DNA of 64,000 nucleotides from the NCBI RefSeq assembly GCF_024494685.1, contig NZ_JANHDM010000005.1:62001-126000 (forward strand), written 5' to 3'. The translations under genes were made by a program, and so were the position numbers. A model generated the notes under the pieces. The model was not told the origin of the DNA, made no database searches, and worked only from the letters and a program-made list of their open reading frames with translations. The stretch is from Halorubrum rubrum. Its GTDB lineage: Archaea > Halobacteriota > Halobacteria > Halobacteriales > Haloferacaceae. This document shows positions 1 to 64,000 of this stretch, in pieces. Position 1 is the first letter of the stretch, and every line of letters starts with the position of its first letter.

Positions 1-19
1 CGCGGCGGGACTCGTCCAT
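1..19 (-). CDS. possible 5' end of a minus-strand gene (cut by window edge)
   Basis: A minus-strand ATG at 19 opens a frame (MDESRR) that runs off the left edge. Upstream of it, near 35-50, is a T-rich stretch that could serve as an archaeal TATA element. Positions 20-151 otherwise hold only the putative divergent promoter region. Six codons cannot identify a product, so this is only a possible gene start. Confidence 0.2.
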
Positions 20-151
20 GCGTCCCCGTTCGTATCGGACAAAAAGAACCCCGCGATCCCGCCCGCGACCCGGCGATCGCGGCGGAAGCGGCCGAACGTT
101 CACGTTCCGACCGACGCCACGGTTAAGCGGTCGGCCCGAGAAGTACCGGCC

Positions 152-451
152 ATGAGTGACACGTCGTTCACGCTGCTCGAGATCCACTTGGAGGAGGGAT
201 CGGTCCGCATCGGGGAGAACGGGCTTCTCGGTGGCGGAAACGGAGACGAGGCTGCCGACGTTGAGGGGGTCGACGACCCCGCGAGGGACGCGACCGGCGG
301 CGGGATCCTCGGATGCGAGCGCTCGTCGAAGTCGATCCTGGGGGGCCTGGCGGTCGTCGCGCTCCTCGCGGCCCTGGGGATCGCGGCCGCACGCGTGCTC
401 GGCGAGGGCGACCTCGAGGACGCCGAGGCGCTCGACGACCTCGGCGCGTGA
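152..451 (+). CDS. small single-pass membrane protein, function unknown
   Basis: A 99-residue protein starting at ATG 152, with acidic composition typical of haloarchaea. Residues 1-60 are glycine- and acid-rich and probably soluble. Residues ~62-82 form one hydrophobic segment rich in Ala, Leu and Val, followed by a short acidic tail, so it should sit in the membrane with a single span. I recognise no family. The in-frame G/C third-position bias supports coding over the overlapping frames. It is monocistronic as far as can be seen; the next gene starts 72 bases downstream and is unrelated. Confidence 0.6.
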   Translation: MSDTSFTLLEIHLEEGSVRIGENGLLGGGNGDEAADVEGVDDPARDATGGGILGCERSSKSILGGLAVVALLAALGIAAARVLGEGDLEDAEALDDLGA

Positions 452-523
452 GATCGGCCGCGCCGCCGCCGTCACGCGCCGGACCGACACAAGGGACTTG
501 AGGGCGGCGCGCCTCCCGCGCGT

Positions 524-1483
524 ATGGACATCCTCCGAAGCCTTCGTGCCGTCTCCGAGGCGTCCGGAACCGGGGTCGTCGACTGGGCGAAAGCCGGGGA
601 GGCGGCGAAGGCGAGTACGGAGCCGGGAGCGCTCGACTTGACGCCCGCCGACCGGCGGGGCTACGCGACCGACGTGCGGGACGCTCGCGACCGGCTCCGC
701 GAGGTCGCCGGCGTCGACTTCGCCGTCCCGGACGCGATCGAGGTCCAGAACCGTCACCACTGGATCGACGCGAACCTCGAGACGTTCCGGAACGTGATGG
801 AGCCGATCGAGGCGGCGGCGTCCCCCGCGATGCCCGAGCTCTCGCGGGTCGTCAACACGGGCTCCATGGCGTTCGCGCTGGGATTTCTCGCGCGGAACGT
901 GCTCGGCCAGTACGACCCGCTGTTGCTCGCCGACGAGCCCGACGCCGACCACGGGCTCTACTTCGTCCACCCGAACGTCGTCGCGGTCGCCGCCGACCTC
1001 GACGTGTCGTACCCGCGGTTCCGCCGGTGGATCGCCTTCCACGAGGTGACGCACGCCGCGGAGTTCGGCGCGGCCCCGTGGCTGTCGGGATACCTGGAGT
1101 CGCGCGTCGAACGCGGGATCGACGGGCTGGGTGCGAGCGGACTCGACCCCGACGCGTTCGCCGAGCTCCAGACCGCGATGACCGCGGTCGAGGGATACGC
1201 GGAGCTGTTGATGGACCGCGCGTTCGACGACGAGTACGCCGACCTGCGCCGGAAGATCGACGAGCGGCGGGGCGGCGGCGGGCCGGTGACGCGGCTCGCC
1301 CGTCGACTCCTCGGGCTCGGGCTCAAGCGGCGGCAGTACGAGCGCGGGGCCGCCTTCTTCGAGCGTGTCGCCGACGAGCGGGGGGTCGCCGCCGCGAGCG
1401 CGGTGTGGGAGCGCCCGGAACACCTCCCGACGGACCGGGAGATCGACGACCCGGTGGCCTGGCTGGCGCGGGTCGACCCCTGA
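524..1483 (+). CDS. zinc-dependent metalloprotease-fold protein (DUF2342 family)
   Basis: A 319-residue protein with a clear zincin motif, HEVTH at residues 173-177, followed by AAEF; the family places a further metal ligand downstream. The HEVTHAAEF block and overall length match the DUF2342 family of putative zinc metalloproteases found in actinobacteria and haloarchaea, sometimes annotated as F420-biosynthesis associated. No signal peptide or membrane span is visible, so it should be cytosolic. Its substrate is not known to me. It stands alone, with an FMN-binding protein gene starting 83 bases downstream on the same strand. Confidence 0.85.
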   Translation: MDILRSLRAVSEASGTGVVDWAKAGEAAKASTEPGALDLTPADRRGYATDVRDARDRLREVAGVDFAVPDAIEVQNRHHWIDANLETFRNVMEPIEAAASPAMPELSRVVNTGSMAFALGFLARNVLGQYDPLLLADEPDADHGLYFVHPNVVAVAADLDVSYPRFRRWIAFHEVTHAAEFGAAPWLSGYLESRVERGIDGLGASGLDPDAFAELQTAMTAVEGYAELLMDRAFDDEYADLRRKIDERRGGGGPVTRLARRLLGLGLKRRQYERGAAFFERVADERGVAAASAVWERPEHLPTDREIDDPVAWLARVDP

Positions 1484-1565
1484 GCGTCCGTGAGCGTCCC
1501 TCCCGCCCGTCCCGAACCCGCGATCCGGACGGTGGTTTTAGGCCCGTCCCGCCCCCACGGTTCCC

Positions 1566-2021
1566 ATGAACCTCACCGGCCCGTGGGACCGGGCGCGCGT
1601 CGACGAGTTCCTCGCGGACGCACGGATCCCGGTTCGGGTCGGCTGCCGGACGCCAGCGGGCGACCCCTGGATGGTGTCGCTGTGGTTCCGGTGGGACGGG
1701 GCGATCCACTGTGCGACCGGCGCGGACGCCGACGTGGTCGGCTTCCTCGCGGCCGACGACCGCGTCTCGTTCGAGATATCGACGAACGATCCGCCCTACC
1801 GGGGCGTTCGCGGTCGGGGTCGGGCGACGGTGACCGCCGACGGAGAGAAACGGCTCCTCCGGTCGCTTCTGGAGCGGTATCTCGGCGGGACCGACAACGA
1901 ACTCGGCGAGCGACTCCTGCGACCGGGACGCGAGGAGGTCCACGTCCGGATCGAGCCGGAACGGCTCCACTCGTGGGACTTCACGGACCGGATGCCGGCC
2001 CGAACGGACCCGGTCGAGTGA
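1566..2021 (+). CDS. pyridoxamine 5'-phosphate oxidase-like FMN-binding protein
   Basis: A 151-residue protein with the split-barrel pattern of the pyridoxamine-phosphate-oxidase-like fold. The N-terminal strand region reads as a short beta hairpin with WMVSLWFRWDG, then an ADDRVSFEI strand and a GVRGRGRATV strand, as in haloarchaeal 'pyridoxamine 5-phosphate oxidase family' proteins. Such proteins bind FMN or F420 and reduce small molecules. The true substrate cannot be told from sequence, and it is not expected to be a real PdxH. Start ATG 1566. It ends just before the convergent tgtA gene. Confidence 0.8.
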   Translation: MNLTGPWDRARVDEFLADARIPVRVGCRTPAGDPWMVSLWFRWDGAIHCATGADADVVGFLAADDRVSFEISTNDPPYRGVRGRGRATVTADGEKRLLRSLLERYLGGTDNELGERLLRPGREEVHVRIEPERLHSWDFTDRMPARTDPVE

Positions 2022-2051
2022 GCGGGCTCGGATCCGGCCGAACGGGAACGC

Positions 2052-3533
2052 CTACCGGCCGAGGTCCCGGAGGTCGTTGACGGCGACGCGGTCGGGAACC
2101 CGCTCGAGCGCCGTCTCCGCCCAGCCGTCGTGGCCGAGCGTGATCGCGGTCTCGGGGTTGGTCTCGGCGAGCCGGCGAACGCCCTCGGCGGCCGCGGCCT
2201 GAGCGGCGACGTCGACCCGCTCGGGGACCTCGGCGGTGAGCGGATACGTCTCCGAGAGCGCCCGCGGGAACGGACCGAACGGCGGCTTCACCCGCCACAC
2301 CGCGTCGTGGTCGTGCGTCGAGGGCGGCTTCGACTCCGTGAGAAGCAGATCTTCGGGGGTCTCGAGGCGCGCGAGTCGGTCGTGGTGGCGGCCGACCTCC
2401 GGGCGGCGCGCGGCCTCGTGGGAGGTGTAGAAGAACGCGTCCTTCGAGACGGGGTCGGTCGCCTCCAACTGGTCGGCGTGATCGAGGAGGGCGCGGTAGC
2501 CGTCGAGCATCGCTGGATGGCCGCGGGCGCGTCGGTCGACGAGTTCCAGCAGGGTCCCCTCGCGGACGGCGGCTTTGATCCGGCGGATCTCCTCGAAGGT
2601 GACGTGGAGGTTGTGCTCGGCGAGCAGCCGCTCTGCCGTGTCGTCGTCGCCCGCGCGGAGGTCGGCGGGATCGTGTTCGGTACACACCGGACACGAACAC
2701 GGGAAGTACGACAGCTCCTCGAGGTGATCGGTTCCCGACACCGTGAGGTAGCGCCCGTCGCGCGCCATCAGCGCGTAGGCGGCGGAGTCGAAGAGATCAC
2801 AGCCCATGGCGACCGCGAGCGCGAGCATCATGGGATGGCCCGCGCCGAAGAGGTGGACCGGACAGTCCGGATCGAGCCCGCGCTTCGCGGCCGTGACCGC
2901 CTCGACGACGTCGGCGTAGCGGTAGGCGTTCATGAGCGGGACCATCGCGCCGACCGGGAACACGTCGAGGTCGGTCCCCGCCGCGTGGCGGCCGGCCGCC
3001 TCCCGGAGGTCCGGGTACGTCGATCCCTGGACGGGCGCGTTGACGAGCATCTCCCCGGTGTCGGCGGCCTCGGCGTCCGCGAGCGCCCGCTCCGTCGTCG
3101 CGAGTTCGCGTTCCGCGCGCTCGCGGTCGACGTCCGGCGGCGTCGGCACGTCGACGGGCGTCGCCACGTCGCTGCCGATCCGGCGCTGGAACTCGAGGAT
3201 CTCGGCGGTCGTGACGTCGATGTCGCCGTACTCGGCCAGCTGGAACGATCCCGAGTCGGTCATGATCGCGCCGTCGAACCCGAGGAAGTCGTGAAGCCCC
3301 TCTTCGAGCACGCGGTCGCGGATCCGGTCGGTGCTCCGGATGATGTAGGAGTTCGTGATCAGCATCTCCGCGCCGAACTCGGTCCGGAGCCGCTCGGGCT
3401 CGACCGTGAGCACGTTGGGGTTGACGACGGGCAGGAGCGCCGGCGTCTCGACGGTGACGCCGGCGCTGGGGACCTCGAGCCGACCGATCCGCCCGGCGGC
3501 GTCGTGGTCCCGGATCTCGAAGTGGTCGCGCAT
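2052..3533 (-). CDS. tgtA: tRNA-guanine(15) transglycosylase (archaeosine biosynthesis)
   Basis: A 493-residue archaeal TGT that swaps guanine-15 in the tRNA D-loop for preQ0, the first step to archaeosine. Key residues fall at the same numbers as in the Pyrococcus enzyme: Asp93 in TDSGSFQ, Asp249 in CDLFDS, and zinc ligands Cys279, Cys281, Cys284 and His307. The C-terminal ~130 residues form the accessory region, but the protein is shorter than forms carrying a full PUA domain, as is usual in haloarchaea. Start ATG at 3533. The partner enzyme ArcS is not in the window. Neighbours are unrelated, so it is probably transcribed alone. Confidence 0.95.
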
Positions 3534-3627
3534 ACCCCGACTGCGGGTAGCCGGGCGGTAAGGGTTGCGTTCGGGCGAGAACGGCGAACGCGTCCGACGC
3601 GGCGGTCGCGTCCGCCGGCGATCTCAC

Positions 3628-4395
3628 CTATGCCCGCTCCGCGCCGAACACGACCCGGACCGAGACGGTCACGTCGACGTCGCCGACCTCGATCCCGGTT
3701 CCGGGCGCACCGCCGGCGTCGTCGGCCTCGGCCGCGAGGGCCCTGGTCGCGTACGGGCTGGTCCGGACGTCCGTCGTCGAGACCGTGTAGACGCCGGTCA
3801 CCTCGAGGTCGGCGTTGGCGGCGAGCGTGTCGGCCTCCGCGTGGGCGTTGTCCATCGCGTCGCCGAGCGCCTCCGACCGGAGCTCGTCCGCGCGCTCGTC
3901 GCTGAGTCCGAACCGGACCTGCTGGACGCTATCCGCGCCGGCGCCGACCGCGACGTCGATGACCTCGCCGACCGCGTCCACGTCGTCGACGCTCACGGCG
4001 TAGACGTGGACGCCGACGTACTCGCTGCGGTTCGCGTCCGGGCGCGTCTCGCGCGTCTGCCGGATGTCGTAGCGCTCGGTGCGGACGTCCTCCTCGCTCA
4101 GCCCCCAGTCGTAGAGGACGCTCCGGAGCGCGTCGTCGCTCTCGGCGAGGTCGCCGCGGACGGTCCCCGCGTCGTCCCCGGTCGACTCGACCGCGACCAG
4201 CACGGTCGCGCGGTCGGGCTCCGCGGACGCCTCGCCCTCCGCGGCCACCTCGATGGACCGCTCGAGGTCGTCGGTTTCCGTCGTCTCCGCCGATCCCGAA
4301 TCGTCGGCCAGGGTTCCCGTTACGCCCGAACAGCCGGCCAGGAGGACGAGGAGCGCCACCCCGACCCCGGCGACGAGTCGCCTCTGTCGTGTCAT
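3628..4395 (-). CDS. SIMPL-domain (DUF541) lipoprotein
   Basis: A 255-residue exported protein. Residues 1-21 form a signal peptide ending in the lipobox LAGC, with Cys22 as the likely lipid attachment site. A charged linker follows, then the SIMPL/DUF541 domain (residues ~48-255), recognised by the opening IEVAAEGEASAEPD strand, the repeated alternation of beta strands and helices, and the closing VTVSVRVVF strand. These proteins form oligomeric rings in bacteria, but their role in archaea is unknown. It should be membrane-anchored on the outer face of the cell. Monocistronic, with start ATG 4395. Confidence 0.85.
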   Translation of the reverse strand: MTRQRRLVAGVGVALLVLLAGCSGVTGTLADDSGSAETTETDDLERSIEVAAEGEASAEPDRATVLVAVESTGDDAGTVRGDLAESDDALRSVLYDWGLSEEDVRTERYDIRQTRETRPDANRSEYVGVHVYAVSVDDVDAVGEVIDVAVGAGADSVQQVRFGLSDERADELRSEALGDAMDNAHAEADTLAANADLEVTGVYTVSTTDVRTSPYATRALAAEADDAGGAPGTGIEVGDVDVTVSVRVVFGAERA

Positions 4396-4517
4396 ACCGT
4401 CGAGGACGCCGGGAGAGGGCTATAACGTAGCGTAGACACAAAGAGCCGTTTGTCCGATCGCCTCCCGAACCGCCGCGGACCGCTCGTGGCCGCCCCCGCC
4501 CCGGAATCGCCCGTCGA

Positions 4518-5282
4518 TCAGATTCCGGTGGGGTGGCTCACGTACGTCGTCTCCAGCCCCCACTCCTCGGCGAGCGACTGGAGGGACCGCACCCCGAACG
4601 TCTCCGTCGCGTAGTGGCCCGCGAGAAAGACCGTGAGCCCCGCCTCCCGCGCGTCGTGGTACACCTGCTGTTTTCCCTCGCCGGTGACGAGCGCGTCCGC
4701 GCCCGCCGCGGCCGCCTCGTCGAGCCAGTCGGCCCCGGAGCCGGTGACGACCGCGACCCGCTCGATCCGGTCCGGCCCGAACTCGAGGACGCGGGTCCCG
4801 TTCGTGCTCCCCTCGAACCCGTCGAGGCAGTCACGGATCGTCTCGGGCGGGAGCGGCTCGCCCGTCTCTCCGAGCGTCCCGATCGTGACCGGCCCGAGCG
4901 TCCCGAACGGCTCCCGATCGGCGAGCCCGAGCGCGTCGGCGACGCCGGCGGCGTTCCCCAGCTCCCGATGCCCGTCGAGCGGGAGGTGCGAGACGTACAA
5001 CGCGAGGTCGCGCTCCGCGAGCGCGGCGATCCGGTCGTACGTCCGCCCGGTCACGTGGTCGATCCCGCCCCAGGAGATCCCGTGGTGGGTGACGAGGACG
5101 TCGGCCCCGGCGTCGGCCGCCGCCTCGATCGTCGCCGTCGCGGCGTCGACCGCGAACGCGACGCGCCCGACCGACCCCGTCTCGGGGCCGACCTGGAGGC
5201 CGTTCGCGCTGGCGTCGACGTCGGCGTACGCGTCGGTATCGAGCCGGCCGTCCATCCGGTCGACGAAGGTCCGAAGCTCCAT
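4518..5282 (-). CDS. Nif3-like dinuclear metal-centre protein
   Basis: A 254-residue member of the NIF3/YbgI family, which forms hexameric rings with a two-metal site. The hallmark VTHHGISWGG (His66, His67) and a C-terminal GHYATE block supply metal ligands, and TGEGKQQ lies between them. Family members are often annotated as GTP cyclohydrolase I type 2, but that activity is not established for most, so I give no enzyme name. Cytosolic. Start ATG 5282. The gene ends 122 bases from the SIMPL gene and is followed upstream by the tetrapyrrole operon on the same strand. Confidence 0.88.
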   Translation of the reverse strand: MELRTFVDRMDGRLDTDAYADVDASANGLQVGPETGSVGRVAFAVDAATATIEAAADAGADVLVTHHGISWGGIDHVTGRTYDRIAALAERDLALYVSHLPLDGHRELGNAAGVADALGLADREPFGTLGPVTIGTLGETGEPLPPETIRDCLDGFEGSTNGTRVLEFGPDRIERVAVVTGSGADWLDEAAAAGADALVTGEGKQQVYHDAREAGLTVFLAGHYATETFGVRSLQSLAEEWGLETTYVSHPTGI

Positions 5283-5319
5283 GCGGATCCGTACGGGCCG
5301 CGAGGAAAAAGCGTTCCCG

Positions 5320-6669
5320 TCAGTCGTCGAGCTCCTCCGTCGCGGAGTCGGGGATCGCGTCGAACGGCGCGCCGGCGGGGGCCTCGACGTCCTCCTCGGA
5401 CCCGCCGCCGGGCGTCTCCGGCGGCGCGTCGAACTCGGGGTCGAACAGCGCGAGCGCCGTCCGGATCGTCTCCCAGTCGTCCTCGCCGGCGGCGTCCCGA
5501 AGCGACCGGGTGGGGGCCGCGAGCAGCTGGCCGACCAACGCGTCAGCCATCGCCTCGACGGTCTCGCGCTGGTCGTCGGTCAGTCCGCCCTGTGCCTCGA
5601 GCTTCGTGATCGCGCGGTCGAGCTCGCGGGCCTTGACCCGGTCCGCGCCGGCGTACATCGCCGAGATGGCGTCGTCGGCGCGCTTGCGCTTGTACGACCG
5701 GAGGATCCGGTCGAGTTCCTCGTCGATGATCGACTCGACCTCGCGGGCCTCCGCCTTCCGCCGCTCGCGGGTCTCGCGGGTGACGTCCTCCAGGTCGTCG
5801 ATGTCGTACACCGAGACGCCCGCGACGTCGCCCGTCTCCAGGTCGACGTCGCGCGGCTGGGCGATGTCGATACAGACGACCCGGTCCGCGCCCACGAAGG
5901 CCGTCGGACCGAGCACCGGCTCCGAACTGCCGGTCGCCGTTATCACGAGGTCCGCGTCGGGGACCACGGCGGCGAGGTCGCTCAGGTGGACGACCGACGA
6001 GTCGGTGTCGACCTCCTCGGCGACGTACCGCGCGTTCGGCACCGTCCGGTTCGCGACGACGATCTCCGAGACCGCCGTGGTGTCGAGCGTGCGGGCCGCG
6101 AGCGTGCCCATCTCGCCCGCCCCGACGACGACGGCGGTGCCGTCGGTCAGGTCGACCTCGCCGGCCGCGAGCCGGACCGCCGCGGAGCCGAGCGAGACGA
6201 CCCCCTCGTTTATCGCCGTCTCCGTGCGGGCGCGCTCGCCGACGTGGAGCGCCTTGGTGACGGCGTCCTCCAGGACGGGGCCGATCCCGCCGGCCGACCG
6301 GGACTCCTCGTAGGCCTCCCGCATCTGGCCGATGATCTGATCCTCGCCGAGCACGAGCGACTCGAGCCCCGCGGCGACGCGCATCAGGTGTTCCAAGCTC
6401 CCCTCGTGGTCGAGCCGGCTGACCGCCGCGCCGCGGACGGACGGCGCGAACGACTCGAGCGCCTCCCGACCCTCGACCGTCCGGTCGGTGACGACGTACG
6501 CCTCCGAGCGGTTACACGTCCGGACGGCGAACGCCTCCTCGACCCCGTCGCGCGCGAGCAGGTCCGAGACGGTCGCTCGGACGCTCTCGCCTCCCGCGGC
6601 GCCGATCTCGTCGATCGTCGCGGACCCGTGGGCGACGCTCACACCCGTGATGGCACCCGGCTCCTTCAT
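5320..6669 (-). CDS. hemA: glutamyl-tRNA reductase
   Basis: A 449-residue enzyme that reduces Glu-tRNA to glutamate-1-semialdehyde with NADPH, the first committed step of tetrapyrrole synthesis. The catalytic Cys52 sits in the TCNRSEAY signature. A Rossmann NADPH domain follows (VVVGAGEMGTLAA), then a helical dimerisation domain. The chosen ATG (6669) gives MKEPGAITG and overlaps the stop of the upstream gene by four bases (ATGA), which suggests translational coupling. It is the last gene of the three-gene operon running from 8440. The acidic C-terminal extension after the dimerisation domain is common in haloarchaea. Confidence 0.95.
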   Translation of the reverse strand: MKEPGAITGVSVAHGSATIDEIGAAGGESVRATVSDLLARDGVEEAFAVRTCNRSEAYVVTDRTVEGREALESFAPSVRGAAVSRLDHEGSLEHLMRVAAGLESLVLGEDQIIGQMREAYEESRSAGGIGPVLEDAVTKALHVGERARTETAINEGVVSLGSAAVRLAAGEVDLTDGTAVVVGAGEMGTLAARTLDTTAVSEIVVANRTVPNARYVAEEVDTDSSVVHLSDLAAVVPDADLVITATGSSEPVLGPTAFVGADRVVCIDIAQPRDVDLETGDVAGVSVYDIDDLEDVTRETRERRKAEAREVESIIDEELDRILRSYKRKRADDAISAMYAGADRVKARELDRAITKLEAQGGLTDDQRETVEAMADALVGQLLAAPTRSLRDAAGEDDWETIRTALALFDPEFDAPPETPGGGSEEDVEAPAGAPFDAIPDSATEELDD

Positions 6670-7328
6670 CGGTCGACGACCTCCTCGATCACGTTGTTTG
6701 CCTCGATTCGAGCCTTGGATCTCCCCTTTTGTAAACCCTTCCAAACCCCCTCGGATCGCACGACTCGACGGATCGCCTCCCGACGGGTTTCCGGGTCGAC
6801 GCCCGCCTTCGAGAGCGCCTCGCGCAGCTCCCCGGAGAGTTCGGCCATCGCGCCCGCTCCCTCGATCTCCGAGCCGATCCGTTCGCGGAGCGCCCTCGAG
6901 AGCGCGGGGCTCCGCCCCCCCGTGGAGATCGCCACCCTGACCGGGCCGTCCGCGACGGTCGCCGGAACGACGACGCTCCCCGGATCGCGGCCGCCGGAGA
7001 CGTCCGTGCGATTGACCAGGACCCCCGAGTCGAGCGCCGCCGCCTCCGCGGCCGCGTTCACCGCGGGATCGTCGGTCGAGGCGACCACGAGCGTGGGAGC
7101 GACGCGGTCGATCCACTCGGGGATCGACTCCGCCTGCGGGGCGGCACGGATCAGTTCGATCGACGAGCCGATCTCGGCCGCGACCTCGATCAGTCGGTCG
7201 TCGAACGCCGGACTGACGACGACGACGCGCGCCTCCTCGGCGAACCCGAGCGCCTTCCGTCTGCCGACCGCGCCACCGCCGACGACGAGGACGGTCTCCT
7301 CGGAGAGGTCGTGATACAGCGGGATCAT
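6666..7328 (-). CDS. precorrin-2 dehydrogenase / sirohydrochlorin ferrochelatase-type protein (Met8/SirC family)
   Basis: A 220-residue protein starting MIPLYHDLS at ATG 7328. Residues 13-22 form a Rossmann NAD site (LVVGGGAVGRRKA), followed by the VNRTDVSGGRDPGSVVVPA and STGGRSPAL blocks of the Met8p/SirC/CysG-N family. It oxidises precorrin-2 to sirohydrochlorin with NAD; whether it also inserts iron cannot be judged. Its place between the siroheme decarboxylase gene and hemA fits a heme route that goes through siroheme. The stop overlaps the hemA start by four bases, and 26 bases separate it from the upstream gene. Confidence 0.9.
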   Translation of the reverse strand: MIPLYHDLSEETVLVVGGGAVGRRKALGFAEEARVVVVSPAFDDRLIEVAAEIGSSIELIRAAPQAESIPEWIDRVAPTLVVASTDDPAVNAAAEAAALDSGVLVNRTDVSGGRDPGSVVVPATVADGPVRVAISTGGRSPALSRALRERIGSEIEGAGAMAELSGELREALSKAGVDPETRREAIRRVVRSEGVWKGLQKGRSKARIEANNVIEEVVDR

Positions 7329-7354
7329 GGATTGAGTGCCGTCTCCACGGGGGA

Positions 7355-8440
7355 TCAGGCCGTGTTGCTGTCGGCGCGCTCCTCGATCCGGATCCCGGTC
7401 TTCTTCAGGATCCGGGTCGAGAACAGCGTGTCCCAGTCGTCGGGGCCGACGTCCCAGTGGTCGGCCATCGTCTCTTTCACCTCCGCGACCCGGCGCTCGC
7501 TCTCGGCCTCGGTCCGCCCGTGGGTCATCGCGAAGAAGTTGTACTCCCAGACGCCCGCGTGCCGGGGGCGCTGGTAGCAGTGGGTGACGAAGTCCAACTC
7601 CGCGACCGCGGGGCCGACCTCCGCTAAGACCTCCTCGGGCACGTCCCAGACGGTCATCCCGTTCTCCGTGTACCCGAGCGCGTAGTGGTTGGGGATGACG
7701 CCGACCCGGCGCACCTTCCCCTCGAGGCGGAAGCGCTCTATCGTCTCTACCACCCAGTCGACGTCGGCGTCGATGGCGGCCGCCACGTCCGCGTACGGCG
7801 TCTCCGTGATCGGCAGCCCGCCCTGGATCTCGACGACGAGGTCGCGCTCGGCGGGCGAGAGCGTCGAGCGACCGGACTGCTCGACGTCGGGAGCCAGATC
7901 CGAGAGGTCCACGTCGCCCTCGGCGACCGGCCCGTCGACGAGGAACCGCGCGCCGACGTGGAACTCCCGCAGCTTGGGGAGGTTGTACGTCTCCTGGCCG
8001 GTGGCCGCCTCGATCTCCGCGAGCACCTCCTCGACCCGGTCTCCACCGTCCTTGTCGGGGTCGGGGTGGTCGGCGACGCTCACGACGAACCACATGTTGA
8101 GGTGGGGGTGTTCCCGTTCGTAGTTATGCGCCACCGCGGTGAAGTCGTTGACCGTCTCCGCCACCTCCTCGTAGCGCTCCTCGGGCGCGTGCATCGCGAC
8201 GAGCGAGGCCGCGCCGCCGATCTCCTCGGCGTTGACGAGCGCGCCGAACCGCGAGAGCACGCCGGACTCGTCGAGCTCCCGGACCCGCTCGCAGAGCTCG
8301 GAGCCGGTGACCGCCAACCCGCGTTCGCGAAGCGCGGCCGCGGCGGGCTCGAACGGGCGCACGGTCACGGGGAAGCCCCCTTGGAACGCGTTGATGATCG
8401 CCCGGTCGAGCGCCGTCAGATCCGCGTCGACCTCCTTCAT
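7355..8440 (-). CDS. siroheme decarboxylase, AhbA-AhbB fusion
   Basis: A 361-residue protein made of two related halves, each an Lrp/AsnC-like winged helix followed by a decarboxylase-type alpha/beta domain. The first half (1-~170) has the HNYEREHPHLNMWFV block, and the second (~185-361) has THCYQRPRHAGVWEYNFF. These are the signature segments of the two subunits AhbA and AhbB, which remove two acetate carboxyls from siroheme in the alternative heme pathway. Older annotations call such proteins AsnC regulators. It is the first gene of the operon with the precorrin-2 dehydrogenase and hemA genes. A remaining role in DNA binding cannot be excluded. Confidence 0.85.
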   Translation of the reverse strand: MKEVDADLTALDRAIINAFQGGFPVTVRPFEPAAAALRERGLAVTGSELCERVRELDESGVLSRFGALVNAEEIGGAASLVAMHAPEERYEEVAETVNDFTAVAHNYEREHPHLNMWFVVSVADHPDPDKDGGDRVEEVLAEIEAATGQETYNLPKLREFHVGARFLVDGPVAEGDVDLSDLAPDVEQSGRSTLSPAERDLVVEIQGGLPITETPYADVAAAIDADVDWVVETIERFRLEGKVRRVGVIPNHYALGYTENGMTVWDVPEEVLAEVGPAVAELDFVTHCYQRPRHAGVWEYNFFAMTHGRTEAESERRVAEVKETMADHWDVGPDDWDTLFSTRILKKTGIRIEERADSNTA

Positions 8441-8485
8441 ACATAGGGCTCGGGGTCGCGAGAGAATAAGGGATCCGGCCGGCGC

Positions 8486-8953
8486 TCAGTCGTCGAGATC
8501 CCGAGCGATGTCCGAAAGCGAGGATCGGGGGCCGCGGTCCGCGTCGTAGACCGCTCGCGTGCCGGGGATCCGGAGGCCGTACAGGTCGCCGGGAACCACG
8601 ACGTCGAGGACGACGCTCTCGCCCGGTTCCCGGTCGTTGGCGTCGAGCCACTCGGCGAGCCGGTTCTCGCCCTCGCCGGGCTCGCGCGCGAGCCGCCGGT
8701 TGTCGGACGCGCTCCGGAGCAGCCGCCCCGTGGCGTCCGCGAGAACGCGCGCGTGGTACTCCTCGCGGTCGATGACGACCCTGACCAGGTCCCCGTCCGC
8801 GAGCGAGAGCGACGCGCAGGAGCCGGACTCGACGCGACCCGACAGGTCGGCGTCGTCGGGGAGCCGGACGCAGGGTCTGCGGGTGCCGCCGCTGCGGGCG
8901 AGCGTGACGCGGACGGACGCGACGCTCTCGTCGTCGGAGGGAACGCGTGGCAT
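8486..8953 (-). CDS. haloarchaeal conserved protein (DUF7112-like)
   Basis: A 155-residue protein with no membrane span or signal peptide. It opens with a beta-rich segment (SVRVTLARSGGTRRPCVRLP) and later has a GDLVRVVIDREEYHARV stretch, resembling the small uncharacterised DUF7112 proteins of haloarchaea. Its start ATG (8953) lies 10 bases after the stop of the ribosomal protein S6e gene, so the two are probably cotranscribed. That suggests a link to translation, but no function can be stated. Acidic composition and codon bias match the flanking genes. Confidence 0.7.
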   Translation of the reverse strand: MPRVPSDDESVASVRVTLARSGGTRRPCVRLPDDADLSGRVESGSCASLSLADGDLVRVVIDREEYHARVLADATGRLLRSASDNRRLAREPGEGENRLAEWLDANDREPGESVVLDVVVPGDLYGLRIPGTRAVYDADRGPRSSLSDIARDLDD

Positions 8954-8963
8954 TGAAGGGGGA

Positions 8964-9347
8964 CTACTCGTCGTCCTCGAACGCGGCGGCGACGTCGCCC
9001 TCGCCGTCGACGACGGAGACGTTGATCTGGGCCACGTCGTCGGCGATCTCGCGACCGCGGACGGTGATCCGTCTGCGCTCGCCCTCGCGAGACGGCTTGA
9101 ACCCGACGCCGCCCTCCAAGAGCAGCTCCTTCAGGCGCGTTCCGGAGACGTCCTCGCGCATCGGTCGGCCCGTCTCGTCCGAGCCGCCGGTGATCTCGAC
9201 GGTGTGGTCCGGGAGCCCGACGGCGTCCCCGCCGATCTCGTCGCCCACGTCTCGACCGAGGAATCGGTTCGCGTCCTGTCCGTCGACCTCTCGCTGGAAC
9301 GTCTCGCCGGTCTCGGGGTCGGCGACGACGACTTTGAATTCGGCCAT
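8964..9347 (-). CDS. rps6e: 30S ribosomal protein S6e
   Basis: A 127-residue archaeal S6e, a small-subunit ribosomal protein. The sequence opens MAEFKVVVADPETGETFQ and contains FLGRDVGDEI, ITGGSDETGRPM and GVGFKPSREGERRR, which are the family's conserved blocks. The chosen ATG at 9347 gives the usual archaeal start; the long frame extending upstream is antisense to other genes and is not coding. It heads a probable two-gene unit with the DUF7112-like gene 10 bases downstream. Confidence 0.95.
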   Translation of the reverse strand: MAEFKVVVADPETGETFQREVDGQDANRFLGRDVGDEIGGDAVGLPDHTVEITGGSDETGRPMREDVSGTRLKELLLEGGVGFKPSREGERRRITVRGREIADDVAQINVSVVDGEGDVAAAFEDDE

Positions 9348-9492
9348 GCGCGGACCGAGACGCCCGCGAATAAAAAGCACGTCGAAAGCCCGACACGCCG
9401 AGAGCACGGGGAACGACCGCCTCGCTGTCGCCGCCGCCGACCTCGTCGAGGCCACGTCCGCCCACGTCGACACCGCCGGAGTCCTCACCGGA

Positions 9493-10209
9493 TCACCACG
9501 GCTCGGGACCCACGCGTTCGACCCGCCGAGGGTCGCCGTCGCTCCGCTCGACGAGTGCGTTCTCGACGGCCCGCGCGACCCGTCTCCCGTCGCTCGGCCC
9601 TCCGGCTTCCGCGACGCTCCCGATCGACTCCGGCTCGAACGGAACGCCGAGCGCGTCGTACACCGGTTCGAGGGCGGTCGTCGACGCCGCCGCGTCGGAC
9701 CGCGAAACCACGAGACAGCCCGCGACGAGCGCGGCGTCGGCGCGGACTCGCTGGGCGATCCCCGCGAGCTTTCCGCCCGCCGACGTTCCGCCGACGCGAA
9801 GGGAGTGGTCTCCCGGACAGAAGGCGTCCGGCGGCTCGCCGTGCGAGACCGTGCCCCCGGTCCCCTCGAGCGCCGATCGCACCGCGCCGGCGACCGTCGC
9901 GTGCCGCTCGTCGATGCTCCCGCGGTTCCCGTCGAGCGGGATCGAGACCGCGAATGCGAGGGTTTCCCCGGAGTACGCGACCGCCCTGCCGCCGACGTCG
10001 CGCTCGAACGGGGTGAACCCGACCGTTTGGGCGGCCCGGCGAGCCCGGTCGTATCCAGGCTCCCGTGCGTCGCGCCGGCCGAACGCGACCTGCCGGGGAG
10101 GCGCCCAGACCCGAACGCCGGGGAGACCGTCGGCCGCGGCTGCGAGAAGCCGAGCCGTGTGCTCGCGGTCGGCCCGAACGGTCGGACTCCGTCCACGAAG
10201 TATCCGCAT
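9493..10209 (-). CDS. lipoate-protein ligase A-like protein
   Basis: A 238-residue member of the biotin/lipoate ligase superfamily. Conserved elements are VWAPPRQVAFGRRD near the N terminus, DVGGRAVAYSGETLAFAVSIP in the middle, and VGGTSAGGKLAGIAQRV, whose lysine matches the adenylate-binding lysine of LplA. It may attach lipoate or octanoate to dehydrogenase E2 or GcvH proteins. Some archaeal paralogs act on other acyl groups, so substrate is unsure. Start chosen at ATG 10209 (MRILRG) because 23 further upstream codons look unlike protein. Confidence 0.82.
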   Translation of the reverse strand: MRILRGRSPTVRADREHTARLLAAAADGLPGVRVWAPPRQVAFGRRDAREPGYDRARRAAQTVGFTPFERDVGGRAVAYSGETLAFAVSIPLDGNRGSIDERHATVAGAVRSALEGTGGTVSHGEPPDAFCPGDHSLRVGGTSAGGKLAGIAQRVRADAALVAGCLVVSRSDAAASTTALEPVYDALGVPFEPESIGSVAEAGGPSDGRRVARAVENALVERSDGDPRRVERVGPEPW

Positions 10210-10313
10210 GGGACTCGTGAGGCGACGGACCGACAAACCGCTTGCGTCCGGAGACGGTCGCTGCGGAGAATGGCGCAAAGGTTTTGCCGGTCCTGCGGTT
10301 CGTTCCGGTATCG

Positions 10314-11990
10314 ATGAGCGACCCGTCCGCGCTGCCGGTCCAGGCGTACCTCCTCGCCTGTCTGCTCGCCGGAGCCGTCGGGCTCCTTCTCGGACGGGTC
10401 GCGTGGCGGGATCGCGCCGAGCCGGGCGGACTCGAGGTCTCGCTTTATTTGGGCTGTGCCGGCGTCGTCGTCGTTCTGTACGCGATCAGAGTTGCGAGCC
10501 CGGATCCGCTGGTGATGATCGGGGCGCTCCAGACCGCGACGCCCTTCCTCGCCGCGATGCCCGTGCTCTGGATCGCCTTCGCGTTCGCGTACGCCGGCCG
10601 CGACGAGTGGCGGACCGAGCGCCGGCTGGTCGGGCTCGCGACGCCCGCCTTCCTCTGGATTCTCCTGGCGTGGTCGAGCCGGACGCACGGGCTGGCGCGA
10701 CTCTCCTTCGAACCGGTCGTCGAGGGGCCGTTCACGCTCGTGGAGACCGGGCTCGGTCCGGCGGGGATCGCCTTCGTCCTCTACGCGTACGGGTTGTACG
10801 TCGCCGGAATCTTGGTGATCGTCGACCTCTACAGACGGACCGGGAACCGCTACCGGCTCCAGACGTTCGTCGCCCTCCTCGGAACCCTGTTCCCGCTTCT
10901 GGCCGGGGTCGTGACGGTCCTCGACTTCGGGAGCTACCCGACGGTCGACTGGACCCCTGCGGCGTTCGTCGTCCACGGCGTGTTCCTGTACGGCGTGGTG
11001 TTCTGGCTCGGAACTCTCGACGCCGCGGTGGTCGCGCGAGACACGGCGGTCGAGGTGATGCAGGACCCCGTGATCGTGACCGGATCCGACGGACGGATCC
11101 GCGATCTCAACCCCGCAGCGGAGGGGATCCTTCCGGACGACGCCGTCGGAGAGTCGTTGTCGTCGGCGTTTCCCGGCCTGGTGTCCGGAGACGAACACCC
11201 GATCGCCATCGACGACCGCCAGTTCGACATCCAGGAGGATCCGATCACTGATCCGCACGGGACGGACCGCGGTCACGTCTTCCTCCTTCGGGACGTGACC
11301 GAACGGGAGCGTCGGCAGGCGGCGCTGGAGCGCCGAGAGAGGCAGCTCGAACGCCAGAACGAGCGGCTCGAGGACTTCGCGGGCGTCGTCAGCCACGACC
11401 TCCGGAACCCTCTCGCGGCCGCGACCGCTGCCGTCGAGCTGGCGCGTCACGGCGACGACGGCGACGACGCGTTGGAGCGGGCCGCGGACGCCCACGAGCG
11501 GATGGACGAACTGATCGAGGGGCTCCTCTCGCTTGCCACCGCCGGACGGACGGTCGACGCGGTCGAACCGGTTTCGATCGACGCGACGGTTCGGACCGTC
11601 TGGTCGCGACTCGAGACCGGTTCGGCGACCCTGGTCGTCGAGGACGCCGACGAGACGGTGCTGGCCGACGGTGATCGGCTCCGACAGCTCGTCGGCAATC
11701 TGTTTCGCAACGCGGTGGAGCACACGGGCGAGAACGTGACCGTTCGTGTTCGAACGGAACGGACCGACGACGGCGTCACGCTCCGGATAGCCGACGACGG
11801 TCCGGGGATCCCGTCCGACGAACGTCACCGCGTCTTCGAACGCGGCGTCTCGCTCGCCGACGGCACGGGCCTCGGGCTGGCGATCGTCGGCGACATCGCC
11901 GACGCGCACGGCTGGTCCGTTCGGGTCGTCGACGAGGCGGTCGGCGGCGCGTGCTTCGCGATCGACGGGATCGAGGTCGTCTCGGAGTGA
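10314..11990 (+). CDS. membrane histidine kinase with 7TM sensor and PAS domain
   Basis: A 558-residue sensor kinase. Residues ~5-235 hold about seven hydrophobic helices, as in the haloarchaeal 'histidine kinase N-terminal 7TM' domain. A PAS-like domain follows (DPVIVTGSDGRIRDLNPAAEG), then a coiled coil, a dimerisation helix with phosphoacceptor His361 in SHDLRNPL, and an ATPase domain with N box NLFRNAVEH, G1 DDGPGIP and G2 GTGLGLAI. Start chosen at ATG 10314, which gives MSDPSALPV. No response regulator is adjacent, as is common in haloarchaea. Its stop overlaps a GTG of the next gene by four bases, suggesting coupled translation. Confidence 0.9.
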   Translation: MSDPSALPVQAYLLACLLAGAVGLLLGRVAWRDRAEPGGLEVSLYLGCAGVVVVLYAIRVASPDPLVMIGALQTATPFLAAMPVLWIAFAFAYAGRDEWRTERRLVGLATPAFLWILLAWSSRTHGLARLSFEPVVEGPFTLVETGLGPAGIAFVLYAYGLYVAGILVIVDLYRRTGNRYRLQTFVALLGTLFPLLAGVVTVLDFGSYPTVDWTPAAFVVHGVFLYGVVFWLGTLDAAVVARDTAVEVMQDPVIVTGSDGRIRDLNPAAEGILPDDAVGESLSSAFPGLVSGDEHPIAIDDRQFDIQEDPITDPHGTDRGHVFLLRDVTERERRQAALERRERQLERQNERLEDFAGVVSHDLRNPLAAATAAVELARHGDDGDDALERAADAHERMDELIEGLLSLATAGRTVDAVEPVSIDATVRTVWSRLETGSATLVVEDADETVLADGDRLRQLVGNLFRNAVEHTGENVTVRVRTERTDDGVTLRIADDGPGIPSDERHRVFERGVSLADGTGLGLAIVGDIADAHGWSVRVVDEAVGGACFAIDGIEVVSE

Positions 11991-12880
11991 CCGCGCCGGT
12001 CCGACTTCCCGTCGGGATCCTCTCCCGATACCGTCGGTTCTCGCGGTTCAACTCCCCGTACCCCGCACACGACGCGGGACGCGCGATAGACCTCTATCCG
12101 CCAGGCGAGGACGGCGTCTCACCCGTCACCGGCGTCGTCCGGGAGACGCACACCGTCGGCTGTCCGGACCGGTCGTACGCCGCGTCCGAGGACCACCTGA
12201 TCGTCGTCGACCTCGACGACGAGTGGTGTCGGCGGACCGGAACGGAACCGGGCACGATCGCGCGGATCCTCCACGTGATCCCGAGCGTGGAACCGGGCGA
12301 TCGGGTCGACGTCGGTGACTCCCTCGGGCCGATGACGCGTTCCGGCTTCTTCGGCCGGTGGGTCGACGACCACGTTCACCTCGGGTTTCGCGCGCCGGGG
12401 ACGGACGTGCTCCGTGCGAGCGGGTCGCTCCCAGTCGACGTGGACGTGAGCGTCGCGGGCGTTTCCTGGAACGGTACCGGAACAGTCCTCACGCGCGGGC
12501 CGAGTCACGTCGTTCTGGACGCACCGACACATCCGGATCCGGGCGAACGCTTCGCGGCGATCGCGAGCGACGACGGCGTTCCGTTGGACGGTGGGCTCGC
12601 CCACTATGCGGGCGGCGGCGGGTTCGCCGACGTCGACCTCGGTCGGACCGTTTCCTTGTGGGGAACGCGCGTCGGCGTCGCCACCGATCGAGGGATCGAA
12701 TGGGAGCCGATCGACGTGACCGCGAACGGGGAACGCGTCACCGGGCTGTCGCTGTTCGCGGCCCGCGACGGCGACTACGGCGCGAAGGTGATCCGTCCGG
12801 ACCACGAGTTCGCGGTCGGCGACCGCGTCTCGGTCGACGTCGTGCCGAGCGACGACCCGATCCGTCTCGGCGTCGGGTAA
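11987..12880 (+). CDS. M23-like peptidase-fold protein, function unknown
   Basis: A 297-residue protein. The GTG at 11987 is preferred because GTGA overlaps the stop of the kinase gene. Residues ~20-150 resemble a lysostaphin-type M23 core: a His-containing HDAGRAIDLYPP segment, a SPVTGVVRE turn, a GDRVDVGDSLG strand pair and a final HVHLGF. In active M23 enzymes a His and Asp plus an HxH bind zinc. Here the first pair is spaced more widely than usual, so activity is uncertain. The C-terminal half (~150-297) is beta-rich and unrecognised. No signal peptide is seen. Coupling to the kinase hints at a shared sensory role. Confidence 0.7.
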   Translation: MTAPVRLPVGILSRYRRFSRFNSPYPAHDAGRAIDLYPPGEDGVSPVTGVVRETHTVGCPDRSYAASEDHLIVVDLDDEWCRRTGTEPGTIARILHVIPSVEPGDRVDVGDSLGPMTRSGFFGRWVDDHVHLGFRAPGTDVLRASGSLPVDVDVSVAGVSWNGTGTVLTRGPSHVVLDAPTHPDPGERFAAIASDDGVPLDGGLAHYAGGGGFADVDLGRTVSLWGTRVGVATDRGIEWEPIDVTANGERVTGLSLFAARDGDYGAKVIRPDHEFAVGDRVSVDVVPSDDPIRLGVG

Positions 12881-13149
12881 GAGCTGGGAGCCGGAACCGG
12901 AACGCGGGTTCGGCGGATCCTGTTCGACGGATCGCGTTCAGTGGGCACGTACCGCGCTTTTCCGGGGAGGCGGTTGGGCGAACAGCCGGCGCTCGCGGTC
13001 GTGCTCCGCGGCGGTGCGCCGGGCTCCCGCCTCGGCCGCCGCGGACGGCTCGTCAGGTCACGGGGGGTCTGCCGCGGGATCGGGTATGAACCGACGGGTC
13101 GTTCGCGCGGATCCCCTGGATACAAACGGGTCGGCGGCGACGCCTGGGT

Positions 13150-13608
13150 ATGGACGAAGAGGCCGTCTCGGAGATGGAGCCGCTTCCCGCGGAGGCGGTG
13201 TCGCTCATCGAACGTCGGATCGAGGAGGAGCACGGGTACCTCTCGTGGCTCAACACCTCGGTCGACGTCGTCGAACGCGGGCGGATGGTGCTGTCGATCC
13301 CGTTCGACCGGAAGCTGACGAACGCCGACGGGCGGACGATCCACGGCGGCGTCGCGGCGACGCTGATCGACACCGCGGGCGGGCTCGCCCAACGGACCGT
13401 CTTCGAGGACCCGCTCTCGGGCGGCGTGGCGACCGTGAATCTCAACACGAACTACCTCCGGCCGGCGAACGGCGACCTCGAGGCGGAGGCGACGGTGGTA
13501 CGCTCGGGCGGCTCCATCGGCGTCAGCGAGATGTCGGTGACGAGCACGACCGAGAACGGTTCCTCGGAGGTCGTCGTCGGGCAGGGTTCGTTCCGGCTCT
13601 TCCGGTGA
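13150..13608 (+). CDS. PaaI-type acyl-CoA thioesterase (hotdog fold)
   Basis: A 152-residue hotdog-fold protein. The diagnostic segment NADGRTIHGGVAATLIDTAGGLA places the HGG turn and the active-site acid (Asp of LIDTA) of PaaI-like thioesterases, and LNTNYLRPANGDLEAEATVVRSG is the second conserved strand pair. It probably hydrolyses acyl- or phenylacyl-CoA esters in the cytosol. It ends 65 bases before the tRNA-Ser gene. Positions 12881-13149 upstream hold no convincing gene. Confidence 0.85.
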   Translation: MDEEAVSEMEPLPAEAVSLIERRIEEEHGYLSWLNTSVDVVERGRMVLSIPFDRKLTNADGRTIHGGVAATLIDTAGGLAQRTVFEDPLSGGVATVNLNTNYLRPANGDLEAEATVVRSGGSIGVSEMSVTSTTENGSSEVVVGQGSFRLFR

Positions 13609-13673
13609 ACGTTTCGACGACGTCGACACACACCGACACCCCTTAGTCGAGGGGCCACGACACGTGAATTCGA

Positions 13674-13757
13674 GGTGGGATGGCAGAGTGGCCCATTGCG
13701 CCGGTCTTGAAAACCGGTAGCCTCACGGCTTCCTGGGTTCGAATCCCAGTCCCACCG
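13674..13757 (+). tRNA. tRNA-Ser (UGA)
   Basis: A complete cloverleaf. The acceptor stem GGTGGGA pairs with TCCCACC, followed by discriminator G (13757). The anticodon stem CCGGT/ACCGG encloses loop CTTGAAA, giving anticodon UGA. A long variable arm (class II tRNA) fits serine, and the T arm is CTGGG-TTCGAAT-CCCAG. CCA is not encoded. No intron is seen. Decodes UCA and, by wobble, UCG/UCU classes. Confidence 0.95.
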
Positions 13758-14015
13758 TGAGCGCGCGACGCAATTCGCGCCGCGCGCGGCTCGTGATGTG
13801 GATCCGAATCGGAGAGCGCGCGGCACGCTTCACGTCGTGCCGCTTCGCCACCCACTACGTAACCGATAATGGTTTCATTCTGTCCTCGTAACGGTCGGCT
13901 CGCAGGCGTCGGTCGAGCGAGCTTTTCGGCCTGAACCGCGAACGTACCGCTCTCGTTCGTCGATGTCCGGTAACACTCGCGTCCGGTGACGTGTGGTATC
14001 AGGTGACGCATTATC

Positions 14016-14048
14016 TTTAACAGGTTTCCTGTCCATGTTGGAGACAGG
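14016..14048 (+). promoter_or_regulatory. sod promoter with overlapping inverted repeats
   Basis: An archaeal TATA-like TTTAAC box lies ~40 bases upstream of the sod start. It runs into three related segments: ACAGG (14020-14024), CCTGT (14028-14032) and ACAGG again inside GACAGG (14043-14048). The middle one can pair with either side. This may be an operator at the promoter or two mutually exclusive leader hairpins. Regulation of sod by it is inferred, not shown. Confidence 0.5.
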
Positions 14049-14058
14049 TGATACAAGC

Positions 14059-14658
14059 ATGAGCTACGAACTCGATCCGCTTCCGTACGATTACGACGCG
14101 CTGGAACCGCACATCTCCGAGCAGGTGCTCGAATGGCACCACGACACCCACCACCAGGGCTACGTAAACGGCTGGAACTCGGCCGAAGAGACGCTCGAAG
14201 CCAACCGGGAGGAGGGCGACTTCTCCTCGTCGGGCGGCGCGATCCGAAACGTGACCCACAACTCTTCGGGTCACATCCTCCACGACCTGTTCTGGCAGAA
14301 CATGTCGCCGGAGGGCGGCGACGAGCCCGAGGGAGACCTCGCCGACCGCATCGAGGAGGACTTCGGCTCGTACGAGGCCTGGAAGGGTGAGTTCGAGGCG
14401 GCGGCCTCCGCGGCGAGCGGCTGGGCGCTTCTCGTGTACGACACGTTCTCGAACCAGCTCCGCAACGTCGTGGTCGACAAACACGACCAGGGAGCGATCT
14501 GGGGCGGTCACCCGATCCTCGCGCTGGACGTCTGGGAGCACTCCTACTACCACGACTACGGCCCGGCCCGCGGCGAGTTCGTCGACAACTTCTTCCAGGT
14601 CGTCGACTGGGAGGAGCCGTCCGCTCGCTACGAGCAGGCCGTCGAGCTGTTCGAGTAA
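14059..14658 (+). CDS. sod: superoxide dismutase, Mn/Fe family
   Basis: A 199-residue enzyme converting superoxide to oxygen and peroxide. Metal ligands lie in HHDTHHQGYV, GHILHDLFW and DVWEHSYYHDY (Asp and His of DxWEH), and the active-site Tyr/Trp neighbourhood is intact. Length and start (MSYELDPLPY) are standard for haloarchaeal SOD; an in-frame ATG at 14035 would add eight residues but lies within the promoter repeats. Haloarchaeal SODs usually use manganese. The upstream repeats suggest regulated expression. It is monocistronic. Confidence 0.95.
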   Translation: MSYELDPLPYDYDALEPHISEQVLEWHHDTHHQGYVNGWNSAEETLEANREEGDFSSSGGAIRNVTHNSSGHILHDLFWQNMSPEGGDEPEGDLADRIEEDFGSYEAWKGEFEAAASAASGWALLVYDTFSNQLRNVVVDKHDQGAIWGGHPILALDVWEHSYYHDYGPARGEFVDNFFQVVDWEEPSARYEQAVELFE

Positions 14659-14801
14659 TCCGACAGCCGGAACGCGAACCCCGCACGTCGAACCCCGACG
14701 TTTTTTCCACCGACGCACCCGCCAGCGACGGCCGTGCCGGGTCTCGTCGATCGCGTCGAACATCGCCAGCGTTTACGCAACCGAACGCGTAGCCGACGGA
14801 C

Positions 14802-15080
14802 ATGCCGAGACCGAAATCCGCCTTCGAGGAGACGTTCCCGTGCGATTTCTACGAGCCGGCAGAACTGTTCCAGCCGGACCTGTTGTACACGATCCCGGAG
14901 ATCGGGCGACTGCTCCAGGGGCTCGAGCCCGACGCCGAGATAGACGCCGACACCGAGGCCGTGCTGATCGACTGGGCGATCCCGTGGGTGATGGTCCACG
15001 CCGGCGACATGGTCGTCGCCGAGCCGCCGACCGACGATAGCCCCGGCTACTACGGGCTCGCGGAGGACGCCGACGAGTAG
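14802..15080 (+). CDS. small haloarchaeal conserved protein (DUF5827-like)
   Basis: A 92-residue acidic protein starting MPRPKSAFEETFPCDFYEP, resembling the uncharacterised DUF5827 family of haloarchaea. No signal, membrane span or cofactor motif is visible. It contains one cysteine, and the middle part (VLIDWAIPWVMVHAGDM) is moderately hydrophobic and probably core packing. It lies 143 bases after sod on the same strand. A functional link to oxidative stress is possible from position only. I do not know its role. Confidence 0.7.
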   Translation: MPRPKSAFEETFPCDFYEPAELFQPDLLYTIPEIGRLLQGLEPDAEIDADTEAVLIDWAIPWVMVHAGDMVVAEPPTDDSPGYYGLAEDADE

Positions 15081-15575
15081 TGAGCGCGAACGCAGCCGGC
15101 GGGGATCCGCCGGTCCTGCTCGTCGCCGGCGGCGCGGAGTGCCTCGCGGCCGTTCGCCGCCCGAGGACTCCCTACGGTCGCCCTCTCCTCGCCTGACTCG
15201 CGCGGTCTCGCTGCGTTCGAAAGGTGCAAAGCGCCTTTCGTGCTGTCGTCAGAACGCGTCGCGTTCCGTCTGCTAACCGGAACGCGAGGCGTTCCGGTGA
15301 TGTGGCCGGAACCCGCAGGATCTGGCTGCCAGCCGGGAGCCGGAGACGTCCGGAATGAGGAGACGCCGCCGTCTCGAACCACGGTCCTCAGTCGGTCGCT
15401 CCGGTCACCCCTTGCGATCCCTGCCGTGCCGTGCTCCGCTCTCGAAACTGCCCGCTGCGTCCCGCCCGACCGCAGCCGCCCCGCACCTCGCCGGAGGGTC
15501 TCGGTCCGTCGGTCGCAACGATCTCTGCCGGAAGACGTAGCCCCATGTACGGCACCCCCTTCCAGGAGAGTATCC
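15081..15575. repeat. intergenic region with three consecutive hairpins
   Basis: A 495-base stretch without a convincing gene. It contains three strong stem-loops in 80 bases: CGAAAGGTGC-AAA-GCGCCTTTCG (15218-15240), GAACGC-GTC-GCGTTC (15252-15266) and CCGGAACGC-GAG-GCGTTCCGG (15277-15297). The second and third share the GAACGC arm. It looks like an extragenic palindromic element or an RNA, not a protein gene. The 3' part (15400-15575) is the upstream region of the transporter. Confidence 0.5.
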
Positions 15576-16826
15576 GTGGTCTCGACGCCGTCGATAGCGG
15601 GCAGCGATTCGGGGATCGTCCGGGAGCGTCCCTTCCAGCTGTTGCTCCTCATCAACGTTCTCCCGCCGCTCGGGACCGCGCTGCTCTCGCCGGTGCTCGG
15701 ATCGCTCGTCGAGCCGCTCGGTGCGTCCGCGGCCAACGTCGGGCTGTTGATGTCGGCGTTCACCGGTCCGGCCGTGATCGTCATCCCCATCGCCGGGGTG
15801 ATCGCGGACCGGTACGGCCGGCGGCCGGTCCTCATCTTCGGGCTGATGTGGTTCGGGCTGACCGGGACCGCGATCGCGTTCGTCTCGACCTTTTACGCGG
15901 CACTCGCCCTCCGGCTCCTCCAGGGGATCGGCTTCGCCGCGCTCACGCCGATCATCATCACGAGCCTCGGCGACCTCTACACGGGGACGAAGGAGGCGAC
16001 CGCCCAGGGGCTCCGGTTCACCGGGTCGGGACTCTCACAGACCGTCTTCCCGCTCATCGCGGGCGTCCTCGTCGGGTTCGCGTGGCAGTACCCGTTCCTC
16101 CTGTACGCGATCGCGTTCCCGATCGCCGCGGTCGTCTACCTCCGGTTCGAGGAGCCGATGGACGAGGAGGCCGCGAACGGGTCGGACGAGGACCTCCGGA
16201 CGCAGCTCGGTGACCTCCGAACCCTCGTCGCCCACCGGCGCGCGTGGACGATCGTGCTCGCCCGCGGGACCGCGAACCTGGCGTGGTTCGGCTTCCTCAC
16301 CTACAACTCGATCGTCGTCGTCGACGTCCTCGGCGGGACGCCCGCGCAGGCCGGGCTCCTCGCGGCGCTCGCGAGTCTCACGTACGCGTTGGCGGCGACT
16401 CAGACCGGGCGCATCTCGGCCGTCTTCGACGACCGGCTCTACCCGCTGATCGCGGCGAACGTCTCGATAGGCGTGGGACTCGGGCTCGTCTTCCTCGCGA
16501 CGGCGCTGCCGATCGCGGCCCTCGGGGTGGTCCTGATGGGGGCCGGCTTCGGGCTCGTGTTGTCGATCTATCGGAGCATCGTCACGGACCTCGCGCCCAC
16601 GGCGCTTCGCGGCGGGCTCGTGAGCCTGAGCGAGGGGACCGGTCGCGCGAGCGCGACGCTGACACCGATCCTGATGGGCGGGGCCATCGCGGTCGCGAGC
16701 GCGCGGATCGAGTTCGTTCCCGCCGTCCGGCTCGTGGGCGTCGCGACCGGCGTCGTCGGCGCGGTCGTCGGGATCGGCTGTCTGGTGTTGATGAGCCGAG
16801 CGCCGCCGATCCGGATGGACGGCTGA
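15576..16826 (+). CDS. MFS transporter, 12 transmembrane helices
   Basis: A 416-residue major facilitator permease. The motif A loop between helices 2 and 3 is recognisable as GVIADRYGRRPV, and about twelve hydrophobic helices follow in two bundles of six with a charged central loop (FEEPMDEEAANGSDEDL). It probably exports or imports a small organic compound by proton or sodium coupling; substrate unknown. GTG 15576 is chosen because it lies close before helix 1, while more upstream codons read through the hairpin region and look noncoding. The start is therefore moderately certain. Confidence 0.85.
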   Translation: MVSTPSIAGSDSGIVRERPFQLLLLINVLPPLGTALLSPVLGSLVEPLGASAANVGLLMSAFTGPAVIVIPIAGVIADRYGRRPVLIFGLMWFGLTGTAIAFVSTFYAALALRLLQGIGFAALTPIIITSLGDLYTGTKEATAQGLRFTGSGLSQTVFPLIAGVLVGFAWQYPFLLYAIAFPIAAVVYLRFEEPMDEEAANGSDEDLRTQLGDLRTLVAHRRAWTIVLARGTANLAWFGFLTYNSIVVVDVLGGTPAQAGLLAALASLTYALAATQTGRISAVFDDRLYPLIAANVSIGVGLGLVFLATALPIAALGVVLMGAGFGLVLSIYRSIVTDLAPTALRGGLVSLSEGTGRASATLTPILMGGAIAVASARIEFVPAVRLVGVATGVVGAVVGIGCLVLMSRAPPIRMDG

Positions 16827-16878
16827 GTTCCCCGCCGCGACCGCGGATACTTTGTTTCCCCACGTCGACCCCCGGACG

Positions 16879-17850
16879 ATGAACGCGGAGCCGACCCCCA
16901 CCGACATCGCGGTGCTCGATCACGACGCGCACGGGATCCCGGCCGCCGACTACGCCGAGATACTCCGGGATCGCCTCCCCGACCACACCGTCCGCCTCGC
17001 GCGGACCGGCGAGGAACGACGACGGTACCTCGCCGAGGCCCCCGTCGTCGCCGGGAAGTGGCTGAGCGCCGACGAGGTCGAGGACGCTCGGAACCTGCGG
17101 CTGTTCGCGTGTAACTCCGCGGGCGTCGACCACCTCCCGCTCGAGGCGCTCGCCGACCGCGGCGTCGCCGTCACGAACGCCTCGGGCGTCCACGGACCCA
17201 ACATCGCCGAGCACGTGCTCGGGTGGGTCCTCACCTTCGTCCGCCGGCTCGACGAGGGTATCCGGCGACAGGAGCGTCGCGAGTGGCGTCGGTTCCAGTC
17301 GTTCACCGAGCTGGCGGACAGCACCGTCACCGTCGTGGGGCTCGGAGCCATCGGCGAGGCGATCGTCGAGCGCTTCGCGGGGTTCGACGTGGAGACGATC
17401 GGGGTCCGCCACACGCCGGAGAAGGACGGCCCGACCGACGAGGTGGTCGGCTACGACGACCTCCCGGAGGCGCTGGTGCGGACCGACGTGTTGGTCCTCT
17501 CGTGTCCGCTCACCGAGACCACGGAGGGATTGATCGGCGAGGCCGAACTCGACGCGCTCCCGACCGACGCGATCGTGGTCAACGTCGCCCGCGGGGGGAT
17601 CGTCGACACGCCGGCGCTCGTCTCCGCGCTCCGGTCGAACGCGATCCACGGGGCCGCCCTCGACGTGACCGACCCGGAGCCGCTCCCCACCGATCACGAC
17701 CTGTGGGGCTTCCAGAACGTCCTCCTCACGCCGCACGTCTCCGGACACACCCCGAAGTACTGGGAGCGCCGGGCCGACGTCCTCGTGGAGAACGTCGAGC
17801 GGGCCGCCGAGACGGGCGAGTACGCCGATCTCCGCAATCGGGTCGCCTGA
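16879..17850 (+). CDS. D-2-hydroxyacid dehydrogenase (NAD-dependent)
   Basis: A 323-residue enzyme of the D-isomer-specific 2-hydroxyacid dehydrogenase family, interconverting 2-oxoacids and D-2-hydroxyacids. Features in order: catalytic-domain N terminus, NAD site VVGLGAIGEAI, substrate Arg in NVARGGIVDTPAL, Glu in ALDVTDPEPLP, and the catalytic His in LTPHVSGHT. ATG 16879 (MNAEPTP) is chosen over an in-frame codon at 16852. It may take part in hydroxyacid metabolism related to the sugar-acid block further on, but it is 3 kb away and could equally act on glyoxylate or hydroxypyruvate. Confidence 0.88.
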   Translation: MNAEPTPTDIAVLDHDAHGIPAADYAEILRDRLPDHTVRLARTGEERRRYLAEAPVVAGKWLSADEVEDARNLRLFACNSAGVDHLPLEALADRGVAVTNASGVHGPNIAEHVLGWVLTFVRRLDEGIRRQERREWRRFQSFTELADSTVTVVGLGAIGEAIVERFAGFDVETIGVRHTPEKDGPTDEVVGYDDLPEALVRTDVLVLSCPLTETTEGLIGEAELDALPTDAIVVNVARGGIVDTPALVSALRSNAIHGAALDVTDPEPLPTDHDLWGFQNVLLTPHVSGHTPKYWERRADVLVENVERAAETGEYADLRNRVA

Positions 17851-18126
17851 GGGGAGACGACACCGTCGGACTCTTCGCTCAGTACAGGGGATTCATAGAC
17901 CAGAGTCGGCCTACACCTCTCTCGTTCTGTTAGGAACGCCTTACGAGATACAGAGCGTACATACAGCACAGCGGCTGCCAGTGAAGCCGAAGAGCGACGG
18001 GCTCGGGAACGCAGAGCAGCGTGAGCCCGCGGGAATTTCCGGCGTCCGAGAGACGGGGTAGCGCTTACTGACGAGCGCCGCGTAGCCTTCAAGTAGTTTT
18101 TTGATATTAAAAAGGCATCACCACGC
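17851..18126. other. intergenic region with a fragment of the dispersed element and an AT-rich promoter
   Basis: No gene seen. Positions ~17874-17890 carry CGCTCAGTACAGG, matching the outer end of the dispersed element at 60500. Positions 18095-18118 are AT-rich, with a near-palindromic TTTTT-GATATT-AAAAA, a likely promoter for the next gene. Confidence 0.4.
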
Positions 18127-18888
18127 ATGACAGATCGGGAGCCGATCGCTGTCTTCGGTAGGGACTGGAAGCCAGCCGTCTGGGGGAACGTCTTCGTGCT
18201 GTTCCTCCTTGTAACGATAGTCGCCGTATTCGTCCGCGGCCCCATCGCATCGGCACTCAAGACGGGCGAGCTCGTCGGCGTTCTCGTCGTGAGCCTCAGT
18301 TCGACGCTGTTAGCGACCATTGTCACCGCCTGGCGACACAGGAACAAAGCACCGGTCGCGTTCTACCGGGACCACGTCGCCTTCGACGGGACAGACGTCC
18401 CGTACGAGGACATCGCGGTCGCGATCCACGAGGACGCTGACGGCTCGACGGACGCGCTCGGTAACTTCGGGACGGGGCGGTTCGCGCTGTTCGTTCCCGG
18501 CGGAACGGACCTGCGGTTCGACTACGTCCAGAATCCAGGCGAGGTAGAGCGCGTTCTCGCCGACAACATCTCGGCGCCAGCCGACCAACTGGACGACGGT
18601 TCGGCGAGCGGTACCGACGAGAACGGACGGGAGTACATCACGGACCGCGGGCGGTTCTGGAACTACTGGCGTGCCGATCGGCAGTTGCCCGAAACGGCAG
18701 TCATCGACGGCGGCCTGCTCGAAACGGTACTGGAGGTCGATAGCTACAACCTCGAACTGCTGGATAGAGTCGACATGACGGATGCAGAAGGACTGAGCAA
18801 CATCGACCAGTCCGACGTGACGTTTGACGAAAATGAAAGCCCTCGCCACCACCTTGAGGAGTCAGAGTTGGAACAACCATACGAATGA
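18127..18888 (+). CDS. membrane protein with two N-terminal helices, unknown
   Basis: A 253-residue protein. Two hydrophobic helices lie at residues ~19-37 and ~45-65. After them comes a beta-rich segment (VAFYRDHVAFDGTDVPYEDIAVAI) resembling a bacterial PH-like domain, then a soluble acidic tail. Codon use is less GC-biased than in neighbouring genes and it stands next to decayed sequence, which suggests acquisition. I cannot name a function. A role as a membrane-anchored binding protein is only a guess from architecture. Confidence 0.65.
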   Translation: MTDREPIAVFGRDWKPAVWGNVFVLFLLVTIVAVFVRGPIASALKTGELVGVLVVSLSSTLLATIVTAWRHRNKAPVAFYRDHVAFDGTDVPYEDIAVAIHEDADGSTDALGNFGTGRFALFVPGGTDLRFDYVQNPGEVERVLADNISAPADQLDDGSASGTDENGREYITDRGRFWNYWRADRQLPETAVIDGGLLETVLEVDSYNLELLDRVDMTDAEGLSNIDQSDVTFDENESPRHHLEESELEQPYE

Positions 18889-19307
18889 GACATTCGATCT
18901 CGGGTAAGCGATCGTTGGTAGGCTCATAGCGCGGTTTCGAGGATCGTTTTGAGTGTTCATCACCGGGGTTGCGGCGGACTCGTTGCCGAAGGTGAAACGC
19001 TCTGAGGTAGGGTGTGAGGTTGTCCTTGGCGACGCCTCGATGTCGAGGAAAACGTGACACCACACGAGCAATGAACACCGATCTGCTTGGTCGGACATGT
19101 GCCCCTTCGTCTCGTCGCAACGAGGGCAGTCCACGCTGAAGGTCTCGTACAGAAGTGTGTTTCTTGAGGAAGTCGAACAGACGACCTGTTCACCTCACCA
19201 TCTCAGATGGTCATACTCTGCGGCGCACTCGACCTCGACGATCTCCTCTGCGTCGAGCCCAGGCTCCAGAGACACCTCGTCATACTGCTGACAGGTGCTA
19301 TGCGCTT
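18889..19307 (-). pseudogene. possible decayed gene(s), unidentified
   Basis: A lower-GC stretch with broken minus-strand frames. One piece encodes MDCPRCDETKGHMSD, a CxxC zinc-ribbon-like start (ATG 19134), and another (about 19190-19300) reads a protein-like acidic peptide, LEPGLDAEEIVEVECAAEYD, ending in a stop. The pieces do not join in one frame. It may be a relic of a mobile or zinc-finger gene. Weak evidence. Confidence 0.3.
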
Positions 19308-19445
19308 TCAGTCGTCTCGTTTGTCCGCGACTCGGTACAGCTGGAGTGCCTGGCGGATGTGATAGTTCTTTTCCGCGCCATCGGCCGCCTCGAGTGCGTC
19401 GTAGAGATGCTGGATAGCGTCGCCGTCCTGGAGGGAAGAGGACAT
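19308..19445 (-). CDS. 45-residue small protein
   Basis: A short minus-strand frame, ATG 19445 to TGA 19308. It reads MSSSLQDGDAIQHLYDALEA, then a helical stretch with AEKNYHIRQALQLY and a charged end. The composition (acidic, two amphipathic helices, balanced codons) is protein-like, and the YHIRQALQL pattern resembles small helical haloarchaeal proteins. It has no cysteine or membrane span. Function unknown. It is easy to overlook because a longer opposite-strand frame covers it. Confidence 0.55.
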   Translation of the reverse strand: MSSSLQDGDAIQHLYDALEAADGAEKNYHIRQALQLYRVADKRDD

Positions 19446-19520
19446 ACGCGGCGATACGTGCTCGTCACAATAAAGATGACTTTCTGATAGAACGCGCGCG
19501 CTGAATACAGGGTGAGTCTC

Positions 19521-20012
19521 TCAGAGGAACCGTTCATCAGCCTGCTTCGATTGGATCGTTGACTTCGATGCGTTGATCCACCCCGTGTCTGTATTATCGG
19601 GAACATCGAAGTCAGGAACGAACGGTTTGATATCCAGCAGCGGCGTCCGATCAACGACGTCGATTCCGCGAACAATCACTTCGTGACCTGTGACGGAATC
19701 AACCTCGACAGTGGAGAGGCCGATCTGATTCGGACGTTGTGGTGCCCGCGTAGCAAAGACGCCCCTTGTTTCCTCATCAAGAAACGGCTCAACCTCCACG
19801 GGAGCGATGTCGGCAGCTGCGTGAAAGTGATACAGCAAGATACAGTGAGAAAACCCGTCCAGATCCTGTAATCCCTCCGCGTATGACTCGTCTATCTCGA
19901 CAGTACCCTCTACGTCATCCGCTCCGGTCGGTTGAATCGGCATTCCGTCCGGCGATTCGAATGGCGTCCGGATAACGCCAATTGACTCGTATTGGAACTG
20001 CTCTTCAGACAC
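19521..20012 (-). CDS. trmO: tRNA (N6-threonylcarbamoyladenosine37-N6)-methyltransferase, TrmO family
   Basis: A 163-residue protein of the TrmO/YaeB family, which methylates t6A37 of tRNA with SAM. Diagnostic segments are the opening IGVIRTPF, GLQDLDGFSHCILLYHFH, and the ATRAPQRPNQIGLSTVEV loop with RPNxIGLS. The DIKPFVPDFD block near the C terminus is also typical. Some archaeal members may have other substrates. Codon use is less GC-rich than the core genes. Start ATG 20012. It has no operon partner; positions 20013-20221 contain nothing recognisable. Confidence 0.85.
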   Translation of the reverse strand: MSEEQFQYESIGVIRTPFESPDGMPIQPTGADDVEGTVEIDESYAEGLQDLDGFSHCILLYHFHAAADIAPVEVEPFLDEETRGVFATRAPQRPNQIGLSTVEVDSVTGHEVIVRGIDVVDRTPLLDIKPFVPDFDVPDNTDTGWINASKSTIQSKQADERFL

Positions 20013-20221
20013 GTTACTCCTTCAGTCCTCGAATATGAAAGCAGTGTCGTGACCGATACGCGCTCTGTATCTCGCACGGTTATCGGAACATCCCTCTGAG
20101 CTGGTAGAATTCTGGACGGTCAATACGCGGACAGGATCGACGGGACGTTTCACGCGAGAACTAGAACGCGGGATCGCCTCGGAGCCGCTGCCTTCATCCG
20201 CGGAGGTCGACCGCTACCTCC

Positions 20222-21382
20222 CTACTGGTACGCCTGCATCCCGGTGAGGTCCTCGCCGAGGATGAGCGTGTGGATGTCGTGGGTTCCCTCGTAGGTGTAG
20301 ACGGTCTCCATGTTCGTCATGTGCCGCATCGGGGAGTAGTCGGCCGTGATCCCGTTGCCGCCGAGCATCTCGCGGGCGATCCGCGACTGGTCGCGGGCCA
20401 TCCGGACGTTGTTGCGCTTGGCCATCGAGACGTGTTGCGGGCGCATCTCGCCCGCCTCCTTGAGCTCGGCGAGCCGGTGGGCGAGCAGCTGGGCGAGCGT
20501 GATCTGGGTCGCCATCTCCGCGAGCTTGCGCTGCTGGAGCTGGAAGCCGCCGATGGGCTTCCCGAACTGTTCGCGGTCGGTGGCGTACTCGCGGGCGGTC
20601 TCGAAGCAGTCCTGGGCCGCGCCGACCGCGCCCCACGCGATGCCGTAGCGTGCCTGGGTCAGACACGACAGCGGGCCCTTCATGCCGGAGACGCCCGGCA
20701 GGCGGTTCTCCTCGGGGATCCGGGCGTCCTGGAGCGCGATCTCGCCGGTGATCGACGCGCGGAGGCTGAGCTTCTCGTCGATCTTGTTGGTCGTCACGCC
20801 GTCGCGGTCGGTCTCGACGAGGAACCCGCGGACCGGGTCGTCCTCCTCGCTCTTGTCGCGCGCCCAGACGACGGCGACGTCCGAGATGGGGGAGTTCGTG
20901 ATCCACGTCTTCGAGCCGTTCAGGACGTACTCGTCGCCGTCCTTCTCTGCGCGCGTCTCCATCGCCGAGGGGTTCGACCCGTGTTCGGGCTCGGTCAGGC
21001 CGAAACAGCCGACGGCCTCGCCCTCGCCGAGGGCGGGGAGCCACTCCTCCTTCTGCTCGTCGCTGCCGAACGCGTGGATCGGGTACATCACGAGCGCGCC
21101 CTGGACGCTCGCCATCGATCGGAGTCCCGAGTCACACGCCTCCAGTTCGCGCATCAGGAGGCCGTAGGAGGTCTCGCTGACGCCCGGCAGGCCGTACCCC
21201 TCGAGGTTCGGCGCGTAAAACCCCATCTCGCCCATCTTGGGGATGATCTCCGTCGGGAAGGTCCCCTCGATCCAGTGTTCTCCCATGTCGTCGATCTCCC
21301 CCTCGACGAACGACCGCGCCGAGTCGACGAGCAGCCGTTCCTCCTGGGAGAGCGACGCCTCCAAATCGAAATAATCGATCAT
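20222..21382 (-). CDS. acyl-CoA dehydrogenase (glutaryl-CoA dehydrogenase-like)
   Basis: A 386-residue FAD-dependent acyl-CoA dehydrogenase. Conserved segments are CFGLTEPEHGSNP, KTWITNSPISDV, and the C-terminal TYEGTHDIHTLILG. Glu365 of TYEGT is the catalytic base position, and this ending closely resembles glutaryl-CoA dehydrogenases. It probably oxidises a short-chain acyl-CoA and passes electrons to ETF. Decarboxylating activity cannot be decided without an alignment of the glutarate-binding residues. Start ATG 21382. The gene is alone on its transcript and followed by the enolase-superfamily pair on the same strand. Confidence 0.88.
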   Translation of the reverse strand: MIDYFDLEASLSQEERLLVDSARSFVEGEIDDMGEHWIEGTFPTEIIPKMGEMGFYAPNLEGYGLPGVSETSYGLLMRELEACDSGLRSMASVQGALVMYPIHAFGSDEQKEEWLPALGEGEAVGCFGLTEPEHGSNPSAMETRAEKDGDEYVLNGSKTWITNSPISDVAVVWARDKSEEDDPVRGFLVETDRDGVTTNKIDEKLSLRASITGEIALQDARIPEENRLPGVSGMKGPLSCLTQARYGIAWGAVGAAQDCFETAREYATDREQFGKPIGGFQLQQRKLAEMATQITLAQLLAHRLAELKEAGEMRPQHVSMAKRNNVRMARDQSRIAREMLGGNGITADYSPMRHMTNMETVYTYEGTHDIHTLILGEDLTGMQAYQ

Positions 21383-21520
21383 GTACGGGGGTACGTATCC
21401 ACGAATAAATAACCCTCCGGGACGGCGCGGCCGCGGTCGATGCCTCGGAGTCGGATCCCGACGATCCCCTCCGGTGACGATCCGGCGACTGCGGCCGCGT
21501 TTCGACGGGTACTGCCGGGA

Positions 21521-22738
21521 TCAGAACCCGGTCGTTCCCTCGAGGAGGTGCTCGTCGACGACGTCCGTGTCGAGTTCGATCCCGAGCCCCGGCGTTTCCG
21601 GAACCGCGATCCGGCCGTCCTCGATGAGCGGCTCCTCGCGGACCACGAGATCGTCCCACCAGTCGACCTCGAGCGCGTGGTACTCCAGGAGGTCGAAGTT
21701 CGGGGTCGCCGCGCCGAGGTGGACGCACGCCATCGTCCCCACCGGGCTACAGACGTTGTGCGGCGACATCGGCATGTAGTTCTCCTCGGCGCGGTCCGCG
21801 ATCCGCATCGTCTCGTGGAGCCCGCCCACGGTCGTCGGGTCGGGCGTGACGACGTCGACGCCGTGGTCGTAGATCAGGTCCGACAGCTCGAACACGCGGA
21901 ACCGGTTCTCGCCGGTCGCGACCGGCGTCCGCGTCGCCTTCGTCACCTCCTTTTGTGCCGACATGTTCTCCGGCGGGACGAGGTCCTCGAGCCACATCAG
22001 ATCGAACTCCTCCAGCTCGTGTGCCAACCGCTTCGCGCTCTCGACGGAGTAGTCCCAGTGACAATCGAACGCGAGGTCGACGTCGTAGCCGATCTCCGCG
22101 CGAACCGCCTCGACGATCTCCCGTTTCTCGCGGATCGCCGCGTTCGTCAGCCGGCCGTTGTACGGGTCGTTCTCGTTGTCGGCGGGCAGGTCGAGGTCGA
22201 ACTTCAGCGCCGAAAAGCCCATGTCGACGACGCGCGCGGCCTCCGCGGCGTACGCCTCCGGGGAGTACGCCTCGGCCTCCGCGTACGCCGTCGCGCCGTC
22301 CTCGACCGCGTACGCCTCGCCGGCGTGACAGTCGCAGTAGATCCGAACCTCGTCGCGGTACTTCGACCCGAGGAGCTGGTAGACGGGGAGGCCGAGGATC
22401 TTCCCGGCGGCGTCCAAGAGGGCGATCTCGATGCCGGACGCGGCGGTGACGACCTTCCCCGTGGTACCCCCGTGGCCCGACATCTCCTGGAAGATATAGC
22501 GGACGAGCCGCTCCACGTCGAGCGGGTTCTCGCCGACCAGAAAGCGGTTCGTGTACTCGACGATCTCCGGGATCCCGCCGCCGCGGTACGACTCGCCGAT
22601 CCCCGTGACGCCGGCGTCGGTCTCGACCTTGATCAGGTTCCACTCGAAGTTGCCCTCGACGACGCAGGCGTCGATGCTCGTGATCGCCACGTCCCGGTCC
22701 GCGTCGCGGACGTCGATCCGATCCGAGTAGTCCCTCAT
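21521..22738 (-). CDS. sugar-acid dehydratase of the enolase superfamily (xylonate/gluconate/galactonate dehydratase type)
   Basis: A 405-residue protein of the mandelate racemase/muconate lactonising group. N-terminal capping domain, then the barrel with the KFD base motif (SALKFDLDLP), metal ligands in AFDCHWDYS, WLEDLVPPEN and GENRFR, and the C-terminal SPHNVCSPVGT His loop. The start MRDYSDRIDVRDADRDVAIT and overall pattern resemble, from memory, the haloarchaeal xylonate dehydratase family. It would dehydrate an aldonic acid to a 2-keto-3-deoxy acid. ATG 22738 overlaps the stop of the upstream gene by four bases. The substrate is not determined. Confidence 0.85.
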   Translation of the reverse strand: MRDYSDRIDVRDADRDVAITSIDACVVEGNFEWNLIKVETDAGVTGIGESYRGGGIPEIVEYTNRFLVGENPLDVERLVRYIFQEMSGHGGTTGKVVTAASGIEIALLDAAGKILGLPVYQLLGSKYRDEVRIYCDCHAGEAYAVEDGATAYAEAEAYSPEAYAAEAARVVDMGFSALKFDLDLPADNENDPYNGRLTNAAIREKREIVEAVRAEIGYDVDLAFDCHWDYSVESAKRLAHELEEFDLMWLEDLVPPENMSAQKEVTKATRTPVATGENRFRVFELSDLIYDHGVDVVTPDPTTVGGLHETMRIADRAEENYMPMSPHNVCSPVGTMACVHLGAATPNFDLLEYHALEVDWWDDLVVREEPLIEDGRIAVPETPGLGIELDTDVVDEHLLEGTTGF

Positions 22739-23841
22739 GCGCTGAACTCCTCCAGGGCGTCCTCGTCCAGGGTCACGCCGTGGCCCGGCTCCTCGGGCAT
22801 CGCGATCCGGCCGTCGTCGTCGGGCGCGAGCGGCTCCGCGACGACGTCGTCGAACGCCTTCACGTCCATGTCGCGGTAGAAGTACTCGATCCAGAGGCCG
22901 TTGTCGATCGCCCCGAGAAGCGAGGTGTGAATGTTCCAGTTGTAGTGGGGCGCGATCGGCACGTCGTAGGTCGCGGCGTAGTTCGCGATCCGGAGCCACT
23001 CCGTGATCCCGCCGCAGACGGTCACGTCCGGCTGGAGGATCGTCGCCGCGCCCGTGTCGTTGAGCCGCGCGAAGTTGTGACGGGTCCCCTCCAGTTCGCC
23101 GGTGGCGACCGGGTAGTCGATGGCGTCGTTCACCTCGGCCATCGTCTCCACGCGGTCGATCATCACCGGCTCCTCGATGAAGTACGGGTCGTACGGTTCG
23201 AACGCCCGACAGGCGCGGACCGCCTCGGTCGTCGACTCCCAGACCCCGTTGGCGTCGAGGAGCAGCGTCGTCTCCGACCCCACCTCGTCGCGGACGGCGG
23301 CGACGCGCTCGACCTCCTCGTCCACGGAGAGGCGGCCGACCTTCATCTTCACGACCTCGTGGCCCTCCTCGACGTAGCGGCGCACCTCCCCGCGCAACGC
23401 CTCGTGGCCCTTCTCGTCGCGGTAGTACCCCCCACTGCCGTAGGAGGGAACGGACTCGCTGTTTCCCCCGAGCAGCTTGTACAGCGGCTGGTCGGCGGCC
23501 TTCGCCTTCAGGTCCCAGAGCGCCATGTCGACGGTGGAGATGGCGCGTAACATGACACCCATCCGCCCGATCTGGACGTTGCCGTCGTACATCTCGCGCC
23601 AGAGGCGGGTCGTGTCGCGCGGGTCCTCGCCGAGGACGATCGGTTCGAGCATCGACTCGACCGCGTCGGCGACGAGGTGGGCACCCTCGTATCCCAGCGA
23701 GTAGCCGACTCCTTCGAGGCCGTCGGCGGTTCGAACGTACGTTATGGCGTGGTCCCGGTACGTGAGCGTCCGGTTGGAGAAGGAGACGGGCGACTCCAAC
23801 GGGAGCTCGATCGGGAACGACTCGACCTGTGTGATCTCCAT
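22735..23841 (-). CDS. mandelate racemase/muconate lactonizing enzyme family protein
   Basis: A 368-residue enolase-superfamily enzyme distinct from its neighbour. The barrel carries a KMK motif (VVKMKVGRL), metal ligands in LLLDANGVWE, FIEEPV and TGELEG, the Asp of LQPDVTVCGG, and the His of PHYNWNIH. Lys plus a His/Asp dyad is the pattern of the mandelate-racemase subgroup, which covers racemases and acid-sugar dehydratases. It is the first gene of a two-gene unit with the dehydratase-type enzyme (ATGA overlap). The pair may process two epimers of one substrate, which is an inference. Confidence 0.85.
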   Translation of the reverse strand: MEITQVESFPIELPLESPVSFSNRTLTYRDHAITYVRTADGLEGVGYSLGYEGAHLVADAVESMLEPIVLGEDPRDTTRLWREMYDGNVQIGRMGVMLRAISTVDMALWDLKAKAADQPLYKLLGGNSESVPSYGSGGYYRDEKGHEALRGEVRRYVEEGHEVVKMKVGRLSVDEEVERVAAVRDEVGSETTLLLDANGVWESTTEAVRACRAFEPYDPYFIEEPVMIDRVETMAEVNDAIDYPVATGELEGTRHNFARLNDTGAATILQPDVTVCGGITEWLRIANYAATYDVPIAPHYNWNIHTSLLGAIDNGLWIEYFYRDMDVKAFDDVVAEPLAPDDDGRIAMPEEPGHGVTLDEDALEEFSA

Positions 23842-24096
23842 GTGTGAGCGGCTAATCGTGTTCGTAAATAACTCGTCATACGGGCAATATACACGTTACA
23901 GACCACGGACACCTCCTCGAACGTCGTGGGCGATCCCTCGACCCGATCCGTTCCTCGATCGTACCCCGGTTTCGTGCTATTGATCGCGGTTTCTGGGGAC
24001 GAACCGGCCGGTAGAACTCGTTTGCTTATAAAACGGATGTTTCGGGGGAGCGTTGGATGGATAGAAGCGGATCGTTGCTGGGGCGGTGACCATCTT
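23842..24096. promoter_or_regulatory. intergenic region with TATA-like elements
   Basis: No gene found. A likely promoter for the minus-strand pair lies near 23855-23880. A second strong TATA-like box, CTTATAAAAC (around 24024), faces the dispersed element to its right and could drive a noncoding transcript across it. Function not known. Confidence 0.35.
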
Positions 24097-24375
24097 CAAA
24101 GCCCCAGTCGCGAGGGCTCGTGCGACTCGCTGTGCGCTTCGGTCGCTCGCGGTGCTCGCTCCCTCAGTGCTTGCTTCGTCGGACTTCGCCCTCGCGACTG
24201 CCCCTTTGAGTCCCGCCTAACCGCTCCGCAACCGCACCTCACGCCTCCCCAACCTCGCGGTTCGCACTCTCCGAGTGCTCACCGCGTCCCTCGCGGGCTC
24301 CTCGCGGCCCGGCGGGCCGCTCGGAGGCGCGCCACCACAATCGATCACTCCTTCGCCTGTACCGAGATCGGCGTG
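24097..24375 (+). repeat. dispersed structured element, copy 1
   Basis: A noncoding element nearly 280 bases long that recurs inverted at 60500-60872, with a partial copy at 44318-44450. The left part forms a long imperfect stem: AGTCGCGAGGGC (24106-24117) pairs with GCCCTCGCGACT (24188-24199), with CAAAG/CTTTG outside a 4x4 internal loop. The right end reads CTTCGCCTGTACCGAG. It could be a MITE-like element, an RNA gene or an extragenic palindrome; sequence alone does not decide. Confidence 0.7.
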
Positions 24376-24429
24376 TAAACGAGCACCATCCTCGATCAGT
24401 ATATCCCCTTCCGTCACGAGCCCCCACAC

Positions 24430-25731
24430 ATGGAGTTTCCCGACCGCAGCGACGTCGACCACCTCATCGACGCACAGCCGCTCCCGGCGTTCGCGCGGGT
24501 CCGATACGAGCCGCCGAGCGAGACGCTCGCGGACCCGGTCGGCACGGCCAGATCGGAACTGGACCGGCTCGACGTCGACGGGTTGGAGCCGGGCGACACC
24601 GTCGCGATCGGCGTCGGCAGCCGGGGGATAGACCGGATCGACGAGGTCGCCGCCGCGGCCGTCGACTGGGCGGAGGCGAGGGGGTACGACCCCGTCGTCG
24701 TGCCCGCGATGGGGAGCCACGGCGGGGCGACGCCGGAGGGCCAACGGGAGGTGCTCGGGGCGCTCGGGATGGACGAGGAGAGCGTCGGTGCCCCCATCGA
24801 CGCCCGGATGGACGCGGAGGCGCTGGAGACGGTGACCGTCGGCGACACCGACGTCCCGGTGTACTTCTCGACGGCGGCGCTCTCGGCCGACGCGGTCGTC
24901 GTGGTGAATCGCGTGAAGGCACACACCAACTTCAGCGGGCCGATCGAGAGCGGGCTCGCGAAGATGACCGTCGTCGGCCTCGGCAAACAGCGCGGCGCGA
25001 AGTCGTTCCACTCGACGGCCATCGCGGAGGGGTACGTCGAGACGCTGACGGCCGCGCTCGACGTCATCGAGGAGGCGGTTCCGCTGCTCGGCGGACTCGC
25101 ACTCGTCGAGAACTTCGACGAGGAGCTCTCCCACGTCGAGGCCGTCCCGGCGGGGTCGTTCCTCGAGCGGGAGCCGGAGCTTTTGGAACGCGCCTACGAG
25201 GAGATGGCGACGCTGCCGGTCGAGGAGATCGATCTCCTCGTCGTCGACGAGATCGGCAAGGAGATCTCGGGAGCGGGAATGGACACGAACGTGATCGGCC
25301 GCTACCGCGTCCTCAACGCGCCCGACCCGGAGACGCCCGACATCGACCTCATCTACGTGCGCGGACTCACCGAGGCGACGAAGGGGAACGGCAACGGGAT
25401 CGGGCTCGCGGACCTCACCCGGCGGGCGGCGATCGACCAGCTGGACGTGAAGAAGACGTACGCGAACGCGCTCACGAGCGGGTCGCTCGCGAAGTCGAAG
25501 CTCCCGGTGGTCGCGCCCGACGACGAGTTCGCGCTGCGGACCGCGCTGGCCGCCCTCGGCGGTTACGACCCCGAGACGGTTCGGATCGTCTGGATCCGGA
25601 ACACCGAGGACCTCGGCGAGCTCCACGTCTCCGAGGCGGTCGTGGGGGACCTTCCGGAGGCGGCAACGGTTCGCGAACGCGACGTGGCGGTGACCTTCGA
25701 GGACGGAACCGCCCGGATCTCCGGACCGTGA
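24430..25731 (+). CDS. LarA-like nickel-pincer-cofactor isomerase (DUF2088 family)
   Basis: A 433-residue protein of the lactate racemase (LarA) superfamily. Recognisable elements are VPAMGSHGGATPEGQ, with the His of GSHGG, and VNRVKAHTNFSGPIESGLAKMTVVGLGK, whose SGLAK lysine may correspond to the lysine that holds the nickel-pincer nucleotide, followed by KSFHS. LarA homologs racemise or epimerise 2-hydroxyacids, and this type includes sugar-acid epimerases. Cofactor genes larB, larC and larE are not in the window. Its place between enolase-family enzymes and a FAH hydrolase supports a hydroxy- or sugar-acid substrate. Residue correspondences are from memory and need an alignment. Confidence 0.78.
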   Translation: MEFPDRSDVDHLIDAQPLPAFARVRYEPPSETLADPVGTARSELDRLDVDGLEPGDTVAIGVGSRGIDRIDEVAAAAVDWAEARGYDPVVVPAMGSHGGATPEGQREVLGALGMDEESVGAPIDARMDAEALETVTVGDTDVPVYFSTAALSADAVVVVNRVKAHTNFSGPIESGLAKMTVVGLGKQRGAKSFHSTAIAEGYVETLTAALDVIEEAVPLLGGLALVENFDEELSHVEAVPAGSFLEREPELLERAYEEMATLPVEEIDLLVVDEIGKEISGAGMDTNVIGRYRVLNAPDPETPDIDLIYVRGLTEATKGNGNGIGLADLTRRAAIDQLDVKKTYANALTSGSLAKSKLPVVAPDDEFALRTALAALGGYDPETVRIVWIRNTEDLGELHVSEAVVGDLPEAATVRERDVAVTFEDGTARISGP

Positions 25732-25798
25732 GCGTCCCGAACGCGCCCAACCCACCGGGACGGTAAACGTTATCACCCGCGTCGTGTTCGGGCCTATC

Positions 25799-25852
25799 AT
25801 GGTTCGAAAGACGCGCGAGACCGCGGACGCACCGACGGGGGAGCCCCGATGA
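25799..25852 (+). CDS. possible 17-codon leader ORF upstream of the cupin gene
   Basis: ATG 25799 to TGA 25852 encodes MVRKTRETADAPTGEPR. Its stop overlaps the cupin start as ATGA, the same arrangement used elsewhere in the window for coupled genes. A TTATC-type TATA candidate lies ~30 bases upstream. It could be a real leader peptide that couples translation, or chance. Confidence 0.3.
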   Translation: MVRKTRETADAPTGEPR

Positions 25853-26196
25853 AACCGGTCGCCTTCGACGAGGCCGAGACGTACGAGCCGGACGAGGGGT
25901 GGCGGCGGGTGGCGATGGCGGGGAGCGACCAGTTCTCCTTCGAGTGGTTCGAGAAGCCGCCTGGACACAGTTCGCCGATGCACGACCACGAGAACGAGCA
26001 GGTGTGTCTCTGCCTCGAGGGCGAACTCACCGTGGCGACGGAGGACGACTCGGTCACGCTCGAAAAGAACGACTCGGTGTTGCTCGAGTCGAACGAGGCC
26101 CACCGGGTCGAGAACACGGGCGAGGAGCGCGCCGTCGGCCTCGACGTGTTCGCGCCGGGGCGATCCTTCGACTTCTGGACGGACCGGGAGGAGTGA
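25849..26196 (+). CDS. small cupin-domain protein
   Basis: A 115-residue single-domain cupin. The two conserved motifs are visible: PGHSSPMHDHENEQVCLCLEGEL (His, His and Glu metal ligands) and later SNEAHRVENTGEERAVGLDVF (third His). Such proteins bind a metal and act as isomerases, dioxygenases or sensors of sugar acids; KdgF-type members open unsaturated uronates. It is followed three bases after its stop by the FAH-family gene, so the two are one operon and probably act in the same catabolic path. Confidence 0.88.
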   Translation: MKPVAFDEAETYEPDEGWRRVAMAGSDQFSFEWFEKPPGHSSPMHDHENEQVCLCLEGELTVATEDDSVTLEKNDSVLLESNEAHRVENTGEERAVGLDVFAPGRSFDFWTDREE

Positions 26197-26198
26197 GA

Positions 26199-27020
26199 AT
26201 GAAGTACCTCGCACGCACCGCGACGGGGGAGGCGCTGCTCGGCGACGACGAGGGCTTCGTCCCGCTTGCGTCGATCGAACCCGACCTCGGGAGCGTCCGT
26301 GAGGCGCTGCCGCGAGCGGCCGACGGGACGCTCGGCGACGTCGACGACGCGACCGCCGACCGGGTCCCGGCGGCGGACCTGACGTTCGCCGCGCCGCTGG
26401 AGCGGTTCGGCAAGCTCTGGGGGATCGGATTGAATTACGAGGAGCACGCGGGCGATCTCGACGAGGACCGCCCAGCGGAGCCGGCGAGCTTCATGAAGCC
26501 CCCGACGGCCCTCACTGGACCCGGCGGCCCGATCCGGCTGCCGACGACCGACCGAAGCGACCGGGTGACCGCGGAGGCGGAACTCGGCGTCGTGATGGGA
26601 CGAACGTGCCGAAACGTCGCGAAGGCCGACGTCGACGACGTCGTCGCCGGTTATCTGCCGGTGATCGACATGACCGCGGAGGACGTCCTCCAGCGGAACC
26701 CGCGATTCCTCACGCGTGCGAAGAGCTTCGACACGTTCCTCGTTCCCGGTCCGGTCATCGTCGTGCCCGAGGAGCCGCTCGATCCGTCGTCGCTATCGGT
26801 TCGAACCGAGGTCAACGGCGAGATCGAGGCCGAAAACGAGATCCGGAACATGCTGTTTCCCCCCGCCGAGATCGTCTCGTTCCACTCGGGCGTGATGACG
26901 CTCGAGCCGGGCGACCTGTTCAGTACCGGGACTCCCGGAGCCGCGCCCATCGAACCCGGCGATCGCGTGCGCGCGGCGGTGGAGTCTATCGGATCGGTCG
27001 ACGCGCCGGTGACTCGGTAG
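26199..27020 (+). CDS. fumarylacetoacetate hydrolase-family protein
   Basis: A 273-residue FAH-family enzyme. The core begins at KLWGIGLNYEEHA, and metal ligands are in TAEAELGVVMGR (Glu and Glu) and the VIDMTAEDV block. The substrate loop and lysine region SFDTFLVPGPVIV is present, as is the C-terminal FSTGTPGAAPIEPGD. Members hydrolyse or dehydrate 2-keto-3-deoxy and 2,4-diketo-3-deoxy sugar acids, as well as fumarylacetoacetate. ATG 26199 lies three bases after the cupin stop, forming an operon. Given the neighbouring dehydratases, a 2-keto-3-deoxy acid is the most likely substrate. Confidence 0.88.
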   Translation: MKYLARTATGEALLGDDEGFVPLASIEPDLGSVREALPRAADGTLGDVDDATADRVPAADLTFAAPLERFGKLWGIGLNYEEHAGDLDEDRPAEPASFMKPPTALTGPGGPIRLPTTDRSDRVTAEAELGVVMGRTCRNVAKADVDDVVAGYLPVIDMTAEDVLQRNPRFLTRAKSFDTFLVPGPVIVVPEEPLDPSSLSVRTEVNGEIEAENEIRNMLFPPAEIVSFHSGVMTLEPGDLFSTGTPGAAPIEPGDRVRAAVESIGSVDAPVTR

Positions 27021-27083
27021 GGACCGGAACGACGAGCCGGATCCGTAGGAACCTTTATCCCGAAACCCTCGCGATGTATCCGC

Positions 27084-27512
27084 ATGTATCGAGTTCTCAT
27101 TCCCGTGGGCGACGACAGAGAGCGATCGATGGCCGCGGCGGAGGCCGTGAGCAACCTTCCGAGCGCCGCCGAGGAGGTCGAGGCGGTCGTGGTCAACGTC
27201 TTCGAGGAGTTCGACGTCACCGGCGAGGGCGGCCAGGTGAAATCCGAGGACGTCTGGGACGAGACGAACTTCCCCGAGAGCGTGGACGCGGTCGTCGATC
27301 ACCTCGAGTCGGCCGGCGTGACGGTCTCGAAGCGCCGCGAACACGGCGACGTGACGAAGCGAATCCTCGCCGTCGCCGACGAGATCGACGCCGACGGGAT
27401 CGCGATGGGCGGGCGCAGACGGAGCCCGACCGGGAAGGTCCTGTTCGGGAGCACCACACAGTCGGTGCTGCTCTCGGCCGACTGTCCCGTGACGGTCGCG
27501 CTCGTCGAATAG
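27084..27512 (+). CDS. universal stress protein (UspA family)
   Basis: A 142-residue USP-fold protein. It opens MYRVLIPVGDDRERS, and the ATP-binding signature near the C terminus reads GGRRRSPTGKVLFGSTTQSVLLSADCPVTV, matching G-2x-G-9x-G-S. An ATP-binding, dimeric cytosolic protein is expected. It sits between the FAH operon and the TRAP transporter; USP proteins are known partners of some TRAP transporters, so regulation of transport is possible but unproven. Its own promoter probably lies at 27040-27070. Confidence 0.88.
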   Translation: MYRVLIPVGDDRERSMAAAEAVSNLPSAAEEVEAVVVNVFEEFDVTGEGGQVKSEDVWDETNFPESVDAVVDHLESAGVTVSKRREHGDVTKRILAVADEIDADGIAMGGRRRSPTGKVLFGSTTQSVLLSADCPVTVALVE

Positions 27513-27695
27513 TGTTTTGAAACAGACATGTTTGAACCGCCGCGCCGTGACTCCCGTACGATCGGCGACTTCTGGTCCCTATTCCGCCAACTGTGTGACC
27601 GATCTTTCGGTCTTTCGGCCCGTTCGAATCGAGTGATCGGATCGGACAAGACCGGGGTAAAGATGAGTAGATTGATATGTTATTCGTGTATTATT

Positions 27696-27720
27696 TTATT
27701 GAATAACCAATGAATATTGG
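27696..27720. promoter_or_regulatory. two adjacent palindromes upstream of the TRAP transporter
   Basis: TTATTGAATAA (27696-27706) abuts CCAATGAATATTGG (27707-27720), both near-perfect inverted repeats in an unusually AT-rich stretch. A TATA-like ATACCTTATTATG follows at ~27730-27742 and the transporter gene starts at 27769. Position just upstream of the TATA box suits an archaeal activator or repressor site. The regulator is unknown. Confidence 0.5.
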
Positions 27721-27768
27721 AACAAACAGATACCTTATTATGTACCGAAGTGAACATCACATTCGAAC

Positions 27769-28899
27769 ATGGCTGACAACGACGTTAACAGACGCAAGTT
27801 CCTGTACGGAACGGCCGCGGCAGGGGTAACGGGACTCGCCGGATGTAGCGGCGGCGGTGGCGGCGGCGACGACGGTTCGGGCGACGACGGCTCCGGTGAC
27901 GACGGCTCCGGAGACGACGGTTCGGGCGACGACGGCTCCAGTGACGACGGATCGGACGAGGCGAGTCTGGAACTCCGCGTCGGGACCTCCGCCGGCGGAA
28001 CCCAGGACGTCGGACTGGCGGTCGAGCGGGCCGTGAGCCAGGAGAGCGACACGCTCGAGTACTCGACGATCGAGAGTCCGGGGTACATCGGGACCATCTA
28101 TCGGATGGCTCAAGAGCAGTTCAACGCCGGCATCACCGACAACAACTCCCTGAACAAGGCGCTCGACGAGACGGGCCAGTTCGGGGAACAGCCGGTGTCG
28201 CGCATCCCCCAGTACGGGTTCTCGGCGTTCCCGTACAGCATCTACGTCGTCGCCCGCGACGGTACGGACATCGAGACGTTCGACGACCTCGCGGGCGCGA
28301 ACGTCTACCCCGCGGAGCCGGGGTACTCCACGCGTGCGACGACGCTCGACGTCTGGTCACAGGACCCGACCGCGGACGTCTACGAGGAGATGAACATCCA
28401 GGACATGGGCGTCGGTGACGCGCCCGGCGCGATGGAGGAGGGGACGATCGACGCCAGCATCGCGTACGGGACGCCCGGCGTGCGATACACCGGCTTCGTC
28501 CAGGAGATGGCCTCTCGCGTCGACCTCCACTACGTCGAGCCGACCGACGCGCTCATCGAGTCCGCGGAGTCGTTCGCGGGAGCCGGAACGACCACCACGA
28601 GCTACGACGACTGGCCGATCGCAGACACGGACATCGGGACCGACGAGGTGTTCACCTGGGACCTCGAGGTGCTCTACACGTTCAACCCCGAGGCCGACGC
28701 CGACGCCGTCTACGAGCTGTGCCGCGTCGTCGACGAGCACAACGACGTCGTGAACGAGGGCGAGGCCCAGTTCAACGACTACGAGTCGACCGCCGACATG
28801 CTCGGGTACGCCCAGGAGCGGATCCCGGTCCACGCCGGCGCGGTACAGTACTACCAGGACAACGACGCGTGGGACGACAACCTCCAGGAAGGAGAGTAG
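27769..28899 (+). CDS. TAXI-family TRAP transporter solute-binding lipoprotein
   Basis: A 376-residue exported binding protein. The N terminus carries a Tat motif (RRKFLYG) and a lipobox LAGC at the end of the signal. Residues after that form a low-complexity linker of six GDDGS-type pentapeptides, then the TAXI periplasmic-binding domain with LRVGTSAGGTQDVGLAV near its start and IPVHAGAVQYYQDN at the end. Secreted folded through the Tat pathway and lipid-anchored, it should capture an organic acid and deliver it to the permease encoded next. The palindromes upstream suggest substrate-controlled expression. Confidence 0.9.
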   Translation: MADNDVNRRKFLYGTAAAGVTGLAGCSGGGGGGDDGSGDDGSGDDGSGDDGSGDDGSSDDGSDEASLELRVGTSAGGTQDVGLAVERAVSQESDTLEYSTIESPGYIGTIYRMAQEQFNAGITDNNSLNKALDETGQFGEQPVSRIPQYGFSAFPYSIYVVARDGTDIETFDDLAGANVYPAEPGYSTRATTLDVWSQDPTADVYEEMNIQDMGVGDAPGAMEEGTIDASIAYGTPGVRYTGFVQEMASRVDLHYVEPTDALIESAESFAGAGTTTTSYDDWPIADTDIGTDEVFTWDLEVLYTFNPEADADAVYELCRVVDEHNDVVNEGEAQFNDYESTADMLGYAQERIPVHAGAVQYYQDNDAWDDNLQEGE

Positions 28900-28968
28900 A
28901 CCCACCGTTGATCCCCGCTTCGATCGCGTAGCCGACGAACGACATTACATTTCTACACGACACAACAA

Positions 28969-30960
28969 ATGGATTCACAAGCGGAACACACGACCGGACC
29001 GTCGAGTTGGCTTCGCGGCCTCGATATCACCGTCACGCTCGCGGCCGTCCTCTTTTGGGCGGTGGCGCTCGGCTGGATATACACGCAGACGTGGTCGCCG
29101 GTCAAGTACGGCGTGATCTTCGTCGGCGGCATCATGACGGTGTACGCGCTCAACGAAACGAAGGAGTCGCTCGAGGAGGGCAGCTGGATCGACGCCGCGG
29201 TCCTGCTTCCGGCAGCCGGCGTGTTGATCACGGCCTCGGCGTACTTCTTCGCGAACTTCGACACCGTCTACCTCCTGCGGCAGGGGTTCGCCACGCCCCA
29301 CGAGTACATGCTCGCGCGGCTCGTCATCGTCTCGCTCCTGTACCTCACGTGGCGCGAGTTCGGAAACCTGTTCTTGGGCCTCGTCATCGGCGTGATGGTG
29401 TACGCGGTCTTCGGGGACAGCGTTCCCGGCGTCCTCGGACACGCGGGGATGAGCGAACTGACGCTGCTCCAGGCGCTCGTCACCGACCTGTACGGCTTTT
29501 ACGGCTCGCTCACGCAGCTGACCGCGTCGTGGATCGCGCCGTTCCTGCTGTACGCGGGGCTGCTGTTCGCGTACGGCGCGTTCGACCTGATCCTCCGGCT
29601 CGCCATCGTCGCGGCCGGCCGGATCCGGTCGGGCGTGGCACAGACGGCCGTCCTCTCGTCGGCGGTCATCGGCTCGATCAACGGCTCGTACACCGCCAAC
29701 GCCGCCATGACCGGGTCGTTCACCATCCCGACGATGAAGGAGAGCGGAATGGCGGGCCACCGCGCCGCCGCCATCGAGGCGGTCGCCTCGACGTCGGGGC
29801 AGGTGCTTCCGCCGGTCATGGGTGCGTCCGCGTTCGTGATGGCGTCGTACCTCGGCGTCGCGTACCTCAACATCGTCATCGCCGGGATCGTCCCCGCGGC
29901 CATCCTGGTCGCCTCCATCGCCATCGCGGTCCACTACACCGCGATCAGCGACGCGAGCGACCAGGACATGGAGTTCTCCGAGTTCTTCGACGAGGAGATG
30001 ACCACGAACGAGAAGGTCATCGAGGGGCTCCGGTTCGGGATCCCGTTCGGGGTCCTGATCTACTTCCTCGGCTTCGCTCAGTACACGGTGATGACCTCGG
30101 CGATGTACACCGTCGTCGCGATGGTGCTCACCGGCGTCCTGATGCCGCCGGTACAGCGTCTCGTCGACGGCTCCGAGACGACCTTCGTCACGGAGTTCGT
30201 GACCCAGATCAAGAACACGATCCACGGGTTCCGCCGCGGGGCGATCATCCTCGCGCCGATCGCGATCATCCTCGTGGTGGTGAGCGGCGTCGTGAACCTC
30301 TTCTCGACGACTGGCGTCCCCGCGAAGATCGCGCTCCTGCTCATCAATCTCTCGGGCGGCGTCCTGCTCTTCGCCGTGCTGCTCGGGATGGCGGTCGCCA
30401 TCGTGATGGGCGTCGGGATGCCGACGGTCGCCGCCTACGTCATCGTGGCCATCCTCATCGTCCCGACGTTCGTCTCGGACTTCGGGATCGCCCGCTTGAC
30501 GGCCCACTACACGATGTTCTACGCGGCGATCCTCGCCGGGATCACGCCACCCGTGGCCACGGCGGCGGTGGTCGCGGCCGGGATAGCGGAGGCGAACTTC
30601 TGGCGGACCTGCGGGGCCGCTCTGAAGATCGCCGCGCCGCTTTTCGTGTTGCCGGTCGCGTTCGTCTACAATCCGGGACTGATATCGATGTCGCCGGGCG
30701 CAAACACGATGTTCCTCGGAGCGCTGGTGATGCTGGGTGCGATCGCGATAATCTACGGCTTGAACTACCCGTTCGAGCTGTCCGTCGGGCGGATCGTCCT
30801 CGCCCGCGCCGGGCTGACCGTACTCGGCGTCCTGATCATGGCGTACCCGATGCTGGCCGTGAAACTCGCCGGGATCGCCGTCTTCGTCGCCGTCTTCGTC
30901 GGCGAGAAGGTGATGGTGCGTGGAATGAAACTGCCGTTCGCCTCGGGGGTGAACCAATGA
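28969..30960 (+). CDS. TRAP transporter fused permease (TAXI type)
   Basis: A 663-residue membrane protein combining the small (DctQ-like) and large (DctM-like) TRAP permease domains. The first ~170 residues hold about five helices, and the rest is the 12-or-more-helix DctM part with GSINGSYTANAAMTGSFTIP, STSGQVLPPVMGASAF and GVGMPTVAAYVIVA, all characteristic of TAXI permeases. It is driven by a sodium or proton gradient and works with the lipoprotein encoded 69 bases upstream. Its stop overlaps the start of an 81-residue membrane protein gene (ATGA). Confidence 0.92.
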   Translation: MDSQAEHTTGPSSWLRGLDITVTLAAVLFWAVALGWIYTQTWSPVKYGVIFVGGIMTVYALNETKESLEEGSWIDAAVLLPAAGVLITASAYFFANFDTVYLLRQGFATPHEYMLARLVIVSLLYLTWREFGNLFLGLVIGVMVYAVFGDSVPGVLGHAGMSELTLLQALVTDLYGFYGSLTQLTASWIAPFLLYAGLLFAYGAFDLILRLAIVAAGRIRSGVAQTAVLSSAVIGSINGSYTANAAMTGSFTIPTMKESGMAGHRAAAIEAVASTSGQVLPPVMGASAFVMASYLGVAYLNIVIAGIVPAAILVASIAIAVHYTAISDASDQDMEFSEFFDEEMTTNEKVIEGLRFGIPFGVLIYFLGFAQYTVMTSAMYTVVAMVLTGVLMPPVQRLVDGSETTFVTEFVTQIKNTIHGFRRGAIILAPIAIILVVVSGVVNLFSTTGVPAKIALLLINLSGGVLLFAVLLGMAVAIVMGVGMPTVAAYVIVAILIVPTFVSDFGIARLTAHYTMFYAAILAGITPPVATAAVVAAGIAEANFWRTCGAALKIAAPLFVLPVAFVYNPGLISMSPGANTMFLGALVMLGAIAIIYGLNYPFELSVGRIVLARAGLTVLGVLIMAYPMLAVKLAGIAVFVAVFVGEKVMVRGMKLPFASGVNQ

Positions 30961-31202
30961 GCTCGACGAAGGACTCCACCGAGGACCAGATCGACACGTC
31001 CGAGGTCGGCGGCCTCGAGGAGATCGTTCCGGAGCCGCTCATGCCCGTGTGGAAGCGGATCGAGTTGGTCCAACAGTTCCGCGAGACGCACGGGAACACT
31101 TACGTGACGGTCCTCGAAGCGCTCACGGCGATAGTCCTCGCCGCCGGCTACCTCTGGTGGGCGTACATCTACTTCATCGCTGACAACGCCGTGACTATCT
31201 GA
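30957..31202 (+). CDS. small TRAP-associated membrane protein
   Basis: An 81-residue protein whose ATG overlaps the permease stop by four bases. The N-terminal ~50 residues are acidic and soluble (MSSTKDSTEDQIDTSEVGG), then comes WKRIELVQQFRETHG and one C-terminal transmembrane helix (ALTAIVLAAGYLWWAYIYFI). I do not recognise a family. The strict coupling suggests it is a subunit or assembly factor of this transporter, a reasonable but untested idea. Confidence 0.75.
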   Translation: MSSTKDSTEDQIDTSEVGGLEEIVPEPLMPVWKRIELVQQFRETHGNTYVTVLEALTAIVLAAGYLWWAYIYFIADNAVTI

Positions 31203-31227
31203 GGGCGGTCTCGAACCGTCCCGGATC

Positions 31228-31413
31228 TCAGTCTTCCGCCCAGTAGAACAGCGACTCCGTTCCGGCGCTACAGCCCGGACACGCCGACGGAAGCGTTCGT
31301 CGGAGCCGTCCCATCTCGCCACAGGCCCCGCACCGCCACATCGCGTATCGCGTCCCGGTGACGTCGACGACCCGACGAACGGGCTCCTCCCGACGCCGGT
31401 CGGCGGTGCTCAC
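31228..31413 (-). CDS. rubredoxin-like zinc-ribbon protein
   Basis: A 61-residue protein beginning at GTG 31413, which overlaps the stop of the next upstream gene as GTGA. Two CxxC pairs, CGAC and CPGC, separated by ~15 residues in an aromatic context (YAMWRCGACGEMG, TESLFYWAED), form a rubredoxin-like or zinc-ribbon knuckle. It may bind zinc or iron. It resembles small haloarchaeal proteins annotated DUF7130. The long frame starting further upstream contradicts the overlapping DUF5789 gene and is not used. Confidence 0.72.
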   Translation of the reverse strand: MSTADRRREEPVRRVVDVTGTRYAMWRCGACGEMGRLRRTLPSACPGCSAGTESLFYWAED

Positions 31414-31667
31414 GCGTCCCCGTCGGACTGGAACGGCTCGCCGACCGCGCGCCGCGGCAGCAGGCTCATCAGCTCCTCGCCGAGCTCCTCGGCCGAGGCG
31501 AACGCCGTCGCGTTCGATTCGCTCACCGTCGCGCCGAGGTTGACCTCGCCGTCCGCGAGTCGAATCGTCACGTCGTCGCACGCCGTCGCGACGGTCGCGG
31601 GTTCGACGGGATACTCGAACTCGGAAAGCACGCCGTCGATCTGATTTAACTTGATCGTTCGTGTCAT
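31410..31667 (-). CDS. haloarchaeal conserved protein (DUF5789 family)
   Basis: An 85-residue acidic protein, start ATG 31667 (MTRTIKLNQID). The pattern IDGVLSEFEYPV, TIRLADGEVNLG, AEELGEELMSLLPRRAVGEPFQSDGDA is typical of the DUF5789 family, found across haloarchaea without a known role. No membrane span. Cotranscribed with the rubredoxin-like gene through the GTGA overlap. An in-frame ATG four codons upstream is possible. Confidence 0.8.
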   Translation of the reverse strand: MTRTIKLNQIDGVLSEFEYPVEPATVATACDDVTIRLADGEVNLGATVSESNATAFASAEELGEELMSLLPRRAVGEPFQSDGDA

Positions 31668-31763
31668 ATACGTCCGCAACGCTCCCTGACGATATGAACG
31701 TACCTCCTCCGCGGGGCGCTCCCGAGACGTTTATTTTCGGCGGCGGCCCACCCTCGACATCGC

Positions 31764-32693
31764 ATGGCCGAGCCGATCCTCAAGTGGGCCGGCGGGAAGC
31801 GGCAGCTCCTCGACGCGCTGTACGCGCGGTTCCCGGAGTCGTACGGCCGATACCACGAGCCCTTCGTGGGCGGCGGCGCGCTCTTTTTCGATCTCGAACC
31901 GGACGCGGGCACGATCAACGACGCGAACCCGCGGCTCGTCTCGCTGTACGAGCGGGTCCGCGACGAGCCCGATCGGCTCATCGAGCGGCTGGAGTCGTTC
32001 GCGGACCCGGAATCGGATCCGGACCCGAACCTGCCGTACGCCGAGACGACCCAGCGCGGACGCGAGGTGGAGAGCTACTACTATCAGCAGCGTGCCCGGT
32101 TCAACGACCGGCCGTACGCGGGCGAGTACGACCCCCTCGAGGAGGCCGCACTCTTAGTGTACCTGAACCGGACCTGCTATAACGGCCTCTACCGCGAGAA
32201 CGCCGACGGCGGGTTCAACGTCCCGATCGGGCGGTACGCGGACCCGGACTGGGTCAAACGCGACCGGATCCGGCGGGCGAGCGGGGCGCTCGAGAACGTC
32301 GAGATACGCAACCGTGACTTCGAGTACGTCCTCGAGGCCGCCGATCCAGGCGATCTGGTGTACTTCGATCCGCCCTACGAGCCGATGAGTCCGACTGCCG
32401 ACTTCACCGCGTACAGCGCGGACGGGTTCGACCGTGAGGACCAGGAGCGCCTGATCGAGGCCGCGACGACCCTCGACGAGCGGGGCGTCAGCGTCCTCGT
32501 CTCGAACAGCGGCGTGACGTACGACCGGTACGCGGAGGCGGGCTTTCACGTCGACACCGTGGACGCGACCCGCGCGATCAACAGCGACGTGGACGGCCGG
32601 GCGGCGGTCGACGAGGTGATCGCGACGAACGTCCCGGAACCCGGTCGCCGCGACGCCGGACAGCGTCCGTTGTCGACGTTCGAGGACCGGTGA
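31764..32693 (+). CDS. Dam-family DNA adenine methyltransferase, apparently without a partner nuclease
   Basis: A 309-residue class D12 N6-adenine methyltransferase. The N terminus PILKWAGGKRQLL is the SAM-binding start, FVGGGALFFDLEP is motif I-like, and the catalytic DPPY is at residues 202-205 in YFDPPYEPMSP. The middle segment NRTCYNGLYRENADGGFNVPIG is the conserved target-recognition-side block of Dam enzymes. It transfers methyl to adenine in a short DNA site, probably not known for this strain. No restriction nuclease gene is adjacent, so it looks orphan, possibly for mismatch repair, regulation or self-protection. Confidence 0.88.
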   Translation: MAEPILKWAGGKRQLLDALYARFPESYGRYHEPFVGGGALFFDLEPDAGTINDANPRLVSLYERVRDEPDRLIERLESFADPESDPDPNLPYAETTQRGREVESYYYQQRARFNDRPYAGEYDPLEEAALLVYLNRTCYNGLYRENADGGFNVPIGRYADPDWVKRDRIRRASGALENVEIRNRDFEYVLEAADPGDLVYFDPPYEPMSPTADFTAYSADGFDREDQERLIEAATTLDERGVSVLVSNSGVTYDRYAEAGFHVDTVDATRAINSDVDGRAAVDEVIATNVPEPGRRDAGQRPLSTFEDR

Positions 32694-32782
32694 GCGAGCC
32701 GCACGGACGCGTCGAGGCGAACGATCCGGGTTCGGTCGGCCATCCGACGGGCTTTTTGACCTCCCCCGCCGTCGAGTCGGGT

Positions 32783-33232
32783 ATGACGAAGCTCGACATC
32801 GACCTCGTCCTCGCGCCCGTCGACGGCAGCGAGGCGTCCCACGAGGCCGTCGATTACGCGATCGGGATCGCGAGCGAGTACGGCGCGAGCGTCCACGCGC
32901 TGTACGTCCTCGACGAGGAGGTCGTCCGGGCGTTGGAGTCCGGATCGATCGACGAGCGCGACGTCGCCGAGGACACCGCGGCGTTCACGGAGTCGGTCGC
33001 GGAACGCGCGGAGGAGGCGGGCGTCGGCCACAGCAACTCCATCGCGTACGGCTTTTCCACCGAGGTGAAGACGGTCCATCCGGGGAGCGTCGTCCTCGAC
33101 ACCGCCGAGGAGATCGAGGCCGACTTCATCGTCGTCCCCCGCGAGCCGGTCACCGGCGATCCGGGACAGGTGCTCGAGAAGGCCGCGGAGTACGTCCTGT
33201 TGTACGCGAGCCAGCCGGTCCTCTCGGTGTGA
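32783..33232 (+). CDS. universal stress protein (UspA family), divergent
   Basis: A 149-residue USP-fold protein starting MTKLDIDLVLAPVDGSEAS. The ATP-binding glycine signature expected near the C terminus is weak here (VVPREPVTGDPGQVLEKAAEYVLLYASQPVLSV), so it may belong to the non-ATP-binding class. An in-frame ATG does not exist closer upstream with a better site. The stop overlaps the GTG start of the DUF63 membrane protein gene, giving a coupled pair. Confidence 0.8.
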   Translation: MTKLDIDLVLAPVDGSEASHEAVDYAIGIASEYGASVHALYVLDEEVVRALESGSIDERDVAEDTAAFTESVAERAEEAGVGHSNSIAYGFSTEVKTVHPGSVVLDTAEEIEADFIVVPREPVTGDPGQVLEKAAEYVLLYASQPVLSV

Positions 33233-34134
33233 CGCCGATCGCGACCTCGACGTCGATGGCGCTCCGCCAGTCGGCGTCCGAGACGCTCCGACCGGCGACA
33301 CCGATCCCCGCGACCCTCGGGGACCTCCCGTTTCTCCCGGCGGGAACGACGCTGCCCCCGCTCCCGTACCTCCTCGTCGTCCTCGTCGCGGGCGGCGGGG
33401 TCGCGGTCGCGCTCCGTCGGCGGCGACCGTCGGTCACGGCTCCGCACGTGCTCGCGTTGACCCCGTGGATCGCCCTCGGCTCCGCGCTCCACGTGCTGTA
33501 CGTCGTGGAGACGCTTCCCGGTCTCCTCGCGCCGTTCGGCGGGTCGCCGACGGTGTACCTCACGGTCGCGACGCTCGCGGGCGCGACCTGGCTTGTCGCC
33601 GAGGCCGTCGGGGGCGACGCCGGACGCGTCCCGTCCCTCCTCGCGGCCGCGGGAACGCTCGTCCTCGCTCCGGTCGTCGCAGTCGCGGTCGCGGGCGGGA
33701 TCTCCGGGTCCGGTGCGTACTGGTCGGCGGTCGCGGCGATCGCTTCGATCCCGGTCGCGGCGCTCGTCCGGCGCGCGCTCGGTCGGGTCGAGCCTGGCGT
33801 CGCCGTCACCGGCGGCGTCGGCGCGCTCGCCGTGTTCGGGCACGCGCTCGACGGCTTCTCGACCGCGATCGGGGTGGCCCAGCTCGGTTTCGGCGAGCGC
33901 AGCCCGCTTTCACGGATCATCCTCGAACTCGACTGGGTTCCGGCGGTTCCGGTGCTCGGCGAGGGGTGGCTCTTCCTTCTGGTCAAGCTGGCGGTCGCGA
34001 GCGCCGTGGTGTACCTCTTCGTTCCGTACGTCCGCGAGGAGCCGGCGGAGGGGCTGCTCCTCCTCGGCTTCGTCGCGGCCGTCGGACTCGGTCCGGCCGT
34101 CCACAACCTGCTCCTGTTCACCGTGACGGCTTAG
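33229..34134 (+). CDS. DUF63 family membrane protein
   Basis: A 301-residue archaeal membrane protein. About eight hydrophobic helices are seen. The conserved DUF63 features include TPWIALGSALHVLYVVE and FGHALDGFSTAIGVAQLGFGERSPL, with the charged GERSP turn between helices. DUF63 is archaea-specific and of unknown function. GTG 33229 overlaps the TGA of the upstream stress protein gene by coupling; a later start near 33256 (MALRQS) is also possible. The pair may work together, but no biochemical role is known. Confidence 0.85.
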   Translation: MTPIATSTSMALRQSASETLRPATPIPATLGDLPFLPAGTTLPPLPYLLVVLVAGGGVAVALRRRRPSVTAPHVLALTPWIALGSALHVLYVVETLPGLLAPFGGSPTVYLTVATLAGATWLVAEAVGGDAGRVPSLLAAAGTLVLAPVVAVAVAGGISGSGAYWSAVAAIASIPVAALVRRALGRVEPGVAVTGGVGALAVFGHALDGFSTAIGVAQLGFGERSPLSRIILELDWVPAVPVLGEGWLFLLVKLAVASAVVYLFVPYVREEPAEGLLLLGFVAAVGLGPAVHNLLLFTVTA

Positions 34135-34230
34135 AGCGGAGAGCGAGGGTCGGTGGGCGGGACCCGGAGAACGGGGTCGGGAGCGGGGCCCGGAGAACGG
34201 AGCGGGCGCAGGACGGGAAGCGGCGGCGGT

Positions 34231-34809
34231 TCAGTCTTCCTCGACGACCTCGGGATCCTCGATGGCGGACTGAAGCGAGTCGAGCCCGTTGACCCACTCG
34301 GAGACGAGCCCGTACTCCAGCTCCTCGACGAGGTCCATGTCGAGACGTTCGCCGTCGATGACGCGGGTGCCGGCCTGAACGACGTACCCGAGGGCGGCGT
34401 CGAGATCCTCGTCGGCCTCGGCGTCGGCGGCCGCGTGGACGAACTCGTCGACGTCGCCGTCGACGACGCCGCCGACGACGAACTCCTCGGCGGCGTAGAA
34501 GACGGGCACGAGCGAGGTCTGGACCCCGTCGATCAGCATGGTCTTGTCCTCGTCGTCGAAGGAGACCTCCGCGAGGACGATGTCGCTCACGTCCCGGATC
34601 TCCTCGACGGCGCGGTCCTCGTCGATGCGGTCCTCCTCCAGCGCCGCGAGGATCTTCGCGATCGCGATCGCGGCGTCGTCCTGGAGGTTCAAGAGCAAGC
34701 GCGCCGAGTCCTCGTTTTCGGGGTCGAGGTCCTCGTCGGCGAGCCTGTCGAGCCAGTTCTGCCAGCGCTCCTCGGAGTAGAACGTCTCCACCGCCTCGTC
34801 CTCGGTCAT
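34231..34809 (-). CDS. DUF2150 family protein
   Basis: A 192-residue acidic cytosolic protein of the archaeal DUF2150 family. It opens MTEDEAVETFYSEERWQNWLDRL and contains LLLNLQDDAAIAIAKILAALEE and QTSLVPVFYAAEEFVVGG, segments shared across the family. Mostly helical, no cofactor motif and no membrane span. Function unknown. Start ATG 34809; an upstream in-frame codon at 34836 would add nine residues. It faces the DUF63 gene convergently. Confidence 0.82.
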   Translation of the reverse strand: MTEDEAVETFYSEERWQNWLDRLADEDLDPENEDSARLLLNLQDDAAIAIAKILAALEEDRIDEDRAVEEIRDVSDIVLAEVSFDDEDKTMLIDGVQTSLVPVFYAAEEFVVGGVVDGDVDEFVHAAADAEADEDLDAALGYVVQAGTRVIDGERLDMDLVEELEYGLVSEWVNGLDSLQSAIEDPEVVEED

Positions 34810-34934
34810 ACCCCATACCTCACCCGGACTACTCAAAGGCCTTTCTTATCGTAGCCCCCGAGAGACGCCGTCACACCCGGCTGAGAACTGGGATCGGTTC
34901 CCCCGCCATCGCGATCGATCGTCCGGTACCCCCG

Positions 34935-35786
34935 CTACTCTCCCAGCGTCGCCTCGGTGTCGATCCCGTACACCGCGGCGGGCGTCTCGACGTGCGCGCG
35001 CCGGACGGCCTCCTCGTACCCCGACGCGAGCAGCCAGCGAACCCGCCGCGGGACGGTCTTCGGGCCGAGCACCATCCCCGGCCGGTCGGGGTCGTCGACG
35101 AAGTCCGTCTCCATCAGGAACGGCTCGCCCGACTCCGCGGCGCGTTGGAGCCGGTCCTTCTCGCTCATCACGCTTGGAGTGGGTCCCACGAGGCGCCCGG
35201 CCGCGTAGTGTTTCACCACGTTCGTCGGATCGAGCCCGACCGACTCGGCGGCGTCCGCGAGGTCGGTGAGGTCCTCGCTCGCCTCGGTGTGAAGCTGGAC
35301 GGCGCAGTCGAGTTCGGCGGCCCGCTCGAACGCGTGTCGGGTCACCGCGTTCGAGGCCTCCCACACCGCGTCGCTCACGTCGTAGTGGGGCCGGCCGGAC
35401 TTCAGCGCCAACGCGCGGCCGACCTCGACGAACTCGCTCGCGACGTCGATCCCCCCGCACATCAGGTCGCGCGCCTCCTCGGGCGTGAACCCCCGGTCGT
35501 CGACGAGCCGGCTCACGAGCCCCGGATGGACGCCGAGGACGGGCCACGCCCGGCCGGGGAGCGCCTCAGTCGCGGCGTCGACGGCGTCGATCGTCTCCTC
35601 GAAGACCGCCCGGAAGTCCTCCGGCTCCTCGACATCGACGCCGAGGAGCCACGAGGGTTTGTTGACGACGAGGAGATGGGTGCCGCCGAGGCGGACGAAG
35701 TCGTCGACGGCGTCGATTCCGCGGCCGTGCCGGGGGTCGAGGTGGAGGTGGTCGTCGAGCACCGGCGTGTCGAGGTCGTCGGTCAC
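34935..35786 (-). CDS. TatD-related metal-dependent hydrolase
   Basis: A 283-residue amidohydrolase-fold protein. The metal-binding opening DDHLHLDPRHG (HxH), the LGVHPGLVS segment, the His in AVQLHTEAS and the Asp in METDFVDDP are the expected ligands of the TatD-related group. Real TatD proteins are DNases with a different GIHPH loop, so this one probably has another substrate. Cytosolic. Start ATG 35786, in a short spacer that contains an 18-base tandem repeat further out. Monocistronic. Confidence 0.85.
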   Translation of the reverse strand: MTDDLDTPVLDDHLHLDPRHGRGIDAVDDFVRLGGTHLLVVNKPSWLLGVDVEEPEDFRAVFEETIDAVDAATEALPGRAWPVLGVHPGLVSRLVDDRGFTPEEARDLMCGGIDVASEFVEVGRALALKSGRPHYDVSDAVWEASNAVTRHAFERAAELDCAVQLHTEASEDLTDLADAAESVGLDPTNVVKHYAAGRLVGPTPSVMSEKDRLQRAAESGEPFLMETDFVDDPDRPGMVLGPKTVPRRVRWLLASGYEEAVRRAHVETPAAVYGIDTEATLGE

Positions 35787-35842
35787 GTCTCGGATCGCGT
35801 TCCCGGATCGGATAGGCGTTCCGTGCGGGCACCGTCGCGGAC

Positions 35843-35904
35843 GCCGGCCGTGGCCGCGATGCCGACCGTGGCCGCGATACCGACCGTGGCCGCGATGCCG
35901 ACCG
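35843..35904. repeat. 18-base tandem repeat, ~3.4 copies
   Basis: Units of the form GCCGACCGTGGCCGCGAT repeat at 35843-35860, 35861-35878 and 35879-35896, with a partial fourth to 35904 and one or two changes per unit. It lies in the divergent spacer between the TatD-related gene and the next plus-strand gene. It may vary in copy number; no function is evident. Confidence 0.85.
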
Positions 35905-35953
35905 CCCTCTCCCGGCGGAAATCCTCTTGTCGCGCCCCGCCGATAGCGATCCC

Positions 35954-36433
35954 ATGTCCCGTCGCGTCACCGTCGCGGTCCTCCTCCTCGCGCTCGGCGG
36001 TCTGCTGATGGCGAACCCGCTGTACCTCCCCGTCCCGGTCACCGAGCCGACGACCGCGTACGCCCACGCGGTCCAGCCGGTCGGGCCCGAGACGCCTTCC
36101 TACGACGAGGCCGACGTGCGCGACCGCGACGACCTCGACGCCGACGCCCGCGTCGCCTTCGATCGCGCCCGCGAATCCCCCGACGGCGGGTTCACGGTGG
36201 AGGACCCCGACGAGCGAGTCGGGTCGCTGTCGTACCCGCCGGGCCCCACGCTCGGGAACGGGCTGATCGTCGTCGCTCACGAGGGAACGCACTACGAGTT
36301 CTGGACCCGATCGGTCGAACGCGAGCCGGGCGCGGTCGTCATCCAGCGACTGGTGGTTCAGCCGGTCGGCTTCCTCGCCGGGTTCCTGTCGGTCGTCGCG
36401 GCGGTCGCGGTCGGCGTCCACGGCCGACGCTGA
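35954..36433 (+). CDS. exported or membrane protein with two spans, unknown
   Basis: A 159-residue protein. Residues ~5-22 form a hydrophobic helix (VTVAVLLLALGGLLMANPLYL), then a ~105-residue acidic soluble segment (STRONGLY charged, no cysteines), then a second hydrophobic helix at ~131-154 ending in HGRR. The middle is therefore probably outside the cell or looped out. Start ATG 35954 (MSRRVTV). I recognise no family. The GNGLIVVAHEGTHYEFWT segment is the most conserved-looking part. Confidence 0.6.
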   Translation: MSRRVTVAVLLLALGGLLMANPLYLPVPVTEPTTAYAHAVQPVGPETPSYDEADVRDRDDLDADARVAFDRARESPDGGFTVEDPDERVGSLSYPPGPTLGNGLIVVAHEGTHYEFWTRSVEREPGAVVIQRLVVQPVGFLAGFLSVVAAVAVGVHGRR

Positions 36434-36455
36434 GGGGACGAAAAACGGCGCGATC

Positions 36456-37145
36456 CTACGACGCGTCGTCTCTCTTCACTTCGTCGTCGTTCTTCTCTTC
36501 GTCGTCGGCTCCGGTACCGTCGTCGTCCTCGTCGACGACCTCCTCGATCCGCTTCTCGACCGTCTCGTCGACCGTTTCTTCCACGGTCTTCTCGACCGTC
36601 TCCTCTACGGTTCCTTCCACCGTTTCCTCCACCGTCTCGCCGACCTGCTCTTCGACGGTCTTCTCCATGGTCTCTCCCACCGTCTTCTCGACCGTCTCGC
36701 CCACCGTCTCCTCGACGGTCTTCTCGACGTCCTCAGAGACCTTCTCGACCGTCTCCTCGACGTCCTTCGTCACCTCGCCGACCTTCTCCTCGACGGTCTT
36801 CTCGACGTCCTCCGAGACCTTGCCGACGCTCTCGTCGACCGCCTCCTCGACCTCGTCGGCGCGGGGGCGACGGTCGACGCGATCGTTCACCTCCTCGAGC
36901 CGGTCGATGACCGCGTCGACCTCGGTCCGGAGCGTCTCCTCGACGTTCTCCGTGACTTCCTCGGTCATCCACTCGGGATCGAACCGGGCCATCTTCCAGA
37001 AGACGTGGATGGCGTACGAGACGAGCACGCCGAGCCCGAAGGCGATGCCGACCCGGTTGCCGACGACCGAAAAGAGGACGACGGCGACGAATATCATGAG
37101 GCCGTACGCCAGATCGACGACGAAATCGACCCGGTTGGGGTTCAT
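36456..37145 (-). CDS. membrane-anchored protein with a long tetrapeptide-repeat helix
   Basis: A 229-residue protein. Two hydrophobic helices lie in residues ~10-50 (YGLMIFVAVVLFSVV and GIAFGLGVLVSYAIHVFW). After residue ~60 almost the whole chain is acidic helix. From ~95 to ~200 it is built from units of the form TV[E/G][E/K] repeated about fifteen times, plus two KVSEDVEKTVEE blocks. Val at every fourth residue suggests a long single helix or coiled coil. The encoding DNA has 12-base repeats, which may change in number. Function unknown; a spacer, scaffold or cell-envelope tether is possible. Confidence 0.75.
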   Translation of the reverse strand: MNPNRVDFVVDLAYGLMIFVAVVLFSVVGNRVGIAFGLGVLVSYAIHVFWKMARFDPEWMTEEVTENVEETLRTEVDAVIDRLEEVNDRVDRRPRADEVEEAVDESVGKVSEDVEKTVEEKVGEVTKDVEETVEKVSEDVEKTVEETVGETVEKTVGETMEKTVEEQVGETVEETVEGTVEETVEKTVEETVDETVEKRIEEVVDEDDDGTGADDEEKNDDEVKRDDAS

Positions 37146-37286
37146 CGGCGCTCCCCTCCGAGTTTCCCGATGGGTCCGGTCATTACGTTTCGCCTGTCCC
37201 TTCGTAGCCCAGCGGGTAATACCGATCGTTTCGTCGGACCGGCGGAGAGCCGCGAAGCCGCACGGTCGACGATCGCCGATCGGCGG

Positions 37287-38312
37287 TCAGCGCGGGGATC
37301 CCTGGGCCGACGACCTCTCGGACTCGAGAACTCGTTTCGTCGACTCGTCGACCTCGACCAGGTGACAGAGGGGGTTTCCGGGGTAGACGACGGGGTTCTC
37401 GAGGACGCCGATAAGCAGACCGGTGAAGGGCGCTTTCACGCCGACGGCGTCCTCCTTGAACGGGTTGGTGATCGTCGCGATCCGCTCGCCCTCGTGGACC
37501 AGCGAGCCGCTCTCGGAGTGGGTATCGACGATCCCGCCGGAGTCGGCGCGGAGCCACGTCTTCTCGCCGGAACCCGCGACGATCGTTCGCCAGCCGGGCC
37601 AGCGGACCGCCTCCGTCTCGAGCATGCCGTACTCCGCGAACGCCGACCGGACGCCGGCGAGCGCGTCGTCGATGAGCCGTCGCTGGAACCGGTGTGCCTC
37701 GCCCATCTCGACGGTGATCGTCGGGATGCCGTCCGCGGTCGCCTCCCCGCGGAGGGTCCCGCTCGGACCGTCGCTGTCGATTATCACGCTCGAGCCGAAC
37801 GCCATCGCGAGGCGGTACACCCCCTCGTCGGTCATGTCGCCGCGGGCGTGGAGCATGTTCGTTCGCCCCCGCGTCGAGGTGTGAAAGTCGATCCCGAAGT
37901 CGCACGGCTCGATGAAGTTCGCGTAGATCCGGTGGGCCATCCGCTTCGAGCTCGTCGACCCCGGTTTCCCCGGAAACGACCGGTTCAGGTCTCGGTCGTA
38001 GACCGGGAGGTACCGCTGTTGGGCGAGGAAGCCGGGCACGTTGAGCACGGGCAGACAGACGAGGGTGCCGCGGAGCGCCGAGAGGTCCCACTCGTGGGCG
38101 ACCTCCCGAACCACCTCGATCCCGTTGAGCTCGTCGCCGTGCGAGGCCGCGGAGAGGAACGCGGTCGGGCCGTCGCGCTCGCCGTTGACGATCGTCACCG
38201 GGATGCGGACGGGGTCGCCGAGGTACGTCTCGCTGATGCCGTAACGGATGTTCTGCGTCTCGCCGGGCGGGACCGCGCCGCCGTTGTACGTGAACGCCCG
38301 GTCGTTTCCCAT
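37287..38312 (-). CDS. AstE/aspartoacylase-family zinc hydrolase
   Basis: A 341-residue M14-like deacylase. Zinc ligands His58 and Glu61 are in SHGDELNG, with the third His144 in DFHTSTRGR, plus DRDLNRSFPG with the substrate Arg. This is the pattern of succinylglutamate desuccinylase and aspartoacylase. The C-terminal beta domain is present (WLRADSGGIVDTHSESGSLV). Its target is probably an N-acyl or gamma-glutamyl-type amide bond. It is transcribed away from the RimK-ligase/retropepsin gene, with 120 bases between their starts; a TATA-like TATATACG is in this spacer. I infer that the two are functionally linked. Confidence 0.85.
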   Translation of the reverse strand: MGNDRAFTYNGGAVPPGETQNIRYGISETYLGDPVRIPVTIVNGERDGPTAFLSAASHGDELNGIEVVREVAHEWDLSALRGTLVCLPVLNVPGFLAQQRYLPVYDRDLNRSFPGKPGSTSSKRMAHRIYANFIEPCDFGIDFHTSTRGRTNMLHARGDMTDEGVYRLAMAFGSSVIIDSDGPSGTLRGEATADGIPTITVEMGEAHRFQRRLIDDALAGVRSAFAEYGMLETEAVRWPGWRTIVAGSGEKTWLRADSGGIVDTHSESGSLVHEGERIATITNPFKEDAVGVKAPFTGLLIGVLENPVVYPGNPLCHLVEVDESTKRVLESERSSAQGSPR

Positions 38313-38432
38313 GTCTCACGCGAACGGGGGGGCGGGTATATACGTGACGCACGGGGTACGGACGTGTCAGACTGAGCGTAATCGTGTGAAACGATCGGAC
38401 CAGTTTTCATCCCGGCCGTCACACTCACCAGC

Positions 38433-39788
38433 ATGACCACGGACCCGGTACGGGTGGGCGTGCTGTCGTTACACAACAGCAAGGAGACGAAGGCGATCTG
38501 TAACGCGGTCGAGGGGCTCGGGCACGAGCCGGTGTGGCTCCGCGAGGAGAACGCGGCGATAAGCGTCGATGACGGCGACGTGTCGGTGGAACCGGCCGTC
38601 GACGTCATCGCGAACCGGCTGCTGTTGTCGAACACCGACCAGCCCGCGGAGCTGCTCGGGCTCGCGGCGACCTTCGAGCGGATCCGTCCGATGTTGAACG
38701 AGCCGAACGCGGTACTGGCGTCGATCCACAAGTTCGCGACCGCGGCGACGCTCGCCGACTGGAACATCCGCGTGCCCGACGCCCTGTTAGCGCTCTCGAA
38801 CGACCGACTCAACGAGGACCGCGAGCGCTTCGGCGACGTGGGCGTGTACAAGACGGCGATCGGCACCCACGGCGGCGGCACGTGGAAGGTCGACCTCACG
38901 GAGCGGGTGAACCCGAAGGTGGGCAACCGCCAGGCGTTCCTCCAGCAGCTCATCGACCGCGACGACGAGAAACACCGGGACCTGCGGGTGTACGTCGTCG
39001 GCGACGAGATCATCGGATCGATGTACCGCTACGCGCCCGAGGGCGACTGGCGGACCAACGTCGCGCTCGGTGGCGCGGTCGAGGACGCCACCGACGACAT
39101 GCCCGAGGAGGCCGCCGACACCGCCCTGTACGCCGCGGAGGTGATGGGGCTCGACTACGCCGGCGTCGACCTCGTCGAGGGGTACGACGGCTGGTACGTC
39201 CTCGAGGTCAACCCGACCGCGGGGTTCAAGGGCCTCTTCGAGGCGACCGGCACGAGCCCCGCACCCCACATCGCCAAGCTGGCGATCGAGACCGTCAACG
39301 GCGAGGTCGACGACGACGACGTGGAACGGATCGCGGGAACCCTCGACGACTCCCGCCCCTCGTGTGCGCCGAAGCCGAAGTCACGCCCGTCCGAACAGCC
39401 CGTCATCGGCTACATCGAGGAGGTCGTCGCCACCGGCACCTCCGGGTCGGTACAGGCGTTCGCGAAGTCGGACACGGGTGCGACCCGGACCAGCATCGAC
39501 ACCTCGCTCGCCGCGGAGATCGGCGCGGGGCCGATAAAGAGCATGACGCGGGTGAAATCCGGCAGCGTGAAGGGGGGGAAGGCCCGCCCAGTCGTCGACC
39601 TCGTCATCGGGATCGGCGGCAACCAACACACCGTCACCGCGAGCGTCGAGGACCGCGGGCACATGGACTACCCGCTGCTTCTCGGCCGGGACATCCTCTC
39701 CGACTACCGCGTCAACGTCCGGAAGCGCGCGGACACCGACGAGACGGAACGCGGCGAGTCCGGCGAGATCCTCGAAGAGGAGGAGTAA
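38433..39788 (+). CDS. RimK-type glutamate ligase fused to a retropepsin-like (ATP-dependent zinc protease) domain
   Basis: A 451-residue two-domain protein. Residues ~5-300 form an ATP-grasp ligase of the RimK family: GVYKTAIGTHGGGTWKV (ATP loop) and VLEVNPTAGFKGLFEATG (Mg-binding Glu and Asn). RimK enzymes add glutamate to proteins, coenzyme F420 or methanopterin. After a linker (PSCAPKPKSRP) residues ~320-430 match the RimB/DUF785 'ATP-dependent zinc protease', a retropepsin-like fold with Asp347 in DTGATRT. The second domain would process what the first makes. The gene is divergent from an AstE-type hydrolase and seven bases before a Rieske protein. Confidence 0.85.
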   Translation: MTTDPVRVGVLSLHNSKETKAICNAVEGLGHEPVWLREENAAISVDDGDVSVEPAVDVIANRLLLSNTDQPAELLGLAATFERIRPMLNEPNAVLASIHKFATAATLADWNIRVPDALLALSNDRLNEDRERFGDVGVYKTAIGTHGGGTWKVDLTERVNPKVGNRQAFLQQLIDRDDEKHRDLRVYVVGDEIIGSMYRYAPEGDWRTNVALGGAVEDATDDMPEEAADTALYAAEVMGLDYAGVDLVEGYDGWYVLEVNPTAGFKGLFEATGTSPAPHIAKLAIETVNGEVDDDDVERIAGTLDDSRPSCAPKPKSRPSEQPVIGYIEEVVATGTSGSVQAFAKSDTGATRTSIDTSLAAEIGAGPIKSMTRVKSGSVKGGKARPVVDLVIGIGGNQHTVTASVEDRGHMDYPLLLGRDILSDYRVNVRKRADTDETERGESGEILEEEE

Positions 39789-39795
39789 GGGGCCG

Positions 39796-40209
39796 ATGTC
39801 CGACGACACCCGGATCGTCGACCTCGAGGCCGTCCCCGAGAACGGGTCGTACCGGTTCACCGCCGAGGACCCGTTCGCGACCGAGACGGAACTGATCCTC
39901 GTGCGCTGTGCGGAGGAGCCGGGGGTGCGTGCGTGGACCAACACCTGTCCGCACGAGAGCCAGCGGCTCGACGCCGGCGACGGCGCGGCGGTGCGGGAGA
40001 ACGCGATCGTCTGTCCGCGACACGGGTCGCTCTTCGACGCCTGCTCCGGCGAGTGCGAGAACGGTCCGGCGGCCGGGACGACGCTCCCAGGAGTCGACCT
40101 CGCGGTCGAAGACGGCGCAGTCCACCTAGCCGACGACCGCTACGCGTTCCTCCGCGAGGGCGGGATCGACGACGACGAACCGGGGTCGACGTCGCACGTC
40201 TCGTTTTGA
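39796..40209 (+). CDS. Rieske [2Fe-2S] ferredoxin-type protein
   Basis: A 137-residue Rieske-fold protein. The cluster ligands are Cys51 and His53 in CPHESQRLD, and Cys73 and His76 in CPRHGSLFD, spaced as in ferredoxin-type and dioxygenase Rieske domains. No membrane anchor or signal is present, so it is cytosolic. ATG 39796 lies seven bases after the stop of the ligase/protease gene, which suggests the same transcript. A role as electron donor to an oxygenase is possible, but none is nearby. Confidence 0.85.
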   Translation: MSDDTRIVDLEAVPENGSYRFTAEDPFATETELILVRCAEEPGVRAWTNTCPHESQRLDAGDGAAVRENAIVCPRHGSLFDACSGECENGPAAGTTLPGVDLAVEDGAVHLADDRYAFLREGGIDDDEPGSTSHVSF

Positions 40210-40333
40210 GTCGTCGGGAGTCGCGTTGATCCGGACGTCCTGATCGCGTCCGTCGTCGCCGTTCCGCGCGGAGGAGTCGACGAACGGTCGACCTGAGACG
40301 ATCCGATCGGGAGGATCGCCCGGCCGTACAGTT

Positions 40334-40684
40334 ATGGGAGAGAGCGACGAACCGCGGAATATGCTCGGGTCGCCCTCCCTCTCGGTCGAGTGGATCGCGG
40401 TCGGTTGTCTCCTCACGATCGTCGGGTGGCTGATCAGGTTCCGCGGGTGGACGTTCCTGCTCGCGGGATACGACGGAACGTCGTCCGTCCCCGACGAAGT
40501 CGTCGCGGAGGTCGCGGGCAACACCGTCCTCCGGATCGGGCTGGCGGGGATCGCGGTCGGCGTCGTCGTCGCCCTCGTTGATGCCCCGGCGTTCCTCCCG
40601 ACGGTGTACGCGATCGCGGTGCTGTTCGCGGTCGCCCGACTGCTCTACCGGCTCCACACGTACACGCCGACGAAGGCCGCCTGA
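40334..40684 (+). CDS. small membrane protein, about three helices (DUF3784-like)
   Basis: A 116-residue protein with three hydrophobic helices near residues 17-35, 66-85 and 85-107. The segment WLIRFRGWTFLLAGYDG before the second helix resembles the AGY motif of DUF3784 proteins. Short acidic N terminus, basic end (RLHTYTPTKAA). No function is known. It is 124 bases downstream of the Rieske gene on the same strand, with its own possible promoter near 40300. Confidence 0.6.
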   Translation: MGESDEPRNMLGSPSLSVEWIAVGCLLTIVGWLIRFRGWTFLLAGYDGTSSVPDEVVAEVAGNTVLRIGLAGIAVGVVVALVDAPAFLPTVYAIAVLFAVARLLYRLHTYTPTKAA

Positions 40685-40716
40685 GGCTACGACTTTCGGC
40701 GATGCGACTCTCGAGA

Positions 40717-41313
40717 CTACGACTCGTACTCGGCCCAGACGTACCGCGTCCCGTAGCTCCGGTAGGGTCGCCACGCCTCGGCGATCTCGCGCATCTCCGC
40801 CCGCGAGAGGTCCTCACCGTCGTTGTACACCCGCTCTAACCCCTTCCGCACCGCGAGATCGCCGAGCGGCAGCACGTCCTCGCGACCGAGCGCGAAGATG
40901 AGGTACATCCGGGCGGTCCACTCGCCGACGCCGCGGATCTCGGTGAGCGCCTCGACGACCGCGTCGTCGTCGGCGGCGGCGAATCCCTCCCGAGTGAGGT
41001 CGCGTTCGCCGTCGCGGAACGCCGCCGCGGCCGACCGCAGGTACTCGACTTTCGTGCGGCTGAGGCCGGCCTCCCGGAGGTCGTCCTCGTCGGCGGCCAG
41101 CACGCGGCCAGGGGTCGGGTCGCCGCCCAGGACGCCGAGGAACCGCTCGCGGATCGCCGCCGCGGAGGCGGTCGAGAGCTGCTGGTTCACGATCGAGGTA
41201 CAGAGGCGCGCGAACTCGTCGTCCGCGGGCTCGACGGCGAGCCGGCCGTGGCGGTCGACGAGCGCGGCCATCGTCGGGTCCTCGCGTAGGGTCGCCGCGA
41301 TTCGATCGTCCAT
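40717..41313 (-). CDS. DNA-3-methyladenine glycosylase, AlkA-like (HhH-GPD)
   Basis: A 198-residue base-excision glycosylase. The helix-hairpin-helix LTEIRGVGEWTA lies at residues 123-134, followed by the catalytic Asp152 of LPLGDLAVRKGL, the arrangement of the AlkA/3-methyladenine glycosylase II subfamily. An N-terminal IVNQQLSTASAAAI segment fits the same fold. It should remove alkylated purines. It lacks the extra N-terminal domain of E. coli AlkA, as in short archaeal forms. Start ATG 41313. It is divergent from the 3-hydroxyacyl-CoA dehydrogenase gene across a spacer with a palindrome. Confidence 0.88.
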   Translation of the reverse strand: MDDRIAATLREDPTMAALVDRHGRLAVEPADDEFARLCTSIVNQQLSTASAAAIRERFLGVLGGDPTPGRVLAADEDDLREAGLSRTKVEYLRSAAAAFRDGERDLTREGFAAADDDAVVEALTEIRGVGEWTARMYLIFALGREDVLPLGDLAVRKGLERVYNDGEDLSRAEMREIAEAWRPYRSYGTRYVWAEYES

Positions 41314-41393
41314 CGACCCGACGTTGGGCGCGGAGACACGTGTACGTTTCCGGTCGCGAGTGGAGTCGACGAACCGATCGTCGACGCACAAAT

Positions 41394-41410
41394 AAACTAA
41401 CATTTAGTTT
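41394..41410. promoter_or_regulatory. perfect 17-base palindrome in the alkA-like/hydroxyacyl-CoA spacer
   Basis: AAACTAA-CAT-TTAGTTT is a perfect inverted repeat with seven-base arms, 50 bases upstream of the fused beta-oxidation gene and 80 bases from the glycosylase start. Its AT-rich sequence in a GC-rich genome suggests a binding site for a dimeric regulator, placed over or near a TATA box. Confidence 0.6.
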
Positions 41411-41460
41411 CTCGTTTGGGAAATGGAAACGTTGAACCGGAGCGCTTGCGACCCTCCCGT

Positions 41461-43443
41461 ATGCGACTCGAAGACGTTCAGCGGATCGCGGTACTCGGGG
41501 CCGGAAACATGGGACACGGCATCGCCGAGGTCGCCGCGCTCGCCGGCTACGAGGTCGCGCTCCGCGACATCGAAGAGGAGCTGGTTCGGGACGGCTACGA
41601 CCAGATCGAGTGGTCGCTCGGCAAGCTCGCAGAGAAGGATCGACTCAGCGACGAGGAGGCCGAGGCGGCGCTCGACCGCGTGGAGACGTTCGTCGACCTC
41701 GCGGACTCGATTTCGGACGCCGACGTCGTGATCGAGGTCGTCCCGGAGAAGATGGGAATAAAGAAGGACGTGTACGACGAGGTGGTCGAACACGCCCCCG
41801 AGCAGGCCGTCCTCGTCACGAACACCTCCAGCCTCTCGATCACCGAGCTCTCGGAGGTCACGGACCGACCCGAGCGGTTCTGCGGGATGCACTTCTTCAA
41901 CCCGCCCGTGCGGATGGACCTCGTCGAGGTCATCTCCGGGGCCCACACCGACGGGGAGACCCTCGAGCTGATAGAGGGCCTCGCCGAGGAGATGGGGAAG
42001 ACGCCCGTGCGCGTCCGCAAGGACAGTCCGGGATTCGTCGTCAATCGCGTCCTCGTCCCGCTCATGAACGAGGCGGCGTGGATCGTCGAGTCCGGCGACG
42101 CGACGGTCGAGACCGTCGACTCCACGACGAAGTACGACATGGGGCTCCCGATGGGCGCGTTCGAGCTCGCGGATCAGGTCGGGATCGACGTGGGGTATCA
42201 CGTGCTCGAGTACATGCACGAGGTGCTGGGCGAGGCGTACCGCCCCTGCCCGCTGCTCGTCGAGAAGGTCGAGAACGAGGACCTCGGGAAGAAGACCGGG
42301 TCGGGATTCTACGACTACGAGGACGGGGGTGTGGAGGTCCCGACCGGCGAGGGCGACGAGGACGTTCGGCGACGGCTGCTCGCCGTGATGGCCAACGAGG
42401 TCGCCGGCCTGGTCGGCGACGACGTGGCCGACGCCGCCGACATCGATCGGGCCATGCAGCTCGGAGCCGGCTTCCCGGACGGGCCAGCGAAGCTCGCCGA
42501 CGACGAGGGGCTCTCCGCCCTCCGTGACGTCCTCGACGCCCTCCACGAGGAGACCGGCGAGGCACGCTACGAGGCGACCGAGTACCTCCGGGAGGCGGCC
42601 GAGGCGGGCGGCTTCCACGGAAACGGAGCCGAGGACGGGGAAAACGCGGGCGACGCCGCCGACTACGACACGCTCTCGGTCACCGTCGACGGGCGGGTCG
42701 GCCACGTCGAGATCGACCGTCCCCACCGGATGAACACCATAAGCGACGAGCTGCTCGATGAGTTCGGGTCGGCGATCGACCGGCTCGACGCCGACGACGA
42801 GGTGCGAGCGATCCTCGTGACCGGTGCGGGCGACCGAGCCTTCTCGGCCGGCGCGGACGTCCAGAGCATGGCCGCCGGGGGGGCCGACCCGATCGACGCG
42901 GTCGAGCTCTCCCGAAAGGGACAGCGAACCTTCGGAAAGCTGGAGGAGTCGGACAAGCCCGTGATCGCCGGGATCGACGGTTACTGTCTCGGCGGCGGGA
43001 TGGAGCTCGCGACCGCGGCGGACCTGCGGGTCGCCTCCGAGCGCTCGGAGCTCGGCCAGCCGGAGCTGAACCTCGGACTGCTCCCCGGCTGGGGCGGAAC
43101 CCAGCGGCTCGCCCGGATCGTCGGCGAGGGACGCGCGAAGGAGATCATCCTCACCGCCGACCGCTACGACGCAGAGACCATGGCCGAGTACGACTTCGTC
43201 AACGAGGTCGTCGGAAACGACGAGCTCGACGATCGTGCCTGGGAGCTCGCCGAGCGGCTCGCCGGCGGCCCGCCGATCGCCCAGAAGTACACGAAGCGGG
43301 CGATCCACGCCGGACGCGCCGACGCGGACGCCGGACTGGAGGTGGAGGCGATGGGCTTCGGCCACGTCATGAACACCGACGACCTCATGGAGGGGGTCAC
43401 GGCGTTCATGAGCGACGAGGAGCCGGAGTTCGAGGGGAAGTAG
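41461..43443 (+). CDS. fused 3-hydroxyacyl-CoA dehydrogenase / enoyl-CoA hydratase
   Basis: A 660-residue bifunctional beta-oxidation enzyme. Residues 1-~190 are the NAD-binding domain (IAVLGAGNMGHGIAEVAAL; catalytic-side GMHFFNPPVRMDLVEVI), ~190-385 the C-terminal dimerisation domain (NRVLVPLMNEA), and after a linker ~415-660 the crotonase fold (ILVTGAGDRAFSAGADVQ and GGGMELATAADLRVAS, with the oxyanion-hole glycines). The order, dehydrogenase first, differs from bacterial FadB and is usual in haloarchaea and some archaea. It converts enoyl-CoA to 3-ketoacyl-CoA. The upstream palindrome suggests fatty-acid-type regulation. Confidence 0.92.
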   Translation: MRLEDVQRIAVLGAGNMGHGIAEVAALAGYEVALRDIEEELVRDGYDQIEWSLGKLAEKDRLSDEEAEAALDRVETFVDLADSISDADVVIEVVPEKMGIKKDVYDEVVEHAPEQAVLVTNTSSLSITELSEVTDRPERFCGMHFFNPPVRMDLVEVISGAHTDGETLELIEGLAEEMGKTPVRVRKDSPGFVVNRVLVPLMNEAAWIVESGDATVETVDSTTKYDMGLPMGAFELADQVGIDVGYHVLEYMHEVLGEAYRPCPLLVEKVENEDLGKKTGSGFYDYEDGGVEVPTGEGDEDVRRRLLAVMANEVAGLVGDDVADAADIDRAMQLGAGFPDGPAKLADDEGLSALRDVLDALHEETGEARYEATEYLREAAEAGGFHGNGAEDGENAGDAADYDTLSVTVDGRVGHVEIDRPHRMNTISDELLDEFGSAIDRLDADDEVRAILVTGAGDRAFSAGADVQSMAAGGADPIDAVELSRKGQRTFGKLEESDKPVIAGIDGYCLGGGMELATAADLRVASERSELGQPELNLGLLPGWGGTQRLARIVGEGRAKEIILTADRYDAETMAEYDFVNEVVGNDELDDRAWELAERLAGGPPIAQKYTKRAIHAGRADADAGLEVEAMGFGHVMNTDDLMEGVTAFMSDEEPEFEGK

Positions 43444-43522
43444 GAGCGCGTCCGCCGCTCGGACCGATCGATCGTCGAGGGGAGAAGCTATATTTCGGTT
43501 GACATCAAACGCTCACGGGAAC

Positions 43523-44293
43523 ATGAACGGAGTAGACGGGAAGACGGCGGTCGTCACGGGAGCGGGATCCGGGATCGGACGGGCGACGGCCCGCCGCCTC
43601 GCCGAGGAGGGTGCCGACGTCGTCGTTGCGGACGTGATCGAGGAGCGCGGGAGAGAGACCGTCGAGTCGATAGCGGCCGACGGCGGGAACGCGACGTTCG
43701 TCGAGGTCGACGTCTCCGATACCGAGGCGGTCGAGCGCATGGTCGACGTCGCCGTCGAGACGTACGGGGGGCTCGATCTCGCGGTCAACAACGCGGGCAT
43801 CCTCACCGGATTCGCCGAGGTCACCGACATCACGGAGGAGCAGTGGGACACGCTGATGGACGTCAACCTCAAGGGCGCCTGGGCGTGTATGAGGGCCGAA
43901 CTCGACGTCATGGAAGAGGAGGGGAGCGGCGTCATCGTCAACGTGGCCTCGGAGGCCGGCCTCGTCGGGATGGGCGGACTCGCAAGCTACTCGGCGAGCA
44001 AACACGGCCTCGTCGGGCTGACGAAGACGGTCGCACTGGAGTACGCAGGCCGGGGCGTCCGGGTCAACGCCATCGCGCCGGGCCCGACGGACACGAACAT
44101 CGCCGAGAACATGCGGGGCGGCGTCGACCCGTCCACCCTGCCCTTCGACACGTCGACGATGAGCGAGGTTCCCATGGGTCGGAGCGCGGATCCCGAGGAG
44201 ATGGCGGGCGTCGTCGCGTTCCTCTGTTCGGCGGACGCCTCCTTCATCACCGGCGTCACGATCCCGGTCGACGGCGGGCAGGCGGCCGACTGA
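43523..44293 (+). CDS. short-chain dehydrogenase/reductase (SDR)
   Basis: A 256-residue classical SDR. NAD(P) motif TGAGSGIG at 12-19, Asn of NNAG near 90, catalytic Ser143, Tyr156 and Lys160 in YSASK. The Asp of VVVADVIEE after the second strand favours NAD over NADP. The final ITGVTIPVDGGQ is standard. It probably oxidises a hydroxyacyl or cyclic alcohol; beta-ketoacyl or sugar substrates are also common. ATG 43523 gives the usual start MNGVDGKTAVVTG. It follows the beta-oxidation gene by 79 bases but has its own TATA-like box near 43490. Confidence 0.88.
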   Translation: MNGVDGKTAVVTGAGSGIGRATARRLAEEGADVVVADVIEERGRETVESIAADGGNATFVEVDVSDTEAVERMVDVAVETYGGLDLAVNNAGILTGFAEVTDITEEQWDTLMDVNLKGAWACMRAELDVMEEEGSGVIVNVASEAGLVGMGGLASYSASKHGLVGLTKTVALEYAGRGVRVNAIAPGPTDTNIAENMRGGVDPSTLPFDTSTMSEVPMGRSADPEEMAGVVAFLCSADASFITGVTIPVDGGQAAD

Positions 44294-44317
44294 GCGAGTA
44301 GAACGGGATCGTCGCTG

Positions 44318-44450
44318 GCGCGGTTCCGCGCCAGCGACTCCCTCGCACGCGCTCCTCGCGCCCGTTCGGGCGCTCGGAGACGCGCGCCACCGCTCGGACG
44401 ATCACTCGTCTCTTCACCCGTACTGACCGGGTTCTTCACCCGTACTGACC
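44318..44450 (+). repeat. dispersed structured element, partial copy 3
   Basis: This matches the right half of the element at 24270-24375: CTCCTCGCGCCCGTTCGGGCGCTCGGAGACGCG-like sequence (broken by changes), CGCGCCACC, and an ACTCGT..TTCACCCGTACTGACC end. The end is doubled: TTCACCCGTACTGACC occurs at ~44413-44428 and ~44435-44450. A separate hairpin, GCTGGCGCGG-TTCCGCGCCAGC, precedes it. The left stem of the full element is missing. Confidence 0.6.
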
Positions 44451-44497
44451 GCACGGCCGCTCGGCCGCCGTGGCGTCGTCGGATCCCGTTCGTCGGA

Positions 44498-45541
44498 TCA
44501 GACGTACCCTTCCTCGACGAGCAGCTCGCCGTTCAGGATCGACGCGCCGGCCGCGCCGCGGATCGTGTTGTGTGCGAGGCAGTTGTACTGGACCCCCTTC
44601 GTCGTCGACTCGACGCCCCCGGCGACGATGCCCATCCCGTCGGCGTACATCCGGTCGAGCCGGGGCTGCGGGCGGTCCGGCTCGTCGGGACCGAACACCT
44701 TGATGAGCTGGTCGGGCGAGCTCGAGAGATCGGCGCTCTCGAACGCGCGCATGGCGTCTCGGACCGCCGCCGGCTCGGGGTCGTCGGCCAGGTCCGCGAA
44801 CACGTTCTCGAGGTGGCCGTCGAGCGTGGGGATCCGGTTACAGGAGGCGACCACGTCGGCGTCGTGAAGCGACAGTTCCGCGCCGTCGAACGAGCCCAGC
44901 AGCTTGCGCGACTCCGTCTCCATCTTGTCCTCCTCGCCGCCGATATGCGGGATCGCGTTGTCGAGGATCTCCATCGACGTGACGCCGGAGTAGCCCGCCC
45001 CGGAGACCGCCTGAAGCGTGGAGACGTGGACCGCCTCGAGTCCGAACTCGTCGAGCGCCGCCAGCGTGGGAACCATCGTGATCGTCGAGCAGTTCGGGTT
45101 CTTCACCAGCGCACCGTCCCAGCCCCGCTCGTCGCGCTGGACGTCGATCAGCCCGAGGTGGTCCGGGTTGATCTCGGGGATGGTCAGCGGGACGTCCCCC
45201 GCCATCCGGTCGTTCGAGGAGTTCGAGGAGACGACGTATCCCGCCTCGAGGAACGGCGGCTCGACCTCGGTGGCGACGGAGGAGGGGAGCGACGAGAAGA
45301 GCAGGTCGACGTCGGCGTCGGCGATCGCCGCCGGCTCGGTCGCGACGACCTCCATCTCGGCGACGTCGTCTGGGATCGCGGTGTCCACGCGCCACTTGGC
45401 GGCCTCGCGGTAGCTCAGGCCCGCACTCTCCGGGCTCGCCGTCACGGCCGCCAGTTCGAAGATCGGGTGGTCATCGAGCAGTTGGATGAATCGCTGACCG
45501 ACCGCACCGGTCGCACCGAGGATACCGACTCGTACAGACAT
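44498..45541 (-). CDS. asd: aspartate-semialdehyde dehydrogenase
   Basis: A 347-residue archaeal/fungal-type ASADH that reduces aspartyl phosphate to aspartate semialdehyde for threonine, methionine and lysine. NADP site GILGATGAVGQRF at the N terminus, catalytic Cys151 in KNPNCSTITMV, and the general-base His region in LDGHLENVFADL. The start MSVRVGILG at ATG 45541 is standard; an in-frame upstream ATG would run into the palindrome. It is divergent from the NhaC antiporter gene. The inverted repeat at 45544-45566 abuts the start codon and could regulate it. Confidence 0.93.
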   Translation of the reverse strand: MSVRVGILGATGAVGQRFIQLLDDHPIFELAAVTASPESAGLSYREAAKWRVDTAIPDDVAEMEVVATEPAAIADADVDLLFSSLPSSVATEVEPPFLEAGYVVSSNSSNDRMAGDVPLTIPEINPDHLGLIDVQRDERGWDGALVKNPNCSTITMVPTLAALDEFGLEAVHVSTLQAVSGAGYSGVTSMEILDNAIPHIGGEEDKMETESRKLLGSFDGAELSLHDADVVASCNRIPTLDGHLENVFADLADDPEPAAVRDAMRAFESADLSSSPDQLIKVFGPDEPDRPQPRLDRMYADGMGIVAGGVESTTKGVQYNCLAHNTIRGAAGASILNGELLVEEGYV

Positions 45542-45543
45542 TG

Positions 45544-45566
45544 CGTGACTGTGAGAGGCAGTCACG
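45544..45566. promoter_or_regulatory. inverted repeat adjoining the asd start
   Basis: CGTGACTG and CAGTCACG are perfect eight-base arms around a seven-base spacer, ending two bases before the asd ATG on the minus strand. It could be an operator, or a leader hairpin that hides the ribosome-binding region. A second TATA-like AATTATATATTTA at ~45603-45615 serves the antiporter gene. Confidence 0.55.
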
Positions 45567-45633
45567 TAAGTGCGTTCGGATACGCGGCGATCGGGGCGCC
45601 TAATTATATATTTAGGAGTCGCAGTTGCCGGGA

Positions 45634-47304
45634 ATGTCCGAATTCGGCGCGCTCTCAGTCGTCCCGCCGCTGCTCGCCATCGTGCTGGCGATACTGACCC
45701 GGAAGGCGGTGTTGTCGCTGTTCCTCGGCATCTGGTCGGGGGCCGTGATCTACACCGGCGGGATCGGGATCGTCCGGACGTTCGAGTGGATCGTCGCCGC
45801 GCTCTCCGACGAGTTCCAGGCGACGATCCTCGTGTTCACGCTGCTGCTCGGCTCCGGGGTCGCCATGGTGTGGAACCTCGGGGGGACGTACGCGGTCCGC
45901 GACTGGGCGACGGAACGGCTCGACACCCAACGGAAGGCCGGGCTGGCCGCGTGGGCGCTCGGGATCCTGATGTTCTTCGACGACTACGCAAACACCGCGA
46001 TCGTCGGCTCGGCGATGAAAGACGTCTCCGACGGGCTTCGGATCTCCCGCGAGAAGCTGGCGTACATCGTCGACTCCACGGCCGCGCCGGTCGCGACGCT
46101 CGGTATCTCCTCGTGGGTCGCGTTCCAGCTCTCGCTCATCACGGAGGGGTACGAGACCGCGGGCGTCGCCGCCGGAGACCGCCCGAGCACCTTCGAGGTG
46201 TTCCTCTCCGCGATCCCGTTCAACATGTACGCGATCCTCGCGATCGTGATGGTCGTCGTGATCGTGGGAACGGGACGCGACTACGGCGAGATGCTGACGG
46301 CCGAACACCGGTCGTGGACGGCCGGCGAGGTCACACGTCGGGGAGCGGTCCCGATGCAGGACGTCGCGACCGAGCTCGGCGAGCCGCCGGCGTCGACCCC
46401 GCGGCTCGTCAACTTCTTCGCGCCGGTCGGCGTCCTCGTCGTCGTCACGCTCGCCACCGCGCTGGCGACCGGCGGGTTCTCCGCCACCGCGTTCGGTTCC
46501 GACCTCCTCGCCGGGGACGCGACGGCCGCCGGCGGGGCGCTGTGGGACGCCGCGCTCGGTGCCGCCTACGAGGTGGCGCTGACGATCGGCTCGTTCGCGA
46601 TGGTCGCGACCGGCTTCCTCCTCGGGAAGGCGTACGACGTCTTCGGCGTCGGCGACGCCACCGAGTACGCCATCGACGGCTTCGGGATCATGATCACCGC
46701 GGTCTCCATCCTCGTGCTCGCGTGGGGGATCGGTGAGGTGATCTCCGCACTCGGGACCGGCGAGTACGTCGCGGAGCTCACCGTCGGAACCGTGTCGCCG
46801 TCGCTGCTCCCGGTGCTCGTGTTTCTGGTCGCGGGCGTCATCGCGTTCTCAACGGGCACCTCTTGGGGAACGATGGGGATCCTGACGCCGATCGCGATCC
46901 CGGTCGCCTGGCAGGTCACCGGCGGCGGTGCGGCGGGTCACACGCTCGTCGCCGTAATGGTCGGCGTCATCTTCTCGGGGGCGATCTTCGGGGACCACAG
47001 CTCGCCGATCTCCGACACCACCGTTCTCTCCGCGACGTTCACCGGGTCCGACCTCATCGATCACGTCCGCACGCAGCTGTACTACGCCGGGACGGTCGGC
47101 GTCGTAGTCGCGGTACTGTTGCTCGTGTGGGGGGTCACCCGCGTGACGCCGTTCGCGCTGTTACTGCTCGGCGCGGCGATGATCGTCGGGCTCGTCTACC
47201 TCCTCTCGGAGTTCGACGCGAAACGGAGGGGGATCGAGCCGGTGTCGGTCGACGAACCGCGGGCGGAGGACCCAACTGAGAGCGTCGACGGAACGACCGA
47301 GTGA
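45634..47304 (+). CDS. Na+/H+ antiporter, NhaC family
   Basis: A 556-residue membrane protein with ~12 hydrophobic helices. NhaC-type motifs include GTSWGTMGILTPIAIPVAW and SGAIFGDHSSPISDTTVLSA, and MFFDDYANTAIVGSAM with the acidic ion-binding pair. It exchanges sodium for protons, an important function in a halophile. Some members of the family carry organic acids or arginine instead. ATG 45634 (MSEFGALS) is preferred; an upstream TTG would add three residues. The acidic C-terminal tail is typical. It is the last core gene before the accessory island. Confidence 0.88.
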   Translation: MSEFGALSVVPPLLAIVLAILTRKAVLSLFLGIWSGAVIYTGGIGIVRTFEWIVAALSDEFQATILVFTLLLGSGVAMVWNLGGTYAVRDWATERLDTQRKAGLAAWALGILMFFDDYANTAIVGSAMKDVSDGLRISREKLAYIVDSTAAPVATLGISSWVAFQLSLITEGYETAGVAAGDRPSTFEVFLSAIPFNMYAILAIVMVVVIVGTGRDYGEMLTAEHRSWTAGEVTRRGAVPMQDVATELGEPPASTPRLVNFFAPVGVLVVVTLATALATGGFSATAFGSDLLAGDATAAGGALWDAALGAAYEVALTIGSFAMVATGFLLGKAYDVFGVGDATEYAIDGFGIMITAVSILVLAWGIGEVISALGTGEYVAELTVGTVSPSLLPVLVFLVAGVIAFSTGTSWGTMGILTPIAIPVAWQVTGGGAAGHTLVAVMVGVIFSGAIFGDHSSPISDTTVLSATFTGSDLIDHVRTQLYYAGTVGVVVAVLLLVWGVTRVTPFALLLLGAAMIVGLVYLLSEFDAKRRGIEPVSVDEPRAEDPTESVDGTTE

Positions 47305-47637
47305 CCGCCGCTCCGTTCCCGACCGCGTTCCGACGACCGGTCGTTTAAATCACCGGGTCGCGTACGACGGAACGCGTGCCCTCAGTCCCCGCCCGAGTAC
47401 TCCCGGCTGGGAGCGATGACCGCGCGGAGAACCCAGGCACGTGACATCCGGTCGCGGAAGCGACCCGCCCGTCGCCGCGCAGGCGACCGCCCGCCACGAG
47501 GGTTTCCCGGTCGACGCGGCACGCTGCCGGAGATGAGACCGGTCGTTAGTGTCGCGGGCGTACATTTCACGGGTGATAAGTACTCTCTCAACCCAGTCAA
47601 CAGTATGTTTTTGCGGGAGTAGCCGCAACATTTGGGC
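47305..47637. other. spacer before the toxin-antitoxin pair, with motif copy A
   Basis: No gene can be supported in these 333 bases. The GC content falls from left to right. Positions 47542-47567 carry GTCGTTAGTGTCGCGGGCGTACATTT in shortened form, that is, the core GTGTCGCGGGCGTACATTT motif which recurs three more times in the island. A TATA-like GATAAGTAC follows and probably serves the antitoxin gene. Confidence 0.5.
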
Positions 47638-47931
47638 ATGGCCAGGGGAGAGTCCCGGCGGATCGTACACGGGCTGATGAGCGAGCCCCATATCCGGGGG
47701 CGTCGAATCAGCGTCCGCCAGGTGTACGCCCTCGTCGAAGAACGCGGTGAAGATCCCGAAGCTGTTGCCGACCGGTACGATCTCGACATGGCTGACGTGT
47801 ACCACGCGCTGGCATACTATCACGACCACCCACGGGAGATGCGTGCGGCCGAACGAGAGCGCGAAGACGCGATAGTGGACTTCCACGACTCGATCGATCG
47901 CCCCGAAGGTGTCGATCCCGACGCTTCCTGA
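47638..47931 (+). CDS. DUF433-family antitoxin
   Basis: A 97-residue protein of the DUF433 (VapB-like) antitoxin family. The segment PHIRGRRISVRQVYALVEERGEDPEAVADRY and then DMADVYHALAYYHDHPREM is the family's helix-turn-helix pattern: it starts with a conserved I-x-G-x-R-I and the D/YxL repeats. It would bind the DUF5615 PIN-like toxin encoded five bases downstream and repress the operon promoter. ATG 47638 is preferred over a TTG two codons upstream. Codon use is less GC-biased than core genes. Confidence 0.82.
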   Translation: MARGESRRIVHGLMSEPHIRGRRISVRQVYALVEERGEDPEAVADRYDLDMADVYHALAYYHDHPREMRAAEREREDAIVDFHDSIDRPEGVDPDAS

Positions 47932-47936
47932 AATGG

Positions 47937-48281
47937 ATGGATGGATGGCGTTTCCTTCTCGACGAGAACATCGATCCAAAGACGGCGACGTATCTGGAGA
48001 AAGAAGGAATCCACGCCGAGCACGTCCGCGATGCGCTCTGGCAGGGAGCCGATGACGAGGCGGATGTCCTACCGTACGCGCGGGAACACCAACTGATCAC
48101 CGTAACGAGTGACGTGAAAGACTTCGGTGGACTACCGCCAGATGCCCACGCAGGCATCGTTCTCCTCTACGACGATACGATACCGGCGTATCAGGTTGCG
48201 GCTGGTCTTATTACGATGGTCGATACGTATCCGACCCGAGATGCGTTCGGTGGACGAGAAGAACTCGATCCATGGGTTTGA
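47937..48281 (+). CDS. DUF5615 PIN-like toxin
   Basis: A 114-residue PIN-like (Mut7-C type) nuclease toxin. It opens MDGWRFLLDENIDPKTATYL with the DEN acidic motif, and has ITVTSDVKDFGGLP with a second acidic cluster (SDxxDF), the metal-binding arrangement of the DUF5615 family. It is expected to cleave RNA when its antitoxin fails. The start lies in an ATGG repeat (four copies, 47933-47948): only the ATG at 47937 is in frame with the toxin, so gain or loss of a unit would shift the frame or move the start. Confidence 0.82.
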   Translation: MDGWRFLLDENIDPKTATYLEKEGIHAEHVRDALWQGADDEADVLPYAREHQLITVTSDVKDFGGLPPDAHAGIVLLYDDTIPAYQVAAGLITMVDTYPTRDAFGGREELDPWV

Positions 48282-48590
48282 GCAGGTTATCTGTTTCACG
48301 GGTTTGAGGCCTTCAAAACAGGTACTACACTTTCACCGAGCCTACTAGTAGATATTCGTCCGGTAGTGTTTCGGGCGTACATTTTCTGCATACTATTAGA
48401 ATTATTTGTGAATAATATTAATTACTTCTACTGAAATTTACTGTTGGGACAGATCATCCCACTACGAGCTTTTTCTCGTTGTATTTTCCGAAAATAGCCG
48501 ATGATGACGAGCGTGGAATGATGTCTGCCGGGAACACTGTATATTCGACCAGATGGTTAAGTATCACAGGCCGTGTTTAGACACCTCTGA
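48282..48590. repeat. motif copy B with long flanking homology
   Basis: No gene seen. From ~48338 to ~48550 this AT-rich sequence aligns with 53885-54095: it contains CCTACTAGTAGA, GGTAGTGTTTCGGGCGTACATTTT, an AATAATATT block, GATCATCCC..ACGAGC and GATGATGACGAGCGTGGAATGA. These are diverged direct repeats ~5.5 kb apart. See findings. Confidence 0.7.
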
Positions 48591-48594
48591 GTGA

Positions 48595-48955
48595 CCTGCA
48601 GGTGACATCCTCTCCGCCGTAAACGGCGGAGCTTCCCACAAGCGAAAGCTTGCTAGTTTGGGAGATTTACGGTTTAACATTCCCGAGGGAATGCTGGCAG
48701 TGCCACGCTACCGTTACCCCTATCCTCGGCGGTGAGGCGGGGATTCGGGGGTATCTTGGGCTTCTTACACCCTGTTCGTCTGATGGAAGGGTGCCTTCCA
48801 CGACGAAAGGGCGAATCCCGATACTGTCTCATTGGGATAGGGCGAGTAGACCGCCTCGGTTAGCATTCAACACGTCGTAGAATCCCTTAAAACCACATGC
48901 GGGCGCTGTATCCCCGCGCTGAAGCGCGAGGTTTTAGCGCCCTATCCCGCTAGAT
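48595..48955. mobile_element. noncoding relic resembling an IS200/IS605 (IS1341-type) end element
   Basis: About 360 bases with strong folding and no gene. Left: CTCCGCCGT-AA-ACGGCGGAG (48612-48631), then CAAGC-GAAA-GCTTG (48639-48652) with a GNRA loop. Right: GGGCGC...GCGCCC enclosing CGCGCT-GA-AGCGCG (48901-48942). Such terminal hairpins resemble ends recognised by single-strand transposases, and haloarchaeal IS1341-type elements carry related noncoding RNA. No tnpA or tnpB remains. The assignment is from structure and memory, not a match. Confidence 0.5.
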
Positions 48956-49010
48956 AACTGTCAGCTCCGGTCACGACAATGTGCGATCCGAACGATTGAG
49001 AAGATAATTC

Positions 49011-50405
49011 TCAAACAGTCGGTTCGATGTTCTGGTTCATCCGAAACAGGTTCTCCGGGTCCCACTCGCTTTTGAGCTGAACCAATTCGTCGTGGTTTCC
49101 GCGGTACGCGAGTTGCTCCTCGCCCGTTTCCTCTGTGATGAAGTTTACATAGGTACCACCTGTTGCGTACTGAGTCATCTCGTCGTAGAGATTGCGAGCC
49201 CACGCGATACACTCCTCGTCGAGTTCGGGATCCTCCCACCGTGTGTGGAGATTCATCAGGAACTCGGCGTCCCGATGCGGATAGGCCGTCCCGTCGGTCG
49301 GCACCTCGTTTATAACTCCACCCAACTGGGCGATGGCGATTTCGCTGTGATTCGTCGGCATTCGCTCCATGTACTCGACGAATTTCTCGATCATGCCGTC
49401 GGTGATCGTCTCGAAATTGTGGGACTTCCAGTAGTTGCGGGCACCGGGCTCAAGCAATCCATCGAAGGCCTGCTGCCAGCCGACGTACGTGTGTGGTGAG
49501 ATGACGTCCACGATGGGCTCGCCGATCGCACGGAGCGGTTGCAGAGCTTCTTCGCCTTCGTCTATGTCTCCCGCGTAGAACGCCGCGAGGATGAGTACCT
49601 TCTTCCCATGCCACTCCTCGGGAAGGAACGGGAGCGGTGGTGCGTGCCGAAGTACCGCCCAGACCGTCACGTCGTCAGCGACGTCGGACACGAACTCCCG
49701 ATACGCGTGGAGAATTTCGCTCGCGTCTTCGAACGGATAGACCAGCAAGCCGGAGAGAACCTCTGGACCGACCTCGTGGAGTTGGAATTCGAACGAGGTT
49801 ACGATTCCGAAGTTTCCACCACCGCCGCGGATGCCCCAGAAGAGGTCCTCGTTTTCGTTCTCACTAGCGTGAACGAGGTCGCCGTCGGTGGTAACGACGT
49901 CGGCCGACAGGAGGTTGTCGGCAGTCAGACCGTACTTGCGTGAGAGCCACCCGAATCCACCACCCAGAGTGAGCCCGGCAATACCGGTCGTCGAGTTGTA
50001 ACCGACGGGCGTGGCCAGTCCGAATGTCTGCGCCTCGTGATCGAACTCGGCCAGGGTCGCGCCGGGTCCGACGCGCGCGGTCTTCGCGTCGGGATCGACG
50101 CGGACCGAGTTCATCGGCGAGCAGTCGATCACGATGCCGTCGTCACAGACGGCGTTGCCCGCGACGTTGTGGCCACCCCCCTTTACCGAGACGAGCAGGT
50201 CGTGTTCCCGGGCGAAGTTCACGGCCGAGATCACGTCAGCGGCTCCCTCACATCGAGCGATAACTGCCGGCTCCCGGTCGATCATCGCGTTCCATATCGT
50301 CCTGGCATCCTCGTAGCCCGACTGGCCCGGACGGAGGACCGTCCCGCGGAATCCTTCTCCAAGCGCTTCGACCGCTGCTTTGTCTAAGAGGTCTGAGTCA
50401 CCCAT
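49011..50405 (-). CDS. FAD-dependent oxidoreductase, berberine bridge / 6-hydroxynicotine oxidase type
   Basis: A 464-residue flavin oxidase of the PCMH family. The segment VKGGGHNVAGNAV has His79, the usual site of covalent 8-alpha-histidyl FAD. The FAD domain continues with ARVGPGATLAEFDHEAQTFGLATPVG and GGGFGWLSRKYGLT, and the C-terminal BBE segment (YVNFITEE..RLVQLKSEWDPENLFR-like) closes the active site. It should oxidise an alcohol, amine or sugar with oxygen. Start chosen at ATG 50405 (MGDSDLLDK). It is divergent from a FilR1-type regulator gene with a palindrome in between. Confidence 0.88.
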   Translation of the reverse strand: MGDSDLLDKAAVEALGEGFRGTVLRPGQSGYEDARTIWNAMIDREPAVIARCEGAADVISAVNFAREHDLLVSVKGGGHNVAGNAVCDDGIVIDCSPMNSVRVDPDAKTARVGPGATLAEFDHEAQTFGLATPVGYNSTTGIAGLTLGGGFGWLSRKYGLTADNLLSADVVTTDGDLVHASENENEDLFWGIRGGGGNFGIVTSFEFQLHEVGPEVLSGLLVYPFEDASEILHAYREFVSDVADDVTVWAVLRHAPPLPFLPEEWHGKKVLILAAFYAGDIDEGEEALQPLRAIGEPIVDVISPHTYVGWQQAFDGLLEPGARNYWKSHNFETITDGMIEKFVEYMERMPTNHSEIAIAQLGGVINEVPTDGTAYPHRDAEFLMNLHTRWEDPELDEECIAWARNLYDEMTQYATGGTYVNFITEETGEEQLAYRGNHDELVQLKSEWDPENLFRMNQNIEPTV

Positions 50406-50625
50406 GAGTAGAACCAGGGGACGAAGTGACGTCATGATTCCTTGAGAAATTTTTTCACGCCGTGAAATTGAACCCGACGGTGGGCGGTATCGTCCTATAC
50501 CACCCTTCCACGAGTCATCTAGGCTATCAGAAGGGCGTCGTGGAACGATTCACGATGGCCTGATTTCACAGCGTTTGCCGGTGAATTGGATGGTACCTTG
50601 CGATGCGTCAGTATCAAAGGCAGTA

Positions 50626-50642
50626 AATACTCAGCGAGTATT
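50626..50642. promoter_or_regulatory. 17-base perfect palindrome between oxidase and regulator genes
   Basis: AATACTC-AGC-GAGTATT has perfect seven-base arms. It lies 90 bases upstream of the regulator gene and 220 bases from the oxidase start in a 326-base spacer that contains no gene. It is a good candidate operator for the adjacent regulator, possibly autoregulatory. Confidence 0.6.
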
Positions 50643-50731
50643 GAAATAACTCTGATCTGTGTAAGAGACCACGGATACATGGAGACTGCCGCGGTCAAAT
50701 TCTTTGTATGTTGGTAACGATAGTCACATCC

Positions 50732-51550
50732 ATGATCAAAGACACCCATCCTCCCCGCGACCTGCTCATCGAGGTCGTCAGAAGGGCGCCGATGATCGGG
50801 GTCTTACGAGAGGAGCCATTGGATCGGCGTGATCTCGAACGGCGCCTGGAGATTTCGAAGTCGACCGCTCATCGAAACACCACCTCACTCGCCGAGCGTG
50901 GTCTCGTCGAACGAACGGAGGGGAGGTACACCCTCACCGAACTCGGTGCGGCGGTCGCAGACGTCGTCGCAACGTTCGAGGCGGACATGCGAACGGTCAT
51001 GCGACTCGCCCCGTTGTTCGACGCTGTCGCCGGTCTCCGACCTCGGTGCCCGATCAACGCCTTCTCGGACGCGACCGTCACGACGGCGGATCAGGGCGAT
51101 CCGTTCGGTCCGCTGGCTCGGTTCGTTTCTCTCGTTACGGAAACGGACACGCTGCGGATGTTCGATTCCTACGCTGTCGCCCCGACCTACATCGACGAGG
51201 TCCACGGTCGGGTGCTCGACGGTCTGGAGACGAAGGTCATCGAACGCCCGGAGGTTGCCGAAGACATCATCGAGAACTATCCACAGAAGTGTGTCGAGCT
51301 CTGCGCGAGCGAGTTTCTCACGATGCGGTTACACGACGAACTTCCCTTCGGACTCGTTATCCTGGACGCCCGAATCGGCGTCGGTGTCCGCGACCCGGAT
51401 ACGGGAACCCCTCGTGCATTCGTCGATACCGAGGACCCGGAAGCCCGTGCGTGGGCAGAGACGCTCTTCGAATCCTACTGGTCCGATGCGACGCGACTGC
51501 GGCGTTTCAATCCGAAGGCACTCCGGGAAGCGATCGAGCCCGGCGCGTAA
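50732..51550 (+). CDS. winged-helix transcriptional regulator, FilR1-type
   Basis: A 272-residue regulator. Residues ~10-75 form a winged helix-turn-helix (PLDRRDLERRLEISKSTAHRNTTSLAERGLVERTEGRYTLT). The rest (~110-272) matches the FilR1 ligand-binding domain used by methanogen and haloarchaeal regulators, with SDATVTTADQGDPFGPLARFVSLV near its start and a closing DPEARAWAETLFESY. It probably controls the divergent oxidase and itself through the palindrome at 50626-50642. ATG 50732 (MIKDTHPP) is preferred over an in-frame upstream codon. A paralog is at 52808. Confidence 0.82.
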   Translation: MIKDTHPPRDLLIEVVRRAPMIGVLREEPLDRRDLERRLEISKSTAHRNTTSLAERGLVERTEGRYTLTELGAAVADVVATFEADMRTVMRLAPLFDAVAGLRPRCPINAFSDATVTTADQGDPFGPLARFVSLVTETDTLRMFDSYAVAPTYIDEVHGRVLDGLETKVIERPEVAEDIIENYPQKCVELCASEFLTMRLHDELPFGLVILDARIGVGVRDPDTGTPRAFVDTEDPEARAWAETLFESYWSDATRLRRFNPKALREAIEPGA

Positions 51551-51575
51551 AAATTGACTAACGCGAAACGGGTCC

Positions 51576-51881
51576 CTACCGATCCGGGCCTTCGACGGGC
51601 TCCCCCCGGTGGAAGATGCGCGACACCGGAAGACCGGCACAGTCGGCGTGCTCGTAAAGCGTCTCCTCCGACTCGGCCCTGAAGTGACAGAGAGTTGCCG
51701 TCACCATGTCCTCCTCGTTCGTCATGATCTGTGATTCGACCCAGTCGATACCCTCGCCCTGGTCCCGCACCGTCTCCACCGCGGCGATCGACCGTTCGCT
51801 GGCTCGTTCGCGCTCGGCGTGTGTCACTGGCGGGTCGATCTCGCGGAGGATGAGATAATCCTCCAGCTCCTTGTCGCTCAT
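51576..51881 (-). CDS. DUF4242-type nickel-binding-fold protein
   Basis: A 101-residue protein of the DUF4242 family, with a compact ferredoxin-like fold. The pattern is the opening YLILREIDPPVTHAERERAS, then the VTATLCHFRAESEETLYEHADCAGLPVSRIFHR motif; the last portion with AxxAGLP is the family hallmark. One homolog binds nickel, but the function of the group is unclear. Start ATG 51881. A perfect inverted repeat TGTCTC-GAT-GAGACA sits 59 bases upstream. Convergent with the FilR1-type regulator. Confidence 0.75.
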   Translation of the reverse strand: MSDKELEDYLILREIDPPVTHAERERASERSIAAVETVRDQGEGIDWVESQIMTNEEDMVTATLCHFRAESEETLYEHADCAGLPVSRIFHRGEPVEGPDR

Positions 51882-51939
51882 CAGTCGTCCCTCCGCTGGC
51901 GTCTTCGGGTCGATTCGTTACGGTTCGTCGGCGTTGGCA

Positions 51940-51954
51940 TGTCTCGATGAGACA
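51940..51954. promoter_or_regulatory. inverted repeat upstream of the DUF4242 gene
   Basis: TGTCTC-GAT-GAGACA is perfect, 15 bases, ~59 bases upstream of the minus-strand ATG at 51881. This is near the expected position of a promoter. Positions 51955-52244 hold no convincing gene. Confidence 0.45.
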
Positions 51955-52244
51955 TAGCAGACGGTACGGGGCGTCGGATTTTGTAGTTAATCGGTGGAAT
52001 TTTCCCCCCATACGGGACGCTCCAATGAAGTGGAACGACTCAGTCTTGCCGGATGAACGAGTGGTGCGACTCGGGACGGTATCGTTGCGAGGTACTGCAT
52101 CTCGCCTCCCGACGATACGATTCGAATGTGGATTCGGCCCGGTTTCGGGTGCGTCGGTGTCCACGTACACCTGTACGACACCGCTATCGGCGTCTTAGCC
52201 ACCGATTCACGCGTGGTCGTCGAATATGAATGCGCCGTAGAGAT

Positions 52245-52682
52245 TCACAGGTCCTGAACGACCCCGAGTTGCTGAAGTATCCCCAGCATATCGACGTTGA
52301 TCCACGCTTCCGTGATCACCCCGTCGTCGAGGCGGTACATCTCCATGGCCGTCGTCTCCATCTGTTCGCCCGTCGGCTGGATCCCCAGGAACTCTCCCTC
52401 GTGCGTTCCGACCCCCACCAAACGAGCGACCACCGTGTCACCGTCGCCGACGAGGTGAATTTCGGGATGTCTCAGGTCCGGAAACCCCGTCCGGAACGCA
52501 CGGACGACCCCTTCGAAGCCCTCCGGACCGTGCAGCTCTCCCGGGACGGGTGGAACGTGGCCGACGAAGTCTTCAGCGAACAATTCGTCCACCAGACCGA
52601 CGTCCCCGTCGTCGAAGATTTCAGTCGGAATTCGACGGACGATCGCTTGGTTCGTTTCGACCGTGCTGTCGTATACTGTCAT
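52245..52682 (-). CDS. SnoaL-like ester cyclase-family protein
   Basis: A 145-residue protein of the NTF2-like SnoaL fold, annotated elsewhere as ester cyclase. Conserved parts are the helical start TNQAIVRRIPTEIFDDGDVGLVDELF, a FVGHVPPVP segment and FPDLRHPEIHLVGDGDTVVARLVGVGTHEGEFLGIQPTG, followed by EMYRLDDGVITEAWINVD. In real polyketide cyclases an acid-base pair lies in the pocket. Most single-domain members bind small hydrophobic molecules. It lies next to a second FilR1-type regulator on the same strand. Confidence 0.82.
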   Translation of the reverse strand: MTVYDSTVETNQAIVRRIPTEIFDDGDVGLVDELFAEDFVGHVPPVPGELHGPEGFEGVVRAFRTGFPDLRHPEIHLVGDGDTVVARLVGVGTHEGEFLGIQPTGEQMETTAMEMYRLDDGVITEAWINVDMLGILQQLGVVQDL

Positions 52683-52807
52683 GGTTTGTCAGCATTCGAA
52701 GACACGCTCGCAGGAAACGTCATGATCCCGGACGAAAGAATTTCGATCGGTGAAACCGGTTCGCTGCTGGATCGCTGTTCGGAAGAGAGCGTCAGCCGAG
52801 ATGGGCC

Positions 52808-53662
52808 TCAGGCGGTCGCGTCGTCGGGAAGCAGGTCCGTGTTCTCCGCCGGGGAGAACTGACGGGCGTCGGCCCGGTGACGGTCGAATACCGAGATGGC
52901 CCATTCTCGGGCGTTTGGATCGTCAGTATCGATGACGGCTTCGAGCAACCCCGTTTCTTGGTTGTGACAGCAGATCCCGATGCGGTCGTCGAAGATACCC
53001 AGGCCACACCGTTCCTTGTCGGGGATGGCATCGTGCAGGAGTATGGTGCAGTTGTCGCACGACGCAGCTTGAGCGACCCGTTCCGGGTCCCATTCGATGG
53101 TCGCACGCAAGACTTCCGGCGGGTAGATGTACTCGTAGTCCATCCCATCCATCACGCACCGGCAGATGGTCTCGTTGTTGACTGATTTGAAGATGGTGGT
53201 TCCGAATCCGCGGAGCTTCGTGGTTCCTTCGACCAGTTGGCTGACGCGCTCGACCGGCTCGTATGGGTATCCCGGGCCTGGATACGAGACGACCGCATCG
53301 GCAAACAGATCGACTGAGAACCCCTCCATTTCTCGCGGAATATACTCCCACACGTCGCGGAGTTCCCGTTCCGTTTCCATCGCACGCTGCAGGTCCTGGA
53401 AGCGTTCTACCACGTACTCACCGAGCGGTGTCAACTCGTACGTCGAGCCGTCCCTGACGATCCATCGTCTGTCGTCGAAATCACCAAGGATTCGACCGAT
53501 GGTCGGTGACGATGCGCCGGTCGACGAGCACAGCTCGTGACGTTTCTTGGGCTCCTCGGCCAACGTAGCGAGTACTCCTATTCGGTGCCCCGACCGCGCG
53601 AGATACGCGATGTCATCGATTGGTGACTCTGTCTCCTGGCGTGGTATGTCATCCCGGCCCAT
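52808..53662 (-). CDS. winged-helix transcriptional regulator, FilR1-type (paralog)
   Basis: A 284-residue regulator with the same architecture as the gene at 50732: N-terminal wHTH (~15-85: HRIGVLATLAEEPKKRHELCSSTGASSPTIGRILGDFDDRRWIVRD) and a FilR1-type domain (~110-280) ending NAREWAISVFDRHRADARQF. It has five cysteines, among them C-R-C and CDNC groups and ICC, unusually many for a haloarchaeal protein, so metal or redox sensing is possible. Start ATG 53662. It probably controls the ester-cyclase gene 125 bases downstream. Confidence 0.82.
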   Translation of the reverse strand: MGRDDIPRQETESPIDDIAYLARSGHRIGVLATLAEEPKKRHELCSSTGASSPTIGRILGDFDDRRWIVRDGSTYELTPLGEYVVERFQDLQRAMETERELRDVWEYIPREMEGFSVDLFADAVVSYPGPGYPYEPVERVSQLVEGTTKLRGFGTTIFKSVNNETICRCVMDGMDYEYIYPPEVLRATIEWDPERVAQAASCDNCTILLHDAIPDKERCGLGIFDDRIGICCHNQETGLLEAVIDTDDPNAREWAISVFDRHRADARQFSPAENTDLLPDDATA

Positions 53663-54100
53663 GACTGGATTACGTAATCCAACGTGAAAGCGATTGGCTC
53701 TCTGATGCGACGCTTAGTGGCTGATCAGTCGTATCGTCCGCAATCAGCGCCTGAGCAACGAATTCTGGAATTTGCGATGTGAATTCAACATTTCGCCAAG
53801 AAGATATCTAAAGCTTCCTACATTCCGTCTCCCATTCGATTCCCTGGCTAAACGGCACGAGACGCGCGATTTCACTTCCACTGAGCCTACTATAGATTCT
53901 CGGTCGGTAGTGTTGCGGGCGTACATTTTGAGTATGCTAGTAAAATTATCTGGGTATAATATACACGAATCAACATCAGTCGATTAGAGGGATCGATTAT
54001 CCCGTAAGGAGCCCTTATCCAGTCGTATTCTCGGGAAACGCTTGATGATGGGAGCTTGGAATGAGGACCACCGGGAGTACTATTTCTTTCTCATCACCTG
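53663..54100. repeat. AT-richer spacer with motif copy C and long flanking homology
   Basis: No gene seen. From ~53885 to ~54095 it matches 48338-48550: CCTACTATAGA, GGTAGTGTTGCGGGCGTACATTTTG, TATAATATAC, GATTATCCCG..GGAGCCC and GATGATGGGAGCTTGGAATGA. These are the other copy of the ~200-base direct repeat. It separates the regulator from a decayed gene. Confidence 0.7.
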
Positions 54101-54179
54101 ATGTCGGTGCTGAATAGAGGCCGTGAATTCGGCAAGAGTGGGGACAGGGATTCACTACGCACCCACACCGTCACTATTG

Positions 54180-54645
54180 GATTCAACGGTATTCGTCCGA
54201 GGAATGCCCCGTTCGGAGAGATCCAATCGTCGGTTGCGGGCTTCGGCTGGCAAGAGTCCCCCGACGGCACCAGGTTCGATGGGCTACATATTCCGATAGA
54301 ACGTCTCGTAGTTGCCGTCCGTAACGACGTACAGTTCCGCCCAAAATCCGACTCCACCGCCAGCGTCGACTTTCTCGTTGTACCACTTCCACGCTGGAAC
54401 GTGAAGGTCGTCAGTATTGTGCGCGAAGCGTTTCAGATCCTCAAGCGATCGCTAGTACTGAATGGCCGCACCCGAGCGGAGTCTTATGAATGCAGGTTGG
54501 TACCCCAGGAATCCGCTGTCGGGATCAGCCTCAAGACGATCGAACATTTTGTGAGCTTCCTGAGGGCTATGATCTACCTGAGGATCGCACGAAGTTTGTT
54601 GAGCCGCATTCCGTTGATGTAAATCACGATCTTCCCTCAACATCC
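54180..54645 (-). pseudogene. DUF4188-family (monooxygenase-like) pseudogene
   Basis: Minus-strand reading yields a DUF4188 protein in pieces. A VIYINGMRLNKLRAILR segment is followed by TAG. In another frame comes VDHSPQEAHKMFDRLEADPD, GFLGYQPAFIRLRSGAAIQY, then TAG where the family has Trp (QYW). The frame continues RSLEDLKRFAHNTDDLHVPAWKW, then GGGVGFWAELYVVTDGNYETFYRNM, and TAG again. At least one frameshift and two stops break it. Decayed gene, probably once a haem-type monooxygenase-family protein. Confidence 0.72.
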
Positions 54646-54797
54646 GTAATTAGACGCTCGCCTTCAGCGTGTGCCATAAGTGAACACAGGTCACGAACTC
54701 GTCTTCCGCTTGAGGGGGCCGGTTACCCATTTAATCAAAAAGGCTCATCGTACTCAAAAGGTGTGGAGTAAAAGAGCGTCGGGCCCGATTCGCTTAT

Positions 54798-55400
54798 ATG
54801 AGTATCGAACACGAAGAGAGCCAGAACAAAAAATCTGAGACCGCTAATAATGGTCGTTGGCACCAAGTAAGCATTCTCGGTGAACTTGTCGGCGGAGCGC
54901 TCGTAGCAGTGTCGGGTCTTGCGCTGTTCACCGTACTGAACGAACGAGAATTTGAAATCGTCTCACCGTTTGCTGTCGCCGGGTTTTTTCTCCTCGTTGT
55001 TGGGTTGTGGGCGTACTATAGGTCTGAACGCACCTGGTTTGGTCGGCTTGGAAAGCTGAGTTACTGGACCATGTCCGGCGGCACTGTCGTAACTGCTATT
55101 TCGCTCCCGATCGCCGAATACGGCCCAGGGGTTGCCTTCATCGGGTTTTTGTTTGGGCTTCTCGTCACAATGATCGGTGCAATCGGCTTTGGGATTGCGA
55201 TGCTCCGCGCCGACGTTACTCCACGGGTTGCCGCATGGCTCTTGATTTTGGCGCTCCCGATTGGCGTTCCACTCACTATCGCCTTTACCACGTATGTAAT
55301 GGGAGAAGGTGCTGATCCGTGGGGCGGACCAATGGTATTCTACGGACTTGCTTGGGTAGTGTTAGGGCATCATCTTCGGACCGGTGAACAGAATGACTAA
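54798..55400 (+). CDS. multi-pass membrane protein, unknown
   Basis: A 200-residue protein with about six hydrophobic helices from residue ~25 on, after a charged N-terminal tail (MSIEHEESQNKKSETANNGR). Helix 1 region is ILGELVGGALVAVSGLALFT and a conserved-looking turn lies at WAYYRSERTWFGRLGKLSYW. It ends with a soluble HHLRTGEQND. Codon use is much less GC-biased than the chromosome average, fitting a recent arrival. I recognise no family. It is preceded by the DUF4188 pseudogene and followed by the hydrolase gene in the same direction. Confidence 0.65.
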   Translation: MSIEHEESQNKKSETANNGRWHQVSILGELVGGALVAVSGLALFTVLNEREFEIVSPFAVAGFFLLVVGLWAYYRSERTWFGRLGKLSYWTMSGGTVVTAISLPIAEYGPGVAFIGFLFGLLVTMIGAIGFGIAMLRADVTPRVAAWLLILALPIGVPLTIAFTTYVMGEGADPWGGPMVFYGLAWVVLGHHLRTGEQND

Positions 55401-55474
55401 TATGTTACCCAGACGTGCTGTGCTCACCGTTCTGCTGATTACACTCTTGTCAGACTACTAGGTTGAGGACGCCA

Positions 55475-56302
55475 ATGCCAACTACTCAAACGAACGGAAT
55501 CGAGACGTACTACGAACGACGGGGTGACGGACGCCCGGTCGTCTTCATTCACGGCGCGATCATGGACAACCGTATGTGGGCGACTCAGATGGACGTCCTC
55601 GACGACGAGTTCACGACAGTCGCCCATGATGTCCGGGGGCACGGTCGAACCGGTGGGTCGGACGTGCCGACCTACACGGTTGACCTCTACGTTGAGGATC
55701 TAGACGCGCTGCTCACGGCGCTCGACCTCGAACGGCCCGTGCTGTGTGGTCTCTCGCTGGGGGGATGCGTCGCGCAGGCGTACGCGGCAACGTATCCCGA
55801 GAAGGTCGCCGGCCTCGTGTTGGCCGACACGTTCACCCAGGCACCGCTCGGCCTCACTGGGCGGCTCCTCTTTACAAATCTCCGGGTCTTCGCCGCCCTC
55901 GACCGCGTCATCCGGTACAAGTCGCTCAACCGCTTCCAGATGCGCGTCGGCAATCTCATCAAACCCGGAGTTGTAGGCGAAGGGGGGACCGTCCAGGAAC
56001 TAATCGACACAGGCCCGACGATTTCCCACGTGGAGTTCGTCAAGATCGTCAACTCGCTCGTTGCCTTCCCTCGTGGTGGCAACGTCGACCTCTCGCAAAT
56101 CGACGTACCGGCGCTCATCCTCTACGGCGAGGACGAGCCGTCACTCATGCGCTACCATGCGGTACTGATGGGCGAGCTCATCCCGAATACGGCAGGAGTC
56201 ACCGAAATCCCCGACGCTGGGCACGCCTCGAATATCGACAACCCGGCGTTCTTCACGGAAGCGTTACAGAAGTTCCTCAATGGGCGGGTCTACAACGACT
56301 AG
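55475..56302 (+). CDS. alpha/beta hydrolase
   Basis: A 275-residue alpha/beta hydrolase. The oxyanion segment FIHGAIMDNRMW is near the N terminus, the nucleophile elbow CGLSLGG places Ser94, the acid is in LILYGEDEPSLMRYH and the His in PDAGHASNIDNP. No signal peptide, so cytosolic. Family members include esterases, epoxide hydrolases and haloperoxidases. ATG 55475 (MPTTQTNGIETYYER) is used; the longer frame from a TTG at 55463 is less likely. Its GC content is intermediate between the island and the core. Confidence 0.88.
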   Translation: MPTTQTNGIETYYERRGDGRPVVFIHGAIMDNRMWATQMDVLDDEFTTVAHDVRGHGRTGGSDVPTYTVDLYVEDLDALLTALDLERPVLCGLSLGGCVAQAYAATYPEKVAGLVLADTFTQAPLGLTGRLLFTNLRVFAALDRVIRYKSLNRFQMRVGNLIKPGVVGEGGTVQELIDTGPTISHVEFVKIVNSLVAFPRGGNVDLSQIDVPALILYGEDEPSLMRYHAVLMGELIPNTAGVTEIPDAGHASNIDNPAFFTEALQKFLNGRVYND

Positions 56303-56439
56303 TCCGGGGAACCTGCAAACTAGAGGGCAAGGCGAAATTAGATAGGTTGATACAGCTTCTGCCTATCCATTCTCTGTCGGAAACGGTATGCTGATCTCCG
56401 AGGGTAAGTCTCTCGCACCGTCAACTACGGACAACAGGT

Positions 56440-57352
56440 TCACCGGTAGAGGCTGCGGTATTTGACGAGTTCGGCGCTAATCTCCCGACTTTCCAGGAGC
56501 GCGAATCCAGCGATGATGATCCCGAAGCCGACGAGGGTCAGGGGCTGGATGCGCTCGCCCAGTAGTACCCACCCGATCGCCAATGCGACGATGGGGTGAG
56601 ATACGTCGTCAGGTTTGCCTTCAACGGACCTACCTCACCCATCAACACGAGGTATATTACGAGTCCAAACACCCCGATGAAGATGCTGAGATAGACAACC
56701 ATCGCCACTGCCAGCGGCGTCGGTTGGATGTGCGCAATCGATTCGCCGACTGCGAGTGCGAATACGACATGGACGGTCACCCCGACCACCATCGCCCAAC
56801 CGGTGAGCGCTGGGATTGGCATGGAAGTCCGGCTTCGTCGGACCAATACGGCCCCAAGTTCAACAATGACCACACCGACGACGAAGAGCAATTTCCCGAT
56901 GAGTTCCGGGTTGAGAAAGCCCGCCGGATCGGACGGATGACGACGGCGATTCCGACGAAGCCCAGGAAAACACCGACGTAGTCGCGGCCAGCGAGCCGCT
57001 CGGCCGGAAGGAGCGGCCACGCGAGCACCGCAGTGATTATGGGGGCGAGACTGAAGATGATCGCAGCGACGCCGGCGGTGATGAACTGCTGGGCGACGAA
57101 GCCGATCCCCGTTCCGCCGACCAGAAACAGCCCTCCGGCGAGCACCGCTGTCACGTCCGGTCGAGACCGGGGATACCAGTACTCCGTCGTTGCGCCGACG
57201 TAGACTAGCAGTAGAGCAGCGGCCAGGTAGCTCCGGGTCGCTGCAAAAAGCAGTGGTGGAATGAACGACAAGCCGGTCTTCACTGCCGGGAAGGCTGTCC
57301 CGAACAGGAGTGTGACGAGAAGGAACAAGCCGATAGTCCGGTTGCGAGACAA
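56440..57352 (-). pseudogene. EamA/DMT-family transporter gene with two frameshifts
   Basis: The minus strand encodes a ten-helix EamA drug/metabolite transporter split over three frames. The first (ATG 57352) runs MSRNRTIGLFLLVTLLFGTAF through LGFVGIAVVIRP. The second resumes at DPAGFLNPELIGKLLFVVG to KANLTTYLTP. The third carries IVALAIGWVLLGERIQPLTL to the stop at 56440. Each junction needs one extra base (near 56928 and 56606), so two single-base deletions would explain it. Either a true pseudogene or two assembly errors. Intact homologs export amino acids or metabolites. Confidence 0.8.
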
Positions 57353-57730
57353 GGTGAGAGCTTATTTTTTTGCGGACGCACAAAATAAGACGGCCCGCTC
57401 TCTTCCGTTATGAGTGTCTCAGATCAGCCAATTCATTTCCTCCCGGCCTACTAGTAGAAATTCGTCCGGTAGTGTCGCGGGCGACATTTCAGGTACGCTC
57501 CCCGGACGACGCTCGTACGACCCGTTTGAGGACGAGGAGCCGAATGTTCACCCAGACACTGTCGGTGCGATCGTGCGGGAGTAGCAGCGACGCATCGACA
57601 CGGCGGGGAGAGACGGCCGCGGCCGGCGGATCGGACGCGATCTGTCGAGCGAACATCATACTCGTGGCCGTCGAATCAGATCGGAAATTCTGAGAGAAAG
57701 AACCACACACGACCGCCCGAATGCGGTCGT
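57353..57730. repeat. spacer with motif copy D
   Basis: No supported gene. At ~57448-57490 lies CCTACTAGTAGAAATTCGTC, then CGGTAGTGTCGCGGGCGACATTT, the fourth copy of the island motif, slightly shortened. A poly-T run at ~57365-57372 lies just upstream of the transporter pseudogene, in its promoter zone. The right part precedes the kinase gene. Confidence 0.6.
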
Positions 57731-58867
57731 ATGGACGGAAACGGACCGGCGGATCCGCCTTCGTCGACGAACGCCGAACCGCAGGTCTCGCTTGAGGTCC
57801 TCCCGTTACACTCGACGACCCTCCTGACCGTCCTCGACGAAAACGGGACCGTTCGGTACGAGAGTCCCGCGATCGAACGGATCTACGGGTTCGACCAGGA
57901 CGAACTGGTGGGCGAACAGGTCGCCGACTACGTCCATTCGGAGGATCGCGACGTGGTCGTCGCCGCGTTCCGGGCCGTCGTCACCGGCGACGACCACGTC
58001 GAGGCGGTCGAGTACCGACACGAACGGGCCGACGGAACGTACACGTGGGTCGAATCCGTCGCCTCGGCGAACCCCACGCCCGACGGGAACTACGTCATCA
58101 ACACCCGCGACGTCTCCGCACAGAAGGAACGTGAACGGCAGCTGGAGGCCACGAACGAGCGCCTCGACGAGTTCGCGAGCGTCGTGAGCCACGACCTGCG
58201 CAACCCGCTGAACATCGCACAGGGCCGAGCGGCGTTCCTCGCCGACGACTGTGAGAGCGACCATCTCGAGGCGGTAGAGCGGGCACACGACCGAATAGAC
58301 GCGCTGATAGACGACCTCCTGACGCTGTCTCGCGTGGGCGAACGGGCGTCGCAGACGGAGTCGATCGCGCTCGCAGCGCTCGCCGAGACCTGTTGGCGAA
58401 CGGTCCCGACGGCCGACGCGACCCTCGTGACCGAGACCGACCGGAACCTCCCGGCCGACCGGCGTCGCCTGCGACAGCTCCTTGAGAACCTCTTTCGGAA
58501 CAGTGTCGAGCACAGCTCGACTAGCAGCCGGGATCCGACGGAGCCCGGCGAGAGCGTGGAACGCGGTTCCACGAGTAGTCGGACTTCGCCCGACGACAGC
58601 GTCGAGCACGGCGGACGGAGCGTTACCGTGACGGTCGGCGGACTCGACGGCGGGTTCTACGTCGAGGACGACGGCTCCGGCATTCCGGAAGCCGACCGGG
58701 AGAACGTGTTCACCGTCGGCTACTCCACCGCCGATGAGGGCACCGGGTTCGGACTCCGTATCGTCAAGCAAGTGGCGGAAGCCCACGGCTGGGACGTCCG
58801 TGTGACCGACGGTACCGAGGGAGGAGCACGGTTCGAGTTCACCGGGGTTCCGACGACCGACGGATAG
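57731..58867 (+). CDS. PAS-domain sensor histidine kinase, soluble
   Basis: A 378-residue kinase without membrane spans. A PAS domain (residues ~20-140: TVLDENGTVRYESPAIERIYGF, PAC-like end NYVINTRDVSAQKERER) is followed by a dimerisation helix with His154 in SHDLRNPL, then the ATPase domain: N box LFRNSVEH, G1 DDGSGIP, GTGFGLRIV. Between N box and G1 an unusual insertion of ~34 residues repeats SVEH/STSSR units (about residues 257-292). Such insertions are familiar to me from other haloarchaeal kinases. No receiver is encoded next to it. Confidence 0.88.
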   Translation: MDGNGPADPPSSTNAEPQVSLEVLPLHSTTLLTVLDENGTVRYESPAIERIYGFDQDELVGEQVADYVHSEDRDVVVAAFRAVVTGDDHVEAVEYRHERADGTYTWVESVASANPTPDGNYVINTRDVSAQKERERQLEATNERLDEFASVVSHDLRNPLNIAQGRAAFLADDCESDHLEAVERAHDRIDALIDDLLTLSRVGERASQTESIALAALAETCWRTVPTADATLVTETDRNLPADRRRLRQLLENLFRNSVEHSSTSSRDPTEPGESVERGSTSSRTSPDDSVEHGGRSVTVTVGGLDGGFYVEDDGSGIPEADRENVFTVGYSTADEGTGFGLRIVKQVAEAHGWDVRVTDGTEGGARFEFTGVPTTDG

Positions 58868-59099
58868 CATCGGCGCGCTCGACGATCGGCTTCAAACGAG
58901 ACGTCGATAGGGAGTCGGCCCCTTCGGCTCGAATCCGCGCGGCCATCTCGATGTAACGGACTGTCGATCGTCGTTTCGAGGTAACAGCGATCGGTCGGGC
59001 CGAATTCGAACCGCGAGGTCTTCGTGCCGCTCGACCTCTGGGCTCGAACCGTCTGCTCCGCGTTCGCGTTTTGCTCCACTCCGTTCCGCAAAACTCTCA

Positions 59100-59174
59100 T
59101 GGGTCGGGGCGGATTCGAACCGCCGACCTGCTCCGTGTGAAGGAGCCGTCATAACCGGACTAGACCACCGACCC
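59100..59174 (-). tRNA. tRNA-Val (CAC)
   Basis: Read on the minus strand from 59174: acceptor GGGTCGG pairs with CCGACCC and discriminator A (59100). D arm with GGTCTAGTCCGGTTATGAC, anticodon stem GCTCC/GGAGC with loop TTCACAC giving CAC, and T arm GGCGG-TTCGAAT-CCGCC. CCA is not encoded and no intron is seen. Decodes GUG. Confidence 0.95.
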
Positions 59175-59281
59175 GTGCGGTCAATCGTTCCCGACGTCGG
59201 GACTTAAGGGTTGCTTTGTCGCTCACGTTCGGGGCCCGCCGGACACGTACCTTCTTGCCCGCGCGGGCCCACGATCCTCTC

Positions 59282-59521
59282 ATGTCCGTCCGACTGTACG
59301 CTCTCGAGGGATGTCCGTGGTGTGAGAAGGTTCACGACGCGCTCGCCGACGCCGGGATCGAGTACGAGACGACGTGGGTCGACGCGTTACACTCCGATCG
59401 AGACGAGGTCAAGCGGGTGAGCGGCCAGCGTGGGGTTCCCGTCCTCGTCGACGACGAGCGCGGCGTGACGATGGCCGAGAGCGCGAACGTTCTGGAGTAC
59501 GTCGAGCGAACGCTCGCATGA
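59282..59521 (+). CDS. glutaredoxin-like thiol protein
   Basis: A 79-residue thioredoxin-fold protein with the active site CPWC at residues 10-13 (LEGCPWCEK), and the later GVPVLVDDE cis-Pro loop and TMAESANVLEYVE helix of NrdH/glutaredoxins. Haloarchaea use it with gamma-glutamylcysteine rather than glutathione. ATG 59282 is chosen, giving MSVRLYALEG. Its stop overlaps the start of the cobalamin adenosyltransferase gene by four bases, a tightly coupled pair. Confidence 0.85.
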   Translation: MSVRLYALEGCPWCEKVHDALADAGIEYETTWVDALHSDRDEVKRVSGQRGVPVLVDDERGVTMAESANVLEYVERTLA

Positions 59522-60051
59522 CGATCTACACCGGCCGCGGCGACGACGGCGAGACGGATCTGCGCGACATGAGCCGGGTGTCGAAGTCCAGCCACCGGAT
59601 CGAGGCGTACGGCACCGTCGACGAGGCGAACGCGCTGGTCGGGACGATCCGCCCCACCGGCCACGACGACCTCGACGAGGTGCTCGAAGCGGTCCAGAAC
59701 CACCTTCACGTGGTCCAAGCCGACCTCGCGAACCCCGATCCGGACCCCGACGACCCGTCGGTCGAACCGGACCACGTCGAGCGGCTGGAGGGGTGGATCG
59801 ACGAGTTCGACGGGGAGTTGGATCCGCTGCGGTCGTTCGTGTTGCCCGGTGGCGGTCCCGCTGGCGCGGCGCTCCACCACGCCAGAACGGTGGTCCGCCG
59901 AGCCGAGCGGCGGACCGTCGAACTCGCGGCGTCAGAGCCGATAAACGAGACGACCGTCACCTACCTCAACCGGCTCTCGGACCTGTGTTTCACCCTCGGG
60001 CGGGTGGCGAACGCGCGCGACGGCGAATCCGAGGAGTCGCCGTCGTACTGA
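59518..60051 (+). CDS. ATP:cob(I)alamin adenosyltransferase, PduO type
   Basis: A 177-residue PduO-family enzyme that adenosylates cobalamin. The N-terminal P-loop-like TIYTGRGDDGETDL, the ATP-binding segment RIEAYGTVDEANALVG and the C-terminal RRAERRTVEL..INETTVTYLNRLSDLCFTLGR (in separate pieces) are diagnostic, including the Arg and Asn that contact ATP and cobalamin. ATG 59518 overlaps the stop of the glutaredoxin gene. Coupling suggests the thiol protein may help provide reduced cobalt, but that is an inference. Confidence 0.9.
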   Translation: MTIYTGRGDDGETDLRDMSRVSKSSHRIEAYGTVDEANALVGTIRPTGHDDLDEVLEAVQNHLHVVQADLANPDPDPDDPSVEPDHVERLEGWIDEFDGELDPLRSFVLPGGGPAGAALHHARTVVRRAERRTVELAASEPINETTVTYLNRLSDLCFTLGRVANARDGESEESPSY

Positions 60052-60159
60052 GCGAGCAGCGCCCAACGCGTTCCGATCGTCGGCTCGGGTCCCTAACGTG
60101 TGATTCCCTCGCACGCGATCTCCACAAAGCATATATCCGTCCTCGGACAAAGGACAGAT

Positions 60160-60438
60160 ATGAGCAAGCACTTCGAGGACGCGCGGTACTACCTGGGTCG
60201 AGCGGCAGAACACGCGAAGGCTGGCGTCAAAGAGGAGCTCGAACCGCTCCAGGATCGGGTTTCGAAGCTCGTCGGCGACGAGCCCGAGGAGGAGCCGGAG
60301 CCGTCGCGGCTGGAGAAGCTCCAGGCGGACCTCAAATCGCTCGAGGAGCGCGCCGAGGGTGAGGCCCGCGAGGCCGTGAAGTCGGCGCGCGAGCGCGTCG
60401 AGGCCTACCGCAAGCGCGACGAGCAGCCGTCCGAATAA
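60160..60438 (+). CDS. small helical haloarchaeal protein (DUF7553-like)
   Basis: A 92-residue protein composed of charged amphipathic helices: FEDARYYLGRAAEHAKAGVKEELE, then an acidic middle, then SLEERAEGEAREAVKSARERVEAY. It resembles the DUF7553 family of short helical haloarchaeal proteins of unknown function. No membrane span or cysteine. Start ATG 60160 (MSKHFED), preceded by a purine-rich stretch and an AT-rich ATATATCC box at ~60131 as promoter candidate. Confidence 0.7.
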   Translation: MSKHFEDARYYLGRAAEHAKAGVKEELEPLQDRVSKLVGDEPEEEPEPSRLEKLQADLKSLEERAEGEAREAVKSARERVEAYRKRDEQPSE

Positions 60439-60499
60439 TCCGGAGCGGACGACCCCTCGTTTTCGATCGGTTGACCTCCTCTCTCAGCGTGGGCCCGTC

Positions 60500-60872
60500 C
60501 TCGTTTCGCTCAGTACAGGTGAAGAAGCGAGAGATTCGCGGTGCGGTGGCGCGCCGGTGAGCGCCCGACGGGCGCGAACCGCGCGCGAGGGATGCCGCGA
60601 GCGCTGAAAGCGCGAGCGGCGAGGCTGGGGAGGCGTGAGGTGCGGGTGCGTTCCCGCGAGTGGAACGAGCGGGAGCATGGAAGTCGCAGCCCGCGCAGCG
60701 AACGAAGTGAGCGCAGGACCGTCTTCCGGTGGTGCGGTCGGGCGGGGCTCAAAGGGGCAGTCGCGAGGGCGAAGTCCGACGAAGCACGCACTGAGGGAGC
60801 GAGCACCGCGAGCGACCGGAGCGCACAGCGAGTCGCACGAGTCCTCGCGACTAGGGCTTTAGAGATGTTCAT
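60500..60872 (-). repeat. dispersed structured element, copy 2 (inverted)
   Basis: The same element as at 24097-24375 in opposite orientation, nearly 370 bases. From the right: CTAAAGCCCTAGTCGCGAGG at 60840-60858 on the minus strand, the GTGCGACTCGCTGTGCGC block, then GCCCTCGCGACTGCCCCTTT. The two stem arms differ from copy 1 at a few bases while the pairing mostly survives. The outer end is TCAGTACAGGTGAAG at ~60512. It replaces any gene in the 580-base gap 60439-61018. Confidence 0.7.
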
Positions 60873-61018
60873 CATCCCAATACCGATCCCATTCTCATCA
60901 CCCCGATCTCTACTGAAACACCCGTACTACAAGCACGTCGACGCGCCCGATCGTTCCATCACGAACGTAAGATATCTCCCGTGAGCGATCCGGTGTCACC
61001 CCGGATCGGAACGGCCGT

Positions 61019-61414
61019 CTACAGGTCGTGATACGCCTCGATCGCCTCCCGGTACGCCGCCGGAATCGGACGGGAAGACCCGTCGTCGTCGACGGCGACC
61101 TGGACCGACTCCGCCTCGGCGACCACGTCCCCTTCCGCTCGGACCTCGTAGGTCATCGGCACGCTCGACTCGCCGAGTTCGGGCACGTCGACCTCGACGG
61201 CGACCGCACCGCTCTCCAGTTCGACCGGCCGCCGGAACTGGATGGACACCGACGCGAGGACGGTCGCGACGGCCGAGAGGTCCGCGTCGAGGACGTCCCG
61301 GAAGTAGTCCGTCCGCGCCTGTTCGAGGTACGTCGCGTACACGGCGTTGTTCACGTGTCCCATCGCGTCGATGTCGCGAAAGCGGACGGGAACGTCGGTG
61401 ATGTACGTGCTCAT
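61019..61414 (-). CDS. acyl-CoA thioesterase, YbgC/4-hydroxybenzoyl type (hotdog fold)
   Basis: A 131-residue hotdog thioesterase. The opening VPVRFRDIDAMGHVNNAVYATYLEQART has the catalytic Asp and the HVNN helix typical of YbgC/4-HBT thioesterases, and VSIQFRRPVELESG forms the next strand pair. It hydrolyses acyl-CoA thioesters in the cytosol. ATG 61414 (MSTYITDV) is chosen over an in-frame GTG two codons earlier. No operon partner; phoU is 62 bases upstream in the same direction. Confidence 0.88.
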   Translation of the reverse strand: MSTYITDVPVRFRDIDAMGHVNNAVYATYLEQARTDYFRDVLDADLSAVATVLASVSIQFRRPVELESGAVAVEVDVPELGESSVPMTYEVRAEGDVVAEAESVQVAVDDDGSSRPIPAAYREAIEAYHDL

Positions 61415-61476
61415 GTCCACATCTCACCGGGCCGTAATATGTACGCGTCGGAAGCGCGACGAGCGGCCGGGAAGCG

Positions 61477-62151
61477 TCAGTACAGCAGTTCGTCGTCGTT
61501 CTCGATCATGTACAGCGCGCGGGCGGCGATGTTGACCGCGTGGTCGCCCACGCGCTCGAGGTCGCGGATCGTCAACAGCAGCCGGGAGACGTTCGCCATC
61601 GTCGCCTCCACGTCAGCGTCCTCGTCGAGGTGGTCCTGCTCTATCAGGTCGCGAACGACGAGGTCGCTCGCCGCCTCGCACGCCGCGTCGAGGTCGTCGT
61701 CCATCTCGGCGACCTCGTGACACCGGCTCGGGTCGGACTCGGCGTAGGCGGCCATCGCGACGTCGAGCATCTCCAGGGTGTCGTCGCCGATCCGCTGGAC
61801 GTCGACGTCCGGGAACACCTCGCGTTCGGCCTCGTCGGCGTACTCGCCGAGGTTGGTCGCGAGATCGGCGATCCGCTCGAGGTCGGTGATGATCTTGAAC
61901 GAGGCCGCGATGAAGCGAAGGTCGCCGGCGACCGGCTGTTGAAGCGCGATGAGGTCCGTACACTGCTGTTCCAGCTCCAAGTAGAGCTCGTTGACCTCGG
62001 CGTCGCCCGTGATCACGCGTTCGCCGAGTTCGGCGTCCTGCCGTTCGAGGGCGTCGAGGCCCATCCGGAGCCGGTCGGCGACGAGTTCGCTCATGTAGAG
62101 CACGTCGTCGCGAAGGTTCTCCAGTTTCGTCTGATACTGTTCCCGTGGCAT
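61477..62151 (-). CDS. phoU: PhoU-family phosphate regulator
   Basis: A 224-residue all-helical protein with two PhoU domains, about residues 10-105 and 115-215. Each has the acidic metal-site motif pattern: GDAEVNELYLELEQQC and MDDDLDAACEAA. Helix segments MSELVADRLRMGLDALE and LLLTIRDLERVGDHAVNIAARALYM match the family, including the ERVGDHAVNI signature near the end. PhoU proteins restrain the phosphate ABC transporter and bind metals. No pst genes are in the window, so it may act with distant ones. Start ATG 62151. Confidence 0.9.
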   Translation of the reverse strand: MPREQYQTKLENLRDDVLYMSELVADRLRMGLDALERQDAELGERVITGDAEVNELYLELEQQCTDLIALQQPVAGDLRFIAASFKIITDLERIADLATNLGEYADEAEREVFPDVDVQRIGDDTLEMLDVAMAAYAESDPSRCHEVAEMDDDLDAACEAASDLVVRDLIEQDHLDEDADVEATMANVSRLLLTIRDLERVGDHAVNIAARALYMIENDDELLY

Positions 62152-62390
62152 CGTCTCGGTCGTAGACCACGCCGGACGGTTAAAAACACGTCGCCGATCG
62201 CCCGACGGCGATCACGCGGTCACCGCAGCGTCGGACCCAACGGGCGGTACCTCGCGCCCTCGGCGACGCTCGTAGTAACGTTTTGCCGAGAGCCCGAGGG
62301 AGACGCGATCGTCCGCCCGCCGTCGCCGGGCAGTCGGCGATCCGTCAGACCGATCGTGAAACACTTACTACCGGTGTTGTAACAGGCACC

Positions 62391-62401
62391 ATTAATTATA
62401 A
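62391..62401 (+). promoter_or_regulatory. probable promoter of the sugar-binding protein gene
   Basis: A TATA-like AATTATAAATA lies ~26 bases upstream of the binding-protein start, in the AT-rich zone 62385-62425 of an otherwise GC-rich 275-base spacer. The short leader fits archaeal leaderless or near-leaderless transcripts. A CCGGTGTT..AACACC-type weak repeat is not convincing. Confidence 0.45.
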
Positions 62402-62426
62402 ATAGTCACAAATAACACGATCTGCC

Positions 62427-63914
62427 ATGGAGGACAGTCGTTCACACGACGCGAGTCGGATCGGATCGGGCGTCTCTCGCCGTAAGTTCATCAAGGCCAC
62501 GGGGGCCGGAGGGGCGGCAGCGAGCCTCTCGGGATGTATCTACGGCGGCGACGGCGGCGGGGGCGGCGGCACGTCCGTGACGATCGCCATGGGATCGACC
62601 ACCATCGAGGACATCAGAGAGGACATGCCGGGCCTCCTCCACGAGAACGGTCTCAGCGAGGAGATCGAGATCGAGTTCAGCGAACAGTCCAACGACACCG
62701 GCGAGCAGCGGGACCAGTACGTCTCGCTGCTCCAGGCCGAGGAGACCAGCCCGGACCTGTTCATGATGGACACCGGGTGGGCGAACGTCTTCATCCAGCG
62801 CGGCTACCTCGCGAACCTCACCGAGGAGTTGGACGACGAGACGCTCTCGACGATCAACGAGGACTACTTCCAGGCGTTCACCGACACCGTCCGAGACACG
62901 GAGAGCGGCGACCTCTTCGGCGTCCCGCTGTTCCCGGACTACGCGGTGATGCTGTACAACAAGAACTACGCCCGCGAGGCGGGCTACACCGACGAGGACT
63001 TCGCTCAATGGGAGAGCGAGCCCATGACGTGGCAGGAGTGGGGCGAGATGGCCCAGGAGATCGTCGAGGTCTCCGACGCCGAGTTCGGCTTCTCGACGCA
63101 GATGGACATCTACGAGGGAACCGCCTGCTGTAGCTTCAACGAGGTCATGACCTCCTTCGGCGGCGCGTACTTCGGCGGCGACGAGAACCTCCAGGGTCCC
63201 GTCGGCGACCGCCCGGTCACGATCGACGAGCCGGAGTTCATCGAGGCGCTACGCATGATGTACACGCTCGCGGCGTCCGAGGACGACGAGAACACCCTCG
63301 ACGCGTACCCGACCGGCCTCGCCTCTTCGGACATCACGTCCTGGACGGAGAACCCCTCGCTCGCACCGTTCACCGAGGGACAGGCCGCCTTCCACCGGAA
63401 CTGGCCGTACGCGATCGTCGAGGCGCTCACCGGCGACTACGAGAGCTTCGACGACGAGAGCGACCTCGGCACGATGCCCATGCCGTACGCGGTCGAGGAC
63501 GGCGAGGGGGCGTATCCGGGCACCGGCGGCTCGACCTCCGCACAGGGTGGCTGGCACCTCACGATGAATCCGAACTCCGAGAACAAGGAGGCGGCACTGG
63601 AGGTGCTGCGGGCCACCACGCAGGACGACTTCAACATCGGCATGCTCGAGACCATCGCGTGGCTCCCGCCGAAACCCGCGCTCTTCGAGGCGGACACCGT
63701 GACCGACCCCGAAAGCGTCGGCGTGGTCGCGAACTACATGAGCACGCTCCAGGTGGCGGGGCAGGGCGCGATGCCGCGGCCGGTCACGACCGAGTGGCCG
63801 TCCCAGTCGACGACGATCGCAGAACAGGTCAACGCCGCCGTGGCCGGCGACACCAGTCCCGGTGACGCCGCATCGGCGCTTCAAGACGCGATAGAGGCCA
63901 GCGAGGAAAGCTGA
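62427..63914 (+). CDS. ABC transporter solute-binding lipoprotein (sugar type)
   Basis: A 495-residue extracellular binding protein. The N terminus has a Tat motif SRRKFIK and lipobox LSGC (Cys near residue 38), followed by a glycine-rich linker and the family-1 binding-domain fold: GVPLFPDYAVMLYNKNYAREAGY (ligand pocket), PSLAPFTEGQAAFHRNWPYAIV and a C-terminal WLPPKPALFEA. It probably binds a disaccharide or oligosaccharide, based on family. Seven bases after the stop a permease gene begins, so it heads an importer operon that continues past the window. Confidence 0.9.
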   Translation: MEDSRSHDASRIGSGVSRRKFIKATGAGGAAASLSGCIYGGDGGGGGGTSVTIAMGSTTIEDIREDMPGLLHENGLSEEIEIEFSEQSNDTGEQRDQYVSLLQAEETSPDLFMMDTGWANVFIQRGYLANLTEELDDETLSTINEDYFQAFTDTVRDTESGDLFGVPLFPDYAVMLYNKNYAREAGYTDEDFAQWESEPMTWQEWGEMAQEIVEVSDAEFGFSTQMDIYEGTACCSFNEVMTSFGGAYFGGDENLQGPVGDRPVTIDEPEFIEALRMMYTLAASEDDENTLDAYPTGLASSDITSWTENPSLAPFTEGQAAFHRNWPYAIVEALTGDYESFDDESDLGTMPMPYAVEDGEGAYPGTGGSTSAQGGWHLTMNPNSENKEAALEVLRATTQDDFNIGMLETIAWLPPKPALFEADTVTDPESVGVVANYMSTLQVAGQGAMPRPVTTEWPSQSTTIAEQVNAAVAGDTSPGDAASALQDAIEASEES

Positions 63915-63921
63915 TCTAACG

Positions 63922-64000
63922 ATGAGCACCGAAGCAGAGAGCGTCGGACGCGAACACGAGTCCAAGTGGCCGGGGCCGGTAGTCTCGCTCAGCCGGTGGC
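63922..64000 (+). CDS. ABC sugar permease subunit (partial, cut by window end)
   Basis: ATG 63922 opens MSTEAESVGREHESKWPGP and continues to the edge (26 codons). It has the short charged N-terminal tail usual before the first helix of MalF-type permeases in haloarchaea. The family is inferred from position behind the binding-protein gene (7 bases). No conserved permease motif is reached in the window. Confidence 0.55.
   Translation, partial: MSTEAESVGREHESKWPGPVVSLSRW

Follow-up and report, generated by a model that had tools for sequence, protein, structure and literature searches.

A haloarchaeal RimK-RimB fusion protein with a conserved Glu-Glu end and an AstE-type partner: a candidate poly-glutamate system

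Introduction

Poly-glutamate tagging is known from the bacterial ribosomal protein S6 and from tubulin; our search of the literature brought up no archaeal example. In Pseudomonas fluorescens, a RimK-type ligase and a RimB-type retropepsin carrying a DTG motif exert opposing activities on S6 (RpsF) (PMC7343187, PMC11957791). Cleavage by RimB requires about five to six glutamates or more in a chain and spares aspartate (PMC11957791); on RpsF, four to five glutamates remain (PMC7343187). A RimB-RimK hybrid was published for bacteria in 2025 by Little et al. (PMC11957791); it occurs in Desulfotalea psychrophila, Flavobacteriales and Rhodobacterales, and its protease activity was shown (PMC11957791). 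The RloA/RloC system of Pseudomonas aeruginosa includes a secreted RimB-like retropepsin that cuts Glu-rich peptides and contacts poly-glutamate through K46, R114 and R137, the latter two being spaced by 23 residues; a separate ATP-grasp protein and an inactive transglutaminase accompany it (PMC12239564). The residue that follows DTG is regarded as a retroviral-type feature (PMC12239564). Among haloarchaea, ArgX of Natrinema gari, a ligase of the RimK family, joins glutamate to the terminal glutamate of the carrier protein ArgW, which needs this terminal residue, in arginine synthesis (PMC10433800).

Here we analyse a locus from Halorubrum rubrum at which a RimK-type ligase and a RimB-type protease share one chain and an AstE-type hydrolase is encoded divergently. 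As compared to the system of P. fluorescens, the ligase and the protease are of the same types. In that system, however, the genes are separate, the substrate is S6, which haloarchaea lack, AstE is not part of the described complex, and the bacterial ligases used for comparison have no Glu-Glu end. The RimBK hybrid resembles the haloarchaeal fusion in uniting ligase and protease, but its order is RimB then RimK rather than RimK then RimB, and the published survey covered bacteria only; two examples, from Thioclava and Aureibacter, likewise have RimB first and do not end in Glu-Glu. RloA/RloC shares with the fusion the retropepsin type and the same basic contact residues, while at the haloarchaeal loci no inactive transglutaminase partner was observed. 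ArgX/ArgW offers the parallel of a RimK-family ligase that acts on a terminal glutamate in a haloarchaeon, but it employs a separate carrier, a GSWGR motif and no retropepsin. Thus, the activities, the gene set and the ligase-protease hybrid are known in bacteria. As far as the literature shows, the near-universal haloarchaeal fusion in reverse domain order appears to be new, as do its strict co-inheritance with AstE and its conserved Glu-Glu end. The suggestion made in the preliminary description of this DNA, that a fused version may be a distinct system, is therefore upheld only in part: a hybrid of this kind has been known since 2025, whereas the opposite domain order and the archaeal occurrence set the present one apart.

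Domain architecture of the fusion protein

Throughout, the window denotes the whole stretch of 64,000 nucleotides that was analysed. The open reading frames for the AstE-type protein, the fusion and a Rieske protein all lie where they had been reported (Table 1).

Table 1. Features of the locus (positions are those of the window).
Feature	Position	Strand	Evidence or remarks
AstE/AspA-type zinc hydrolase, partner gene, 341 aa	37287..38312	-	PF24827 1.6e-42; H58/E61/H144; catalytic-type E202
Intergenic region, 120 bases, between the divergent AstE-type and fusion genes	38313..38432	.	
RimK-RimB fusion gene, 451 aa	38433..39788	+	PF08443 and PF05618
RimK-type ATP-grasp glutamate ligase part, aa 1-300	38433..39332	+	D246, E258, N260 invariant
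RimB/RloA-type retropepsin domain, aa 321-432	39393..39728	+	PF05618; 2pma, 9g58, 9g59
DTGA catalytic motif, D347-A350	39471..39482	+	invariant in 42 and 47 relatives
Acidic C-terminal tail of the fusion	39729..39785	+	length and sequence differ among species
Terminal Glu-Glu, aa 450-451	39780..39785	+	within EEEE here; proposed glutamate acceptor
Rieske [2Fe-2S] protein, 137 aa	39796..40209	+	PF00355 5.8e-11; judged outside the system

Both domains of the fusion exceed their Pfam cut-offs, with 82.4 bits (4e-23; cut-off 21) for the RimK-like ATP-grasp family PF08443 and 31.7 bits (1.7e-7; cut-off 27) for PF05618, and the motif VLEVNPTAGF is present, which bears out the earlier claim that a RimK ligase and a retropepsin reside in a single chain of 451 residues and demonstrates the identity of the two domains. 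Since 122 of the 146 genomes sampled from the order show the same architecture, the fusion is no assembly accident. A PF05618 match is also reported for the laboratory strain Haloferax volcanii. In existing annotation, haloarchaeal fusion proteins are assigned to the RimK or RimK/LysX family, and our literature search for a haloarchaeal RimK of the fusion type brought up no paper. The nearest NCBIfam models are the RimK subfamily for the ligase and the RloA retropepsins for the protease, all scoring below their curated cut-offs; for the ligase, TIGR00768 falls slightly short (135.1 bits, cut-off 143.4). The metal-binding residues of the ligase do not vary among 42 fusions, and an AF2 model of residues 1-310 (pLDDT about 64-98) has a fold matching the structures of RimK, ArgX and LysX.

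In the retropepsin domain, the DTGA and LLGRD motifs are conserved among relatives, and K345, R385 and R408 are invariant. K345 stands two residues before the catalytic D347, and R385 and R408 are 23 residues apart; by motif and spacing we equate the three with K46, R114 and R137 of RloA. Thus, the DTGA domain possesses the residues required of a RimB/RloA-type retropepsin, each of them invariant. The domain received pLDDT values below 50 in two AF2 models built from thin alignments, and the match to solved RloA is one of sequence only.

The AstE-type partner is inherited together with the fusion

AstE-type enzymes are usually amino-acid deacylases. The protein encoded in the window scores 145.7 bits with PF24827 (cut-off 25), and all three residues of the zinc site predicted for it earlier are present and common to the copies found in bacterial rimK operons. 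E202 sits in VEMGEAHRF, and the corresponding motif E-x-GEA-x-RF is shared by the haloarchaeal and rimK-operon proteins, a DoeB example being without it. The models for succinylglutamate desuccinylase (TIGR03242; 15.7 bits, cut-off 305.65) and DoeB (87.4 bits, cut-off 402.7) are far from reached. Among the bacterial matches listed, the Salinivibrio protein is the best (36% identity, 202 bits), with the others showing full-length identities of about 22-30%; an AstE tree was left unused because long branches dominate it. On plasmids of Salinivibrio and Acaryochloris, the order as annotated is rimB (zinc protease), rimK and AstE. These operons comprise the same three activities as the haloarchaeal set, but each activity has its own gene and all three genes point the same way, where haloarchaea have a fusion and an AstE gene in divergent orientation. 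In Vibrio, rimB is a gene of its own and comes after rimK.

Matches to the fusion were obtained in 123 of the 146 genomes of the order, one of which is a distant match to RimK alone, leaving 122 genomes with the fusion; AstE of this type likewise occurs in 122. Considering the 122 good genomes, that is those at least 90% complete, 108 have both genes, 14 have neither and none is discordant (genomes not listed were inferred from the tallies of both lists). The four discordant genomes are all 72-86% complete. Absences of both genes are spread over at least eight families, which suggests that the pair was lost jointly on several occasions. In the phylum sampled beyond the order, matches to the query cover almost solely the RimK part, so that within this sample the fusion looks specific to haloarchaea. 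The AstE and fusion genes are divergent and adjacent at 57 of 77 haloarchaeal loci and divergent at a greater distance at a further 13. Conserved and co-inherited in haloarchaea and forming an operon in some bacteria, ligase, protease and hydrolase are a linked set, as had been anticipated; ligase and hydrolase belong together.

The fusion protein ends in a conserved pair of glutamates

Counting one fusion per genome, Glu-Glu forms the last two residues in 61 of 78 proteins, and 71 have Glu as the final residue. By comparison, among the 772 further genes predicted at these loci, 9 (1.2%) have the Glu-Glu ending; as this background was taken from genes near the fusion, other conserved Glu-Glu proteins may exist outside these loci. 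In a set of named genomes, which is rich in Halorubrum and overlaps the first, the count is 73 of 80. Aspartate is never found at either position. The tails extend 1-25 residues past the last conserved strand (median 17.5), and shuffling residues within them yielded on average 6.9 and at most 20 Glu-Glu ends in 20,000 trials. Between species, pairwise identity is 0.11-0.29 in the preceding part of the tail and rises to 0.83 and 0.70 at the final two positions. A tree of 81 tips, computed with the tail left out, implies 11 changes of the trait. The exceptions include eight fusions ending in Leu-Glu and two from reduced genomes that have no tail. One fusion terminates in GDSEE, exactly as does E. 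coli S6, the acceptor of RimK. The S6 family itself is absent from haloarchaea (0 of 59 genomes), and therefore the substrate of the haloarchaeal ligase must be something else. No neighbouring gene family at the fusion loci has conserved Glu-Glu ends.

Most intact divergent paralogs (about 47-61% identity) keep Glu-Glu on unrelated short tails, while one paralog clade ends in GS or GA; the view, drawn from three loci, that paralogs are without Glu-Glu is thereby overturned. DTG is lost and the ligase motifs are intact in the paralogs L230, L234, L235, L236 and L111, which are probably ligase-only copies. The Glu-Glu end is retained in L235 and in L230, for which L234 is a second name, and is missing from the degenerate L236 and L111. 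The paralogs L229, L230 and L231, located on haloarchaeal megaplasmids, adjoin universal stress protein genes; L231, from Salinigranum marinum, is split over several reading frames and lies between transposase genes.

A proposed mechanism and its alternatives

A glutamate ligase with a fast-changing tail and a fixed Glu-Glu tip is most simply read as carrying its acceptor at this tip, and the reading is supported by the fact that acceptors of the RimK family, namely S6 and ArgW, end in Glu. We therefore tentatively propose, at somewhat less than an even chance, that the locus encodes the RimB-RimK-AstE poly-glutamate system in its haloarchaeal version, with the fusion's own tail as acceptor. 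By analogy with the bacterial relatives, the N-terminal RimK part would add glutamates at the expense of ATP, and the C-terminal RimB part, acting as a retropepsin dimer, would cut glutamate chains of about five or longer. The acceptor would be the flexible C-terminal tail, so that the enzyme may write and erase on itself, or the tail may prime an oligo-glutamate. The divergently encoded hydrolase would most likely remove leftover glutamates or release the product; its action on glutamate chains is a guess. The self-acting cycle as a whole, that is RimK extending its own Glu-Glu primer, RimB trimming the chain and AstE resetting or releasing it, is a possibility that we favour with some reserve, the acceptor step and the exact role of AstE being what we infer. 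If true, a single chain would write, erase and serve as substrate in archaea without ribosomal protein S6. About 89% of good haloarchaeal genomes encode the fusion, invariably along with AstE, which suggests that the modification is widespread, and the conserved end provides a named residue pair that can be tested in a tractable archaeon.

The main rival, which we consider rather unlikely, starts from the fact that bacterial RimK modifies another protein, so that an unrecognised target is possible in haloarchaea, too. Writer and eraser would then act on a separate haloarchaeal protein, and the Glu-Glu tail would serve as a regulatory pseudo-substrate in the protease or ligase site. Every characterised RimK/RimB system indeed targets a separate protein, and as RimB binds glutamate chains but needs about five residues for cleavage, a short Glu end could be bound uncut. 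However, the known substrate and any neighbouring family with conserved Glu-Glu ends are both missing, and the two DTG-less paralogs that retain the pair fit poorly with a pseudo-substrate of the protease.

A metabolic ligase of the LysX/ArgX or MptN kind is less probable still; in this case, a small molecule would be built up on the terminal Glu of the fusion itself, serving as an amino-group carrier, or be linked to a cofactor, and AstE would release it. The reaction of ArgX with ArgW is a haloarchaeal precedent, the models of MptN and LysX rank directly behind that of RimK, and an sdhC-like gene follows AstE on the same strand at many loci. Nevertheless, the curated cut-offs of MptN (116.7 bits versus 350), LysX_arch (102 bits versus 275.6) and CofF are all missed widely, the GSWGR motif for carrier recognition in LysX/ArgX is replaced by GTHGG, which is closer to GTQGxG of RimK, and a RimB-type protease with poly-glutamate contacts would be left unexplained.

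We see very little room for the idea that the Glu-Glu ends merely reflect that halophile proteins are acidic in general, or that the next gene has its ribosome-binding site there. Haloarchaeal proteins are acidic, and GAGGAG, which resembles a Shine-Dalgarno sequence, precedes the Rieske start in the window. However, this is contradicted by the low background at the same loci and by the absence of aspartate from the two positions. Moreover, the codon of the second-last Glu alternates between GAA and GAG, and the end persists in 24 of 30 cases with a convergent downstream neighbour, that is irrespective of the direction of the next gene.

Finally, a redox-linked modification system that includes the Rieske protein, put forward in the preliminary description and suggested by an ATG 7 bases past the stop codon of the fusion, can practically be dismissed, as gene order contradicts membership of the Rieske protein: it adjoins the fusion in only four of the 146 genomes, all of one genus, and at 6 of 76 named Halorubrum-like loci, and its relatives elsewhere are located at other, unrelated loci.

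Gene neighbourhood

At 51 of the 70 loci with AstE, an sdhC-like gene begins at most 255 bases past AstE on the same strand, followed in most such loci by sdhD, sdhB and sdhA, the sdh names having been given by eye. This arrangement is lost in the window itself. An HhH-GPD DNA glycosylase gene is common downstream of the fusion. In Natrialbaceae-like genomes (five loci; names given by eye from sequence), genes for a polysaccharide flippase-like membrane protein and an acetyltransferase-like protein lie between AstE and the fusion. Behind AstE, the window encodes a 229-residue protein (36456-37145) that is kept by close relatives only and in which a long repetitive Glu/Val region of coiled-coil-like character accompanies a probable membrane segment.
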